64,000 bases of DNA from Siphonodentalium dalli (taxonomy: Eukaryota; Mollusca; Scaphopoda; Gadilida; Siphonodentaliidae), in contig CP136063.1 in the NCBI GenBank assembly GCA_032622095.1, positions 119,680,723-119,744,722 on the forward strand, written 5' to 3'. The notes under the pieces were generated by a model. That model saw nothing but the letters and a program-made list of their open reading frames with translations, ran no database searches and was not told where the DNA came from. Position numbers and translations under genes: made by a program. Positions 1 through 64,000 of the stretch are shown here, in pieces (position 1 is the first letter of the stretch; each line of letters starts with the position of its first letter).

Positions 1-218
1 TCCATTGGTCCGGTGATTACGGCGTTGTAGACATCGTTTGACGTCCTTGATGGTGTCTGCTGAATATATGGATCCCACGCACGGAAGCTGAAGTAACATA
101 TGTATGCATCTTTCGACAGCTTCGCGGCGAGCTGAGCAATCAGAATCCACGCAGCGACAGCGACATACTTGTTTCTCAAAAGCGTCCAAACTTTGAAGTG
201 AATCGGGGTCTTCATACT
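1..218 (-). CDS. Partial first coding exon of a host protein with an N-terminal signal-anchor-like segment
   Basis: Read on the minus strand, an ATG at 215-213 opens a frame that stays open for 71 codons to the window edge. It begins MKTPIHFKVWTLLRNK, followed by a hydrophobic stretch (about residues 17-31, YVAVAAWILIAQLAA) and then a polar segment rich in aromatic residues. A short basic N-terminus before a single hydrophobic stretch is the usual layout of a type II membrane protein or uncleaved signal anchor, as in Golgi glycosyl- and sulfotransferases; the family itself is not recognised. Upstream of the ATG lies ATTATTTCAG at 220-219, a good splice acceptor, so the exon probably starts at 218. 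Local base composition is more GC-rich and codon-like than the surrounding DNA. The frame continues left of the window. Probably a real gene, but with only 71 codons visible the product cannot be named. Confidence 0.55.
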
Positions 219-240
219 CTGAAATAATAACATGAGGACG
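219..240 (-). other. Putative 3' splice site in front of the edge exon
   Basis: On the minus strand a T-rich run ends in CAG at 221-219, three bases before the ATG (AGTATG). This is what an acceptor placed just before a start codon would look like. No donor or branch point can be confirmed within the window. Confidence 0.4.
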
Positions 241-796
241 AAGTTAGGAAGCGGCTATTGGTCTTCAAGTACCAACTTGAACCTTAGAATTGAGTCCACA
301 ACTGGTGGCGAGAGAGACATTTATATATTAGCTATATATGTTATTCGGCCGCTATAACAGAACGCGGTAGGCATCATAAATAATAAAAGTCGGCCAATAA
401 GTAGAAACGCGGCCAAAAAGCATGCATACGCGGTAACGCAAATTATGCCATACGTGATTGCAACGTTAAAGTGATGTGAAACACCCCGGTAGGATGATCA
501 AAAAGAAATGGAGAGTAATCTTGCTAAAAGTAGTTATATTATACACATATTATATCAAAATTGACATGACACACCGTCATTCTGATATATTAATTCGCCG
601 GTAGTTGCGTCCCGAATTGAGGGTAAATATTTACAATTGAGCATAGTTCAGACGATGTTTTCTATGGAGTGTTACGGTCGATTTGCTTGAGATTTTCGGT
701 GATGTTAGTAGAATGCAACATTCTACCAGTTGACATAGCGCCTGAATACTAATTATCAGTTCCATGTACCCGAATTAGTCCATAATATGTCTTTAA
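241..796. other. Unassigned non-coding stretch (likely intron or 5' flank of the edge gene)
   Basis: AT-rich sequence with no credible ORF and no repeat family recognised elsewhere in the window. Confidence 0.3.
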
Positions 797-824
797 TAGG
801 TGAAGCTCGTCGGTAAGTATCAAT

Positions 825-862
825 TTCTCTCGCTCTCTCACTTCTCCCCTCTCTCTCACTCA

Positions 863-916
<54 letters not shown>

Positions 917-1299
917 AATGAGTCTATTCCTCTCCCTCTTTCTACCACTCGCTCTGTATCCCCCCTCTCTCTATCTCTCTCTCCCCCTCTCTCTCTCCAT
1001 CTCTATCTCTCTTTTTTGTCCTATCTCTCTTCGTCACTCTATATCCCTTCTCTTTACATGTCTCTCTATATTCCCTCTCTCTCTCTCTCTCTTTCTCTCC
1101 CCATCTCTCTCCATCTGTCTCTCTCTCTTTCCCTATCTCTCTTCTCACAATATACCCTCTCTACCCCCTCTCTTTTCATGTCGCTCTATATATCCTCTCT
1201 CACTCACATTCTCTCCCTTACCCTATCTCTCCATCATCATCTCTTTCCCCCTCTCTCTCTCTCTCTCTCTTTCTCTCGCTCTGATTGATTGATTGATTG
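825..1299. repeat. CT-rich low-complexity tract ending in (GATT)n
   Basis: Nearly pure pyrimidine on the plus strand, mainly CT dinucleotides with CCCT and TATCT interruptions, followed by four to five GATT units at 1283-1299. The long frames across it encode only Ser/Leu/Pro runs (or Arg/Glu on the other strand) and are not genes. Confidence 0.95.
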
Positions 1300-1525
1300 G
1301 AAATTTATAAGCGCAAGTTTTGTTTATCAATTGCTATCATTTTTTGTTTTTTTTTGCGTTTTAAAACATTAAACCGGCAAGTAAACTATAATTCGACGCT
1401 CCACATAAACCCGGTTTAGGGAGGGTATTGACCTGAGATGACCTATTGGTCTTTTCTGTACCCCGGTTTAGAATTGTTACACAATAAGTTCAGTGGGTTT
1501 ATTCTAACCTGATATTTGTTATATA

Positions 1526-2271
1526 AACACCTCAAAAAAGAAAGTCCCCCCTAATATATTCGGTAATATTTTACGAGATATTGGATGGATTTTGATGAAA
1601 CTTTACGCAAATGTTTAGTGGTATCTGATACACAACCTGTATGAGGCACCGTCCTGTGAGTTATGTTATGGCCGACTGAGCATGAATTGAATGGAAGAGG
1701 TGTGCTTTTCAATAGTTGCAAAACACTGACGTAGAGTGGAAAGTCACTCCATTGTTCACACAAGTTGTTACCGGCTGTAAATGTGGTTTAAACGTGACAC
1801 TGTGTGTCCATGCATGTCATCCTCGGGATACAATGTCCCTGCTGCATGCCCAGGCCATTCAGTCTAACCACATTCCTTTGGAATGACACCTTGAAGTTTC
1901 ATGCTGTGAGCAACACAGAGTTATTGAAATCAGTCTCTTTGAAGCCAGTTTTAAGTAAACCATGTTTCCAACCATGTATGCCATTGAGGTACCAACAGAT
2001 AATGATGTTCCAAGCCTGTGCGAGAAGTGGAGACCAAGGCACAGCTGAATGTATGTGAACACTCTACCTGTGTTTTTGCAACTTTTGAAAAGTGTCCCTC
2101 TTCCATTCAATTTGTGCTCACCAGCCATATCTCACCTCCCAGCACAGTGATTAGCACACTTGATGTCTTTGGTACCACAAATCATTGATGAAAGTTTATC
2201 AAAATCCATCCAATATCTCATAAAATATTACCGAATATATTAGGGGGGGGGCTTTCTTTTTTTGCGGTGTT
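1526..2271. mobile_element. Foldback-type DNA element with ~210-bp inverted arms and TA flanks
   Basis: The left arm (about 1526-1740) is the reverse complement of the right arm (about 2064-2271) with moderate divergence. Termini read AACACCTCAAAAAAGAAAG on the left and the complementary AACACCGCAAAAAAAGAAAG on the right, each bordered by TA (1524-1525 and 2272-2273). A ~320-bp unpaired middle shows no transposase. This is the architecture of a non-autonomous element with long terminal inverted repeats; the TA duplication would fit a Tc1/mariner-like or related integrase, which is inference. Confidence 0.7.
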
Positions 2272-2517
2272 TAAATAAGCGTGCATTTGTTCGCGTTAAT
2301 CTAGGGTGCGCCAACAACCATGTTAACGGCCTACTTGTGGTCCGTCTGCGTGGCAACTGGTTATTTGTTTATTGCATGCTCATCTCACAGAATATGCCAG
2401 CCACTGAAGACAAGAAAACCATAATAAGAAATGATAACGCCCTCAAGATCATATTATTATGCATAAATATAAATTATAATATAAAATATATTGGTTACAT
2501 GAATGCACCGAATTCCG

Positions 2518-3108
2518 TTAAAGGGGTACTGTACGCCAAATGTTGTTGTTGGTTTCTATAGTCTCCGAGTCGGAGAATAAGGTAACAATGTTTCCATTAT
2601 CTGAAAGTCTGTTGAGTACGAAGTCATGTTACGGATGACAAATTTACCGGAATGCAAAAATACAAATTGTCGTTGTCGAGTAATTTTTGTAAAGTTTTCA
2701 ACCAAATGAATCAAATAAAAGTTATATTATATGCATACTAGTCCCATATAATCATTTAAGTTATTGTATCGTCGCTAGTCAGTGAGTGGCTTGAGTGTTC
2801 TCCCCGTATCATCATAATATTTTAAGCGATCGTGTGTGCGATCGGTTTAACAATCCAGTATCCCTCAATTACTGTTTTTGATTACGGTAATTCGTAATTT
2901 AATTGACGCCATTTTATGGCTCCAGTCATAAATTCAATTTATATCAAATTATTAACTTTTAAATTATTAAATTTTAAGATAGCCTATTAACCTGAGCGTT
3001 TACAGAATACATCTTCGACTCAAATTACTTATGTTTCTATATATTATCGATATTAGATCGTTGTTGTCACCGGAAATTTAATGAAAATGGCGTACAGTAC
3101 CCCTTTAA
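2518..3108. mobile_element. TTAA-flanked MITE (piggyBac- or Kolobok-type target site)
   Basis: TTAA at 2518-2521 is followed by AGGGGTACTGTACGCC, and the exact reverse complement of that sequence ends at 3104 before TTAA at 3105-3108. The 583-bp interior is AT-rich and has no coding potential. TTAA duplications are characteristic of piggyBac and Kolobok transposons; the purine-rich terminus is more like Kolobok/T2-type MITEs. Non-autonomous. Confidence 0.75.
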
Positions 3109-3420
3109 AACAACTAATCCTTAAAATAATTACAAAAAAAACTACGGCTTATTACTGCAGGTTTCTCATTCACCACACCAGAAAGCCTCTAAATGCGGAT
3201 CAAAAATCGGAGGCATTGTGTTCCCGCCATAAAATCTTCAACAGTGGCCCAGCCATTGTTCATACCTAATAAACATCGAAAGCAATTAACGCAGTCATAA
3301 TAGTTACATATTGCAACTATATCAGATATCCAGCGAATACACCCCCACGAAAACCCGAAATATGTTGTCCTGCGAGATATCCAATCGCTATAGCTCATTT
3401 TGACACGGCCAGATTAGCCT

Positions 3421-4130
3421 TCATACAATATGATAAACAATAAAGCTTCTCAAATCATCGGCATAGTCAATAGAACTTTCACGAACTTGGACATCGACAC
3501 TTTCCGATCGCTCTACAAAGAAGCATGCATTGTCAGACCTATCATCGAATAATGTAACTCTGCACCGAGCCCACATCACAAATATCAAAGTATTGTGTTA
3601 GAGAAAATACAAAGAAAAGCAACGAAACTAGTTCGTCAAATAAAAACTCTATGCTACCGAGACCGAATGATAAGACTCAATCTGATGTCTTTAAAATATC
3701 GAAGATTCAGAGGAGATCTAATCGAGGTATATAAACTGTTGAATTGTCATTACAATATCAATGCCTGTGACCTATTAGAAAGAAATTCATCAGGAAGGAC
3801 AAGATGACATAATAAAAAGCTACAGATGCGCACTGTTAACAAGGACATAGAAAGATATTTCTTCACGCAGAGGGTGGTAAATAGCTGGAACTCTCTGCCA
3901 GACTTCACTGTTGAGGCTACAACACCCGATCAATTCAAAATATACATAGACTCATTCTTCTATTATATAAAATACGAGTTCGACGACAAATAATATGTTC
4001 AAGTGACTCACAAGAAAATATCGAATGACGATACATATATTTGTGGACAAACATTGCAAATAATGTTATTGGGACGAAAAATCGCAAGAATTGTTCCGTA
4101 TGATGATGATGATGATGATGGTGATGGTGA
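3421..4130 (+). pseudogene. 3' fragment of a LINE reverse transcriptase with (GAT)n tail
   Basis: Conceptual translation from about 3428 gives the thumb/C-terminal region common to CR1/L2/jockey-group non-LTR retrotransposons: a segment like KASQIIGIVNRTFTNLD, then LEKIQRKATKLVRQIKTL and KYRRFRGDLIEVYKLL, and finally RYFFTQRVVNSWNSLPDF near 3850-3905. In-frame stops near 3550 and 3805 break it. The element starts within the RT (5' truncation is typical of LINEs) and finishes near a GATGATGATGATGATG microsatellite at about 4101-4127, plausibly the element's 3' end. Not functional. Confidence 0.75.
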
Positions 4131-5727
4131 TGATATAATTGATGGAACAAACCATTATTATGATGACCGTGTCGTTATTTGTTTAAAATACGTATCAATT
4201 GACATATACGCACCCGTTCCCTTATTAAAATCAACATATTTCTACCAATGTAGGGGACTTTCGCGAATTCGGGACATCCGCAAATGTAATCTCTGCATAT
4301 AGGGGAACTACAGCAAATTGTCACACCGATCAGCACCTAATTAACGAACTTGTGGCTAACTCGGCTGTCTCCGACTACACTCTTTAAAGATACAGGTGGT
4401 GTTGGCGGTGGGTATACTGTTAAAATATTCACCTCCGTCAAAAACCGCCATAAACAGAAAGAATAGTAAAATATAGATAGACTTTGTTCTTATACCAATC
4501 AGAAATATGGCATAAACAGTATGTTATTGTCAATTGTTTTCCCTTTGTTATGTAAACAAAGGCAAAAAACGTTACGTTTCCTGGCTTTGGTTTAGATCCG
4601 GATATGGTAAACATAAAGAGCGTTATATGTTACTGTTTTTATATCATGTTTGTGTGATTAACCAATAGAATTGCACTGTGTTATGTAAACAGAAGCACAA
4701 CTTCTGTAACACGAGCAGGCTCTTGTTTACGTACACCATCGGACGTCTTGACAACAATATACTATTTACTCGCTGATTATGGTTGGCATATGAACAAAAC
4801 TATTTATATTTTAATATTCCTTCTGTTGATGGCGATTTGAACAATATGAATATTTCTGCAACGAACGCCGCCCGTGCCTTTAAAATACGTATCAATTGAC
4901 ATATACGTATTTTACAAATTATCTTTTTCATTTCTTCTATTTGTAATTGGCATAGCTTATCACAAACCAAAATCAACGACAATAAACGAAATTGAAATTC
5001 CAATTTTTGTCCGGACTCGGGGTCGCACTACAACTTTTAATTCGTCCCAAAACAACCGGCCTCGGGGTCGCACTACCACTTTTAATGCATCCCAAAAAAA
5101 AACATAATCTATAAATAAAACACCCAGCGAACCATAGCTATCTACAATTTGCACATTAGTATACACCCGATGGCGTGACAACAACCGTCGCCTTAGACCC
5201 GGGTTGGCTGGACCGTCAATGTGGGTTTAACCCTTTCGTGATTGAAGCTGCACTGATGCAGCATTAAAGATCATACATGTCACCTATGGGAGACTTGTGT
5301 ATATAAGAAAATGCATTGATACAGGATTTTCGTTAAATTTCAGGAAGGAGGAGGTCAATAAATAATTTACGGACACTGGCGCAATTCTTTTCCGGAATCT
5401 GGGTGACGATTGGATGAGAAATGTGACCTGTACGATGGGCTAAAGGGTGGCAATCCAAGATGGCCGCTGGAAAAATGGTAACACCATCTAACGGTCACAC
5501 CGAGGATCCATATGAAGTTTGGTGATGATCGGATGAGTGATTTACCAGCATTAAGGGTGACGTCCAGTAGTTCCAACTGTCAGTATTCCAAACGTTGGGA
5601 GTTATTTCATATTTTTTAAAAGAAGGTATAAGTGTAAAATCATGAAAAAAGGGGTTTCCCACAATTTGTTGGAGGAAAAACTGTTTTTGTATTTAAAAGT
5701 AGTGGGTGGTGGGTCCCTGATTTTATA
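4131..5727. other. Unassigned stretch with small repeats
   Basis: No gene seen. A 26-bp sequence around AATACGTATCAATTGACATA occurs at 4190-4212 and again at 4880-4905; the second copy continues into ATACGTATTTT, forming a short palindrome (4880-4912). Two ~50-bp direct repeats beginning CTCGGGGTCGCACTAC lie at about 5016-5098. Segment 5420-5560 contains AAGATGGCCGCTGG and GAAGTTTGGTGATGATCGGA, which recur at 18.9, 22.2 and (inverted) 31.5 kb, so it is a dispersed repeat domain. Confidence 0.5.
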
Positions 5728-5758
5728 TATCGTAAATTAGGAACCTACCTCATATCGG
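5728..5758 (+). repeat. Left inverted repeat of the DIRS-like element
   Basis: Contains TCGTAAATTAGGAACCTACC followed by TCATATC and is the reverse complement of 7738-7768. DIRS elements normally carry inverted terminal repeats. Confidence 0.65.
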
Positions 5759-7768
5759 GGGACGTTTTTCCCATTTTATCCACAAATGGCGGGAAATAAC
5801 TTCCGACCAGTGGATTCAACAGTAGAAATTGGGGTACAAAATGTCTTTCAATCAATATCCTTTTTTCAAAGGCGTGAAAAAAACATTTTATTCTCAGACA
5901 AGAAATATAAAATTTTCAAAAACAAAATGTTAAAGGAAGAGTACCGAAACCCAAATTTATGCAGGTTTCTACAGTCCGCTCTTCAACAAATATTCCCGCC
6001 GCAGAGGCAGTTTCTGAGGTGTTGTGTAGACGACATTGCTTATCGGTGGAAATCCCTCCATTTCGAGGAGAGCCAAGCAATAGTATCCGATATAGCATCT
6101 TACCTAAGAAAGCAGGGTCTATGACTATGTGTTTACTTAGACGACTACTAGTGAATAAATATCGGACAAAATTGATATACCAAATAAACCGTTTAATTCA
6201 TATACATTACAATGTCTAGGTTTCATGATAAATTGGGGAAAATCACACTTACTACCGTCTCAAACGATAACTTACCTGGCTACCCAATTTCTACTGGAAA
6301 AGGGTCTAGTGGTTCCGACGGAGGAAAGACTGGAAAGTAGGGAAACTGAAATACAATCACAGTACGGCATTGCACTATCTGCACAAATGCAATTTCCAAT
6401 GCAATTTCCAATGCAAAGTTATACATGAGACCATTACATCTCAATCTATTAAAACAATGGAACCCAACAATGCGTCTCACAACACCTCGGACACCATATA
6501 AGATGGTGGATTCAGCGAGAGAATATCATGCAAGGTCGTCCTCTTATATCCAAGAGGATAACCAAAGTGTTAACAACAGATACATGCTGTTAGGTTATGG
6601 TGCGCATCTCGACAATCTCCCCTTCCATGGTCTCTGGACCTCGGAGGAGAGCAAAATGCACATAAACTTGGAAATGTCGGCCGTCAAATTGACACTACAA
6701 AATTTTGCCCAGATTCTCCAGGGTCATCACGTATGAATAGTATTCATACGTGATGACCCTGGAGAATCTGGGCAAAATTCATTGAATACGGTCAGACAAT
6801 ACTACAGTGTTCCAATATATAAACAAGCAAGAGGGAACTCAGTCGACACAACTCTGTCATATTCTCTTATTCTCTGGGACCTCTGGACATTTTCTCTGTC
6901 AATGAACACATCTCTTCAGACAGCTCACTTGGCGGGATAGAACAATCTTTGGGCCGATACATTGAGCAGATACTGTTTTCTTGGAAACAGAGTGGGAGAT
7001 AGAAGATGGTATAATCCAATAAATTGTTCAGTATTGGGGCACCCCTCTGATGGACCTGTTCGCCACTTTCAAAAACAAGAAAACTCCAGTTTTCAGTTGG
7101 GATCCTCACCCACACGCATACGGGGTGGATGCTCTGACCTTGGACTGGGAGAACATGTTCGCATATGCATGTCCCCCAATAGCATTAATACCCAGAGCTC
7201 TGGCACACATGCAACAATTTCAATGTCAACTAATTATGATAACTCAGTTTTGGCCGAATCAATTATATAGTACCCAGATATGCTCCATCTATTAGTGGAC
7301 ATTCCCATTGACACCAGTGACAGACACTGTTCTATCGCAGAACGGGGTGAAATTTCTACATCCGAATCCGGAACACATAAAGTTGACTGCATGGCTTCTC
7401 TCGACCGAGATTGGCAAGAAAGGTTTTTTTTTCTAGGCATCCAGTAAAAAAGTTTATCCCAGCATGGGATTTGCCAACAGTTTTGAGAATGTTAGAACAA
7501 CATCCTCATGAACCTTTAGAAAAAGCATCACTGAAATATGTCACATGGAAAACTGTTTTTTTCTGACCGCCATCACAACTTTTCGTAGATGCGGAGACTT
7601 GCAATCTTTATGCACAGACCAAGGACCTATGGCTAGAAGACAAAATAGTATAATGTTTATCCGCCATGGTTTGTCAAAACAGGACAGATTCTCATCAAAG
7701 TCCACCCAGAGCTCTGGAATCAGGAATATTCTGAGCGATATGAGGTAGGTTCCTAATTTACGATATAA
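5732..7768 (+). pseudogene. Decayed DIRS-like retrotransposon (RT, RNase H, start of tyrosine recombinase)
   Basis: Fragments across shifting frames match the DIRS order. Around 5940-6150 is the RT core: YLRKQG-type residues, a stop where Trp is expected, then VYLDD, the catalytic box in its DIRS form. At 6211-6345 is LGFMINWGKSHLLPSQTITY. RNase H follows from 6425 (PLHLNLLKQWNPT, then GYGAHLDN, then MHINLEMSAVKLTLQ), continuing after a palindrome as QYINKQEGTQST near 6810. At 7050-7200 DLFATFKNKKTPVFSWDPHP and FAYACPPIALIP are classic for the linker before the recombinase. At 7441-7610 PAWDLPTVLRMLEQHP and TWKTVFF followed by TAITTFRRCGDLQSL is the N-terminal part of a DIRS tyrosine recombinase; the catalytic tyrosine region is absent. 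Several stops and frameshifts; gag is not seen. Inverted repeats at both ends (5732-5758 and 7738-7768) support an element boundary. Confidence 0.8.
6701..6779. repeat. Perfect 39-bp-arm palindrome with 1-nt centre inside the RNase H region
   Basis: Positions 6701-6739 and 6741-6779 are exact reverse complements around G6740; pairing stops at 6700/6780. It sits between the LTLQNFAQILQGHHV segment and the YINKQ segment of RNase H, replacing the short stretch that should contain the catalytic Asp, and therefore destroys the domain. It looks like a snap-back or template-switch duplication. Confidence 0.95.
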
Positions 7769-7770
7769 AA
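7735..7770 (-). repeat. Right inverted repeat of the DIRS-like element
   Basis: GATATGAGGTAGGTTCCTAA and the following TTTACGATATAAAAT pair with 5728-5758. It falls directly after the truncated recombinase region, so the copy is internally or 3' deleted but still bounded by its repeat. Confidence 0.65.
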
Positions 7771-7779
7771 TTTCCCAAT

Positions 7780-8056
7780 TTGATATCAAGTTATAATTTT
7801 ATGAGTAAATTATACCTACCTCATATCCGTGAACCCGTCCCACCTCCCCTTTCAGTGAATTTTTCTTGGCTCCTCGGACGCCAAGTATAAACTGAATTGT
7901 GGGACCGTTACCGGGGTGACGTCATCATTGGGTGATTTAAAAGGTCACACCGGAAACGAAGAAACGATGCGAGTTTTAAATGTTAAAGTGATATATTCTG
8001 AGCGATATGAGGTAGGTATAATTTACTCATAAAATTTTAACTCGATATCAAATTAG
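7780..8056. repeat. Second inverted-repeat pair with ~170-bp spacer
   Basis: 7780-7826 (ATTTGATATCAAGTTATAA then TTTATGAGTAAATTATACCT) is the reverse complement of about 7997-8053. The inner ends share GATATGAGGTAGGT with the DIRS inverted repeats, so this pair looks like a diverged version of the same terminal repeat, perhaps a second truncated DIRS-related insertion or an internal complementary region. Confidence 0.6.
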
Positions 8057-8376
8057 GAATATTTTTCAGTCCTGAGTATGGAGTTTTTGCAGGACCCCCA
8101 CTCCACGCCTGCATGGCTAAAAGTTAACACCCAATGGGTTCTTGAAAACATTTGCAGATCAGTACCGATCCCCCCCCCCCCCACCTCTGCATTTTTTCCA
8201 GGGCAACAGTTTTTGGGACCAATCCCCAAATGAGAGAATAGATAAGCTTAAATAATGAAAAAAATCATATCAGTCAGCATGGTTATTTCCAACACATGTG
8301 GTTCAGCATATTGCAATATATAAAAACTGTGGTATGGTAGTGACCTTATCACAAGCAAGATATATATATCAATATA
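8057..8376. other. Unassigned spacer with a C-run
   Basis: No gene. A run of 13 C occurs at about 8170-8182. Confidence 0.4.
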
Positions 8377-9361
8377 TCAATATTGGGTCCTCTACTTTTT
8401 CTAATTTACACCATACCACTGGCAGATATTTTAAACAGACACTCTGTGCGATACCATATGTACGCTGACGACACTCAAATTTATATAGATTTTCCACGAA
8501 ATGATTCAGCCGGTTATAAAACAGCGAGGTCGAAATTGGAGAACTGTTTCGCGGATGTCAAGGAATGGATGCAATGCAATAAGTTGAAACTAAACGATAA
8601 TAAATCTGAATACATTGTTATTCGTTCCAAATATTCTCTCAGTCTACTTCACGACAATGGGTGCAGTGATTCGGATGGATCTTTCAAAATTCAGCTTGCG
8701 AATAGTCATGTAACATCGTGTTCCTCCTTACGTAACCTATAGGAGCGTACTTTGATAGTACTATGGAAATGGATTCTATGGTCTCGAACTTTTTACGCTC
8801 GAGCTACATGAAGTTGAGAGCCTTGATGCGAGTGAAATGTCATCAAAGCCAAAGTGCGATGAAACATGCCGTTCTATCTCTGATTGTTTCTAAAGTTGAC
8901 ACTTTTAATCCATTATTAACACACCTTACAACGGGAAGTGTCCGGAGGATTGATCTTTTATTGAAAAGCTGCGCTCGTCTCGTTTATAATGTACCAAGAT
9001 ACAGCAGAATAACACATGTCATGAAAGAACTACACATGTTGAAGTTTGAGTACCGTGTCAGATACAGATGTGCCCTAATTGTTTTCAAGTCTATGCACCG
9101 AGATACACCATCTTACATTTCTGAAATGTTTACCAAACACAGCTCAGTTATAATCGAAATGGCCGAAGTGGAGTCCAACTGTCTCATATACCCGATAAAC
9201 TAAATGTGAACTATGGAAAGTGCTCATTCCAAAATGTCTCAGTTTCTATTTGGAACAGCCTACCCGTTGATTTGACTGGCTACAGTTGTATTGCTAAGAA
9301 TGAAATGCTTCTGAGTGAATGATATATACATTATGTCTGTGTAATTTCATCTAAAAAAAAA
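8377..9361 (+). pseudogene. 3' part of a LINE reverse transcriptase, frameshifted, with poly(A)
   Basis: Begins mid-RT at SILGPLLFLIYTIPL, passes through YHMYADDTQIYID (the YADD catalytic box, about 8455-8490) and WMQCNKLKLNDNKSEYIVI, then a one-base frameshift near 8738 moves the reading to IGAYFDSTMEMD. The following frame (8763-9203) gives the thumb and C-terminal region including KSCARLVYNVPRYSRIT and LHMLKFEYRVRYRCALIVFK. After another shift near 9190, FQNVSVSIWNSLP (9225-9275) is the conserved LINE C-terminus. A 10-A run at about 9351-9361 is a likely 3' tail. The YADDTQIY motif and C-terminus resemble L2/CR1/Rex-group LINEs. 5' truncated and inactive. Confidence 0.8.
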
Positions 9362-10156
9362 AGCCTAAGAAACTTCAGCCAAAATCCATTTGACTTGGAT
9401 GTATATATGATATATGATGTTATGATATTGCCTACATTATTCAAATTTGCTGGTCAATGAAATCCAGGTGACATTCAATGGACTCTGGGTATAGTGCTTC
9501 AGGTGTTTCTTATGCATGGGTGTCCATCCTAATTAAAAGAAAATGGTAAGCTTTTGCGATCTCCAGATAAAACGAGGTGTGTGAAGTGTGAGTCCGAGTT
9601 TGCAAATTGAAATTAAGCCGTTTCATAATGAATTTCCGATCGAGTTCTATGCGGACGATCGTATTGTGCTTTTAGTTATGTCAATTCTTTAATAAGTTGG
9701 TCATCAAACGCTTTCGAAGTATGAAATCTCGGTAGATTTCGTTCATATCGATCGCATATGTTCTGAACATAACCCTATGGCGATACGCGGAGTCAGGTTT
9801 CTAGACCAAAGTGTCGATCGCACTGCACGATGGTACCTGATATGTGAATATCTACACTACACAAAAGACCTCGCCAAACTTAGGAAATTATAACAAAAGA
9901 CCGGGCGTGTTATGTTGATATCGTAACAATAGATATGTGCATGAGCGTGATTTACGTTTGTCCATGGACGTTTTACAAGTAACGCTCCTCGCGCGTGCAT
10001 ATATACACAGCTGTACTCACCTTCATATGTCTGATTATAACTAACATATGGGAATATTCCTGAAGTTGGCAGTTGTTCAGAATAATAATGTGAATTATAC
10101 CCAACAATTTCCTTATAATTTCAACAAATGGGACATTGTTATTTTATAACTATTGA
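9362..10156. other. Unassigned spacer between two LINE copies
   Basis: No endonuclease, transposase or host exon could be recognised, and no repeat shared with the rest of the window. Confidence 0.4.
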
Positions 10157-10186
10157 TGTCGACCGATAACCACCGGGTTTCTCGAT

Positions 10187-12691
10187 ATGAAAGAAGCTTC
10201 TCGCAGCGATATAAATAGCGTGTGCAGGGAGATAACTGCACTTTTATTGGACACCGATGGAGCGACATGTGGTGTGCGCCGAAGTGGCAAACAAAAGGAT
10301 AAAACTCACCGAATTGATAAGACGTGGTTTGACGACGAATGCAAAGAGAAACGCATAAATTTCAATAGGTGCAAGTCCGAATACAATCGAAGTCAAACTG
10401 AGCTCAATAAAGTACGTTTAAAAGAATCAGCTGTTGTATATAGAACAACTATGGATACAAAAATTAATTGTGATCGTAAAACAAATATTAACGAGCTCAG
10501 AAATTTGCGCAATACTTCAAGTAAAGATTTTTGGCAAAAACTTAACAATCTTGTTCATACTAATGAACCAAGAAGGGATAACGGAAGCGACATTATTAGC
10601 TCGAATATGAATTCCTTCTATGAGCATTTCAAAACGCTAAACGAAGGAAATAATGACAATGTTAACCTCGACAATGAATTTAACGATATATACGATGAGT
10701 CGGATGGCAGTGACCTTAACGCTGAAATTACAAGGGGCGAGATAAGAGCAGCTATATCCAGACTGAAAAATAATAAAGCACCCGGTATAGACCAACTGTA
10801 TAATGAATATATCAAATCGTCGGAGGACGAGATGATCGACGTGTATTTCCATTTCTTCAATTTGATATTAGATACGGGCTATTTCCCAGAAGACTGGGCT
10901 ATTGGAAGCATACATCCGATTTACAAGAAAAAGGGTGAGAGACTTGATCCGGAATCATACAGAGGTATTACTCTTTTGAGTTGCCTGGCAAAACTATTCA
11001 CTTCAATACTGAACAATAGACTGACCATATTCTCTGAAAAATTTAAACTCATTAGTAATAACCAGAGTGGTTTTAGGAGGAAATATTCTACAACCGATAA
11101 TATGTTCATACTAAACATTTTGATGGAAATATACCTCGCAAGTGGGAAAAAATTATATTGCACATTTTTTGACTTTAGAAAAGCGTTCGATACAGTTTGG
11201 CGCGATGGACTGTTTTTGAAAATGATCAGAAATGGTATCAATGGGAAAATTTTCAGAGTGATTAAAGAATTGTATAGCCAAATAAAAACTTGTGTTAAGA
11301 TTGGCATGACCAAATCAGATTATTTCGAGAGCCATATTGGTCTTTTCCAGGGTGAATTAATGTCACCGTTTTTATTTTCGTTATATATCAACGATTTACA
11401 GGAATTTATTAATGATTGTGCCATAGGCAATTTGAAATACCTTGATGAATTATTCTATACAAATCTAAAGTATTATATAGGCCTTCTATGTTTATTTTAT
11501 GCTGATGATACCAGTCTGTTGACTGAAGACGAAGCTGCAATGCACAGAGCACTTTCAGCGTTTCATGATTATGCAATCGCTTGGGGTCTTCAAGTAAACA
11601 CGCAAAAAACTAAAGTTGTGATATTTTGTAAAAGACAACCCAAGTGCTTACTCGTGTTTGTATATAACGGTATACATATAGATATTGTAAAAGAATTCAT
11701 GTACCTAGGTGTAGAATTCTTTTACAATGGCAGATTTTGTAGGGCAGTCAAAAGAACCAGTAGAGTAGCGACCAAAGCAATGTATGCCCTCTTGAACAAA
11801 ACCAGAAATATGAAGTTCCCAGTAGACCTCATGCTACAGCTGTTTGATGCTATGGTTCTACCAATTTTATTATACAGCAGTGAAATATGGTTTTTTGAGT
11901 CAATGAAAACGGTTGAAGCCGTGCATATCAAGTTCTGCAAAATTTTACTCGGCATGAAATCTAGTACGCCAAATTTCATGGTTTATGGAGAGTTAGGAAG
12001 GCATCCTCTTATAATAGAGGCCAAATGTCGAGCTATTTCTTACTGGTCAAAATTATTATCTGACGAGGGTTCTGAATTGGCCAAAAATATGTACCATATT
12101 ACTTACACGTTATATCAAAACGACAGCAGTTATGAACACAAACTTAGATGGGTCAGATCCATAAAAAGTATATTGCAAAACACTGGTTCTAATTCCAAAT
12201 GGATTGCACAATTACAACTCTCTAAACATGACAGCGCACAATTAAAGCAGATCTTGATCGACCAGTTTCACCAAGAATGGTATGGTAACATGATGTCAAC
12301 ATCCAGGGGTAATTTGTATAACTGTATAACACCCACGTTCGAAATGAAAACGTATTTGATCGAACTACCATCACATTTGAGTGAATCTCTCGTGAAGATA
12401 AGAACTTCTAATCACCGATTAGCCATAGAAAGTGGCCGATGGAAAAAGATACAGAAAGAACAAAGAGTATGTCCCCTTTGTCAATCTGGCCTGGGCGACG
12501 AATATCACCTTATGATTATGTGTAGTTATTTCAATGAATTGCGTAGACAATATATCCCGAAATGTCATTGGGAGATCCCAGACAGGGGGAAGTTTCACAG
12601 ACTTCTCTCCACACAGAATGTGAGCCTTCTGAAATCCGTGTCGATTTTCTTGAATAAAGCATTCAGAGAATTAAGTAAAAGGGTGTTTTAA
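10187..12691 (+). CDS. Non-LTR retrotransposon reverse transcriptase, 834 codons, open, endonuclease missing
   Basis: The frame holds the post-endonuclease linker (KTWFDDECKEKRINFNRCK, about residues 45-63) and a complete RT: KAPGIDQLYNEYIK (~197-210), YRGITLLSCLAKLFTSILNN, GFRRKYSTTDN, FDFRKAFDTVW (~328-338, first catalytic Asp), LFQGELMSPFLFSLYINDL (~386-404), FYADDTSLL (~437-445, catalytic DD), KTKVVIF and FMYLGVEFF. The C-terminus has a CX2CX8HX4C zinc-knuckle-like motif (about 762-779) followed by a DEYHLM-type region, typical of L2/Crack/Daphne-like members of the jockey superfamily. No EN domain is found upstream, and the frame is closed by a TGA at 10,154-10,156, so the copy is 5' truncated; the chosen ATG is only the first Met in the retained frame. 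Absence of stops over 2.5 kb implies a young insertion. Not autonomous as it stands. Confidence 0.9.
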   Translation: MKEASRSDINSVCREITALLLDTDGATCGVRRSGKQKDKTHRIDKTWFDDECKEKRINFNRCKSEYNRSQTELNKVRLKESAVVYRTTMDTKINCDRKTNINELRNLRNTSSKDFWQKLNNLVHTNEPRRDNGSDIISSNMNSFYEHFKTLNEGNNDNVNLDNEFNDIYDESDGSDLNAEITRGEIRAAISRLKNNKAPGIDQLYNEYIKSSEDEMIDVYFHFFNLILDTGYFPEDWAIGSIHPIYKKKGERLDPESYRGITLLSCLAKLFTSILNNRLTIFSEKFKLISNNQSGFRRKYSTTDNMFILNILMEIYLASGKKLYCTFFDFRKAFDTVWRDGLFLKMIRNGINGKIFRVIKELYSQIKTCVKIGMTKSDYFESHIGLFQGELMSPFLFSLYINDLQEFINDCAIGNLKYLDELFYTNLKYYIGLLCLFYADDTSLLTEDEAAMHRALSAFHDYAIAWGLQVNTQKTKVVIFCKRQPKCLLVFVYNGIHIDIVKEFMYLGVEFFYNGRFCRAVKRTSRVATKAMYALLNKTRNMKFPVDLMLQLFDAMVLPILLYSSEIWFFESMKTVEAVHIKFCKILLGMKSSTPNFMVYGELGRHPLIIEAKCRAISYWSKLLSDEGSELAKNMYHITYTLYQNDSSYEHKLRWVRSIKSILQNTGSNSKWIAQLQLSKHDSAQLKQILIDQFHQEWYGNMMSTSRGNLYNCITPTFEMKTYLIELPSHLSESLVKIRTSNHRLAIESGRWKKIQKEQRVCPLCQSGLGDEYHLMIMCSYFNELRRQYIPKCHWEIPDRGKFHRLLSTQNVSLLKSVSIFLNKAFRELSKRVF

Positions 12692-13012
12692 TATGACAAA
12701 ACACATTACCCAATTGCGCCTCTTTAACCACATCCTTTTGTTTGCACAGAGGGACTCAATTTATTTTCCTTTGAATTTCGATGTGGGTGTGAAGTATGGA
12801 CGGTGCATTATCAAGATCTGCTCACAATTGTGAGTAGCGGTGTTGAGTTACCAGTATATATATCTTGAATGTATATTAGATACATGTGTATTTATGCTGA
12901 TGTTCCCTACTGCGCATCGATATATTTTGTGCTTTTGTATATATGTATATATGTTTGCATGTTCCATGTCAATTCGTGGCTAGCAATAAACTCATTCTCA
13001 TTCATTCAGAGA
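12692..13012 (+). other. Probable 3' UTR and end of the LINE at 10187-12691
   Basis: Follows the stop codon directly and contains AATAAA near 12,985, followed by CTCATTCTCATTCATTC, a short tandem motif like those that finish L2/CR1-type LINEs. The exact end cannot be fixed without another copy. Confidence 0.4.
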
Positions 13013-16000
13013 ATGCTATTCGGTTCATTACGTGCGCTCGTATGTACGTACGTTGGTGTTACCCTACTCCGTTTCACTCAATGACACTCGATTTTTTCTC
13101 CCAGGTCAAAATACGTCAGAGTTGTGACAAAAATAGATCGACCTACATTTTCTCCATCAGAACTCTACATCAAAGAGTCTATAGACTCCTTCGGGACCTA
13201 CATAGACTCCTTCATTTGGGTATTTTTACTTATAATTGGGAAGTTTTATAATTTTTGGTTCGTGCGAAGACCTCTTTTTATCGTGCGGGAAAAGAGAGAC
13301 ATTCAAAACGCGATTTCGTAATTCGACGCAATAGGCTGAATAGCCTAACCTTCAGCCGAGTTCCGGGTCAAATACGACGAATGACGTAACACAAACAAAA
13401 ACGCATTTGTTGACACAAACACCGTTTGAAGAGTTTATTATTACATAAAATGATCGTTATTGATTAATTATTGATTAATTATTGATATTTATTGTTGCAT
13501 ATTGGCTGCTATCAATATTTACACAAATGGTATTAATTATTTCTTATAATTGCTCCTTTGGTCAACTTTGACTTTGCCGGAAAATGAAAATCAAAATATG
13601 CTGCTGAAAAAAATGTAATCGATATTAAAGTCTCATCCTTTCGGCAACATGGAATTGGTTTTAATTACTTAAATGATTAATATAGTAATTTGCCTTTTAT
13701 CTGTGATGAAATGAGAAATGGTAATTGTCTTTTTTTGCTAACATTAAATTAAATTAAATAAATTAAGTAAAATACAGTGAAATTATTTTTTTAATTGTTT
13801 ATTACATTTTTGCGCACGTTGGCATCTCTCTGAGTGCATTCTAGTTTCTTATATTTTGCGTCGAAAGTTAGGAATGACTTATAATTGAATATAAATCGCT
13901 GTTGCAAACTTACCCAGAGTTGGAAATATTGTGGAGGGGTGCCTTTGATATATGATTAATAAATGCCTATAACATTCATATTCCATGGGAAGTTACAGTT
14001 TTAATATGAAAAAATAATCATGTGTGACTACTGGGGTCGCATGGCATAAATATTTCAGACATTTCCAGGTGTGCTCGCTGCGAGGGTAAATTTACAAATA
14101 TCCGACCTTATAGGCCCAAACTTGTGTTTCCTGAACATCGGAGATGAAAGATGGTATATTAGACCACCGATGTGATAATTTTTAACTTTCAATTTCGAGT
14201 TTCCATCTTGGAATTAACATTTCAATTCTAGTTAGGTTGCAGCTCATATCTATCGAAGAAAGAGTTCATCATATATGATACAAGATGGGAATTAGCAAAT
14301 TTGAAAATGAATAACATGACCACCGGCAGCCATCTTATATATTACTCTTTACATGGTTAAATCCTTCATCGCGTAACCATCATTTCCCATCCGATTGATC
14401 CCAAACTCCATATGGCTCTCCAGTTTGACCTCTGGTATTACTTAAATATCTATACTTTCCGCGTTCCTTGTCGCTCCATTTGGCTGCAATGTGTGACATT
14501 ATCCCATCTCCATGTTGAGATACAATGCCGTTGACACTTTCACTTAACCACTGACTGATGTTAAAGACTCAGAGTGCAAATTATATTTGTAAATTATTTT
14601 GTTATATCGTTATTTGCGGAGTCTCATTTTGTCATTCAAAATAGGTTTTGCGTGTAATGCATACAGAGCTCTTTACTTGGGAATTCTGGTCATTTCATTA
14701 TGTCAGTAATTGCTTATTTATACTTGAATGGCAATTAGCAGATATATATACTGAGAAAAGATTAGACCTTGTTAGATAAAGCCTGATGTACATGTATGTA
14801 ATAATGTTTGAAAACCAAATACAGCCTTAATAGCATGCCTGGTGCTTCTGCAATGAATTGGTATAAATTCTGTCTTCACGTTGTATTGAGTAACAAAAAT
14901 GGCTACACCGCTCAGCTATAAGTGATACACACAGTGTTCTTTAGTCAATATTATAGGCATACTCAAATGATGCAGCATTGAGCACAGTACAAGTTATATA
15001 ATTCAAATACACTGATGTGTTCTATATAATTATTCTTTGGTAGATATGTTAATTGTAAAACAAATTGCATCACATGTTTTTCCGACCACACACCCAACCA
15101 CCTATGTCTGAAACATTTGTTCAGAACCCCCCTCCCAGACACCCGGAATTTAGCCAAATTGCATTTCCGATATCTACCCGAAATAATCCGAAAACAACAG
15201 TGTTTTTCAATTCTATCGACACTTTCGATTTTTGAATTGTTCTTCTACCAATGTGGTCAGTTACCTTAGAATCAGCCACTCGCTCGTTGCGGGCGGTGCA
15301 TATATAGTTACATTTCTCTGGAGCTCCACTCTCGTGACATATATCAATGCACCGTCCATAACTCATTCGATAAAAGATTCTCGATTCAGACGTGCGTTAT
15401 GGTCTATCTATGTCTTCCTTTCGTCGCATTTTTGTATCAAAACATACCGACATATATATCAAATACCTGTATAGGTTAAATGTGTTAATCGTCTTGTATA
15501 TCAATAATCAATAATAGAGGAAACTAAGATGTATAAAAAATATAATCAGGCGCACAATTAACTTTTAACCCACATTTTCTAAAATCGAAACCTTGAGGAA
15601 ATAGCTTTTTATTTTCATGACATGGATGGCAAATCAGCACACTATATGGATCATTGTGCGAGCATTGCATACTTACAGTTACGAGTTTGACTTATCTCCA
15701 GATAACGCACCACGATAATTTCGCTTTTTCTCCAACTCTTTCCGAGATGACGTTGGAATCAATCGGGGGCCGGAGCCGTGGAATCTAGCTAATTATTTGA
15801 TATAAAACATTGTGTCGTATAGAACATCAACGACGAATTAGCAGTAGTTCTCCTTTATATTTCAGTGCATGAGAATGTGTCGTTTGTTGAGGTAGAATGT
15901 ATATCCTTCTTTTCAGAACGTCGACCACCGTAATACACATTTGAAGCCAATGTTTGAACATGCACCATCCAAAAAGATAGTGTGATTGACAGCCGTCTTG

Positions 16001-16439
16001 TTTCAATAGTATAGTTGGAGTCATGCAGGTCCGTCCTGGCTACCAAAACAATATCTCCCAAAGCAATTCGTCTTTGCTCACATTTGTATTATCCTATTGG
16101 TACGTATTTATAATTATCTCCTATTAATGTTTAGCATTGTTGAACATATCCGCCGTGTTGTTCTTTTCACTCCTTTGCATGCCCGTGCAACATCCAGTGT
16201 CGCGGCACGAAACTTTGTCCTGAAGAAATCCGAGCCACATTCATGTAATTCTCATTAAAAGTGTGAAGGTTAAAACGACGAGTTCCCTGCACTGTGATCA
16301 CGACCACAAACTATATATATTTCAAAAGCAACGATAATCATCACGAAGCAATCAAGCCACGGGCAATAGGTCCATCGCTGCACTGTGATCAAGTAGATAT
16401 ATATAAAATAATTAAACCAGGAAAAGACATTAATCGTTA
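13013..16439. other. Long stretch without a recognised gene
   Basis: Both strands and all frames show only short, uninformative ORFs. Segment 14285-14560 (GCAGCCATCTTATAT, CCCATCCGATTGATCCCAAA, TTTCCGCGTTCCTTGTCGCT) is a diverged copy of the dispersed repeat seen inverted near 18.7-18.9 kb and directly near 31.5-31.75 kb. 13430-13500 is AT-rich with repeated ATTGATTAATT. Confidence 0.4.
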
Positions 16440-16565
16440 GTGTATATAGAGCGTTCTTATCAGCTGTATATTCACCCGACCCGCATAGCATTATCACACG
16501 TTCATTCTTGGCCATCTATATATAGATAGGTAATAGTGGACCGTATACGCCTATCGAGCCCACTA
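16440..16565 (+). repeat. Dispersed segment shared (inverted) with 41848-42000
   Basis: Contains CACCCGACCCGCATAGCATT, CGTTCATTCTT and GTGGACCGTATACGCCTATC; each appears in reverse complement in the same relative order at 41848-42000. The paralogous loci have different inserts beside it (see 19988-20029). Confidence 0.6.
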
Positions 16566-16640
16566 TTACTATATACAAGAAAACTAAGATGCATGCATCA
16601 GGTCGGCCGTGAACTATCTACCATAGAATTGTTGTAGCTA

Positions 16641-17022
16641 TCGATTATACATTTTGAAACACCTGTCTGTATGTATGTATGTATGTGTGTATGCGTGAAT
16701 GCATGTGTGTATGTGTTATAGACTCTAACACTGCTCGAATTTGGTATTTAACGTGTCAACTTGACCTCGCTCATAGGCATGTTTCTGGACCTTGACCGAT
16801 CCGACTAAAAATTTGTGTGTAGGACTACTTCGATCCCGGGAGCAATATGGACGGGTCCAATTTCACGTGGGACCATGTTCTCGAACGTGCTGATATAGGC
16901 ATGTTTCTGGACCAATTGAACAATAGTTTGGCCAGACGCTGTATATACTGGGTACTGTCCAGATGGAGGCGATCAAAAAAAAATCCCTAACTAGCCCGAA
17001 CGAAGTCAAGTACATCAGCTAG
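16641..17022 (+). mobile_element. Helitron-like element, 382 bp
   Basis: Starts A|TCGATTATACATTTTG followed by a TGTATG/GTCT-type microsatellite, and ends CCCGAACGAAGTCAAGTAC then ATCAGCTAG|T. Canonical Helitrons insert A|TC...CTRR|T with a hairpin just before the end. The hairpin here is weakened by substitutions. Confidence 0.55.
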
Positions 17023-17512
17023 TTTAATATATATTTTGGACATTTGTCTGTCTGTTTGTCTGTTAGCTATGGCCGGGAAAACTGCCGGACAGATTTGACG
17101 AAATTTGATACCTAGGGGAAATTATTTCCAGGGAGTATTTTGGACGGGTCAAATCTTGATCCCGACCTGACTTTGACATTCAAAAAGATCAATTCAAGGT
17201 CAAATCTGGTAAAACGGAAGTATTTCAACGAAATTTGATACCTACTGTTACTTTTGTCCCAGGAGTGTTTCGGGTGGGTCAAATCATGACCCTGACCTGA
17301 TCTTGACATTCAAAATTGTCAATTCAAGGTCAAATCGGGTATAAAGCCGGGCGGATTTCGACGGGTACTTTTGTCCGGGGAGTGTTTTGGACGAGTCAAA
17401 TCGTGACCCCGACATGACCTTCACCTTTAAAATAGTCAATTCAAGGTTAAATCGCGCATTTCTCCGAAAATCAGAGGGGAACATCCCGGACGAAGTGGGG
17501 TCCACGAGCTAC
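17023..17512 (+). mobile_element. Helitron-like element abutting the previous one; end partly eroded
   Basis: Begins TTTAATATATATTTTGGAC with a GTCTGTCTG microsatellite, holds repeated TCAAGGTCAAAT and GACCCTGACCTGA segments, and ends CCCGGACGAAGTGGGGTCC then ACGAGCTAC before CTATTATATATTT. Compared with intact copies the junction CTAGTCTATT is reduced to CTACTATT, consistent with a 2-bp deletion at a head-to-tail Helitron junction. Confidence 0.55.
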
Positions 17513-19987
17513 TATTATATATTTCTAGATTTAGTTACAAACTAAATACCTGTATATTGTACAAAGAAATGTTTGACAAATATATCTGTATCAATATTAC
17601 CATACGGGTCATTAAAATAGATACGACGAAACAAATTTTGAAGGGTGCATGTATCAGGTAAATTTTTATATTTCAAATGATGACAGGAATGCAGAAAGTT
17701 GAAGTACCTATACGTAATACTGGCTATCCGCATGAAGAGATATACATGTATATAAAAACCAGATGAGGGATATGTCTGTACAGTTGCTAAACAATTCAGT
17801 CATGCAAAAGAGGATCAAAGAGTAAGATACCAAATTGCTGCCTGTGGTAATGTTTTTTAACGAAATTCGGGAAAATTAGATTACTCTCACCCTGGTTATC
17901 CAAAAGATAATTGTGGAATCTGATGACGATCGGACAAGGGGTGTCGTCTGTAGGATCAACCAAATTATTTAGCCATAAAAATAGTAAAATTGAAGATCAT
18001 CGCTGGCAGTGATGTCTTCACAAGGACAGTTTGAGAACAAAATATGGCTCACATCTAGCGGTGACCCAAAATATCAACATAAGAAAAAGTTCTCCAATAA
18101 AAGCTGGCTGCAGGGTGCGCCAATTGATTCAAATTCGAAATTTAGCAGGGTGTACTGCTTGTGGCCATGTTTTCCCCGCAAATTTGATAGACTGATGGAC
18201 AAAACCACTGAATCCGTTGAATCAATATACATGTATACATGGATTAATTTATATGCATTGTTATACACAGTACTGGTATATAAAGGTACTGAAAATAACT
18301 ATGTTACTAGTATACACAAAATAAACCATATATCATGGCTATGGGTTCTAATATCCGAACATGACAGCTGAGAACTTGGTGTGAATTAAAGAGTGGTGGT
18401 TTCTCAAGCATATCTAACCCTCCACGTTAGAAACATGCCATTAAATGTCATAAGTATAATCTAGCTTGAGGACAGGAGTGATCCATAAAACCCCCCTTAA
18501 TTCAACCAGGTCCTCGCGCGATGTATGATCGATCACATGATGATCTAGGGGGATTATAATTGATGTATAAAAACAGCACTGCATGTAAATATAAAATAAA
18601 ATAGTGCTACATCTTATTACAGATTATTGCCATATATAATCAGTGATTATACAGACAGTCTGACAAAATAAAGTTTCAGTGACACTCTAATACTCTATCC
18701 GAAGAGGGGAATAATTTCATCTGTTACAGTCAATGGAGCAATTATGAATCTGGAAAGGTGAAATTTCTAAGTAATACTAGATATCGACATGACGCGATAA
18801 AATATAACGTAAATGCAATATGGCCGCTGGCGACCATTTTTTCCTATGAAATTAAAAAAATATTTGATAGCTCTCATCTGATAGATCAATATCAAGATAA
18901 ATATGAAGTTTGGTGATGATCGGATGAGTGAAGTGGACTGTGGTCTGTGCTAAACGGTTTAGTAATGCTTAAACAGATTCTTACCTTAATATTTTTATGT
19001 TCACTTTATAAACTTCACTGAGTCATCTTTGTCATGTATTGAGTTTGATATCTTTTGTTAACAGTTTATAAATCATGTATGTCTCATGTTTGTTATTTTA
19101 ATTTATGTGTTTATTATCATTAAATAAAGTTCCATTCCTTAAAAAGATTCTTACCTCAATGTTTTTATGTTCACTTTATAAACTCCACTGAGTCATCTTT
19201 GTCATGTATTGAATTTGATATCTTTTGTTAACAGTTTATAAATTATGTATGTCTCGTGTTCGTTATTATATTATATACACTTTATAGTGTGTTTTCAGAA
19301 CGAAAAAAAATTGAATAAAATCAACAAATTTGTAAATTTAAAAACAATTCAAACGTTGTTGTATTCCACGTCCCAGCCCGGACATATACACCAAATTTCA
19401 ATAATATTCATTGAGAAACAACGGACCAAACGCTATATAACACCCGTATACATCTTTTATTCCGTATCGGACTCGGGTACATGTTATAGTAGGTACCGAA
19501 TTGATACACGTCGACTGGGCGAGTTGGCCCTGGGGCGATTAGGCCTTTTCCGGCACATTCTATAATTTACCGTATGTATCCGTTTACGCGTAGTTTACTT
19601 TAGAAAGTTCCGCAATTAATACCGTAAATAGAGCGACCTTATTTGACAGAGAATGCCTCTGTTATTGATTATCAAGTTGCTGTACATTAAAAACGACAAA
19701 TTCACATGCTCGTTCAAGCGCAGTAGTCTATTTTCCCCATGTTAAATGACATCCACAAATACTAAATAACGCTAACCTACTGCCGAATGTTTGACACGAC
19801 AACTGTTAACATATTTGGGCTGAATTCATCTGACGCGGTATTATTCCTCAAAATAAACAACAAAACCATCGTTACTTGGAAATGTAGTTTGGGCTAACAT
19901 TTACATAAATCCTCCAGATCAATTATCCGACACACACGTCAGATGAAAAAGTCACATGAAGTAACCGGCCAAATTGGCCGAAATAAC

Positions 19988-20029
19988 TCTCTTAATGATG
20001 ATCTGATCACGAGCACAACATTAAGACCT
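19988..20029 (+). repeat. 42-bp segment shared (inverted) with 41071-41108
   Basis: CTCTTAATGATGATCTGATC and the following ACGAGCACAACATTAAGA are the reverse complement of 41071-41108 with two or three differences. It separates copy 1 and copy 2 of the tandem duplication. Confidence 0.7.
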
Positions 20030-20031
20030 AC

Positions 20032-23000
20032 AAGAAAACTAAGATGCATGCATCAGGTCGGCCGTGAACTATCTACCATAGAATTGTTGTAGCTATCGAT
20101 TATACATTTTGGAACACCTGTCTGTATGTATGTGTGTATGCATGAATGCATGTGTGTATGTGTTATAGACTCTAACACTGCTCGACTGATCCGACTCGGA
20201 TTTGGTATTTAACGTGTCAACTTGACCTCGCTCATAGGCATGTTTCTGGACCTTGACCGATCCGACTAAAAATTTGTGTGTAGGACTACTTCGATCCCGG
20301 GAGCAATATTGACGGGTCCAATTTCACGTGGGACCATGTTCTCGAACGTGCTGATGTAGGCATGTTTCTGGACTATTTGGACGGGTCAAATCTTGATCCC
20401 GACCTGACTTTGACATTCAAAAAGATCAATTCAAGGTCAAATCTGGTAAAACGAAGTATTTCAACGAAATATAATACCTACTGTTACTTTTGTCCCAGGA
20501 GTGTTTCGGGTGGGTCAAATTATGACCCTAACCTGATCTTGACATTCAAAATTGTCAAATCGGGTAAAGCCGGGCGGATTTCGACGGGTACTTTTGTCGT
20601 GACTTTTGTCCGGGGAGTGTTTTGGGCGGGTCAAATCGTGACCCGACATGACGTTCACCTTTAAAATGGTCAATTCAAGGTTAAATCGCGCAATTCTCCG
20701 AAAATCAGAGGGGAACATCCCGGACGAAGTAGGGTCCACCAGCTACTATTATATATTTCTAGATTTAGTTACAAACTAAATACCTGTATATTGTACAAAG
20801 AAATATTTGACAAATATATCTGTATCAATATTACCATACGGGTCATTAAAATAGATACGACGAAACAAATTTTGAAGGGTGCATGGTATCAGGTAAATTT
20901 TTATATTTCAAATGATGACAGGAATGCGGAAAGTTGAAGTACCTACGTAATACTGGCTATCCGAATGAAGAGATATACATGTATATAAAAACCAAAATAG
21001 AAGATGACTGCTGGCGACAATGTTTTCCAAAAAAATTCAAAGCATTCGATAGCTCCCATCTAGTTGTCAGCCCGAAGATCAATATAAAGTGTGGTGACTA
21101 TCAGATGAGGGATATGACTGTACAGTTGCTAAACAATTCAGTCACGCAAAAGAGGATCAAACAGTAAGATACCAAATTGCTGCCTGTGGTAATGTTTTTT
21201 AATGAAATTCGGGAAAATTAGATTACTCTCCCCCTGGTTATCCAGAAGATCATTGTGGAATCTGGTGACGATCGGACAAGGGGTGTCGTCTGTAGGATCA
21301 ACCAAATTATTTAGCCATAAAAATAGTAAAATTCAAGATCACCGCTGGCAGTGATGTCTTCACAAGGACAGCTTGAGAACAAAACATGGCTCACATCTAG
21401 CGGTGACCCAAACTATCCACATGAGAAAAAGTTCTCCAATAAAAGCTGGCTGCAGGGTGCGCCAATTGATTCAAATTCGAAATTTAACAGGGTGTACTGC
21501 TTGTGGCCATGTTTTCCCCGCAAATTTGATAGACTGATGGACAAAACCACTGAATCCGTTGAATCAATATACATGTATACATGGATTAATGTATATGCAT
21601 TGTTATACACAGTACTGGTATATAAAGGTACTGAAAATAACAATATTACTAGTATACACAAAATAAACCATATATCATGGCTATGGGTTCTAATATCCGA
21701 ATATGACAGCTGATAACTTGGTGTGAATTGAAGAGTGGTGGTGTCTCACGCATATCTAACCCTCCATGTTAGAAACATGCCATTAAATGTCATAAGTATA
21801 ATCTAGCTTGAGGACAGAAGTTATCCATAAAAAAAACCCTTAATTCAACCAGGTCCTCGCGCGATGTATGGTCGATCACATGATGATCTAGGGGGGATTA
21901 GAATTGTTGTATAAAACAGCACTGCATGTAAATATAAAATAAAATAGTGCTACATCTTATTACAGATTATTGCCATATATAATCAGTGACTATACAAACA
22001 GTCTGACAAAATAAAGTTTCAGTGACACTCTATCCGAAGAGGGGAATAATTCCATCTGTTACAGTCAATGGAGCAATTATGAATCTGGAAAGGTGAAATT
22101 TCTAAGTAATACTAGATATCGACATGACGCGATAACATATAACGTAAATGCAATATGGCCGCTGGCGACCATTTTTTCCTATAAAATTAAAAAAATATTT
22201 GATAGCTCTCATCTGATAGATCAATATCAAGATAAATATGAAGTTTAGTGATGATCGGATGAGTGAAGTGGACTGTGCTAAACGGTTTAGTAATGCTTAA
22301 AAAGATTTTTACCTTAATATTTTTATGTTCACTTTATAAACTTCACTGAGTCATCTTTGTCATGTATTGAGTTTGATATCTGTTGTTAACAGTTTATAAA
22401 TCATGTATGTCTCATGTTTGTTATTTTAATTTATGTGTTTATTATCATTAAATAAAGTTGAATTCCTTAAACAGATTCTTACCTCAATGTTTTTATGTTC
22501 ACTTTATAAACTCCACTGAGTCATCTTTGTCATGTATTGAATTTGATATATTTTGTTAACAGTTCATAAATTATGTATGTCTCGTGTTCGTTATTATATT
22601 ATATACACTTTATAGTGTGTTTCAGAACGAAAACAAAATGAATAAAATCAACAAATTTGTAAATTTAAAAACAATTCAAACGTTGTTGTATTCCATGTCC
22701 CAACCCGGACATATACACCAAATTTCAATAATATTCATTGAGAAACAACGGACCAAACGCCATATAACACCCCGTATGCATCTTTTATTCCGAGTTGGCC
22801 TTTTATTCCGAGTTGGCACGCGCCGATTGGGCGAGTTAGCCCATGGGGCGAGTACGTCGATTCCGACACCTTTTCTATTTGCAGCAGGTTAAGTTTACGC
22901 GTAATTTAATTTACAAAGTTCCCCAATTGGTATCGTAAATAGAGCGACCTTATTTGACAGAGAATGCCTCTGTTATTGATTATAAAGTTGCTATACATTA

Positions 23001-23300
23001 AAAACGACAATTCACATGCTCGTTCAAGCGCAGTAGTCTATTTTCCCCATGTTAAAGGACATCCACAAATACTAAATAACGCTAACTTACTGCCGAATGT
23101 TTTACACGACAACTGTTAACATATTTGGGCTGAATTCATCTGACGCGGTATTATTCCTCAAAATAAACAACAAAACCATCGTTACTTGGAAATGTAGTTT
23201 GGGCTAACATTTACATAAATCCTCCATATCATTATTCCGACACACACGTCAGATGAAAAAGTCACATGAAGTAACCGGCCAAATTGGCCGAAATAATACA
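20032..23300 (+). repeat. Copy 2 of the 3.3-3.4-kb tandem duplication
   Basis: Aligns almost base for base with 16571-19995. It includes a shortened Helitron-derived block (20102-20752; the internal Helitron junction of copy 1 is deleted between TTTCTGGAC and TATTTGGACG), an extra ~125-bp dispersed-repeat segment at about 20,990-21,110, and the same 175-bp internal repeat near 22,300-22,590. Similarity is high enough that either a recent duplication or an unmerged haplotype in the assembly would explain it. Confidence 0.85.
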
Positions 23301-23328
23301 TTAATTGTAGCCTTATACGGCTCCATTA

Positions 23329-23363
23329 TCTATTATATATTTTGAAAGATCTGTGTATGTGTT

Positions 23364-23399
<36 letters not shown>

Positions 23400-24080
23400 A
23401 AATCGATGGAATCCAAAACGACTAAGCCAATTTCGATGAAATTTGGTATTTTAGGGTATTTTCGGCCGGAGACGAACATAGGCATATTTATTTGTCCGTG
23501 CGAGGTCAACTTTTCACGTGCGGAGGTCAAATCTGTTTTTACGCCGTTTTTGCGCTAATATATTTCAGTTCGGTGCTCACAAATCGATTCGATATAGCGC
23601 GAATAATAAATTGCCAGTCATATAATTTGCACGGTTAGAATCTGTGGCGTATCCTCTTTCCAACGATATATAATATGTTTGTATCCGTTTTAGTTATCTG
23701 CCTCAATTATTAGGTACAAGTGGTCCGATGCTTTTATCGGGATAAAATCAATGCGTAATTTCTATGACGTCGTCAGAGGTCATAAAGTTAGATTACGTTA
23801 ACTCTCACCCTGCCGATGCATTTGACTGTGTCGCGTTAACTCATCACCGGCCGAGGTATCCGCAAATGACATTGGGCTATATATCTCGGAAACGGGTGTA
23901 GCTATCGACTTGAAATTTGGTATGTGAATGTATCTTGCCCCGGATACGAATTTTATCGGGTCGCCGAGCACGTGCGACACCAGCTTCGCGCATGCGCAGA
24001 CCAGATCTAGGAAACGGGTGGAGCTATCGACTTGAAATTTGGTTTTTGAATAGCCCGGACGAAGTCGGGTCACCTTCTAG
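23329..24080 (+). mobile_element. Helitron A, 752 bp
   Basis: Left end A|TCTATTATATATTTTG; a GT-rich microsatellite at 23,365-23,396; right end hairpin CCCGGACGAAGTCGGG (24,054-24,069), then TCACCTT and CTAG (24,077-24,080). The interior holds CGATGAAATTTGG-type segments and, near its 3' end, one unit of the 122-bp repeat found in the 56-kb Helitrons, including CGCGCATGCGCAG. No Rep/helicase: non-autonomous. Confidence 0.85.
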
Positions 24081-25025
24081 TCTATTATATATTTTGGAAG
24101 ATCTGTCTGTCTGTGTGTCTGTGTGTCTGTGTGTGTGTTCGCGATGAACTCGAAAACGTCCCAACCGATTTCGATGAAACTTGGTATGTGGGGGTATTTT
24201 CGGCCGGGGACGAACATAGGCATATTAATTTGTCCGTGCGACGTCACCTTGACCTTGCAATCGGGTCATTTCAAGGTCAAACGCCCGAATATCACGGGAT
24301 TTCGATGAAACTTGGTATGTGGGGGTACTTTCTTATGGCGAGTCTCATAAGCATATTCATTTGTCCGTGTGACGTGACCTTGACCTTGAAATCGGGTCAT
24401 TTCAAGGTCAAACGCCCGAATATCACGGGATTTCGATGAAACTTGGTATGTGGGGGTACTTTCTTATGGCGAGTCTCATAAGCATATTCATTTGCCCGTG
24501 CGACGTGACCTTGACCTTGAAATCCGGTAACTTCAAGGTCAAATCGCCAATTTTGATGGGATTTCGACGAAATTTGATACGTGGGGTTACTTTTGTCCAC
24601 TGTGTGTTTTTGACGGGTCAAATCGTGACCCCGACCTGACCTTGACCTTCAAAATGATCAATTCAAGGTCAAATCGGGTAAAACCGGATGGATTTCGACG
24701 GGTACGATTGTCGGGTACTTTTGTCCGGGCAGTGTTTTTGGACTGGTCAAATCGTGACCCCACTTGACCTTGACCTTCAAAATGGACAATTCAAGGTCAA
24801 AGCCCGGACGGGGTCAAATCGTGACCCCGACCTGACCTTGACCTTCAAAATGATCAATTCAAGGTCAAATCGGGTAAAACCGGATGGATTTCGACGGGCA
24901 CGTTTGTCGGGTACTTTTGTCCGGGCAGTGTTTTTGGACTGGTCAAATCGTGACCCCACTTGACCTTGACCTTCAAAATGGACAATTCAAGGTCAAAGCC
25001 CGGACGAAGTCGGGTCACCTTCTAG
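24081..25025 (+). mobile_element. Helitron B, 945 bp, abutting Helitron A head to tail
   Basis: Its TCTATTATATATTTTGG starts at the base after Helitron A's CTAG. A GTCT/GTGT microsatellite follows (24,103-24,140), then repeated blocks (CGATGAAACTTGGTATGTGG; TGACCTTGACCTT ... TTCAAGGTCAAA) with an internal ~195-bp duplication (24,625-24,795 and 24,815-24,995), then the hairpin and CTAG at 25,022-25,025, followed by T. Confidence 0.85.
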
Positions 25026-25111
25026 TACTATATATAATGTTGAAAAAGGTGAATGAAGTCTTCTCATTGGTGGTGGATCTGGTAGTGCGCCAGCCTGCCC
25101 ACCAATTATGA

Positions 25112-25147
<36 letters not shown>
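25026..25147. repeat. Spacer between converging Helitrons with (AT)n
   Basis: A short unique sequence (about 25,040-25,112) then a ~35-bp AT dinucleotide run at 25,113-25,147. AT-rich DNA is the preferred Helitron target. Confidence 0.8.
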
Positions 25148-25148
<1 letters not shown>

Positions 25149-25767
25149 TAGAAGGTGACCCGACTTCGTCCGGGCTTTGACCTTGAATTGTCCATTTTGA
25201 AGGTCAAGGTCAAGTGGGGTCACGATTTGACCAGTCCAAAAACACTGCCCGGACAAAAGTACCCGACAAACGTGCCCGTCGAAATCCATCCGGTTTTACC
25301 CGATTTGACCTTGAATTGATCATTTTGAAGGAAAATGACTGGTCGGGGTCACGATTGGACCCGTCCAAAACAATCAGTGGACAAAACTAACCCCACGTAT
25401 CAAATTTCGTCGAAATCCCATCAAAATTGGCGATTTGACCTTGAAGTTACCCGATTTCAAGGTCAAGGTCACGTCGCACGGGCAAATGAATATGCTTATG
25501 AGACTCGCCATAAGAAAGTACCCCCACATACCAAGTTTCATCGAAATCCCGTGATATTCGGGCGTTTGACCTTGAAATGACCCGATTTCAAGGTCAAGGT
25601 GACGTCGCACGGACAAATTAATATGCCTATGTTCGTCCCCGGCCGAACATACCACCACATACCAAGTTTCATCGAAATCGGGTGGGACGTTTTCGAGTTC
25701 ATCGCGAACACAGACACACACACAGACACACACACAGACACACAGATCTTCCAAAATATATAATAGA
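25148..25767 (-). mobile_element. Helitron C, 620 bp, minus strand
   Basis: Read on the minus strand it starts TCTATTATATATTTTGG (5' end at 25,767) preceded by A, carries a GTGT/GTCT microsatellite (25,706-25,745), and finishes with hairpin CCCGGACGAAGTCGGG and CTAG at 25,151-25,148 followed by T. Its interior is nearly identical in inverse order to parts of Helitron B, so B and C together form a long inverted repeat. Confidence 0.85.
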
Positions 25768-25771
25768 TATA

Positions 25772-26664
25772 TCTATTATATATTTTGGAAGATCTGTTTG
25801 TTTGTGTGTTTGTTTGTGTGTAATCGATGGACTCGAAACTGGCCCAGCCGATTTCGATGAAACTTGGTATGTGGGGGTATTTTCGGGTCAGGACTAACAT
25901 AGGCCTATTAATTTGTCCGTGCGAGGTCAACTTTCACGTGCCGAGGTCAAATCTGTTTTTACGCCGTTTTGCGCTAATATATTTCAGTTCGGTGCTTACA
26001 AATCGATTCGAAACAGCGCGAATAATAACATGCCAGTCATAATAATGACACTATGAGAATCTTTCGTGTTTCCTCTTTCCAACGATATATAATATGTATG
26101 TATTCGTTTTAGTTATCTGCCTCAATTATTAAGAAGAAGTGGTACGATCTTCTATCAGGGTAAAAACAATGCGTAACTTCTATGACGTCGTTAGAGGTCA
26201 TAAAGTTAGATCACGTTAACTCTTACCCGGCCGATGCATTTGACTGTTTCAGACGTCTTGGCGATATCTCGGGCACCGATGGTAATTTATCTTTACGTTG
26301 AAACTTGAGGCGCGTTTATATACTTCAGTGGAAATCAAATCGGGTTAAACTGGCGGATTTTTACGGACGAAATTTGATGCATAGGGTATCTCGGTATCCG
26401 CTGGGCCGATTTCCCGGTATCCGCTGGGCCGATTTCCACCATTTTTGGGGTGTTGGTGTTTGACCCCACCTGACCTTGACCTTCAAAATGGTCAATTCAA
26501 GGTCAAATCGGGTAAAACCGGATGGATTTCGACGGGTACTTTTGTCGGGTACTTTTGTTCGGGCACTGTGTTTTGGACGGGTCAAATCGTGACCCCACTT
26601 GACCTTGGCCTTCAAAATAGACAATTCAAGGTCAAAGCCCGGACGAAGTCGGGTCACCTTCTAG
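25772..26664 (+). mobile_element. Helitron D, 893 bp
   Basis: Left end A|TCTATTATATATTTTGG four bases from the 5' end of Helitron C, so the two lie head to head; right end hairpin and CTAG at 26,661-26,664, followed by T and an AT run. The first half matches Helitron A (GCGAGGTCAACTTTCACG), the second half Helitron B, so it looks like a recombinant of the two subtypes. Confidence 0.85.
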
Positions 26665-26880
26665 TATATATATATATATATATATATATAGCAAAATCGG
26701 CCCAAATCTCATATTGCATATTCAGTGGCGTGCCTACATGTGAGAGGGCAACGTACTGGTCGCTATATATATATATAATTTTACAGTTCAACGTGACTTG
26801 TCAAGTTTGAGCTATTGCCATGGGCTCATATCCGTCGTCCGTGTGCCCGTCAACAATACCCACTAGCATATAGGCGCTAC
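26665..26880. other. (TA)n tracts and short unassigned sequence
   Basis: TA runs at 26,665-26,689 and 26,764-26,776. The sequence TTGAGCTATTGCCATGGGCT at about 26,809 recurs as TTGAGATATTGCCATGGCTT at 28,073, marking the start of the tandem family to the right. Confidence 0.5.
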
Positions 26881-27520
26881 AGGTGGCACCTTTGGTCGGG
26901 TCGTTATGAAATTTGTCATGGTTGTTGACATTGACATGTAGATGAGATATTAGTCATTTTGGGGTAAATCGGCAAAAAAACATGGCCAACAGCCGCCATC
27001 TTGGATTTCACAATTCAATCCATTGGCCATGCATGCCGTATATACCATTTGTGTGATTATAATGAAATTTGTCATGGATGTTGACATTGCCATGAAGATG
27101 AGAACGAGTCATTTTTGCGTCAATCGGCAAAAGAGCATGGCCGCCATCGGCCATCTTGTTTTTCAGTATTAAACAATGTAAATACATAAGCACGGGCTAC
27201 AGGCCGTACCGTATGAAAATTGTCATGGCTGATTACATTGACATTTAGATGTGAACGAGTCATTTTGGGGTCATTTGACAAAAAAACATGGCGGCCAGCG
27301 ACCATCTTGGATTTCAAAATTCAATCCATTAGCACAGACGACAGGCCGGAGTGTTCGTCTGATCATCATGAAATTTGTCGTGGAATTAATATTGACTTGT
27401 AGATAGGAACGGGTCATTTTGGGGTCATTCAGCCATAAAACATGGCCGCTGGTAGCCATCTTGGATTTTACTCTTTGTATGACTAAATGCACAGGCTACA
27501 GGTCGTAGCACTACAGCCGG
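26881..27520 (+). repeat. Degenerate ~155-bp tandem repeats with GCCATCTTGGATT motif (block 1)
   Basis: Units recur at about 150-160-bp spacing (GAAATTTGTCATGG-type sequence at 26,910, 27,065, 27,216, 27,368). Each has GACATTGACATGTAGATG, CGAGTCATTTTGGGGTCA, a variable ACATGGCCGCCAGC and CCATCTTGGATTTCAAA. Frames across it are not conserved and no protein is implied. Confidence 0.85.
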
Positions 27521-28142
27521 CTGTTACAGTATTAATTTTCACACAAAACTTTTCACACAAAATGATAAATCAGGTTTAAAAATGCATTTTTTTTCGGGCG
27601 GAACAGAAAATGGGAAGAAAAAAAAATAGCAGAATAGAAATGTGAAACGGAAGGAAAATAGCACCGCTAGGCTTTAGGGAGTGCGCGAGAGGGGTCGTAG
27701 ACCCTTCTCGCAGGCGGGGGTCCCGGGAAATTTTTGTAAGATGTAGAAGCTTGAGAAGCATTCTGAACATATTTCTGAGTAGCATTATGCGAATGTTAAT
27801 TGGACCAAAATTGAAACAATATTAGTCCGGGAGCTGATAGGGTACCCCTGCACCCCCATGATTCAACTTCACCCCACTAATTTTCTTCCTTATTAGTCCC
27901 TCAACTTTTATGCAATGTTAGTACGAAACAAAACGTGTCCGTACAGTCACCAGACATGATGGGATGGCGTCCAACATGGACACCGTTTTTTCAGAAGGAT
28001 GCAAATTATAGTGAGAAAATCTTATCAATGTATACAAGTGTATATATTTTTATCTCAACTTTACTTTGTAAAGGTTGAGATATTGCCATGGCTTGGTATC
28101 CGTCGTCTGTGTGCGTGCGTATGTGAGGCGTCAACAATACAG
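27521..28142. other. Unassigned stretch between repeat blocks
   Basis: Nothing coding. Contains poly-T/poly-A short runs and a GC-rich segment at 27,660-27,735 with CGGGGGTCCCGGGA. Confidence 0.4.
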
Positions 28143-28455
28143 CCACGGAGCTTGGAATTTGGTCAAAACCCCTCTTTTATTGGCAGAACCACCACCCGGG
28201 ACCATAGGTCACGGAAGGAACGAAACACGAATTTGTTGCGACCCATTTTGACCTCAACTGTATTCCTACAAAAAATATATTTTCACTAAAATCTTTTGGT
28301 ACCTCTTACACCTTAGATGCCAATCTACAACATTCCATAGGTATATTTTTCCAGTTCTTCGAAAACCTCACTTTATTTCGGTAATGTATTGTAAATTCAC
28401 CAACGAACACAAATCTGCGACACCTCCATCACCCGTTCTAGAATCTGAATGACAA
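28143..28455 (-). mobile_element. Truncated copy of a TIR element (inverse of 29700-30008)
   Basis: From the terminus CACGGAGCTTGGAATTTGG this segment is the reverse complement of 29,700-30,008 for about 310 bp at high identity, then diverges near 28,455. It is therefore one half of the element described at 29303-30010, inserted in the opposite direction. Confidence 0.7.
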
Positions 28456-29050
28456 ATGGCACAAAACCATTTTTCCGGAATAACAAAGTCGGAACGAAAT
28501 AAAATCGAAACCTATAATTTATTTCTATTTATGGCACGACCACGTGGTATTGGTTTTTTTTATGTTCGTTGTGCACAGGAAGGCCTATGTACTACTTGAC
28601 TTGGTAATGCTACTGGTTGCAATGATTGGTCATACGGGGACCACAACTCTCTCTCTCTCTCTCTCTCTCCCCCCCCTCTCTCTCTCTCTCTGTCGCGATC
28701 TGTTTATAGACCTAAACTATCCATCATATAATAGTAATAGTACTCAACCCACTGATCGAATATCACAAAGTAGAAGAAAAAAAATATATATAGACTCACG
28801 GGGAGGCCTGGTATATATATATGCCTATGCATGAAGCGATTCCTTTGTGCGTTTTGGTGCATATTCGTTGCCAGAATATCTTGATTATTTCCACATTATT
28901 ATTTCATGTTTCTATGAATAATTTCACGATGATCGTACCAATGCTACGTATATAGCAATGATTTGTTCTCATTTTGATATCGATGTCATGACCCATGAAA
29001 ATTTCACGATGATCGGTGCATCGACAAAGCTCTAGGCAGTGTTATTGATT
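28456..29050. other. Unassigned stretch with a CT microsatellite
   Basis: A CT run with a C-rich interruption lies at 28,648-28,691; the rest shows no gene. Confidence 0.5.
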
Positions 29051-29302
29051 TATATATGCAGGGTTATCGCTGAAATCCAAGATGGCCGACGGCGGCCATG
29101 TTTCTTGGGGAATTCACTCCAAAATTATTCGTTCCCATCTACATGTCAATGTCAACCTCCATGACCAATTTAATTATGATCAGACCAACACTGCGACTTC
29201 TTGTCCGTGCTAAAGTGTGCAAATTTGAAATCCAAGATGGCTGCTGTCGGCCATGTTTTTTATGCAAATGAGCCAAAAATGACTCAGACAATATTTATTA
29301 GA
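29051..29302 (+). repeat. Tandem repeat block 2 of the GCCATCTTGG family
   Basis: About one and a half units in the opposite orientation to block 1 (ATCCAAGATGGCCGACGGCG; CCATCTACATGTCAATGTCA; ATCCAAGATGGCTGCTGTCG). Confidence 0.7.
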
Positions 29303-30010
29303 TCACAGGAGCTTGGAATTTGGTAAAAACCCTCTTTTATTGGCGGAACCACCACCGGGACCATATTCCAAGCTCATAAATCATAAATTGAATTTGTTTC
29401 AGAGAAAAAATTCTCAGTCCACGCCTTTTTTTCTTCTTCAAAATATCCGTACTTTGTATAATACGTACCTGATCAGGAGCTCTTCGAATTCTTGGTTAAA
29501 AATTGTGTTATACCAACCACGACGTATGATTGACGCAGAATTACATATATTAAATTGTATTTGACACAATTTATCAGTTTCGGTCATGTAATAAACATGT
29601 AATCAGCAGCTATGTTCGAAATTATAAACGGTACTTTCATGCTATCCGTCTCCGGATCATAGTTTTAAAGTTTCCGCATATTTCGGTACCATTTCCGCTA
29701 CTCAGATTCTACAACGGGTGATGGAGGTGTCGCAGATTTGTGTTCGTTGGTGAATTTACAATACGTTACCGAAATAAAGTGAGGTTTTCGAAGAACTGGA
29801 AAAATATACCTATGGAATGTTGTAGATTGGCATCTAAGGTGTAAGAGGTACCAACAGTTTTTAGTGAAAATATATTTTTTGTAGGAATACAGTTGAGTTC
29901 AAAATGGGTGGCAACAAATTCGTGTTTCGTTCCTTCCGTGACCTATGGTTCCGGGTGGTGGTTCTGCCAATAAAATAGGGGTTTTGACCAAATTCCAAGC
30001 TCCTGTGATA
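29303..30010 (+). mobile_element. ~700-bp non-autonomous element with ~65-bp terminal inverted repeats
   Basis: Left end CACAGGAGCTTGGAATTTGG continuing with CCTCTTTTATTGGCGGAACC; the right end (29,940-30,008) is its reverse complement. No transposase. It interrupts the GCCATCTTGG tandem array, which resumes at 30,011. No clear target duplication longer than about 2 bp. Confidence 0.7.
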
Positions 30011-31610
30011 CAGCCTACAGGCAATTCCTTTGGTCGGATCATTATGAAATTTGTCACAGCTGTTGACATTGACATGTAGATAGGAACGAGTCATTTTGGG
30101 GTCATTCAGAAAAAAACATGGCGCCAGCGGCCATCTTGAATTTAAAATTCAATCCATTAGCACGGGTTACAGGTCGTACTGTTCGTCTGATCATCAATTT
30201 GTCATGGATGTTAATATTGACATGTAGATGGAAACGAGTAATTTTTGGGTCGTTCCTCTAAAAAACATGGCCGCCAGCAGCCATCTTGGATTTTACTCTT
30301 TGCATGGCTAAGTCCTTTGGCACGGGCTACAGGTCGCACCTTTGGTCAGATCATTATGAAATTTGTCATGGCTGTTGAAATTGACATGTAGATGGAAAAG
30401 AGTAATTTTGGGGTCGTTCCTCTAAAAAACATGGCCGCCAGCAGCCATCTTGGATTTTAAATTTACTCTTTGCATGGCTAAGTCCTTTGGCACGTCTACA
30501 TGTCGTACCTTTGGTCAGATCATTATGAAATTTGTCATGGCTGTTGAAATTGACATGTAGATGGGAACGAGTCATTTTGGGGTCATTTGGTGAAAAAACA
30601 TGACAGCCAGTGGCCATCTTGGATTTCAAAATCCAATCCATTAGCACGGGCTACAGGCCATACTGTTTGTCTGATCATCATGCACTTTGTCGTGGATATT
30701 AATATTAAGATGTAGATGGGAACGAGTCATTTTGGGATCACTCGACCATAAAACATTGCCGCTGGTAGCCATCTTGGATTTTACTCTTTGTATTACTAAA
30801 TCCTTTGGCACAGGCTACATGTCGTATCTTCGGTCGGATCATCAGTAAATGTGTCACGGATGTTAACATTGACATGTAAATGGGAAACGAGTCATTTTGG
30901 GGTCATTCAGCAAAAAATCTTGGCTGCCAGCGGCCATCTTGGATTTCAAAATAAATCCATTGTGAAGGGCTACAGACCGTACTGTTTATTTGATGATCAT
31001 GAAATTTGTCATTTATATTAATATTGACATATAGATGGGAATGGGTCATTTTGGGGTCATTCGGCCATAAAACATGGCCGCTGGCAGCCATCGTGGATTT
31101 TACTCTTTGCATCACTAATCCTTTGGCACAGGCTACAGGTCGTACATTTGGTCGGATTATCATGAAAGTCTTCACGAATATTGACAATGACATGTAGATG
31201 GGAACGAATCTTTTTGGGGTCATTCGGCCATAAAACATGGCCGCTGGCAGCCATCTTTGATTTTACTCTTTGCATGACTAAATCCTTTGGTATGGTCTAC
31301 AGGTCGTACCTTTGGTCGGATCATCGTGAAATTTGTCATGGCTGTTAACATTAAAATGTAGATGGGTAGGAGTCATTTTTGGGGTCATTCGGCATAAAAC
31401 ATGTCCGTTGGCAGCCATCTTGGATTTTACTCTTTGCATGACTAAACCCTTTGGCACACCCTACAGTCCACTTCCCTCATCCGATCATCACCAAACTTCA
31501 TATTAATCTTGATATTGATCTACTAGACGGAAGCTATCAAATGTTTTTGAATTTCATTGGACAACATAGCCGTCAGCAACCATCTTCGATTTTACTTTAT
31601 GTATCTCTTC
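30011..31610 (+). repeat. Degenerate ~160-bp tandem repeats (block 3)
   Basis: About ten units. Core elements: GGTCGGATCATTATGAAATT, TGTCATGGCTGTTGACATTG, ACATGTAGATGGGAACGAGT, CATTTTGGGGTCATTCGGCC, ACATGGCCGCTGGCAGCCAT, CTTGGATTTTACTCTTTGCA, TGACTAAATCCTTTGGCACA. The last unit (31,480-31,610) grades into the dispersed repeat domain that appears inverted at 18.8 and 22.2 kb, so array and dispersed repeats share an ancestor. Confidence 0.9.
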
Positions 31611-33739
31611 GTGTTGATAATCTAGTATGACTTAGCCCTTTCAACTTTCCGCATTCCTACTCGCTCCATTGACTGTAACACATGAAATTATTCCCTTTCC
31701 AAGTCGAGCTACAGTATCATTGACACTTTCATTTGTGAAGCAGGCTGCTTCAAGCAGGAAAGATATAATAGCACCTTTTTAGGTTAATATTGGGACTCTC
31801 CATCAAAGAAAGCCGCCAAAAATGGCAGCAGGAAGTGGAAAATAAGGAAGAAAATTAGTGTGGCGAGGTTAAATCATTGGGGATCAGGGTTACACTATCA
31901 TCTCCCGGATTATATGCATTGTCATTGACATTTTCGTGAAATGTACTGCGAATCTACCAAATACAGTATAACTGAAGTCATCTGGAATTTAGTTTTTACA
32001 TGACTAAATCCTCAACATGGCATACAGTAATACTCTAATTAATCGACACATCAACCACAACAGAATTATGGGTAACTTTTCAGGATTTAGTCGGAAATAT
32101 GGCTTGTTGCAATTCATCGGAAAGCTCTCACTGAAAGGCGTAGCATAAATCGGAAATAAGACAAATCCTTGAGTACAGGCTAACACACTGTGAATATGTA
32201 TACTATCACCTCACCGTGGCATGTTGATCATGAGTATGACTAGAAGATGTCTTTTGACATTATCCTGACATTGTACAATTACATGATTTACTTAATAATT
32301 TTTCTTTGATAGTTATTGAGAACCGGCACTCGTACTTGATGTGTACAGCTAGAAAATCATAAGTTTGTTAAATCATTGAAGAAATAAAAAAAGTGATCAT
32401 CAGATTCTGCGTGTAAATCAAAGTTGGTAAACAATCTACTGTAACAGAAGCCAATGTGTATGTACAATAACTCTAAAATACAGATAGCTTAGAATATGAT
32501 GAGTTGCAGTGTGTATTTCCTTATTAAATTATTTGTAACATCAATGGTAGTATTAATGTTTTAGTATTACAACAAAAGAAAACATTACTTGAAGCAGTCT
32601 GTGTAAATGTCTTGGTAAATGCCATAATTGGTCAAATTTGGACAACTCGAGAAGCAAATATATGTTGAGGATATTTACTGATAGCGTGTCCATTTTTCGC
32701 AAGTTGTTATTTATTATTTGATTGCCAAAAGTGCCATTCAAATAACACAATGAATTCAAAAGTCATTTTGGTTCTAACCCTGACTTGGACCAAAATCGGG
32801 AGTATTTTTCAAGTTTAATGTGAGTTGGGGACATCTTGATTTGTCATTCCGATCGTAACATGGTCATTTCAACAAGAAATGAGCTTTTGCGTACTTAATT
32901 TAAAATTCTACAAAATTCTACAAAAATTCAATATATTAAGACATTAACTAATTCTGACAATTTTTCGTATAACCCATCTGGATTGCCCCCCACCGTGTTT
33001 AAAGTTGTATTTCTTATCACTTCAATAGAAATGTAGATAAAATATTTATCGACCTATTTCGATACTGGGAAAAAGTCAAAAGCATATACTATTAAGTGTA
33101 TTTTGGAGCTCAAACTACCATGTGACTTTAAGATCACCACTACCGTATACAGTACATAGATGTAAGTGATGTTCTTTCCTTGCATTCTGAACTTATTCAT
33201 GACAAATATTGATCTTTATTGTAAACATCATGTTTTTCCATGTTGTATTCAATAAAACAATAAATTACACTTATATTCTAATAGAATCTACTTAGTTTTA
33301 TTATTTTATGGTCAGTTACAAACAATGAGACGTAGGCTTGGGTAGCATTCATAATTATTTTGAGCATAGTCGAAAATAAAATGAAAAAATTAAATAAAAT
33401 GAAAAGCCACCCCCGCCCCTATTTTTTTCTTGCATGTCACCAGAAACACAGGTATATATTTTTTGGCCTTAATTGCGCTTAAGCACAATCAAGTGCTTAA
33501 GTGCAATCAATTGCACTTAAGTGTAATTCATTATTAGTGAACATTCAGATGACCACAATACAATCGTAAGCAAAGGAATCGGGCCCCGACGAGATCGTGG
33601 ATAGTTTGTTCACACGTTTACTACCGGTATGTCATCGTACATGATGAAATAGTAGGTTGTTCATAAAACATGTGATTGACTACCCTACGATCTTTCCAGC
33701 CACAATGTAATACCTACACACAACTGCGTCGGGTTAATT
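31611..33739. other. Unassigned stretch
   Basis: No gene. 31,630-31,750 is the continuation of the dispersed domain (CGCTCCATTGACTGTAACAC). At 33,478-33,525 TTAAGTGCAATC and its complement alternate, giving a palindrome TTAAGTGCAA/TTGCACTTAA. Confidence 0.4.
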
Positions 33740-35570
33740 AGAAAGAGTACATTGGGGGCCACCCAACAACGCACTATAACCCTTTATTTGACCTAAATCG
33801 GTATTAAATGGGCCGATAAATGGCATGTATGCCGTATTTTAACGCCTCTGGTCGGCCAATTGGATCGGGTGGAGGTGTATGGAAAGAGTTCATTGGGAGG
33901 GGTTACCATACAACGCCCTTTATTTGTCCCAAATCGGTTAGGGGGCCTAGAAATGGCATCGGTGCCCTATTAAACCCTTTGGGCGGCGGCCATTTTGGAT
34001 CGGGATGGGGTGAATCGTGTGAATATTTAGATTGGGTTGGGGTTCACCATACAACACACTTTGTTTGACCTAAATCGGTCAAAGAGCCGATAAATGGCAT
34101 GAGTGCCATGTTTGAACCTTCTGGACGGCGGTCATTTTTGATCGGGGGTTGAATGGGGTGAATATTTAGATTGGCTTGGGGGCCACACTACAGCATCCTT
34201 TTTTATTTTACCTAAATCGATTAAGGGGTCGATAAATGGCATGGGTGTCCTAATCGAACTCATCTGAACGGCGGCAATTTTGGGTAGGGGCGGGTGGAGG
34301 GATAAATATTTAGATTGGGTTGGTGTCACCCACCCTACAACACCATTTATTACACCTAAATCGATCAAGGGTCTAGGGTTGTCATGATGCCCCATTTGAA
34401 CCTATCTGGACGGTGGCCATTTTAGACTGAGGTGGAGTGAACGATGTGAATATTTAGATTGGCTTGGGGCCACACACAACATCCTTTATTTTAACTAAAT
34501 CGGTCAAAGGGCCGAGAAATGGCATGGGAGCCCTATTTGAACCCCTCTTGACGGCGGCCATTTTGTATCTGGAAGGGTGAGTGGGGTGAATATTTAGATT
34601 CGCTCGGGGCCACACTACAACGTCATTTGTTTGGCCTAAATCGACCAAGAGGCCGAGAAATGGCATATATGTACCATATTTGAACCCCTCTGTATACATG
34701 GCGGCCATTTTGGATCAGGTTGGGGTGTGTGCAAAGAGTTCATTAGGGGACACCCTATAACGTACTTTATTTGACCTAAATCTGTCAAACGCCCTATGCC
34801 CTATTTGAACCCATCTGGGCGGCGTTCATTTTGGATAGAATATTTAGATAGGCTTGTATGAGTCATCCTACAACACCCTTTGTTTGACATAAATCGGTCA
34901 AGGGGCCAAGAAATTTGAACCCCACTAGACGGCGGTCATTTTGAATCGGGGGTTGGGGTGTGTAGTTTGCAGAAAGAGTACATTGGGGCCACCCAACAAC
35001 ACAATTTATTTGACCTAAATCGGTTAAGGGGCTGAGAAAAGGCATGGGTGCCCTATTGAACCCCTCTTGGACGGCGGCCATTTTTGATCGGGTGGGTGAA
35101 TGGTGTGAATATTTAGATTGGTTTGGGGGTCACCGTACAATACACTTTGTTTGACCTAAATCGGTCAATGGGCCGAGAAATGACATGGGTGCCATATTTG
35201 AACTCTTCTGGACGGCGGCCATTTTGGATCGGGGGAGGGGTTGAATGGGGTGAATATTTAGATTGACTTGGGAGCCACTCTACAACGCAATTTAAATGTT
35301 TGACCTAAATCGGTCAAGAGGCCGAGAATGACATTTGTTCCCTATTTGAACCCATCTGGACGGCGGCCATTTTTTTGGATCAGGATGGGGTGTTTGGAAA
35401 GAGTGCCTACGGGCAATCTACAAAATCCTTTATTTGACCTAAATCGGTTAAGGGGCCGATAAATTACGTTGGTGCCCTATTTGAATCCCTCTGGAAGGCG
35501 GCATTTTTGGATCGGGGTGTGTGTGGGGGGGGGTACATTGGGGGCACCCTTTGTTTTACCTTATAACTAT
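33740..35570 (+). repeat. ~143-bp tandem array with GGCGGCCATTTTGGATC motif
   Basis: About 13 units spaced 110-150 bp. Each has ACGGCGGCCATTTTGGATCG, GGTGAATATTTAGATTGG, CTTTATTTGACCTAAATCGG, TCAAGGGGCCGAGAAATGG and GTGCCCTATTTGAACCC. Divergence between units is 10-25 percent by eye. The minus-strand frames that cross several units are a by-product of the periodicity. Confidence 0.9.
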
Positions 35571-36187
35571 ACAACTTTTGAACTGAATAAGGAATAAGGA
35601 ATGGAACTCATCTTTGTTGTCCGAGTCCCTTAATCTCATATTTTATATCGTAATTGGGAAGCATACACGCGTAAGATACGCAACAATTTTATTTAATTTG
35701 ATGTCGATATTGGTACTGTATATCAGTTTAAGACGTGTACTCAAAACGCGTCCTTTTCAATCATTCATTTAAAAACATCCATGCATCGATTCGTTTATAT
35801 CTCATACCAGCTCTTTTCGACTAGGGTATACGATACCTCTACATATAGAGCACTCCAACCCCATATCTACCATATATCATAATTGTATAGGCTACATATA
35901 CATACATATATATATATGCACACTTCAATGTACAGAGATGCCGATATTGCCTACCCATGCATGCCGACACAAAGCAATGTCCCTAAATGCTACACACAAT
36001 ACTATCCGTTGGGTTTTATTACAGCTTTATAGATAAACATATAATACTATATATTACAATGCGCTAAGATTATATAAACACGCGTGTATACATCATGCGC
36101 GAATACAGTACACCTCATCCAATGTGCGGTGTATTCATTGTCTATAATTGGGTAAAGTTGGATTAAACGGCAAAGGAAATCTCATAT
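35571..36187. other. Unassigned stretch
   Basis: AT-rich, TATA-type runs around 35,900; no gene or shared repeat seen. Confidence 0.4.
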
Positions 36188-38542
36188 TATCAGGGCCACT
36201 AAACTCGGTCACGTGATGGGTAACGAAACACTCATATCAAATTGCTAATTCTCGCTTCCGATGCTTATTTCTCAAAAACAACAAATATTCTTGTTGTGCC
36301 ATATTAGCGAAAGAAGAACTACATATGTCTTGTATCCATTGAACAAACCCGCTTTTAGAAATGTAGTCCCGTATAAAGCTGATGCCTCGCACAAATTTCA
36401 ATCTCTTACTTTTCACCCATTTTCGTGCTGGTGGATTTTATTGATAACGCCAACATATTTATCCCAATTTCACCAGTAAGAAGCATCAGAGCTTTATATA
36501 GAGCATTTGTCCATCCGGTATTATAGGCAAAAATTGAGAAACATATTTCTGCATGATTTTCAAAATATATCTTGAAATTTTGCGCACCTATCCACCCTCT
36601 GTGTCATCAAATGCAATATTGGTAACGCTCGGACAACAGACGAGGCATGATAACGCCCACACAGTAATATCAAATAGCTATATTCATATGGAACGAAGCC
36701 GGGAACGCCTACGAGCAATGAACAATTATACCATCGGACAATAGTGCAGGGATATAGTCCTACATATATGAAACAGGATATCTTTACGATTTATTATTTA
36801 TTTACAATAGAAACAAGGAACGAATTCCCCCGTTACAAACAAAAATAATTTGTGGAACATGTCATTATTAGAGCTGTGGGAAACCAGTTATATTATAATG
36901 CAATCCAAACCTAATTGTGTCCAGAAAAAAACGTGTTATGGAGCACAACCTGGTCCGATAAATGTTTCAGGGCACTGCATATTGTTCTTTTTTCGGCAAG
37001 GGGAGATGGTCAAAGTTTTAATTTCCAATTACACCTGGCAGATATAAAAATTCAAAATTTTAAATACTCAATTTGTACCCCACTAGTTGTAATTATCCAC
37101 ATAATCCCGCACGTTTTCCAATAGATGGAACAGTCCACGTCACAAACGAAACTTGAAGAAAATATTCTAATCTCGATCTAAAACGACATATTTATATTAT
37201 ACTATATAAAGAATGGCGGAAAGTCAAACTATCGGTGCAATCTCAACACATGTTCGGTCTGAAGTATCTGGCTGCTGTACCCCTTATATTATATCACCAC
37301 GACCATACGGTACATTTGACTCCTCACCACATATCCGAGTTACAATTGTTACACATTCGTTCACATATTAATTCCACACCATTGTATTCAATAACAAAAT
37401 GACCATATGTCGTTTGTTGAATTTGTTATCTGAACATTTCCCACCAATGATAAATTCAACTAATTTAATTTGCTCAAGAATATTAGTCTAAAATGCATCC
37501 AAGGAACAAAAAGTCGAACCTATCGCGCAATAGTACTAAAAGATGTAAACCATTTCCCATAAAGATCAGGACTGTCATATATAGCAGAAAGCGATAAAGT
37601 GAGTGTATAATTTCACCGCACCCTACACGGACAAGTCAGAAATACACAGACGTCCTAAAAAAAGAGAGACAATGATGACGAATATATTGTCTACACCGTC
37701 AAAGATATCTGCGGAATCCTTAAAAAAAGCCAACTAAGTCAAAGCTGGGGGGAAGTTGTTCAATGTTCCTGAACCTATATGTGCCAGATCCCGGAATTTA
37801 AATTCATCAGCAGCTGAACGACAGTGGAGAGGAGCCTCATGCACTAAGTTTGGTAACTTGTGCTCCGATCCCCTGTGCACCACAACATTATTTATAAATT
37901 ATGTGTTACGTAAAATATTCCATGTCTATGTGGGTCACAATAAATATGTTCAAACAAAGATCCCGGAAGAAACTTCAGAATTGATGGGGCTGATTTCAGA
38001 TGTATATAAAGCGCTACAAGGTCATATAGACACGGCATTGTCCTGTCACATTTCTTCCATGTTATATCTGATAGAACACTTCAACTATATTAGCTTTTGC
38101 TTTACTATAGCTTGAGGTTATCAATTGGTACCGGTGTATAAACAGTACAGGGATGCGGTACTCGAATGACGTTTAGTGGCAACAAGCAAGACGGTGCACA
38201 CTGAGACCCCCCCCCCCCGCATACACGCACACTGGCAAATATCCCATCCATGCACTGATCGATATACGATATATATGTATTGATCATTCGAACTATATAT
38301 TTGGCATTGGGGCATTCGAAAGAATATCAGAGCTTTTATATAATTCTGGACCAAAGGAATTCATATTTCGTAACACTGTAACCATGCAGGTCTGGCACAT
38401 CCTGAATTGAATAAGTATAGTTATCGATGAGAGTTGAAGGTGGATATCATGATGGTGCCACGTCGTGTCAATGAAAGGAAGTCAATTAGCACTCACATAG
38501 GTGTATATATTGCAGTTGTATTGCCTGCTTAAAGTCACGTAA

Positions 38543-38906
38543 GGCCCTTACACACGGCGTTGCCGCGGCATGCCGCACGTTTTTCTGTGACAACTGCGTT
38601 TCTGCGATCTAGGCGTTTCTGCGGCGACGGCGCTTTCTGCTTATACTTGTATGTTTCAATTGATATCATGGTTTCATTGGTATTCGTGTATTTTTGTGTA
38701 AAATGACTGCATGGTGAAGCGATGCACAATCACAGTCCAAAACTGAACTGGACTGAAAACTGCTCTGCAAATGGCAGAATTTACCGAACCGCAGAGAAAA
38801 CGCCCGATACGCGCGGCACCGCACCGCATCGCCGGATTAGGACAGCGATGTAATCCGGCGGAAACGTTTTCTGCGATGTCGCCCGCCGTGTGCAAGCACC
38901 CATTGC
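38543..38906. mobile_element. GC-rich MITE-like segment with short inverted ends
   Basis: The left end CCTTACACACGGCGTTGCCG and right end GCCCGCCGTGTGCAAGCAC are imperfect reverse complements (13-14 of 17 bp), and the ~350-bp interior is far more GC-rich than its surroundings, with many CGC/GCG words. Overlapping frames on both strands reflect the GC content. Confidence 0.4.
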
Positions 38907-39074
38907 ATATATATACAGTGTGTTCTAAGTCGGCGTATCGCGCGATACGTGCGGCATTCCGCGCCGCAAACGCGATTATTGAATAAAATAAGCTTGCGCA
39001 AAAGGCTGCAAAGAATTGTATCTGGATAAAGTTCATTTGCTGTCGTATTGTTGAGATCGCAACATGGTTTGTTT

Positions 39075-39218
39075 AAGTGAGATAACTGAGTCGTGGCCAT
39101 ATTGAATTCATCCATCCCCCATTCCGCGGTTTAAGAGCTACATGTCAAAGTTCTTAAACCGCGAAACGGGTGCTGGATGAATCCAACATGACCGCGACTC
39201 AGTGATTTCGCTTATTGG
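39075..39218. repeat. Foldback hairpin of ~65-bp arms
   Basis: 39,075-39,142 (GATAACTGAGTCGTGGCCAT ... CCGCGGTTTAAGA) is the imperfect reverse complement of 39,151-39,216 (TCTTAAACCGCGAAACGGG ... GACTCAGTGATTTCGCTT). Loop of about 8 nt. Compact foldback MITE. Confidence 0.75.
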
Positions 39219-39524
39219 GGTGCGCAATCATGCACTTTACTCATAAATAGTTAATTCTGCATTGGCCAATTTAACTATACCACTTGAATATAACTATAAT
39301 AGTTGAACTTATTATTCGCCATATTCGCCAAATTAATCGAACTATGTGAATATCGCTTCAATTTGCCCTTAAACCGAGTAATATCATTTTATCACACATC
39401 CGAGTAATATGGTTTTACGACATGCGATAATTGATCTACTTCACTACTAAATAACGTGCAGATATCGGTTTTGGTGACGTCACTCATATGAAAGATTTGC
39501 CAGTTGCTAAGAGCCGATCTATTT

Positions 39525-39690
39525 AATAATTAGGATATTACTTGGTTGGTTTGATAGTATATACGCCTGATATCAACCATCGATGACATCATTTCAGCCT
39601 TCGACCTTCATTCTCAGACTGATAAGAGCTTACCTCTTGGCTGATATCGGGCCTAATATCAAACCAACCAAGTAATATCATCTAATTATT
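39525..39690. mobile_element. 166-bp MITE with ~33-bp inverted ends
   Basis: Starts AATAATTAGGATATTACTTG and continues GTTGGTTTGATA; the same sequence, allowing one small gap, ends the element in reverse complement at 39,657-39,690. Interior without coding potential. Confidence 0.75.
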
Positions 39691-41070
39691 CCGTGGTGGA
39701 TAAGCATCGCATTGCACGGAGAAGTGTATTATATATGTACACCAATAATGTACTGATATCATATTTCAAATTGAATTGGAATGAAGCTTCATCAAATGTA
39801 CATACACGTGTACCTCAAAATGTGTAAATAAAATAGTCCACATGGGTATGACTATAGGCACATATATGGGTATGACTATATGCACATATTTGGGTTCTTT
39901 CATGAGCATATATAGGGTTATGCATGTTGTTAATGATAAGCACATTACTGGGCATATAATCTAGAATTTATAATAAAGAATGATTGTGTAACTTAATAAG
40001 ACACTTTAATCAGTTAAGTAAATAACTGTCGATCGTTTGATAACATCCATGAGTATGAAACTGGCAACGTTTCATTCCATATATTCACTTCCCCAGCGTT
40101 TCCTGAGTAGAATGTTCGTAGGACTACATATGCACACTTCATTTGAGAATTTGGTAGTGATGACTCTGTCATGTTCTGGAAATTGCGATTTATATAACCT
40201 GTGGAAATATAAAAATCATTCTCAAGTAAGAAAATAGTCAACTCATTATATCCGCTGGCTAAAATGGATCGATGTATATATAAAATGGTGTGAAAATGTG
40301 AATATCCGTGTGTGTGTGACGTGAGCGTTATCTGCAGTACGAGCGTTACCTATTTTATATAAATAGGTCTAAGACAAACAATTGTTAACAATTTTCCAAC
40401 AAGTACATATTTAAACTATTCCAGAGAAATGTTGTTTCTCGTGCACTATTTAAATGAATAGTTTAACTCCGTTTAGTGACTGTATTGACGATTAAAGTGA
40501 ATTTGCTATACGCCGACAATAGGCAAGTTAAACTAGTTGGGAAGGCATCACTAAGAACTCAAAACATCTAATGGAAATTGATCTAATCCTTCCATTTTAT
40601 TATTTTACTCCGCCTTCTTTCCGGTGGGTCTACTAGCGGATACTTGAACAATAAAACTATACAGAACTCAGTACTTACTTTGAGGTGATAATTCCGTCTG
40701 CCATTTGTACTCTAAAAATAGTAACCACGTGACCGAGTTTGGTGGCCCTGATTATTGGAATTTTAGATCCGATCTTCACTACAAATTAACAAATTACAAC
40801 ATGTACTTGGAATGCTTCATTGGCGTTTATTTTAGCAAATGTAATAATATATACCTATAATTATGTCTTCTTGAGATATATCCCCGATCGAACACACGGG
40901 GAATGGTATAACAACCCACATTAAAACTCTATATTGCCTGGCAGAGTTGACACACATATACCTCAATGACCGCCCCTATACTCGCCAACCAAAATTATCG
41001 GTTAGTTTCGTTATCACGTATACATATACATGATGGACTCTGGATAAGGTTACAATTAATGTTCTACATG

Positions 41071-42000
41071 TCATAATGTTGTGCCCGTGATCAGATCATC
41101 ATTAAGAGATATATATCGTAATGAGTCAACTCGTACCCAAGTCACAATTGCATAATGCCGAGTGTGACATAAAATCTTTTGAACAACAAAGTCAACTCAT
41201 GCCCTGAGTCACTTCGAGTTTATCATATTATTTTATGGACAGTTTCGCGAATTTTGCACAGAGCTGTAGCCGATCTAGTCATCGTAACGCGATTTCTATA
41301 TATCGAGTCAACTCGTACCCTGAAACACTTTGAGTTTATCATATACTTTATGAGTTTTTATTTATGGGATGTGAACTATCTAGTCATAAACAATCATCAG
41401 TTAACCCTCCCTTTGTCCGTTTGAATTATGATGTCAGCGGTATATTACCAGCGAGTTTGTTTTTATAGTTAATCCCCATTTGTCCGTTTGAATTATGATG
41501 TCAGCGTTATATTATCAGCGAGTATAAGACAATAGGTTAATCAGCCGCGATTGTGAATGACGACGGATTAATTTATGGATTGCTGCTTTTCCATTAGCTC
41601 ATTTTACGTCTGTGTCATTTGACTTTTATATACCGAGTCATCTCGTACCATGCGCTCTTGGTGTGTTTGGAAGGTCTCTAAGGTGGAAATATGGGTCTGT
41701 ATCCTAAATAAAATAAGAGGGTACGAAATGACTCAGGAGGGTACGAGTTGACTCAGCTGCAGGGTACGAGTTGACTCATAATATGTTACGAGTTGACTTT
41801 TTTCGGAAGGTACGAGTTGGTCAGGGTACGAAATGACTTGTTCCCATCGTAATAGTGGGCTCGATATGCGTATACGGTCCACCATTACGTATCTATAAAT
41901 GGTAAAGAATGAACGTCATTACGTATTTATATATGATAATTATATGCGGATCGGGTGATATATGTGCCCAGGGCGACGTAAAACGAGACTGGACACGTAG
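41071..42000 (-). repeat. Paralogue of the 16.44-20.03-kb locus with a motif-cluster insert
   Basis: 41,071-41,108 and 41,848-42,000 are inverted copies of 19,988-20,029 and 16,440-16,565, in the matching order. Between them (41,115-41,845) lie about ten copies of a motif close to GGGTACGAGTTGACTC: reverse-oriented in the left part (about 41,122, 41,190, 41,305, 41,635) and forward in the right part (about 41,720-41,840). The insert can therefore fold back on itself. Confidence 0.6.
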
Positions 42001-42131
42001 TACTCATTTGATGACTCAGTTCTAATGATTTATATCATATTTATGGAGGCACGGACTCAGTATGAGTGTCCATTGCTTGAAATGTGTTTGCTTCACTGAG
42101 CGTGAAAATATTTCATTTCTTATCGAAAAGG

Positions 42132-44213
42132 CATGTATCGATCGGAATGACACACTGAGATGTCCAGACCTCTCCCATGTCGGGGATCGAGCCCGGGCCA
42201 ACCTCGTCTAACCCAAACTGTGGTCTGTGGTGGTCCTATCCAACTCATGTATCGATCGGAATGACAAACTGAGATGTCCCTCAACTCATGTATCGATCAG
42301 AATGGCGCACTGAGATGTCTCTCAAATCGTGTATCGATCGGAATGGCGCACTGAGATGTCGCTCAACTCATGTATCGATCAGAATGGCGCACTGAGATGT
42401 CCCTCAACTCATGTATCGACCGGAATGACACACTGAGATGTCCGTCCACTCATGTATCGATCGGAATCACACTGAGATGTCCCTCAACTCATGTATCGAT
42501 CGGAATGACACACTGAGATGTCCCTCAACTGTTGTATCGATCAGGATAACACACTGAGATGTCCCTCAACTCATGTATCGATCAGAATGGCGCACTGAGA
42601 TGTCGCTCAACTCATGTATCGATCGGAATGGCGCACTGAGATGTCGCTCAACTCATGTATCGATCAGAATGGCGCACTGAGATGTCCCTCAACTCATGTA
42701 TCGACCGGAATGACACACTGAGATGTCCCTCAACGCATGTATCGACCAGAATGGCGCACTGAGATGTCCCTCAACTCATGTATCGATCAGAATGGCGCAC
42801 TGAGATGTCGCTCAACTCATGTATCGATCGAAATGGCGCACTGAGATGTCCCTCAACTCATGTATCGATCAGAATGACACTCTGAGATGTCGCTCAACTC
42901 ATGTATCGATCGGAATGGCACACTGAGATGTCCCTCAACTCATGTATCGATCAGAATGACACTCTGAGATGTCGCTCAACTCATGTATCGATCGGAATGG
43001 CACACTGAGATGTCCCTCAAATCATGTATCGATCGGAATGACACACTGAGATGTCGCTCAACTCATGTATCGATCGGAATGGCACACTGAGATGTCCCTC
43101 AACTGTTGTATCGATCAGGATAACACACTGAGATGTCCCTCAACTCATGTATCGATCGGAATGACACACTGAGATGTCCCTCAACTGTTGTATCGATCAG
43201 GATAACACACTGAGATGTCCCTCAACTGTTGTATCGATCAGGATAACACACTGAGATGTCCCTCCACTCATGTATCGATCGGAATGACACACTGAGATGT
43301 CCCTAAAAAACTCATGTATCGACCGGAATGACACACTGAGATGTCCCTCAACGCATGTATCGATCAGAATGGCACACTGAGATGTCCGTCCACTCATGTA
43401 TCGATCGGAATCACACTGAGATGTCCCTCAACTCATGTATCGATCGGAATGACACACTGAGATGTCCGTCCACTCATGTATCGATCGGAATCACACTGAG
43501 ATGTCCCTCAACTCATGTATCGATCGGAATTACACACTGAGATGTCCCTCAACTCATGTATCGATCGGAATGACACACTGAGATGTCCCTAAACTCATGT
43601 ATCGATCGGAATGATACACTGAGATGTCCCTCAACGCAGGTATCGATCGGAATGACACACTGAGATGTCCCTCAACTCATGTATCGATCGGAATCACACT
43701 GAGATGTCCCTCAACTCATGTATCGATCGGAATGACACACTGAGATGTCCCTCAAATCATGTATCGATCGGAATGATACACTGAGATGTCCCTCAACTCA
43801 TGTATCGATCGGAATGACACACTGAGATGTCGCTCAACTCATGTATCGATCGGAATGATACACTGAGATGTCCCTCAACGCAGGTATCGATCGGAATGAC
43901 ACACTGAGATGTCCCTCAACTCATGTATCGATCGGAATCACACTGAGATGTCCCTCAACTCATGTATCGATCGGAATGACACACTGAGATGTCCCTCAAA
44001 TCATGTATCGATCGGAATGATACACTGAGATGTCCCTCAACTCATGTATCGATCGGAATGACACACTGAGATGTCCCTAAACTCATGTATCGATCGGAAT
44101 GACACACTGAGATGTCCCTCAAATCATGTATCGATCGGAATGATACACTGAGATGTCCCTCAACGCAGGTATCGATTGGAATGGCACACTGCGATGTCCC
44201 TCAACGCAGATTA
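42132..44213 (+). repeat. 41-bp minisatellite, about 48 copies, with higher-order structure
   Basis: The unit is ATGTATCGATCGGAATGACA followed by CACTGAGATGTCCCTCAACTC (41 bp); a 38-bp variant lacks GAC (CGGAATCACACTG). Variants (GGCGCA, GATACA, TGTTGTATCGATCAGGATAA, CAACGCAGG) recur in blocks: the order around 43,613-43,856 repeats at 43,857-44,100, a six-unit higher-order period of about 244 bp. Frames crossing the array on both strands exist because 41 x 3 is a multiple of 3; they are not genes. Confidence 0.95.
42166..42240 (-). mobile_element. SINE-like (tRNA-derived) insertion in the first minisatellite unit
   Basis: On the minus strand it reads GGCCCGGGCTCGATCCCCGA then CATGGGAG, which fits a tRNA B box (GGTTCGANNCC with one change) and the usual SINE context after it. 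It splits a 41-bp unit between GAGATGTCC and CAACTCATG. No convincing A box, so it is either a truncated SINE or chance. Confidence 0.35.
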
Positions 44214-44471
44214 GGCTTTCATTATTTATAGTCTGTCTGTTTGTTTTAGATAATTTTTGTTTAGATAATATGTGGATATAATTAGTACATTTGCACATAT
44301 ATATACATCATACATGTATATATGATGACGTAATCGCGGTAACGTCAAGTCGCAACTGTAATTCGCTCACTGCGAAGATAAATATATCGCCTATTGTCGT
44401 TTCTTAAAGCGACACATGCCAACTTATAAACTTACACTCACTGGATATTGGTCATCGGAGGTATAGGTGAA

Positions 44472-45568
44472 ATGGCGGATGATGAAGCGGACAACGAGAC
44501 TGTGACCTCTTCAGCTATAGATATACCAGTGTAGTGAAACATAATCTTCAAGCGACATCAGGAGCAAAAGGCACAATACCTATTGACAATTGTTTAGCCA
44601 AGCCGAAGGTTCTTATAACACCTGATAAACAAACTGAGGATGCTACCGACGAAATTCTAGTATCGACTGAAAACAGGTTCAGTTTAATTTCATACCAGGA
44701 TATTACGTTGGAGTCCATACCATGTGTAATATATGATGATGCTGATGATGATGATGATGATGATAATGATGATGTGGTTCCGGTTCATTTGATACTCGGA
44801 CAATCGGTGATCAGAGGGATAATACCAGAAAGGATGTCTGTCGGGAATGAGGAAGTTAAATGTGTTGTAAGACCAGGACAAATACTTAAGGGTCTTAGGA
44901 GATGGTTCGAAGATGACAATGCTTGTAAATATGGAAATGTACACCATGTTACTATACATGTCGGCATTAACAGCTGTCGGCACAATATAGAAACAACAGA
45001 CAGCGATCTGGAGGACTTTCATACTGAAGTTAGAAGGGCGCTACCAACTGCAGATATAAGAATTTCGTCCGTGTTGCCAACGTTGCATTCAGACCGCATT
45101 AACAGGATGATTGAGAAAACAAATGAAAAATAATACGGATTCTGTTTGAAACATGGCTTCACATTTATAGGCAATACTCCTTCATTCGTCAACTCGCGAG
45201 ACAATGAGGTCAGATACAATGTGTATCGTGATAATTGGCACCCAAATTTTATTGGAACGAAAGTACTGGCTAAGAGCATAAAATATGCACGTCGTGACAT
45301 TATGTTTGGAGGAGATTGGAAAAGTATCAGCGTAGTGTGCCCGAGAGATAGTAGATTAAGAGGATATTCTAACAGACAGCAGTCTTCATATAGCCATGGA
45401 TATGGACATTGTCTAAATTCATTGAATTACCAGCATAGGCCAAATGTTGCTGGTTCAAATAGTGAGATGCGTAGAAATTCGTTAAGGAATGAAATTAATC
45501 ATATGTTTAGAGAGCAATTTTCATATTTCAGCGAAAGCTTGATGAAAAGATTCGGGAATAGCATGTAA
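44472..45568 (+). pseudogene. LINE ORF1 with an SGNH-hydrolase (esterase-like) domain, one frameshift and one stop
   Basis: An ATG at 44,472 opens MADDEADNETVTSSAIDIPV then stops; a shift near 44,530 joins the long frame 44,534-45,133, and after one in-frame TAA (45,131) the same frame continues to 45,568. The domain shows the SGNH blocks: a GQS in place of GDS (LGQSVIRG, about residue 89 of the long frame), HVGIN with the block III Asn (~142), and DNWHPN (45,230) supplying the Asp/His dyad. An acidic run of Asp codons (44,737-44,775) lies before it, and a basic, Ser/Arg-rich tail after. SGNH/GDSL-type esterase ORF1s are known from CR1/L2-group LINEs, where they act in the RNP. Two lesions make it non-functional. 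Confidence 0.7.
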
Positions 45569-45791
45569 TGCGTTCGCACCACAATACTTACTTACATGTA
45601 TGCCATGTATTAGTATTGTTGTATATTGATGTTTAATGTAAAAATCTAATCAATCCCAATCAAGCTTAACTATGCTAAGATTAAATATATACCACTATCA
45701 ATTTATCAAATGTTCGATACGCATGTAAATAGATCGAAGCGGGTGTTTTATCTCCGATGACCTAGTCCAATTTAATGATACCAATTTAAAT

Positions 45792-46085
45792 ATGCCAAAT
45801 GATGTAATATCAACAATTCAGTCTTTAACACACAATGTATGTTACACCGCGTTGAATGCACAAGGCATTGTTAACAAACTTAATGATTCTGATTTCATAA
45901 TGCAATTAGATCGATATGATTTCATAACTATTTCAGAAACTTGGCATCAAGATCCCGGGAATATAAGTTTAACTGGCTATCAGTGTATTGATTTGAGCAG
46001 AAATACGAAAGATAACGAGAAAGGTGGAATAGCATTTTATTTTCGATCAAAGTATATATGCGAAGATTGTTACGCGTGCATGTGA
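45792..46085 (+). pseudogene. N-terminal part of the LINE ORF2 endonuclease, truncated
   Basis: Follows the SGNH ORF1 by 220 bp in the same orientation. The frame contains YTALNAQGIVNKLNDSDFI (the N-containing first block of AP-like endonucleases), YDFITISETWHQD (catalytic Glu in the ET motif) and KGGIAFYF, then stops at 46,083. The remaining EN blocks and the RT are absent. LINEs usually lose their 5' end, so this 3'-truncated copy is unusual; deletion or replacement by the L1-like element to the right is likely. Confidence 0.7.
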
Positions 46086-46358
46086 ATAACATTCACGATA
46101 TTCACTTCCGGTTATGACGTTGCAGTGATCGGACGCATTTTAAAACGAAGTCCATTTAACTTAATAAGTCAGCTGCGGAAGGGGGATCGGTGTTCCTAAT
46201 ATACAGGAATTGCTTCAGAAACTAAGAGGTATGAGACACTCGCGAAACTACATTTAGCAGTGGAACAGTGATGCCCTATTTCTGCGTTTAATTGCGGACT
46301 TCAGTGACCGCCCAGTGGCCGCCATCTTGAATACACAAAGATAAATAAACAATACCAA

Positions 46359-47276
46359 ATGACAAACAAAAGAAAACAAAACAAGAAACACAGTAATGGT
46401 GATAATTCTAACTCAACACTGCAGAGTGACGACAGTTTCAATCCGGAACCTAAAAAACAACTAACAATGGAAGACTTTATGGGAAAACCGGGTACCATCC
46501 CTCCGTCTCCAATTTTGGGTGATATCCCTAAACAACTTCAGAATTTAATTGCTAGAGTTGACACACTTACAGAAACGTCGACAAAGAATCACGATTCATA
46601 TTCTAAGGAACAGCAATCGCAGATACAAAATTTTGGACATATTGTTAGTAAATTTAAAGAAGAGATTCTTCAGGCTTTCAATGAAAAGGTTATTGCGTTT
46701 GAAAATAAAATAAAAGTACTGGAAGTGGTAAACAATAAAAAAAAAACAGAGTTCGAAAAAAGAGAAAATGATATGTCAGAAGAACTGGATAAAATGAAGT
46801 ACAGATATAATGACTTAGAACAACAGGGGAGAAAGGACAGTATTCGCATTTTTGGCATAGAGGAGTCGGACAGTAAAGAGACGGCTAAAGACTGTAGAAG
46901 GAAAGTGTTGGAACTGTTTAAGAGACGTCTTAACTTAGATCTACATGTGAGTGAAATCGACATGTGCACATCACAAGTGAAAGACATTCAGGAACAAAAC
47001 AATCAGCGACGTAAACCGAGGGCTATTATTGTTAAGTTTGTGAACAGATTCACTAAATATGACGTCATTGAGGCCAGGAGTAACCTGAAGAAATCAGGCA
47101 TTTCTATTGTTGAGGATGCCACACAGCTGAATCATGAACTGCTTACTAAGGCTTTCAAATCTACGTGTGTTCAAAACTCTTGGCTCACAAATGGCAAACT
47201 ATACCTGAAGCTCTCATCTGGGAAAATTGAAAAATTCCATACACATGAAGAGCTAAACAAAATAATTGACAATTAA
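46359..47276 (+). CDS. L1/Tx1-like LINE ORF1 (coiled coil plus RRM-like RNA-binding domain), 305 codons
   Basis: The N-terminus is Asn/Ser/Lys-rich and polar, residues about 55-155 are heptad-like and charged (coiled coil), and from about residue 155 the sequence LEQQGRKDSIRIFGIEES is the conserved entry to the RRM domain of L1-type ORF1 proteins (compare LE..SRR.N.RI.G). It continues with RAIIVKFVNRFTKYDVIEAR and a C-terminal domain region ending LYLKLSSGKIEKFHTHEEL. Intact and closed by TAA. ORF1p is an RNA chaperone that trimerises and coats LINE RNA. The matching ORF2 may be the one at 51678-54074, about 4.4 kb downstream, with another LINE inserted between. That pairing is inference. Confidence 0.75.
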   Translation: MTNKRKQNKKHSNGDNSNSTLQSDDSFNPEPKKQLTMEDFMGKPGTIPPSPILGDIPKQLQNLIARVDTLTETSTKNHDSYSKEQQSQIQNFGHIVSKFKEEILQAFNEKVIAFENKIKVLEVVNNKKKTEFEKRENDMSEELDKMKYRYNDLEQQGRKDSIRIFGIEESDSKETAKDCRRKVLELFKRRLNLDLHVSEIDMCTSQVKDIQEQNNQRRKPRAIIVKFVNRFTKYDVIEARSNLKKSGISIVEDATQLNHELLTKAFKSTCVQNSWLTNGKLYLKLSSGKIEKFHTHEELNKIIDN

Positions 47277-48578
47277 TATGTTGAGATATGCTCAGATGCT
47301 AGCTGTGTGTGTAAATATGTTGTATTTTTGTAGCATGTGACCTAATGATGTAATGATTTTGAAAAATGACCTAATTCAATCACAAGATATCTTGTGATCC
47401 AAACACCCCCTTACCCAATATAATTGCTTTAATAGAATCCCTAAAACCCCAGTTGTGGCAAATTATATAATCCCCAACACTAAATATCCTTTAAAAAATA
47501 AGCCTTATTTCATAGCCTAAATTTAGTCATTCAGTAAAGACGTGACTTCAGAATTACACTTGATTACATAATTATATCATATATATTTAACTACAAATTA
47601 CATATAACACCGAAATGTCTCCCTGTTAAACTCGGCGATTTTCAGCAAGCATCCTACCCCAACGTAAGCTACTTTTATAGCTGGATTGCAGTCACTTGAC
47701 ATGCAGTGACATGAGTTCAGTATTATTCTTGATTAGATGGTTATATTAGATACATTGTTTTGCATATTATACATATTTTTATAATATACCACAAAATACC
47801 CCCCCCCCCCCAATAATGTAGATTCTCATGAAATTGAATAGTCTTTGACCCTTTGACATACAATTTGTTTGAATAGTACATTCCTCCAGCGGCTCCACGC
47901 CATGTATGACGCGAGCAGTGCCACCTAATATCTACTTTGGATTTACCTTAAACAGCTATTAAACATTCGACCCTTTTTACTTTGTAATCCCGTCAATCTC
48001 CAAATAAAACAATTCTTATGGTTTTTCATAAATGAAGTCTTCCTTTAAAGTAATCCTGACATAACTTTTGTCCAGAAGAGACACAATATGATCCATAGTA
48101 AATCCAGAATTACGAATGATACATTAAACTCCACATCTTATTTTGACACATTCTGAGTCAGCACAGACGGAAAGCACAATGAATAACCTGACTTTTGGCC
48201 TAATTATTGGTGTCACACGAATACAGTTAACAATAATCACCCATCTCTACTAAGTGTTAATAATTGTTGGAATTTGCCCATTTATCGATCGGTTTGACGA
48301 GTATCTAAATATAGCGGACTGGCTGAAGCCAACTATATGCTCAAAACGTCCAGATTTAACAAATGTGCTATCATTTTCTCCATGAACAGTTTCATTTTAT
48401 TCAAGCCTTGAAAGGCACTCTGGATTACATATAATATAACGTAGAATATACCACACTTTCAAACAGGGTGCTGATATTGACCCCGTCTTAATTGGTAATT
48501 CATCCTATGTAGTTTGTTCTGCCTGGAGCACCACTTCACATGACTAAAATAGATAATATAATAATTACTCAATAAATC
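47277..48578. other. Unassigned stretch
   Basis: No ORF of interest; a 12-C run near 47,802-47,813. Nothing resembles an endonuclease upstream of the following RT. Confidence 0.4.
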
Positions 48579-50597
48579 TTGGAGAAAGCTGACTGGTCAG
48601 CGTTCAGGGAAGATATCCGTATCCATCTGAACACTGAACTTTCACTCTCTTGCATATCAGAAATCGATGGTGCTAGTGAACATCTGATGCAGTCTATCCA
48701 GTCGGCCCTGGATAGGGCATGCCCAAAAAAGCTGACTAAATGTGGAGCACCGAGGGTGACTAAGGAAACGCTCGACCTCATCAAGCAGAAGCGCCATGTG
48801 TTTCGGATGTGGCAAAAGCACAGAACACCGACCCTGTTGACGTGGTACAACACCCTAAACCGAAAGGTGAAGGAACGGGTCAAGTCGGACCGCAAACAAG
48901 CGTGGGAAAATGTCACCTCTGAACTCAACACAAACGATCGGAACAACGGACGTGAGTTCTGGTCAAAGCTCAAAACTCTGACTGGCACCTCAAAAAATCC
49001 CAGCAATGGGAACGTTGAGAATCCGGTGTATCGTATTGACGGTACGTTAACTTCCTCCACAAAGGAAAAAGCGGACGCTTTTTCAGACGCACTCAGTCGA
49101 GCCCACCAAGTTCAAATTGGCCCTCAATTTGACGACGACTGGAAACTGGAAGTTGACAACCTAGTCAGTCTGAATGAGGACTTATTCAAACCTCAGGAAA
49201 ACGTGAGTGATGAGGTGGGGGACGACCACGATCTCACTAGAGAGATCACTTCGGAAGAAACCATCGGGATTCTCTCCAAGTGCAAGTCTAGATCGGCCGC
49301 TGGCCACGATGGAATTCCTTACAGGGTACTCAAAGAAGCACCAGCCGAACTCTTCTCTTACATTACCAAGCTGTATAACACATGCATGAAGATTGGCTAC
49401 TTTCCAGTTGCATGGAAAGAGGCAATCGGCATCATGATACCAAAAAATGGCAAAGATCTGAAATACCCTGGCAACTACAGACCAATCAGTCTTCTTAGCT
49501 GCATCGGCAAGCTATTCGAAGCAATCATTGCATCACGGTTCCGAAACCATCTGGAGAAGAATTTATTCTTCAACAAATGGCAGAGGGCATATCGAAACGG
49601 ATGCGAAGGAGTAGAACACATCTACCGCCTTGTGGAGGACATACGCAGTGGCTTCCACAAAAACTGGGTAACTGGTACAGTGCTACTTGACGTTGAAAAG
49701 GCGTTCGACAGCGTCTGGCACAACGGCCTCCGGTACAAGTTACACAAGTATGGCCTCCCGGTCAAACTTGTAAGGCTCCTCTCCTCTTTCCTCACCGACC
49801 GCTCAATAAAGGTGAGGGTGGACAGAGAATCGTCGGACTCTGTTCCACTGAACGCTGGTACACCACACGGGTCGGTTTTAAGCCCACTGCTCTATATTTT
49901 CTACGTCAATGACATTGAAATAGACCCGAGGCACCAAGTGCAACTGTCGCAGTTCGCTGATGACTTGGGTCTGTGGATCACCAATGGCAGTACAAAGTAT
50001 GTGGAGCTCAGACTGAGGCGGGCCCTCGGTGACCTGGAAAGGTGGTGCTCGAAATGGCGCATTAAGCTCAATGCAAACAAAACACAATTCGCCATATTCA
50101 CGAAACGAAAACGCAATTCGGTGGTCAAACTGAATGTCAGTGGCATTGACTTAGTTGCCGCAAAAGAGGTGACCTTCCTAGGCGTCACCTTGGACTCCAG
50201 ACTCACCATGCTAACCCATGTTAAGCAGACAGCCACGAGGACCATGCAACGAGTTAATCTTCTCAGACGGCTGAGGGGAACTTCCTGGGGAGCTAGCATG
50301 GCCACTCTGCTTAGAGTCTTCAAAACGTTTGTAAGACCTATCATGGAATACGCATCGGTGGTCACCAACCTGGCATCATATCGAGCGATCCAAATGCTCC
50401 AGGTGGTCCAAAACAAAGCCCTGAGAATGGCACTGCAAGCACCGTATCACACCCGTATTGTAGATCTGCATACCATCGCTGACGTGGAACCCATCAGAGA
50501 GCGCCTGCGCGATCTGGCGGAAAGTACACTGGCGAGAATGGACGGCAGTGACATCATGAGGGAATGTTTACAGCGCAAACAACTTCTCTGTGGCTGA
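48579..50597 (+). CDS. Jockey-superfamily LINE reverse transcriptase, 672 codons, endonuclease missing
   Basis: The retained frame starts in the linker after the endonuclease (EKADWSAFREDIRIHL); the TTG at the left end is simply where the frame opens, so the copy is 5' truncated. RT blocks in order: KSRSAAGHDGIPYRVLKE (~235-252), NYRPISLLSCIGKLFEAII, LLDVEKAFDSVWHNGLRYKL (~368-387, catalytic Asp), LNAGTPHGSVLSPLLYIFYV (~424-443), QFADDLGLW (~457-465, catalytic DD), LNANKTQFAIFTKR, EVTFLGVTLDSRLT, and a thumb with QVVQNKALRMALQAPYHTRI. The C-terminus is short, without a CCHC knuckle. Codons are noticeably more GC-rich than the neighbouring LINE ORFs. No stops or frameshifts, so the insertion is young. 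The TGA at 50,595-50,597 runs straight into the hairpin array. Confidence 0.9.
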   Translation: MEKADWSAFREDIRIHLNTELSLSCISEIDGASEHLMQSIQSALDRACPKKLTKCGAPRVTKETLDLIKQKRHVFRMWQKHRTPTLLTWYNTLNRKVKERVKSDRKQAWENVTSELNTNDRNNGREFWSKLKTLTGTSKNPSNGNVENPVYRIDGTLTSSTKEKADAFSDALSRAHQVQIGPQFDDDWKLEVDNLVSLNEDLFKPQENVSDEVGDDHDLTREITSEETIGILSKCKSRSAAGHDGIPYRVLKEAPAELFSYITKLYNTCMKIGYFPVAWKEAIGIMIPKNGKDLKYPGNYRPISLLSCIGKLFEAIIASRFRNHLEKNLFFNKWQRAYRNGCEGVEHIYRLVEDIRSGFHKNWVTGTVLLDVEKAFDSVWHNGLRYKLHKYGLPVKLVRLLSSFLTDRSIKVRVDRESSDSVPLNAGTPHGSVLSPLLYIFYVNDIEIDPRHQVQLSQFADDLGLWITNGSTKYVELRLRRALGDLERWCSKWRIKLNANKTQFAIFTKRKRNSVVKLNVSGIDLVAAKEVTFLGVTLDSRLTMLTHVKQTATRTMQRVNLLRRLRGTSWGASMATLLRVFKTFVRPIMEYASVVTNLASYRAIQMLQVVQNKALRMALQAPYHTRIVDLHTIADVEPIRERLRDLAESTLARMDGSDIMRECLQRKQLLCG

Positions 50598-50892
50598 AAA
50601 GACCCGCAGTTCAATAGGCTTATTGGACCGTCCCGGGTTTTAGGATACGCAGTCAAGCAGGCCATGCTAGACCGTCCCGTATCCCACTTCCGAAAAGACC
50701 CGCAGTCCAATAAGGTGTATTGGACCGTCCCGGGCGGTAACAGAAGAGAGCACGCAGTCCAGTGGAATCACTGGACCGTCCCGTACTCTCTTAGCAGCCC
50801 GCAATCCAATGCCTCCATTGGAAGGTCCCGGGCATGGACAACCAACTGAAAATGCGCAATCCAGCATCATCGCTGGATCGTCCCGCATTTTG
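50597..50892 (+). other. Array of six covarying two-stem hairpins in the LINE 3' UTR
   Basis: Inner-stem spans with outer-stem spans in brackets: 609-616/621-628 [602-606/634-638]; 652-659/665-672 with one A.A [643-649/678-684]; 705-712/718-725 [699-702/731-734]; 757-764/769-776 [744-754/782-792, one mismatch]; 805-811/816-822 [797-801/829-833]; 859-865/872-878 [849-856/884-891], all plus 50,000. Between the stems the 5' side is always CA and the 3' side CGTCC (GGTCC in unit 5). The inner stem changes (CCAATA, CAAGCA, CCAGTG, CCAATG, CCAGC) with complementary changes opposite. The outer stem also changes (ACCCG, GGATACG, GAGAGCACG, GCCCG, AAAATGCG) and stays paired. Terminal loops of 4-6 nt vary freely. 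Units are 44-55 nt apart. Confidence 0.85.
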
Positions 50893-51190
50893 CAAGATGC
50901 CGAGACCAGGCAAAGAAAAAGAAAAAGAACAAGATCAAGGCAAAAGTACAAGGCAAAGCCCAAGCAAAGATGGAAGATTCAAGACAAGACAAGATTCAAG
51001 ACACCTGCGACGCTGACCGATCCCGACCTCAAGACTTCTCCACCCGATCCGCGGCCTGACTGTCAAGAGAAAAGACCAAGAAAATTCAAGACAGGGCGTA
51101 AGGGCGACCTCCGGGTGAGCTCACACCGTCCTCGTGCCGCCCTTCGGGCGGGCACGCAAATCCTGTTCCTGCTACTCAATAAATATATGT
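50893..51190 (+). other. Distal 3' UTR of the LINE with GC-rich stem-loop and AATAAA
   Basis: A purine-rich GAAAAAGAAAAAGAAC tract, then a GC-rich end: GTGAGCTCAC palindrome at 51,115-51,124, a stem-loop GTGCCGCCCTTCGGGCGGGC plus AC at 51,134-51,155, and CTCAATAAATATATG at 51,175-51,189, the probable 3' end and poly(A) signal. LINE RTs often recognise such a terminal stem-loop. The long frame that spans this area is not a gene. Confidence 0.5.
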
Positions 51191-51677
51191 ATGTGCTGAC
51201 TCGTGTAGGTATTGTGGTCAGGATATATCATGGTATAAATAATTATGTTTTCATAACAGGTAATCAGAATCTTTTTCACTACACTTTAATGTCTTCGTGT
51301 ATATGTATGTTGCCTCAGACACCCCCCCCCCCCCCCTTTATTATTATTATTATTATTTTTTTTTTTTTTTTTTTATTTTTTTTTTTTTTTTTCCCGGGGT
51401 TCTGGCAAGCCAATTGCCCTAACCTATATTATATATTGCCACCACTGGGCGGTCAGTGTTGTCCATACAAGCTGACAACAACCTTCAACCGGTATGTATT
51501 TGTCTTTGTTTTTGCTATTTCTGTACTCTACCTTTGTTATGCATGTGTCTCTTTTCTTAGTGCGAATGATTGTGACATCAAAATGTACCATAATGTTATA
51601 TGCATATATGTACCGTATACATTACCAAATAGTACACATTTCTGGTTCGGCAGCTAGGGCGTCCGCATATAATATCA
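51191..51677. repeat. Spacer with C-, ATT- and T-runs
   Basis: A C run (51,320-51,336), ATT repeats and a ~45-nt T-rich run (51,337-51,391). 51,440-51,480 may be the 5' UTR of the following ORF2. Confidence 0.7.
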
Positions 51678-52802
51678 ATGAGTACTATTAAAATTTTGTC
51701 TCTGAACTGCCGTGGACTTAACCAAGCCGAGAAACGCCGAGACGTCTTTCACCACATTCGTAACATGGAGGGCTCGATATATTGCTTGCAAGACACACAT
51801 TTCACTAAACACATGGAAAGATGTATTGAAACAGAATGGGGATGCAAAGCGATAATGTCATCTTATACTTCCCAGGCTAGAGGTGTAGCTATTCTATTTA
51901 GAAATAACTTTGAATATAGTATCCACGAAACACATAAAGATTCTGGTGGAAATTTTATTATACTCGACATAACCATAGAAAATATACGTTTAAGTTTGGT
52001 GAACTTGTATGGGCCAAATGAAGATAATCCAGCATTTTACTCTAACCTAAAAAAATTAATTACCCAGATTGGGAACACGCAAATAATCATGTGTGGAGAC
52101 TGGAATCTGGTACAGAAACAAGACTTAGACACTTATAACTACAAACATTTAAACAACCCCCACGCCCAAAATGAAGTTGCGGACCTCTCCGGCAGCCTCG
52201 AACTAGTTGACGTGTGGAGATTATTTAACAAACAAGAAAGACGATATACGTGGAGAAGAAAATCCCCAGTTAAAATGGCGAGGCTAGATTATTTTTTAAT
52301 TTCGGAGGACCTCCTTAATCTAGTGGGAAAAGGACCGACAATTTTACCCGGATACAAAACAGATCATTCTATTATTTCACTCCCATTAAACGTCAGTGAC
52401 ATCAAGACTGGTCCAGGTTTTTGGAAATTTAATAATTCTCTGTTATACTGTAGAGAATATGTCGATTTAGTAAAAGGAATCATAGCTGAAAACAAAATAA
52501 GATATTCTTACTCCTCAAAAGAGGAAAAAAGCATTATAAATTGCTCCATTGGAAAACGACTATTTCTCGACGCAGTGTTGCTTGATATCAGAGGCGCTAC
52601 TATACGATTTTCTGCAAATCGAAAACGTGAGCGAATAAAAATTGAGAAAAATCTAACATTAAAAAAGGCAAAAATTATTTCTGATCTTGAGCATCCATCA
52701 TATAGCTCTGAAGAAAAGCCAAAAATAATGGAAGACTTAGAAAAACTAGAAGTCGAAACGGAAGCAATGCGAAGAGAAAACTATCCGCGGAACCATGGTT
52801 AG
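51678..52802 (+). pseudogene. L1/Tx1-like ORF2: AP-like endonuclease portion, frame broken at its end
   Basis: Starts ATG AGT ACT; the endonuclease blocks are all present: LSLNCRGLNQAEKR (~8-21), CLQDTHF (catalytic region, ~36-42), GVAILF, LVNLYGPNEDN (~106-116), MCGDWNLV (Asp/Asn pair, ~138-145), RLDYFLIS (~202-209) and TDHS (~229-232; SDH in most relatives). Order and spacing are those of L1-superfamily endonucleases, which nick target DNA for target-primed reverse transcription. The frame ends at 52,802 after MRREN, where a shift leads to GTMVRSRAKWIEEGEKP (a conserved Tx1/L1 linker) in another frame. Confidence 0.85.
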
Positions 52803-54074
52803 ATCGCGTGCAAAATGGATAGAGGAAGGCGAAAAACCAAACAAAATATTTTCTAAATTTAGAAAAACGTAATTACATTTCCAAAGCCCTGACCAGCCTG
52901 ACAGTGGCGAATGATAGTACAATCACAAAACAAACCGATATCATGAAAGAAGTCCGAAATTTTTATCTTAATTTATACTCATATAGGTCAATGGACGATC
53001 GCGATTTAAAATCCCTTCTTAACGATGGAACCGTTCCTAAACTAAGCACCATGCAGGCCTCGAGCATTGAAGGACCTTTAACCTTGCAAGAATTAACAGA
53101 TGCGCTTAAGACCACTAAAAATAATAAAAGCCCAGGGCCATCCGGATACACTTATGAATTTTATAAAAAAAATTTGGTCTGACCTTGGCCCCTTCTTAAC
53201 AGAGTCGCTCAATGAATCGTTTTCAACGGGGGAGCTATCAATCACACAAAAACAAGGCATTATAACGTTGATACCCAAAAAGGATAAAAATAGGCAGATG
53301 ATAAAAAACTGGCGTCCCATCACCCTCTTGAATACATCCTACAAACTAGCCTCGTCATGCATAGCTGACAGAATAAAACGTGTGCTCCCATCTATAATCA
53401 ACTCCGATCAAACTGGGTTTCTAGCTGGTAGATATATAGGTGACAACACCCGACTTATATATGACATAATTCACAGGACAAAGCAAGAAAATAAATCTGG
53501 CCTACTACTCCTTATCGATTTTGAAAAAGCATTTGACACTGTTTCCTGGTCATTTATAAGAAAATGTCTTGACCTTTTTAATTTTGGAGATGCAGTAAAA
53601 AAAATGGATATCAATTTTGTACGAGAATGCCAGTTCATCTATTCTGATTAATGGTCATATTTCTCAGAGCTTCGTGTTAGGGAGAGGCTGCCGCCAGGGT
53701 GACCCAATATCCCCGTATATCTTTCTCCTCTGTGCCGAAGTTTTAGGGCTAATGATACGACAAAACAATACAATTAAAGGGATTTTACTCGGCGGTTCAG
53801 AGTACAAAATAACACAATATGCGGACGACACGACGCTCATACTTGATGGTTCTGAAAATAGTCTACGCGAATCGTACTTAACACTGGACGAATTTGCTCG
53901 GGTATCGGGTTTACGCATAAATCCTGAAAAATGTCAAGCAGCGTGGATAGGGATTGAGTCACAAAATAAAATACGACAAGTGTTTTCAGAATTAAACCTG
54001 TCTACCGTAAACACCTTTAATTTTCTAGGCATTCATTTCGACACTAATTTAACAAACATGAATATAAACTGGGT
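52803..54074 (+). pseudogene. L1/Tx1-like ORF2: reverse transcriptase portion, multiple frameshifts, 3' end lost
   Basis: Continues from 51678. RT pieces in order: NNKSPGPSGYTYEFYKK (to 53,165), frameshift at an A8 run; GIITLIPKKDKNRQMIKNWR and PITLLNTSYKLAS (to 53,595) with LLLLIDFEKAFDTVSW (first catalytic Asp); frameshift at a second A8 run near 53,600; GRGCRQGDPISPYIFLLCAE, ITQYADDTTLILDG (catalytic DD, 53,815-53,856), INPEKCQAAWIG and FNFLGIHFD. At about 54,074 the coding sequence runs directly into satellite DNA, so the thumb and C-terminus are missing and the last codons are chimeric. Two further shifts lie near 52,790 and 52,855. Confidence 0.85.
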
Positions 54075-54660
54075 CCGTGAAGTTAGCACAACATTCAACA
54101 TTCAACATTCGTTCAACATTCGCGTGAAGTTGGCACAACATTCAAAATTCAACATTCGTTCAACATTCGAATTTTCTTGTAAATAAGTCTTTTTTAACGT
54201 GAATGGATTAAGTGGGTCGTATATATAGCACTCCTATCAAAATTAGAGTATTCGATACTTCGATGCTCATTTTTGAGCAATTTTAACATTCGATTTTTCT
54301 TGTACGTAAATTGTTTTAACGTGAATGGATTTAGTGGGTCGTATATACAGCACTCCTATCAAAATGAGTATTGGATACTTCGACGCTCATTTTTGAGCAA
54401 TTTCAATTCCGGGGGAGAGAGGGGGCACATCATATACTCATGATCGGTTCGGGCCCATTTATGCAGGGATTGTTCCCTGATGGTACTTTAATTGTCCATA
54501 GGGCCCACGCCTAGCATGTGTGGTTTTCGCAGGCGAATGTTAAACAGAAAGAACATTCAACATTCGTTCAACATTCGCGTGAAGTTGGCACAACATTCAA
54601 CATTCGTTAAACATTCGATTTTTCTTGTTCATAAGTTTTTTTACCCCTTCCGCCTACAAC
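54071..54660 (-). repeat. Inverted single copy of the ~480-bp satellite
   Basis: In reverse complement it aligns with the satellite at 59,041-62,909 (GTGGGTCGTATATACAGCAC, GCTCATTTTTGAGCAATTT, GGGCCCACGCCTAGCATG, GAACATTCAACATTCGTTC), with about 10 percent differences and partial units at both ends. Its left boundary GGGTCCGTGAAGTTAGCAC also occurs, inverted, at the right boundary of the large array. Confidence 0.9.
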
Positions 54661-55725
54661 CCATTTGTGAAATTTTGAATGTGGTCATGCATGTTACAGT
54701 ACAAGAAACTATGAAAATGATGATGGATATGATCTAGACATTGATTATTTTTTCCCTCTCCGTATGTCTGCGAGAAGTTCACGTTCTTGATGTTCTCGTT
54801 GCTGTAATACTTTTTGGAGCTCTGCACGTTCAGCTTAATTGCACTTCTGCTATCAGATTCTGACTGTTTCTTATGAGCTCCGCAACAAATCAGTCAACAA
54901 CAAATCAGTTGACTATTTACCAGTTGTATATTTACACAAACATGTTTTCACAACAATTCAAACTCAGTGGATTCATGCTGATACCAATCACTGACCATTC
55001 ATCACCGCGTGTCTGTTTATACAACGATATGAAGGGATCACACGCGCGTGTTTATACAAACAGTTGATTACCGATAAGGCATGCACACGATAACTGTTTT
55101 CTAAAGCCAGAACATCACCGAAATGCTTAGAGTTATACCGTGTGATAAGAAATCATAATTATATATATGTCCAATTTGAATTCATAAATATAATTTAGAA
55201 CTGGAAAGTAAAAATTCAAGCTTGAGTTTACGGGGTCCGTTAGGCCCGTTCCAAACGTCGGATTTTTGTCGACTCGAATCTAATTGTATTAAATCCGTCG
55301 GTGATGCGACTGCGGTCAATTTTGTTTCAGACGGACGCATCTTCGTCGCGTCGAATATAATGCATCGGTCGATTTATTTAAAGGTGCACTACCGGTTACC
55401 GTCACAAAATGGTCATCCGTAGATATAGAGGCCTATATACCGGTATATTATACATATATGATCATATATACCAAGATGCAGTACAAATTATGTCTATGCA
55501 TATGCGCGATGGTAGCGCGAATATATGTGCACGTGTATATGAGGATGTATATAGTACATATATAGTTATTATTATCTTCTTCTTCTCTCCTATATATTTT
55601 GATACAATCTGTATTCGAGAGATAACCCACATCATCCGGACCTCAATGATATGATCGTGAATGAGTATTGATATACCCCACTAAACTTTGACAAACACCA
55701 GTAATGGTGTGTAGATAATTTACAT
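54661..55725. other. Unassigned stretch
   Basis: No gene. AT-rich with TATA runs (55,440-55,560) and a short (TTC)n at about 55,576-55,586. Confidence 0.4.
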
Positions 55726-55726
55726 A

Positions 55727-55808
55727 TCTCTCCTATATATTTTGATACAATCTATCTAATTTACATATCTCTCATATATTTTGATACAATCTATCTGTTT
55801 GTCTGTCT
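55727..55808 (+). repeat. Duplicated Helitron 5' end (41-bp direct repeat)
   Basis: CTCTCCTATATATTTTGATA and the following CAATCTATCTAATTTACATAT recur at once as CTCTCATATATTTTGATACA. The second copy leads into the GTCTGTCTGT microsatellite of Helitron 1. Confidence 0.7.
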
Positions 55809-56291
55809 GTCATTTATACAAATCTACGATTCTCCACCGATCGAGACCAAACTTCCTATTTAGGGGTAAAATCCCACGGACACGGTCGTTGTCGTATTGG
55901 CGACCCCGTGCGACGCCCGTGCAGCGCATGCGCAGACGAGATCTCGGAAACGGGTGGAGCTATCGACTTGAAATTTGCTATGTGAATGTATCTTGCCCCG
56001 GATACGAATTTTATCGGGTCGCCGAGCCCGTGCGACGCCAGCTTCGCGCATTCGCAGACGAGATCTCGGAAACGGGTGGAGCTATCGACTTGAAATTTGG
56101 TATGTGAATGTATCTTGCCCCGGATACGAATTTTATCGGGTCGCCGAGCCCGTGCGACGCCAGCTTCGCGCATGCGCAGACCATATCTCGGAAACGGGTG
56201 GAGCTATCGACTTGAAATTTGGTTTTCGAATAGCTATCGACTTGAAATTTGGTTTTAGAATAGCCCGGACAACGTCGGGCTCATCGGCTAG
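55768..56291 (+). mobile_element. Helitron 1 of a head-to-tail series, 524 bp
   Basis: Left end A|TCTCTCATATATTTTG, a GTCT microsatellite, then two to three 122-bp tandem units (GAGATCTCGGAAACGGGTGG start at 55,938, 56,060, ~56,182), then hairpin AGCCCGGACAACGTCGGGCT (56,262-56,281), CATCGG and CTAG at 56,288-56,291. No protein coded. Confidence 0.85.
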
Positions 56292-57006
56292 TCTCATATA
56301 TATTTTTGAAGACCTCTGTTTGCATGTCTGTATGTATGTTTGTCTGTCATTAATACAAATCTACGATTCTCGACCGATCGGGACGAAACTTGGTACGTGT
56401 GTGTAGTTTGACCAGGCGGTCGACGTTGTCGTATTGGCGAGCCCGTGCGGCGCCCGCTTCGCGCATCCGCAGACGAGATCTCGGAAACGGTGGAGCTATC
56501 GACTTGAAAATTGCTATGTGAATGTATCTTGCCCCGGATACGAATTTTATCGGGTCGCGGAGACCGTGCGACGCCAGCTTCGCGCATGCGCAGACGAGAT
56601 CTCGGAAACGGGTGGAGCTATCGACCTGAAATTTGCTATGTGAATGTATCTTGCCCCGGATACGAATTTTATCGGGTCGCCGAGCCCGTGCGACGCCAGC
56701 TTCGCGCATGCGCAGACGAGATCTCGGAAACGTGTGGAGCTATCGACTTGAAATTTGGTATGTGAATGTATCTTGCCCCGGATACGAATTTTATCGGGTC
56801 GCCGAGCCCGTGCGACGCCAGCTTCGCGCATGCGCAGATCAGATCTCCTAAACGGGTAGAGCTATCGACTTGAAATTTCGGGTTGGGTAGAGCTATCGAC
56901 TTGAAATTTGGTTTTTGAATAGCCCGGACAACGTCGGGCTGGGTAGAGCTATCGACTTGAAATTTGGTTTTTGAATAGCCCGGACAACGTCGGGCTCATC
57001 GGCTAG
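56292..57006 (+). mobile_element. Helitron 2, 715 bp, abutting Helitron 1
   Basis: TCTCATATATATTTTTGAAG starts at the base after Helitron 1's CTAG. The same 122-bp units follow (about 56,470-56,860). Near the 3' end a 61-bp segment containing hairpin AGCCCGGACAACGTCGGGCT is duplicated (hairpins at about 56,921-56,940 and 56,977-56,996); only the second is followed by CATCGGCTAG (57,003-57,006). Confidence 0.85.
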
Positions 57007-57708
57007 TCTACTATATATTTTGAGAACTACGTATATTTTTGTGTGTGTGTGTATATTTGTCCTCTATAGACTCGAAAACGGCTGGCTCGATTGAGCTCAA
57101 ACTTCATATCTAAGGGTAAAATACTACGGGAATGGTCGTCGCGGCGTTTTGGAGAAGCTCCGACCACCCGTTATTCACTCCCAGTCACAAAAACGGATCT
57201 GCGGGGTTAATCGGGTTGATAGTTAAAGAGCGTTCCTATCCGCAGTGTCGTTGATGAAGAGCGTATGTGCGTAATGTGATTATTATGTCTGTACACGGGC
57301 GTCAGCGTCGGTATACAGACATGAGCGTGTTGTGTGATTCTTACGTACTTAGGGCTTCCTAGGAAAGGGGATCGGTCAGTTTTTCCGCCCTAGGTGATCT
57401 TCACCTTGAAACGGGTACCCAAAATGATATATATGTGATCTTCACCTTGAAACGGGTACCCACAAATTATATATATGTGTGTGTAAAATTGAAAAGCAAC
57501 AAATTAAATTAAAAAATTAATTAAAAAATTAATTTAAAAAGCCAGTAAATTAAAAAGGCACAATTAACTCATTGAAAAACAAAAAATTAAATTAAAAAAT
57601 TCGATTACAAAATTAATTAAAAAAATTAATTAAAAAAGCAAGTAATTAAAAAAATTAAAAAAATTCTTGTTTCTGACGATTGCCGCCAGTGGCGGGCTAA
57701 TCCGCTAG
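57007..57708 (+). mobile_element. Helitron 3, 702 bp, different subfamily, abutting Helitron 2
   Basis: Begins TCTACTATATATTTTGAG straight after CTAG of Helitron 2 and ends with hairpin GCCGCCAGTGGCGG (57,682-57,695), GCTAATCCG and CTAG at 57,705-57,708. The interior is unlike Helitrons 1-2 and includes an AT-rich AAATTAATT-type tract (57,485-57,665) and a 50-bp direct repeat with TGATCTTCACCTTGAAACGG. Confidence 0.8.
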
Positions 57709-57725
57709 TCTCCTATATATTTTGA
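57709..57725 (+). mobile_element. 5' end of a fourth Helitron
   Basis: TCTCCTATATATTTTGACC follows the CTAG of Helitron 3 directly, giving a third head-to-tail junction. No microsatellite follows; the sequence passes at once into the 172-bp array and no matching 3' end is seen. Confidence 0.6.
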
Positions 57726-59036
57726 CCATGCAGCCCCTTCCAAATTTTCGAACATTGGGCTGAAGTCGTGCATGGGGTGTCAAAATATAACTTTTCGTTA
57801 CTAAATCGGCTGCGTCGCCAGAACCACGATGGCCACCCGGTAATCATTGTATTTTCGTGCGGTGCCACTCAGCAGGCATCTAAAGAAAAGTCACGCGACC
57901 ACACAGCCCCTCCCAAATTTTCGAAAATTGGGCTGAAGTCGTGCATGGTGTCAAAATAGCACTTTTCGTTACTAAATCGGCTGCGTAGCCAGAGTCAAGG
58001 TGGCCACCTGGGAATCCTTGTATTTTCGTGCGGTGCCACCCAGCCTGCATCTATAGGAAAGTCACGCGACCACGCAGCCCCTACCAAATTTTCGAAATTT
58101 GGGCTGAAGTCGTGAATGGAGCTAAAATTGCACTTTTTGTTCCTAAATTGGGTGCGTAGCCAGAACCATGGTGGCCACCCGGGAATCCTTGTATTTTCGT
58201 GCGGTGCCACCCAGCGGGCATCTATAGGAAAGTCACGCGACCATGCATCCGCTTCCAATTTTTCGAAAATTGGGCTGAAGTCGTGCATGGGGTGTCAAAA
58301 TAACACTGTTCGTTACTAAATCGGCTGCGTAGCCAGAGTCATGGTGGCCACCCGGGAATCCTTGTATTTTCGTGCGGTGCCACCCAGCGGACATCTATAG
58401 GAAAGTCACGCGACCATGCAGCCCCTTCCAAATTTTCGAAAATTGGGCTCAAGTCGTGCATGGGGTGTCAAAATAGCACTTTTCGTTACTAAATCGGCTG
58501 CGTAGCCAGAGTCATGGTGGCCACCCGGGAATCCTTGTATTTTCGTGCGGTGCCACCCAGCGGGCATCTATAGGAGAGTCACGCGACCACGCAGCCCCTC
58601 CCAAATTTTCGAAAATTGGGCTAAGTCGTGCATGGAGCTCAAAATTGCACTTTTTATTCCCAGTTCCCAGTTCTCAGTTCCCTATTCTCAGATAATATTT
58701 CATTTATCATTTTTGTGACCAGAACCATGGCGGGAATCCTTGCATTTTCGTGCGGTGCCACCCAGCGGGCATCTATTGGACAGGGACGCGACTATATATA
58801 GCCCCTTCCACATTTTCGAAAATTGGGCTGAAGTCGTGAATGGAGTGTCAAAATTGCACTTTTTGTTACTAAATCGGCTGCGTAGCCAGAACCATGGCGG
58901 CCACCCGGGAATTGTTGCATTTTCGTGCGGTGCCACCCAGCAGGCATCTATTGGACAGGGAGGCGCCCATATAGCCCCTTCCCATTTTTCCCATTTTTCG
59001 CAAATTGGGCTGAAGTCGTGCATGGAGCTCAAAATA
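57724..59036 (+). repeat. ~172-bp tandem array, eight units
   Basis: Unit landmark TTGGGCTGAAGTCGTGCATG at about 57,757, 57,930, 58,101, 58,272, 58,445, 58,618, 58,825 and 59,007. Other constant parts: CTAAATCGGCTGCGTAGCCA, CATGGTGGCCACCCGGGAAT, CTTGTATTTTCGTGCGGTGC, CACCCAGCGGGCATCTATAG, AAAGTCACGCGACCA. One unit (58,640-58,730) has its middle replaced by CCAGTTCCCAGTTCTCAGTT-type sequence. Long frames on both strands are periodic artefacts. Confidence 0.9.
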
Positions 59037-59040
59037 GCAC

Positions 59041-62000
59041 GCGAATGTTGAACGAATGTTGCATGTTCTTTCTGTTCAACATTCGCCAGCGAAAACCACA
59101 CATGCTATAGGCGTGGGCCCTATGGAGAATTTAAGTACCATCAGCTAGGTATAATGCCTGCATATATGGGCCCGATCCGATCATGCGTATATGATGTGCC
59201 CCCTCTTTCCCCCGGAATTGAAATTGCTCAAAAATGAGCGTGATTTGAAATTGCTCAAAAATGAGCGTCGAGGTATCCAATACTCATTTTGATAGGAGTG
59301 CTATGTATATACGTCCCACTAAATCCATTCACATTAAAACAATTTATGTACAAGAAAAATCGAATGTTAAAATTGCTCAAAAATTAGCATCGAAGTATCG
59401 AATACTCTAATTTTGATAGGGGTGCTATATATACGACACACTCAATCCATTCACGTTCAAAAACAAATGTACAAGAAAATTCGAATGTTGAACGAATGTT
59501 GAATGTTGAATGTTGTGCCAACTTCACGCGAATGTTGAACGAATGTTGCATGTTCTTTCTGTTCAACATTCGTCAGCGAAAACCAGACATGCTAGGCGTG
59601 GGCCCTATGGAGAATTAAAGTACCATCAGGGTATAATGCCTACATATATGGGCCCGATCCGATCATGCGTATATGATGTGCCCCCTCTTTCCCCCGGAAT
59701 TGAAATTGCTCAAAAATGAGCGTGATTTGAAATTGCTCAAAAATGAGCGTCGAGGTATCCAATACTCATTTTGATAGGAGTGCTATGTATACGACCCACT
59801 AAATCCATTCACATTAAAACAATTTATGTACAAGAAAAATCGAATGTTAAAATTGCTCAAAAATGAGCATCGAAGTATCGAATACTCTAATTTTGATAGG
59901 GGTGCTATATATACGACCCACTCAATCCATTCACGTTCAAAAACAAATGTACAAGAAAATTCGAATGTTGAACGAATGTTGAATGTTGTGCCAACTTCAC
60001 GCGAATGTTGAACGAATTTTGCATGTTCTTTCTGTTCAACATTCGTCAGCGAAAACCAGACATGCTAGGCGTGGGCCCTATGGAGAATTAAAGTACCATC
60101 AGGGTATAATGCCTGCATATATGGGCCCGATCCGATGATGCGTATATGATGTGCCCCCTCTTTCCCCCGGAATTGAAATTGCTCAAAAATGAGCGTGATT
60201 AGAAATTGCTCAAAAATGAGCGTCGAGGTATCCAATACTCATTTTGATAGGAGTGCTATGTATACGACCCACTAAATCCATTCACATTAAAACAATTTAT
60301 GTACAAGAAAAATCGAATGTTAAAATTGCTCAAAAATGAGCATCGAAGTATCGAATACTCTAATTTTGACAAGGGTGCTATATATACGACCCACTCAATC
60401 CATTCACGTTCAAAAACAAATGTACAAGAAAATTCGAATGTTGAACGAATGTTGAATGTTGAATGTTGTGCCAACTTCACGCGAATGTTGAACGAATGTT
60501 GCATGTTCTTTCTGTTCAACATTCGCCAGCGAAAACCACACATGCTATAGGCGTGGGCCCAATGGAGAATTTAAGTACCATCAGCTAGGTATAATGCCTG
60601 CATATATGGGCCCGATCCGATCATGCGTATATGATGTGCCCCCTCTTTCCCCCGGAATTGAAATTGCTCAAAAATGAGCGTGATTTGAAATTGCTCAAAA
60701 ATGAGCGTCGAGGTATCCAATACTCATTTTGATAGGAGTGCTATGTATACGTCCCACTAAATCCATTCACATTAAAACAATTTATGTACAAGAAAAATCG
60801 AATGTTAAAATTGCTCAAAAATGAGCATCGAAGTATCGAATACTCTAATTTTGATAGGGGTGCTATATATACGACACACTCAATCCATTCACGTTCAAAA
60901 ACAAATGTACAAGAAAATTCGAATGTTGAACGAATGTTGAATGTTGAATGTTGTGCCAACTTCACGCGAATGTTGAACGAATGTTGCATGTTCTTTCTGT
61001 TCAACATTCGTCAGCGAAAACCAGACATCCTAGGCGTGGGCCCTATGGAGAATTAAAGTACCATCAGGGTATAATGCCTGCATATATGGGCCCGATCCGA
61101 TCATGCGTATATGATGTGCCCCCTCTTTCCCCCGGAATTGAAATTGCTCAAAAATGAGCGTGATTTGAAATTGCTCAAAAATGAGCGTCGAGGTATCCAA
61201 TACTCATTTTGATAGGAGTGCTATGTATACGACCCACTAAATCCATTCACATTAAAACAATTTATGTACAAGAAAAATCGTATGTTAAAATTGCTCGAAA
61301 ATGAGCATCGAAGTATCGAATACTCTAATTTTGATAGGGGTGCTATATATACGACCCACTCAATCCATTCACGTTCAAAAACAAATGTACAAGAAAATTC
61401 GAATGTTGAACGAATGTTGAATGTTGTGCCAACTTCACGCGAATGTTGCATGTTCTTTCTGCTCAACATTCGTCGGCGAAAACCAGACATGCTAGGCGTG
61501 GGCCCTATGGAGAATTAAAGTACCATCAGGGTATAATGCCTGCATACTGGGCCCGATCCGATGATGCGTATATGATGTGCCCCCTCTTTCCCCCGGAATT
61601 GAAATTGCTCAAAAATGAGCGTGATTTGAAATTGCTCAAAAATGAGCGTCGAGGTATCCAATACTCATTTTGATAGGAGTGCTATGTATACGACCCACTA
61701 AATCCATTCACATTAAAACAATTTATGTACAAGAAAAATCGAATGTTAAAATTGCTCAAAAATGAGCATCGAAGTATCGAATACTCTAATTTTGACAAGG
61801 GTGCTATATATACGACACACTCAATCCATTCACGTTCAAAAACAAATGTACAAGAAAATTGGAATGTTGAACGAATGTTGAATGTTGAATGTTGTGCCAA
61901 CTTCATGCGAATGTTGAACGAATGTTGCATGTTCTTTCTGTTCAACATTCGCCAGCGAAAACCACACATGATATAGGCGTGGGCCCTATGGAGAATTTAA

Positions 62001-62909
62001 GTACCATCAGCTAGGTATAATGTCTGCATATATGGGCCCGATCCGATCATGCGTATATGATGTGACCCCTCTTTCCCCCGGAATTGAAATTGCTCAAAAA
62101 TGAGCGTGATTTGAAATTGCTCAAAAATGAGCGTCGAGGTATCCAATACTCATTTTGATAGGAGTGCTATGTATACGACCCACTAAATCCATTCACATTA
62201 AAACAATTTATGTACAAGAAAAATCGAATGTTAAAATTGCTCAAAAATGAGCACCGAAGTATCGAATACTCTAATTTTGATAGGGGTGCTATATATACGA
62301 CCCACTCAATCCATTCACGTTCAAAAACAAATGTACAAGAAAATTCGAATGTTGAACGAATGTTGAATGTTGAATGTTGTGCCAACTTCACGCGAATGTT
62401 GAACGAATGTTGCATGTTCTTTCTGTTCAACATTCGTCAGCGAAAACCAGACATGCTAGGCGTGGGCCCTATGGAGAATTAAAGTACCATCAGGGTATAA
62501 TGCCTGCATATATGGGCCCGATCCGATCATGCGTATATGATGCCCCCTCTTTCCCCCGGAATTGAAATTGCTCAAAAATTAGCGTGATTTGAAATTGCTC
62601 AAAAATGAGCGTCGAGGTATCCAATACTCATTTTGATAGGAGTGCTATGTATACGACCCACTAAATCCATTCACATTAAAACAATTTATGTACAAGAAAA
62701 ATCGAATGTTAAAATTGCTCAAAAATGAGCATCGAAGTATCGAATACTCTAATTTTGACAAGGGTGCTATATATACGACCCACTCAATCCATTCACGTTC
62801 AAAAACAAATGTACAAGATAATTCGAATGTTGAACGAATGTTGAATGTTTAATGTTGTGCCAACTTCACGCGAATGTTGAACGAATGTTGAATGTTGTGC
62901 TGACTTCAC
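59041..62909 (+). repeat. ~480-bp satellite, eight units in an X-Y1-Y2 higher-order pattern
   Basis: Unit starts (GCGAATGTTG): 59,041, 59,528, 60,001, 60,481, 60,966, 61,439, 61,907, 62,392; a partial at 62,870. Type X (GCCAGCGAAAACCACACATG, CTATAGGCG, CATCAGCTAGGTATAATG) occupies units 1, 4, 7; type Y (GTCAGCGAAAACCAGACATG, CATCAGGGTATAATG) the others, with Y2 (units 3, 6) marked by CCGATGATGCG and GACAAGGGTGC. Each unit contains an internal ~125-bp duplication and three copies of GCTCAAAAATGAGC, a small hairpin. Units are about 97 percent alike, so the array was homogenised recently. The repeated 83-95-codon frames on both strands have no known homologue and are unlikely to be genes. Confidence 0.95.
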
Positions 62910-64000
62910 GGACCCACATATGAACACAACGTATTTTCGTACAACAACTTTCTAAAAGATCAAAGGATGAGCTCCAAAACGCACTCAAATAGAATTTTTA
63001 AATGTTCAGTTGGTGAAATCTATAACTTGATTAAGCAATTGGCAGTTTGTTACTATATAAAGTATAAGATATTCTTCCGTGAGCTGGTAGTAGTTCATAA
63101 GTGAATGGGTAGGGTGACACCAACGTACCATGTACCTACGAATCTGACTGATCGCCAAACTGTTGCGCGAGCGCACGTAACAATGGTACTAAGTTCTTTA
63201 TCTCAAATTAACTTGAAACTTACATCCACTCCATTGTGTCTCTATCGTTAATACGTAAAATTCATGTTTTCACCGTTATGTCATTACCATTAAAAGTATA
63301 ACGGTATAGACAACTGAACAAATTTTCAATCCAATGTCTTTCAAAACTAAAGAGACATAAGGGAATGACAGTTGGGATGTTTATGATAGCAAATCAGAGC
63401 AATACTATGGAGCTTTAAATTTCAATATTAATCAAGGGTTTCTGCATATTCAATACATCATATGTCTTTACTGTTATGTGGTAACTGTGTGGACAAATGT
63501 CGAAACTTTTAAGTTGGTGTCGAACATAAACTAGGAGATCCCAAGCTTTGCTGGTATATATATGGAAACTGGTCAAGAAAAGCTTCATGGTGGGGCATCC
63601 CAAATAGAAATCTTTTGTGGTCATGAAAGTGACAAAATTAATGTCTTTATCGTTATTTGCCCCTTTGAAATTGACCCAAATAAGTCTGCCCATTTATGGG
63701 TCAGACTTTTCAATGTCATCCTCGGTGCGATGGGTGAGTCTTATTGCATCATTAAGACCATGCACTTCTTTAAAAAATATATATATATATTCTATTAAAT
63801 AAAATATAATGAAATGAAACTGAATTTAATCTTTCAAATTATTGTTTGATTTATAAATTATATTGATACTGTTTTAGTGTTTAGATTTTTTCTCATATGT
63901 TTAAAATCAGTTGTGTACAATCTAAACTGTAATATATTATGGTCCATTCAAACTGTAGGACCTTTTTGTAATATGTTTTTACATCGCACCAAATAAATCT
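62910..64000. other. Unassigned right end of the window
   Basis: No recognised gene or repeat. Short frames at 63,400-63,800 do not resemble known proteins. AATAAA occurs at 63,799 and 63,993, and a TA run at 63,777-63,790. Confidence 0.4.

Follow-up and report, generated by a model that had tools for sequence, protein, structure and literature searches.

The LINE copy and its open reading frames

The window analysed here, a stretch of 64,000 nucleotides from the genome of Siphonodentalium dalli, carries a 5′-truncated LINE copy flanked by a 12-bp target-site duplication (verified for the window copy only). The features of this locus are as follows:

48566..48577, + strand: target-site duplication, 5′ copy TACTCAATAAAT, identical to 51173-51184
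48578..51172, + strand: 5′-truncated LINE copy
48579..50597, + strand: ORF2, 3′ portion of 672 codons with RT and C-terminus (RVT_1, E=1.8e-36)
50600..50640, + strand: hairpin unit 1, type B
50643..50684, + strand: hairpin unit 2, type A
50696..50737, + strand: hairpin unit 3, type B
50748..50788, + strand: hairpin unit 4, type A, with one C-A mismatch in the outer stem
50795..50835, + strand: hairpin unit 5, type B, right loop GGTCC
50850..50890, + strand: hairpin unit 6, type A
50891..51090, + strand: A/CAAG-rich spacer, its length varying among copies (from the copy alignment)
51133..51156, + strand: terminal stem-loop CGTGCCGCCC-TTCG-GGCGGGCACG, candidate 3′ tail for RT recognition
51173..51184, + strand: target-site duplication, 3′ copy TACTCAATAAAT

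BLAST of the element against 28 partly overlapping genome loci (L002 to L029) revealed variable 5′ ends and a common 3′ end among the copies, with matches to loci other than the window's own copy (L002) stopping at 51172-51180, mostly at 51172-51174. Seven of 30 BLAST rows began exactly at 48578, the first base past the 5′ target-site duplication. At the common end the LINE terminates in ...CCTGC, without poly(A). The insertions are scattered, with 40 copies spread over the nine contigs of the 2.23 Gb genome searched.

The 672-codon frame of the window had been described in the earlier note as an RT, and it does contain the RT domain; it is, more precisely, the 3′ portion of an EN-RT ORF2 that measures 911 codons in the full-length copy L026. 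Full-length copies are ca. 5.5 kb, and in L026 a 688-codon open frame (ORF1) overlaps ORF2, in which endonuclease domains (Exo_endo_phos PF03372, E=1.2e-16, and PF14529, E=1.1e-19) are followed by RVT_1 (E=5e-37). The closest solved structures were those of an RNA-directed DNA polymerase (8c8j) and of L1 ORF2. Judging from these frames and domain matches, the element appears to be a two-ORF LINE with an Exo_endo_phos (APE-type) endonuclease, which we take to resemble the Jockey superfamily. ORF1 yielded a zf-CCHC_6 match in Pfam that fell below the cut-off (E=0.019), and weak CCHC matches to HIV-1 Gag/nucleocapsid chains (E=0.12-0.55).

The 5′ ends of L014, L023 and L024 differ by 17-20% from that of L026, while their ORF2-3′UTR parts agree at ca. 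97-99%, so that these copies would seem to represent mosaic subfamilies with exchanged 5′ halves. At window positions 49861-49885 the RT reads TPHGSVL, as opposed to TPQGSVL in L026; the window copy is, in addition, 5′-truncated.

Six hairpins of one design follow the ORF2 stop codon

Directly past the ORF2 stop codon (TGA, 50595-50597) lie the six hairpin units at 50600-50890, each consisting of an outer stem, a CA/CGTCC internal loop and an inner stem. Unit 1 begins 3 nt downstream of the stop codon, and the start-to-start spacing of successive units is 43, 53, 52, 47 and 55. The left loop reads CA in all six units and the right loop CGTCC in five (GGTCC in unit 5), which bears out the six tandem hairpins that the earlier note had reported behind the RT.

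When types were assigned with a simple letter rule, the units alternated B-A-B-A-B-A, type B having the outer stem ACCCG/CGGGT and type A the outer stem GAATACG/CGTATTC. The array is thus a triplicated dimer (three B-A dimers), and part of the covariation within it reflects an old duplication. The outer stems, earlier thought to be almost unrelated, therefore largely come down to two ancestral types with later drift. The left and right arms of the window units pair with their own partners beyond what re-pairing gives: own arms form 41 pairs at variable positions, whereas combining the arms in all 720 ways yields 30.7 on average, and 4 of the 720 (the identity among them) reach 41.

The array is retained in other copies of the LINE

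Searching the genome with a 601-base query yielded at least 40 copies, counting that of the window, with identities of 95-100% (a lower bound, as 40 of 198 candidates were scored). An alignment took 26 of these 40, the window among them, and 24 of the 25 other aligned copies keep six intact, gap-free units (25 of 26 with the window), meaning that other copies of the LINE retain the array, as the earlier note had proposed to check. The exception, L020, has lost the loop letters of unit 2 together with part of its inner stem.

The pattern CGCARTCCA-N(3-20)-TGGAYCGTCCCG had 287 exact matches in the 2.23 Gb genome and its reversal had none, indicating that the array motif occurs beyond chance. Thirty cut-out loci, all from one contig, stand for these 287 matches: 29 have the flanks of this very LINE, and the thirtieth (L051) is a diverged array. 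Via L051, ten diverged places were reached (not counting the near-duplicate L069), each with 2-10 units when the motif rule is applied. These loci were fetched for their resemblance to the array, and their having units is not independent evidence. The BABABA order is found in the window and in L032, L058, L060 and L061, while most others alternate in part and L066, L067, L073 and L074 do so least. L066 also has, at 840-1150, a tandem run of 57-nt repeats that combine a left arm of type B with a right arm of type A, which could stem from slippage inside the array. Many matches to the L051 query are confined to its initial 59 bases, which precede the array, and belong to another tandem repeat (G000:C4:242519379-242519953 and C1:251325270-251326140).

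In the viral contig collection the hairpin pattern matched one contig (L001), once and without an array; L001 looks phage-like by its ORFs, and we take this match as chance. For ORF2, 37 stretches in the viral and 25 in the genome contig collection matched a peptide pattern, and none of them proved a relative by tblastn. With the genome, viral and genome contig collections searched, the family was found in one genome only, so that its conservation is testable within that genome.

Hairpins of the same design lie near the 5′ end, within the open frame of ORF1

Scanning both strands of full-length copies revealed three to four further hairpins built in this way close to the 5′ end, all in the orientation of the 3′ array: three each in L014, L023 and L026, and four in L024. 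Under a stricter letter rule, two each were left in L014, L023 and L026. These units lie outside the window, at the following positions from the unit scan:

L026, 892-1085: 5′ units
L014 (reverse complement), 1093-1289: 5′ units
L024 (reverse complement), 477-763: 5′ units

The first ATG of the ORF1 frame in L026, at 800, is upstream of its units, which would place the 5′ units within the first ca. 100 codons of ORF1 and make them coding if this ATG is the start. The three 5′ units of L026 share one codon phase. A genome search with the 5′ region, in which all 29 candidates were scored, gave 16 stretches that were aligned with the 4 copies, and the fourth 5′ unit is present in 6 of these 20. 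Just upstream of the first 5′ unit is a further long hairpin (TGACATC...GATGTCA in L014), one pair of which reads T-A in L014, A-T in L026, C-G in L076 and T-G in L081, but is broken (C/A) in L077 and deleted in L080.

The stems covary between units

In an alignment of 10 5′ units with the 6 window units, the GCA and GTCCC columns are invariant. Of the stem cells in this alignment, whose 5′ units come from a scan that also scores pairing, 90.2% were paired, against 71.5% after shuffling and 22.8-37.1% after sliding. Both sides had changed at 11 of 14 pairs (shuffled, 9.3, with 67 of 500 shuffles reaching 11), and cells with double-sided change numbered 59 against 23.3. Another alignment, of 47 units hand-picked from a set chosen partly on pairing, has an inflated value of 86.1% and was not used as evidence.

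We then compared own with swapped partners in 94 3′ units from 18 loci, picked by conserved motif letters only (L069, a near-duplicate of L067, L059, which is like L063, and L065, with flank only, being omitted). Own-partner pairing was 3.56 against 2.78 when swapped in outer stems (sd 0.10) and 2.44 against 2.10 in inner stems (sd 0.04). Within types, the pairing of A outer, A inner and B inner stems exceeded all 2000 swaps, but B-type outer stems showed neither own-partner preference nor covariation among themselves (1591 of 2000 swaps reached the observed value). Exchange pairing between units was accordingly discarded as a candidate, own arms fitting better than swapped ones in all stems but the B-type outer ones.

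In a tree-based null, the substitutions of each column were placed at random, their number kept, on a tree built with FastTree from 119 distinct units, 26 of which are 5′ units that follow the alignment columns of the pairing-scored scan units. Since the motif letters include TCCA and TGGA, which pair with each other, this test was repeated on the 8 pairs outside them. Over all 15 pairs, none of 300 randomisations reached the observed paired cells (81.6% vs. 55.6%, maximum 66.7%), double-change cells (285 vs. 80, maximum 174) or covariation score (0.428 vs. 0.161), and 2 of 300 reached the observed count of 15 doubly changed pairs. The 8 variable pairs gave the same picture, with 75.4% paired cells (vs. 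43.6%, maximum 62.4%), 231 double-change cells (vs. 51, maximum 127) and a covariation score of 0.535 (vs. 0.127, maximum 0.291), each reached in 0 of 300; the count of pairs with any double change (8) was uninformative here, being reached in 133 of 300.

The statement that simple tandem duplication is insufficient to explain the array consequently holds in part: stem compensation exceeds the tree null, while the triplicated B-A dimer and the B-type outer stems without covariation weigh against it.

Between orthologous copies the signal is more modest. Among 12 orthologous 3′ arrays (16 minus the truncated L044, L059 and L063, and L057, the same copy as L058), 53 of 90 pairs vary, of which 12 are paired in every variant and 41 have at least one unpaired variant, with a double change at only 5. 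Decay after insertion would give such a pattern, and compensation is weaker here than from unit to unit. As such, the compensatory stem change named as a test in the earlier note is clear between units but modest between copies. Orthologous 5′ units, compared over the gap-free rows of the 20 only (H1 15, H2 18, H3 19 and the extra unit 6), had double changes at 5 of 60 pairs, barely above slid controls (3, 0, 0 and 3), with 360 of 420 cells paired against 110-148 when slid.

The internal loop is the slowest part of the 3′ array

Across 12 sequences, the internal loop of the 3′ array was the slowest class, with 0.020 difference per sequence pair, followed by outer stems (0.108), inner stems (0.121), linkers (0.133) and apical loops (0.233). 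The 30 bases past the array differed by 0.229, and the final 37 bases of ORF2, including its stop, by 0.035, i.e. nearly as slow as the internal loop. Pairwise differences among the 26 young copies were 0.010 in the array, 0.029 in the A-rich spacer and 0.026 in the last 82 bases.

In the 5′ array, where the rate comparison covers 18 sequences and omits the partial L090 and L091, the loop differed by 0.032 overall and by 0.075 at second codon positions. Its third codon positions (6 columns) differed by 0.000, whereas those in the rest of the ORF1 N-terminus differed by 0.148. A reason at the protein level would not protect third positions, and their constancy in the loop within ORF1 therefore places the constraint on the RNA. 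Folding energies of 110-nt windows over the arrays (z of -1.8 to -4.0, with an element average of -1.2) agree with structure but are not unusual alone, as other ORF1 windows reach a z of -3.7. The earlier claim that structure is maintained is supported by the other copies, the diverged copies, the 5′ units and the tree-based null.

A separate stem-loop sits at the very 3′ end

The terminal stem-loop at 51133-51156 is identical in 21 of the 26 young copies, has one change in 4 and is replaced in L011. Among the 16 diverged loci it is recognisable in 8 (L032, L060, L061, L062, L064, L070, L071 and L072) and partial in L067, and was not seen in the remaining 7. With no poly(A) and a conserved 3′-terminal stem-loop, the LINE appears by its sequence traits to be of the stringent type, a type to which eel UnaL2, with its 3′ tail stem-loop, also belongs. 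For recognition of the 3′ end by the RT, this stem-loop is probably a better candidate than the array. We accordingly demoted the array as the 3′ recognition element of the RT, a function put forward in the earlier note that is now less likely given this different stem-loop at the very 3′ end.

A possible role as repeated protein-binding sites

The analysis shows the motif and its positions, its conservation, the compensatory stems and the constraint at the RNA level. An asymmetric loop that stays fixed while its stems are exchangeable, and that recurs many times towards both ends, is in turn what one would expect of repeated binding sites, the loop presumably being read by a protein that the element itself encodes, most likely ORF1p. 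We give roughly an even chance to the hairpins being multivalent cis-acting sites at both RNA ends that are bound by an element-encoded protein, with ORF1p as the likeliest reader because of the weak CCHC zinc-knuckle matches of ORF1. R2 offers a precedent, in that one protein contacts both ends of its RNA (PMC6895275, PMC4117753). The suggestion of a repeated protein-binding site or packaging signal had already been made from the 3′ array, and it is strengthened by the like hairpins at the 5′ end, outside the window.

In each unit, two exchangeable stems frame the same asymmetric internal loop (5′ G-CA, 3′ NGUCC-C), and the six units past ORF2 together with the three or four in 5′ ORF1 place this site in several copies at both RNA ends. 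Repeated binding of ORF1p at both ends could then nucleate an RNP and favour the element's own RNA; as the 5′ sites belong to the ORF1 coding sequence itself, such binding might also move the RNA out of translation and into assembly. Reverse transcription would instead begin from the terminal stem-loop. More speculatively, and with somewhat less confidence than in the binding sites as such, the single internal-loop hairpin might constitute a packaging code, in which specific recognition by ORF1p couples a translation-to-assembly switch with cis-preference. If true, this would be a multivalent packaging code that is repeated at both RNA ends and overlaps the ORF1 coding sequence.

Among possible readers, ORF1p comes first, a host factor second and ORF2p third, as the start of reverse transcription is better served by the terminal stem-loop. 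A host RNA-binding protein might bind the units to export, stabilise or localise the LINE RNA, multiple copies raising avidity, and we regard this as a possible though rather unlikely reading. The multiplicity of the units and their position near both RNA ends suit an export or stability element, the loop resembles a protein site, and such a protein would leave the same footprint as an element-encoded reader; however, a motif read by the host sits uneasily with 29 of the 30 cut-out loci carrying the flanks of this LINE and the thirtieth being a diverged array.

It is less probable still that the RT (ORF2p) itself reads the units and thereby coordinates the two halves of integration, as the R2 protein does. 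The R2 protein is reported to bind RNA structures at the 5′ and the 3′ side, mutating one region weakening both (PMC6895275, PMC4117753), and ORF2 of zebrafish L2 to bind a 3′ stem-loop via the region between EN and RT (PMC4176376). However, this LINE has its separate stem-loop at the very 3′ end, and nine or ten sites exceed the needs of one or two protein subunits.

An array without function, i.e. a palindromic DNA segment that was tandemly duplicated and then inherited by the copies, would fit the three B-A dimers and the local run of hybrid 57-nt repeats in L066, but it is very improbable in view of the constant and slowly evolving loop, the stem compensation beyond the tree null and the third-position constancy of the ORF1-coding units. 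We give hardly any credence to each unit being a self-cleaving lantern (twister-sister-like) ribozyme that cuts at CA: LINE-1-rbz likewise has a stem on either side of an asymmetric, CA-containing internal loop, yet the published loop measures 5 and 6 nt and its partners are defined (PMC11620745), against 2 and 5 nt here, Rfam had no ribozyme match in the 3′ or 5′ region, and the RNA of the element would not survive cleavage at nine places. Equally far-fetched is a hairpin past the UGA that promotes stop-codon readthrough, which was rejected: the window frame is open for 83 codons beyond the stop, but only 2 of 12 arrays keep the frame and the other ten stop after 14-41 codons.

Relation to known systems

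Rfam returned one chance-level match in the 3′ region (bip IRES, on the opposite strand, E=4) and none in the 5′ region. Among the best full-text matches in PMC, which covers neither Repbase nor the bulk of the subscription literature, no LINE was found that bears repeated hairpins at each of its ends.

It has long been asked how the proteins of a LINE select their own RNA (cis-preference). Structured elements such as the retroviral psi mark RNAs for packaging. HBV epsilon, too, is a structured element marking RNA for packaging; a structured RNA marked for packaging is also the candidate role here, in a different class of element. Among the closest systems is R2, whose protein recognises RNA structures near both RNA ends (PMC6895275). 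Structures near both ends are present in this LINE RNA as well, as candidate protein-binding sites. However, R2 has one protein-binding motif (PBM) per end, whereas this LINE has one small hairpin repeated 6 plus 3-4 times, with putative protein binding, and R2 combines a PD-(D/E)XK endonuclease with a 28S rDNA target (PMC6895275), as opposed to the Exo_endo_phos-type endonuclease and scattered insertions found here.

ZfL2 likewise has a stem-loop near the 3′ end of its RNA (PMC4176376). Compared with the stringent-type 3′ tails of ZfL2 and UnaL2, the array lies upstream, is multi-copy and has 5′ counterparts, and the stem-loop at 51133-51156 fits such a tail better. With lantern ribozymes the units share the succession of stem, CA-containing internal loop and stem, but loop sizes and partners differ.

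A short, repeated and covarying hairpin with an invariant loop near both ends provides a defined candidate RNA ligand for ORF1p and ORF2p of the same element, as well as a case of a coding region and an RNA signal using the same letters.

Two further LINE fragments are present in the window, at 51678-52802 (an Exo_endo_phos-like ORF) and at 10187-12691 (an 834-aa RT ORF), and the unit scan detected no hairpin unit near either of them. Tracts of poly-C, TTA and poly-T occupy positions 51322-51392, which separate the end of the LINE described here from the endonuclease ORF that follows.
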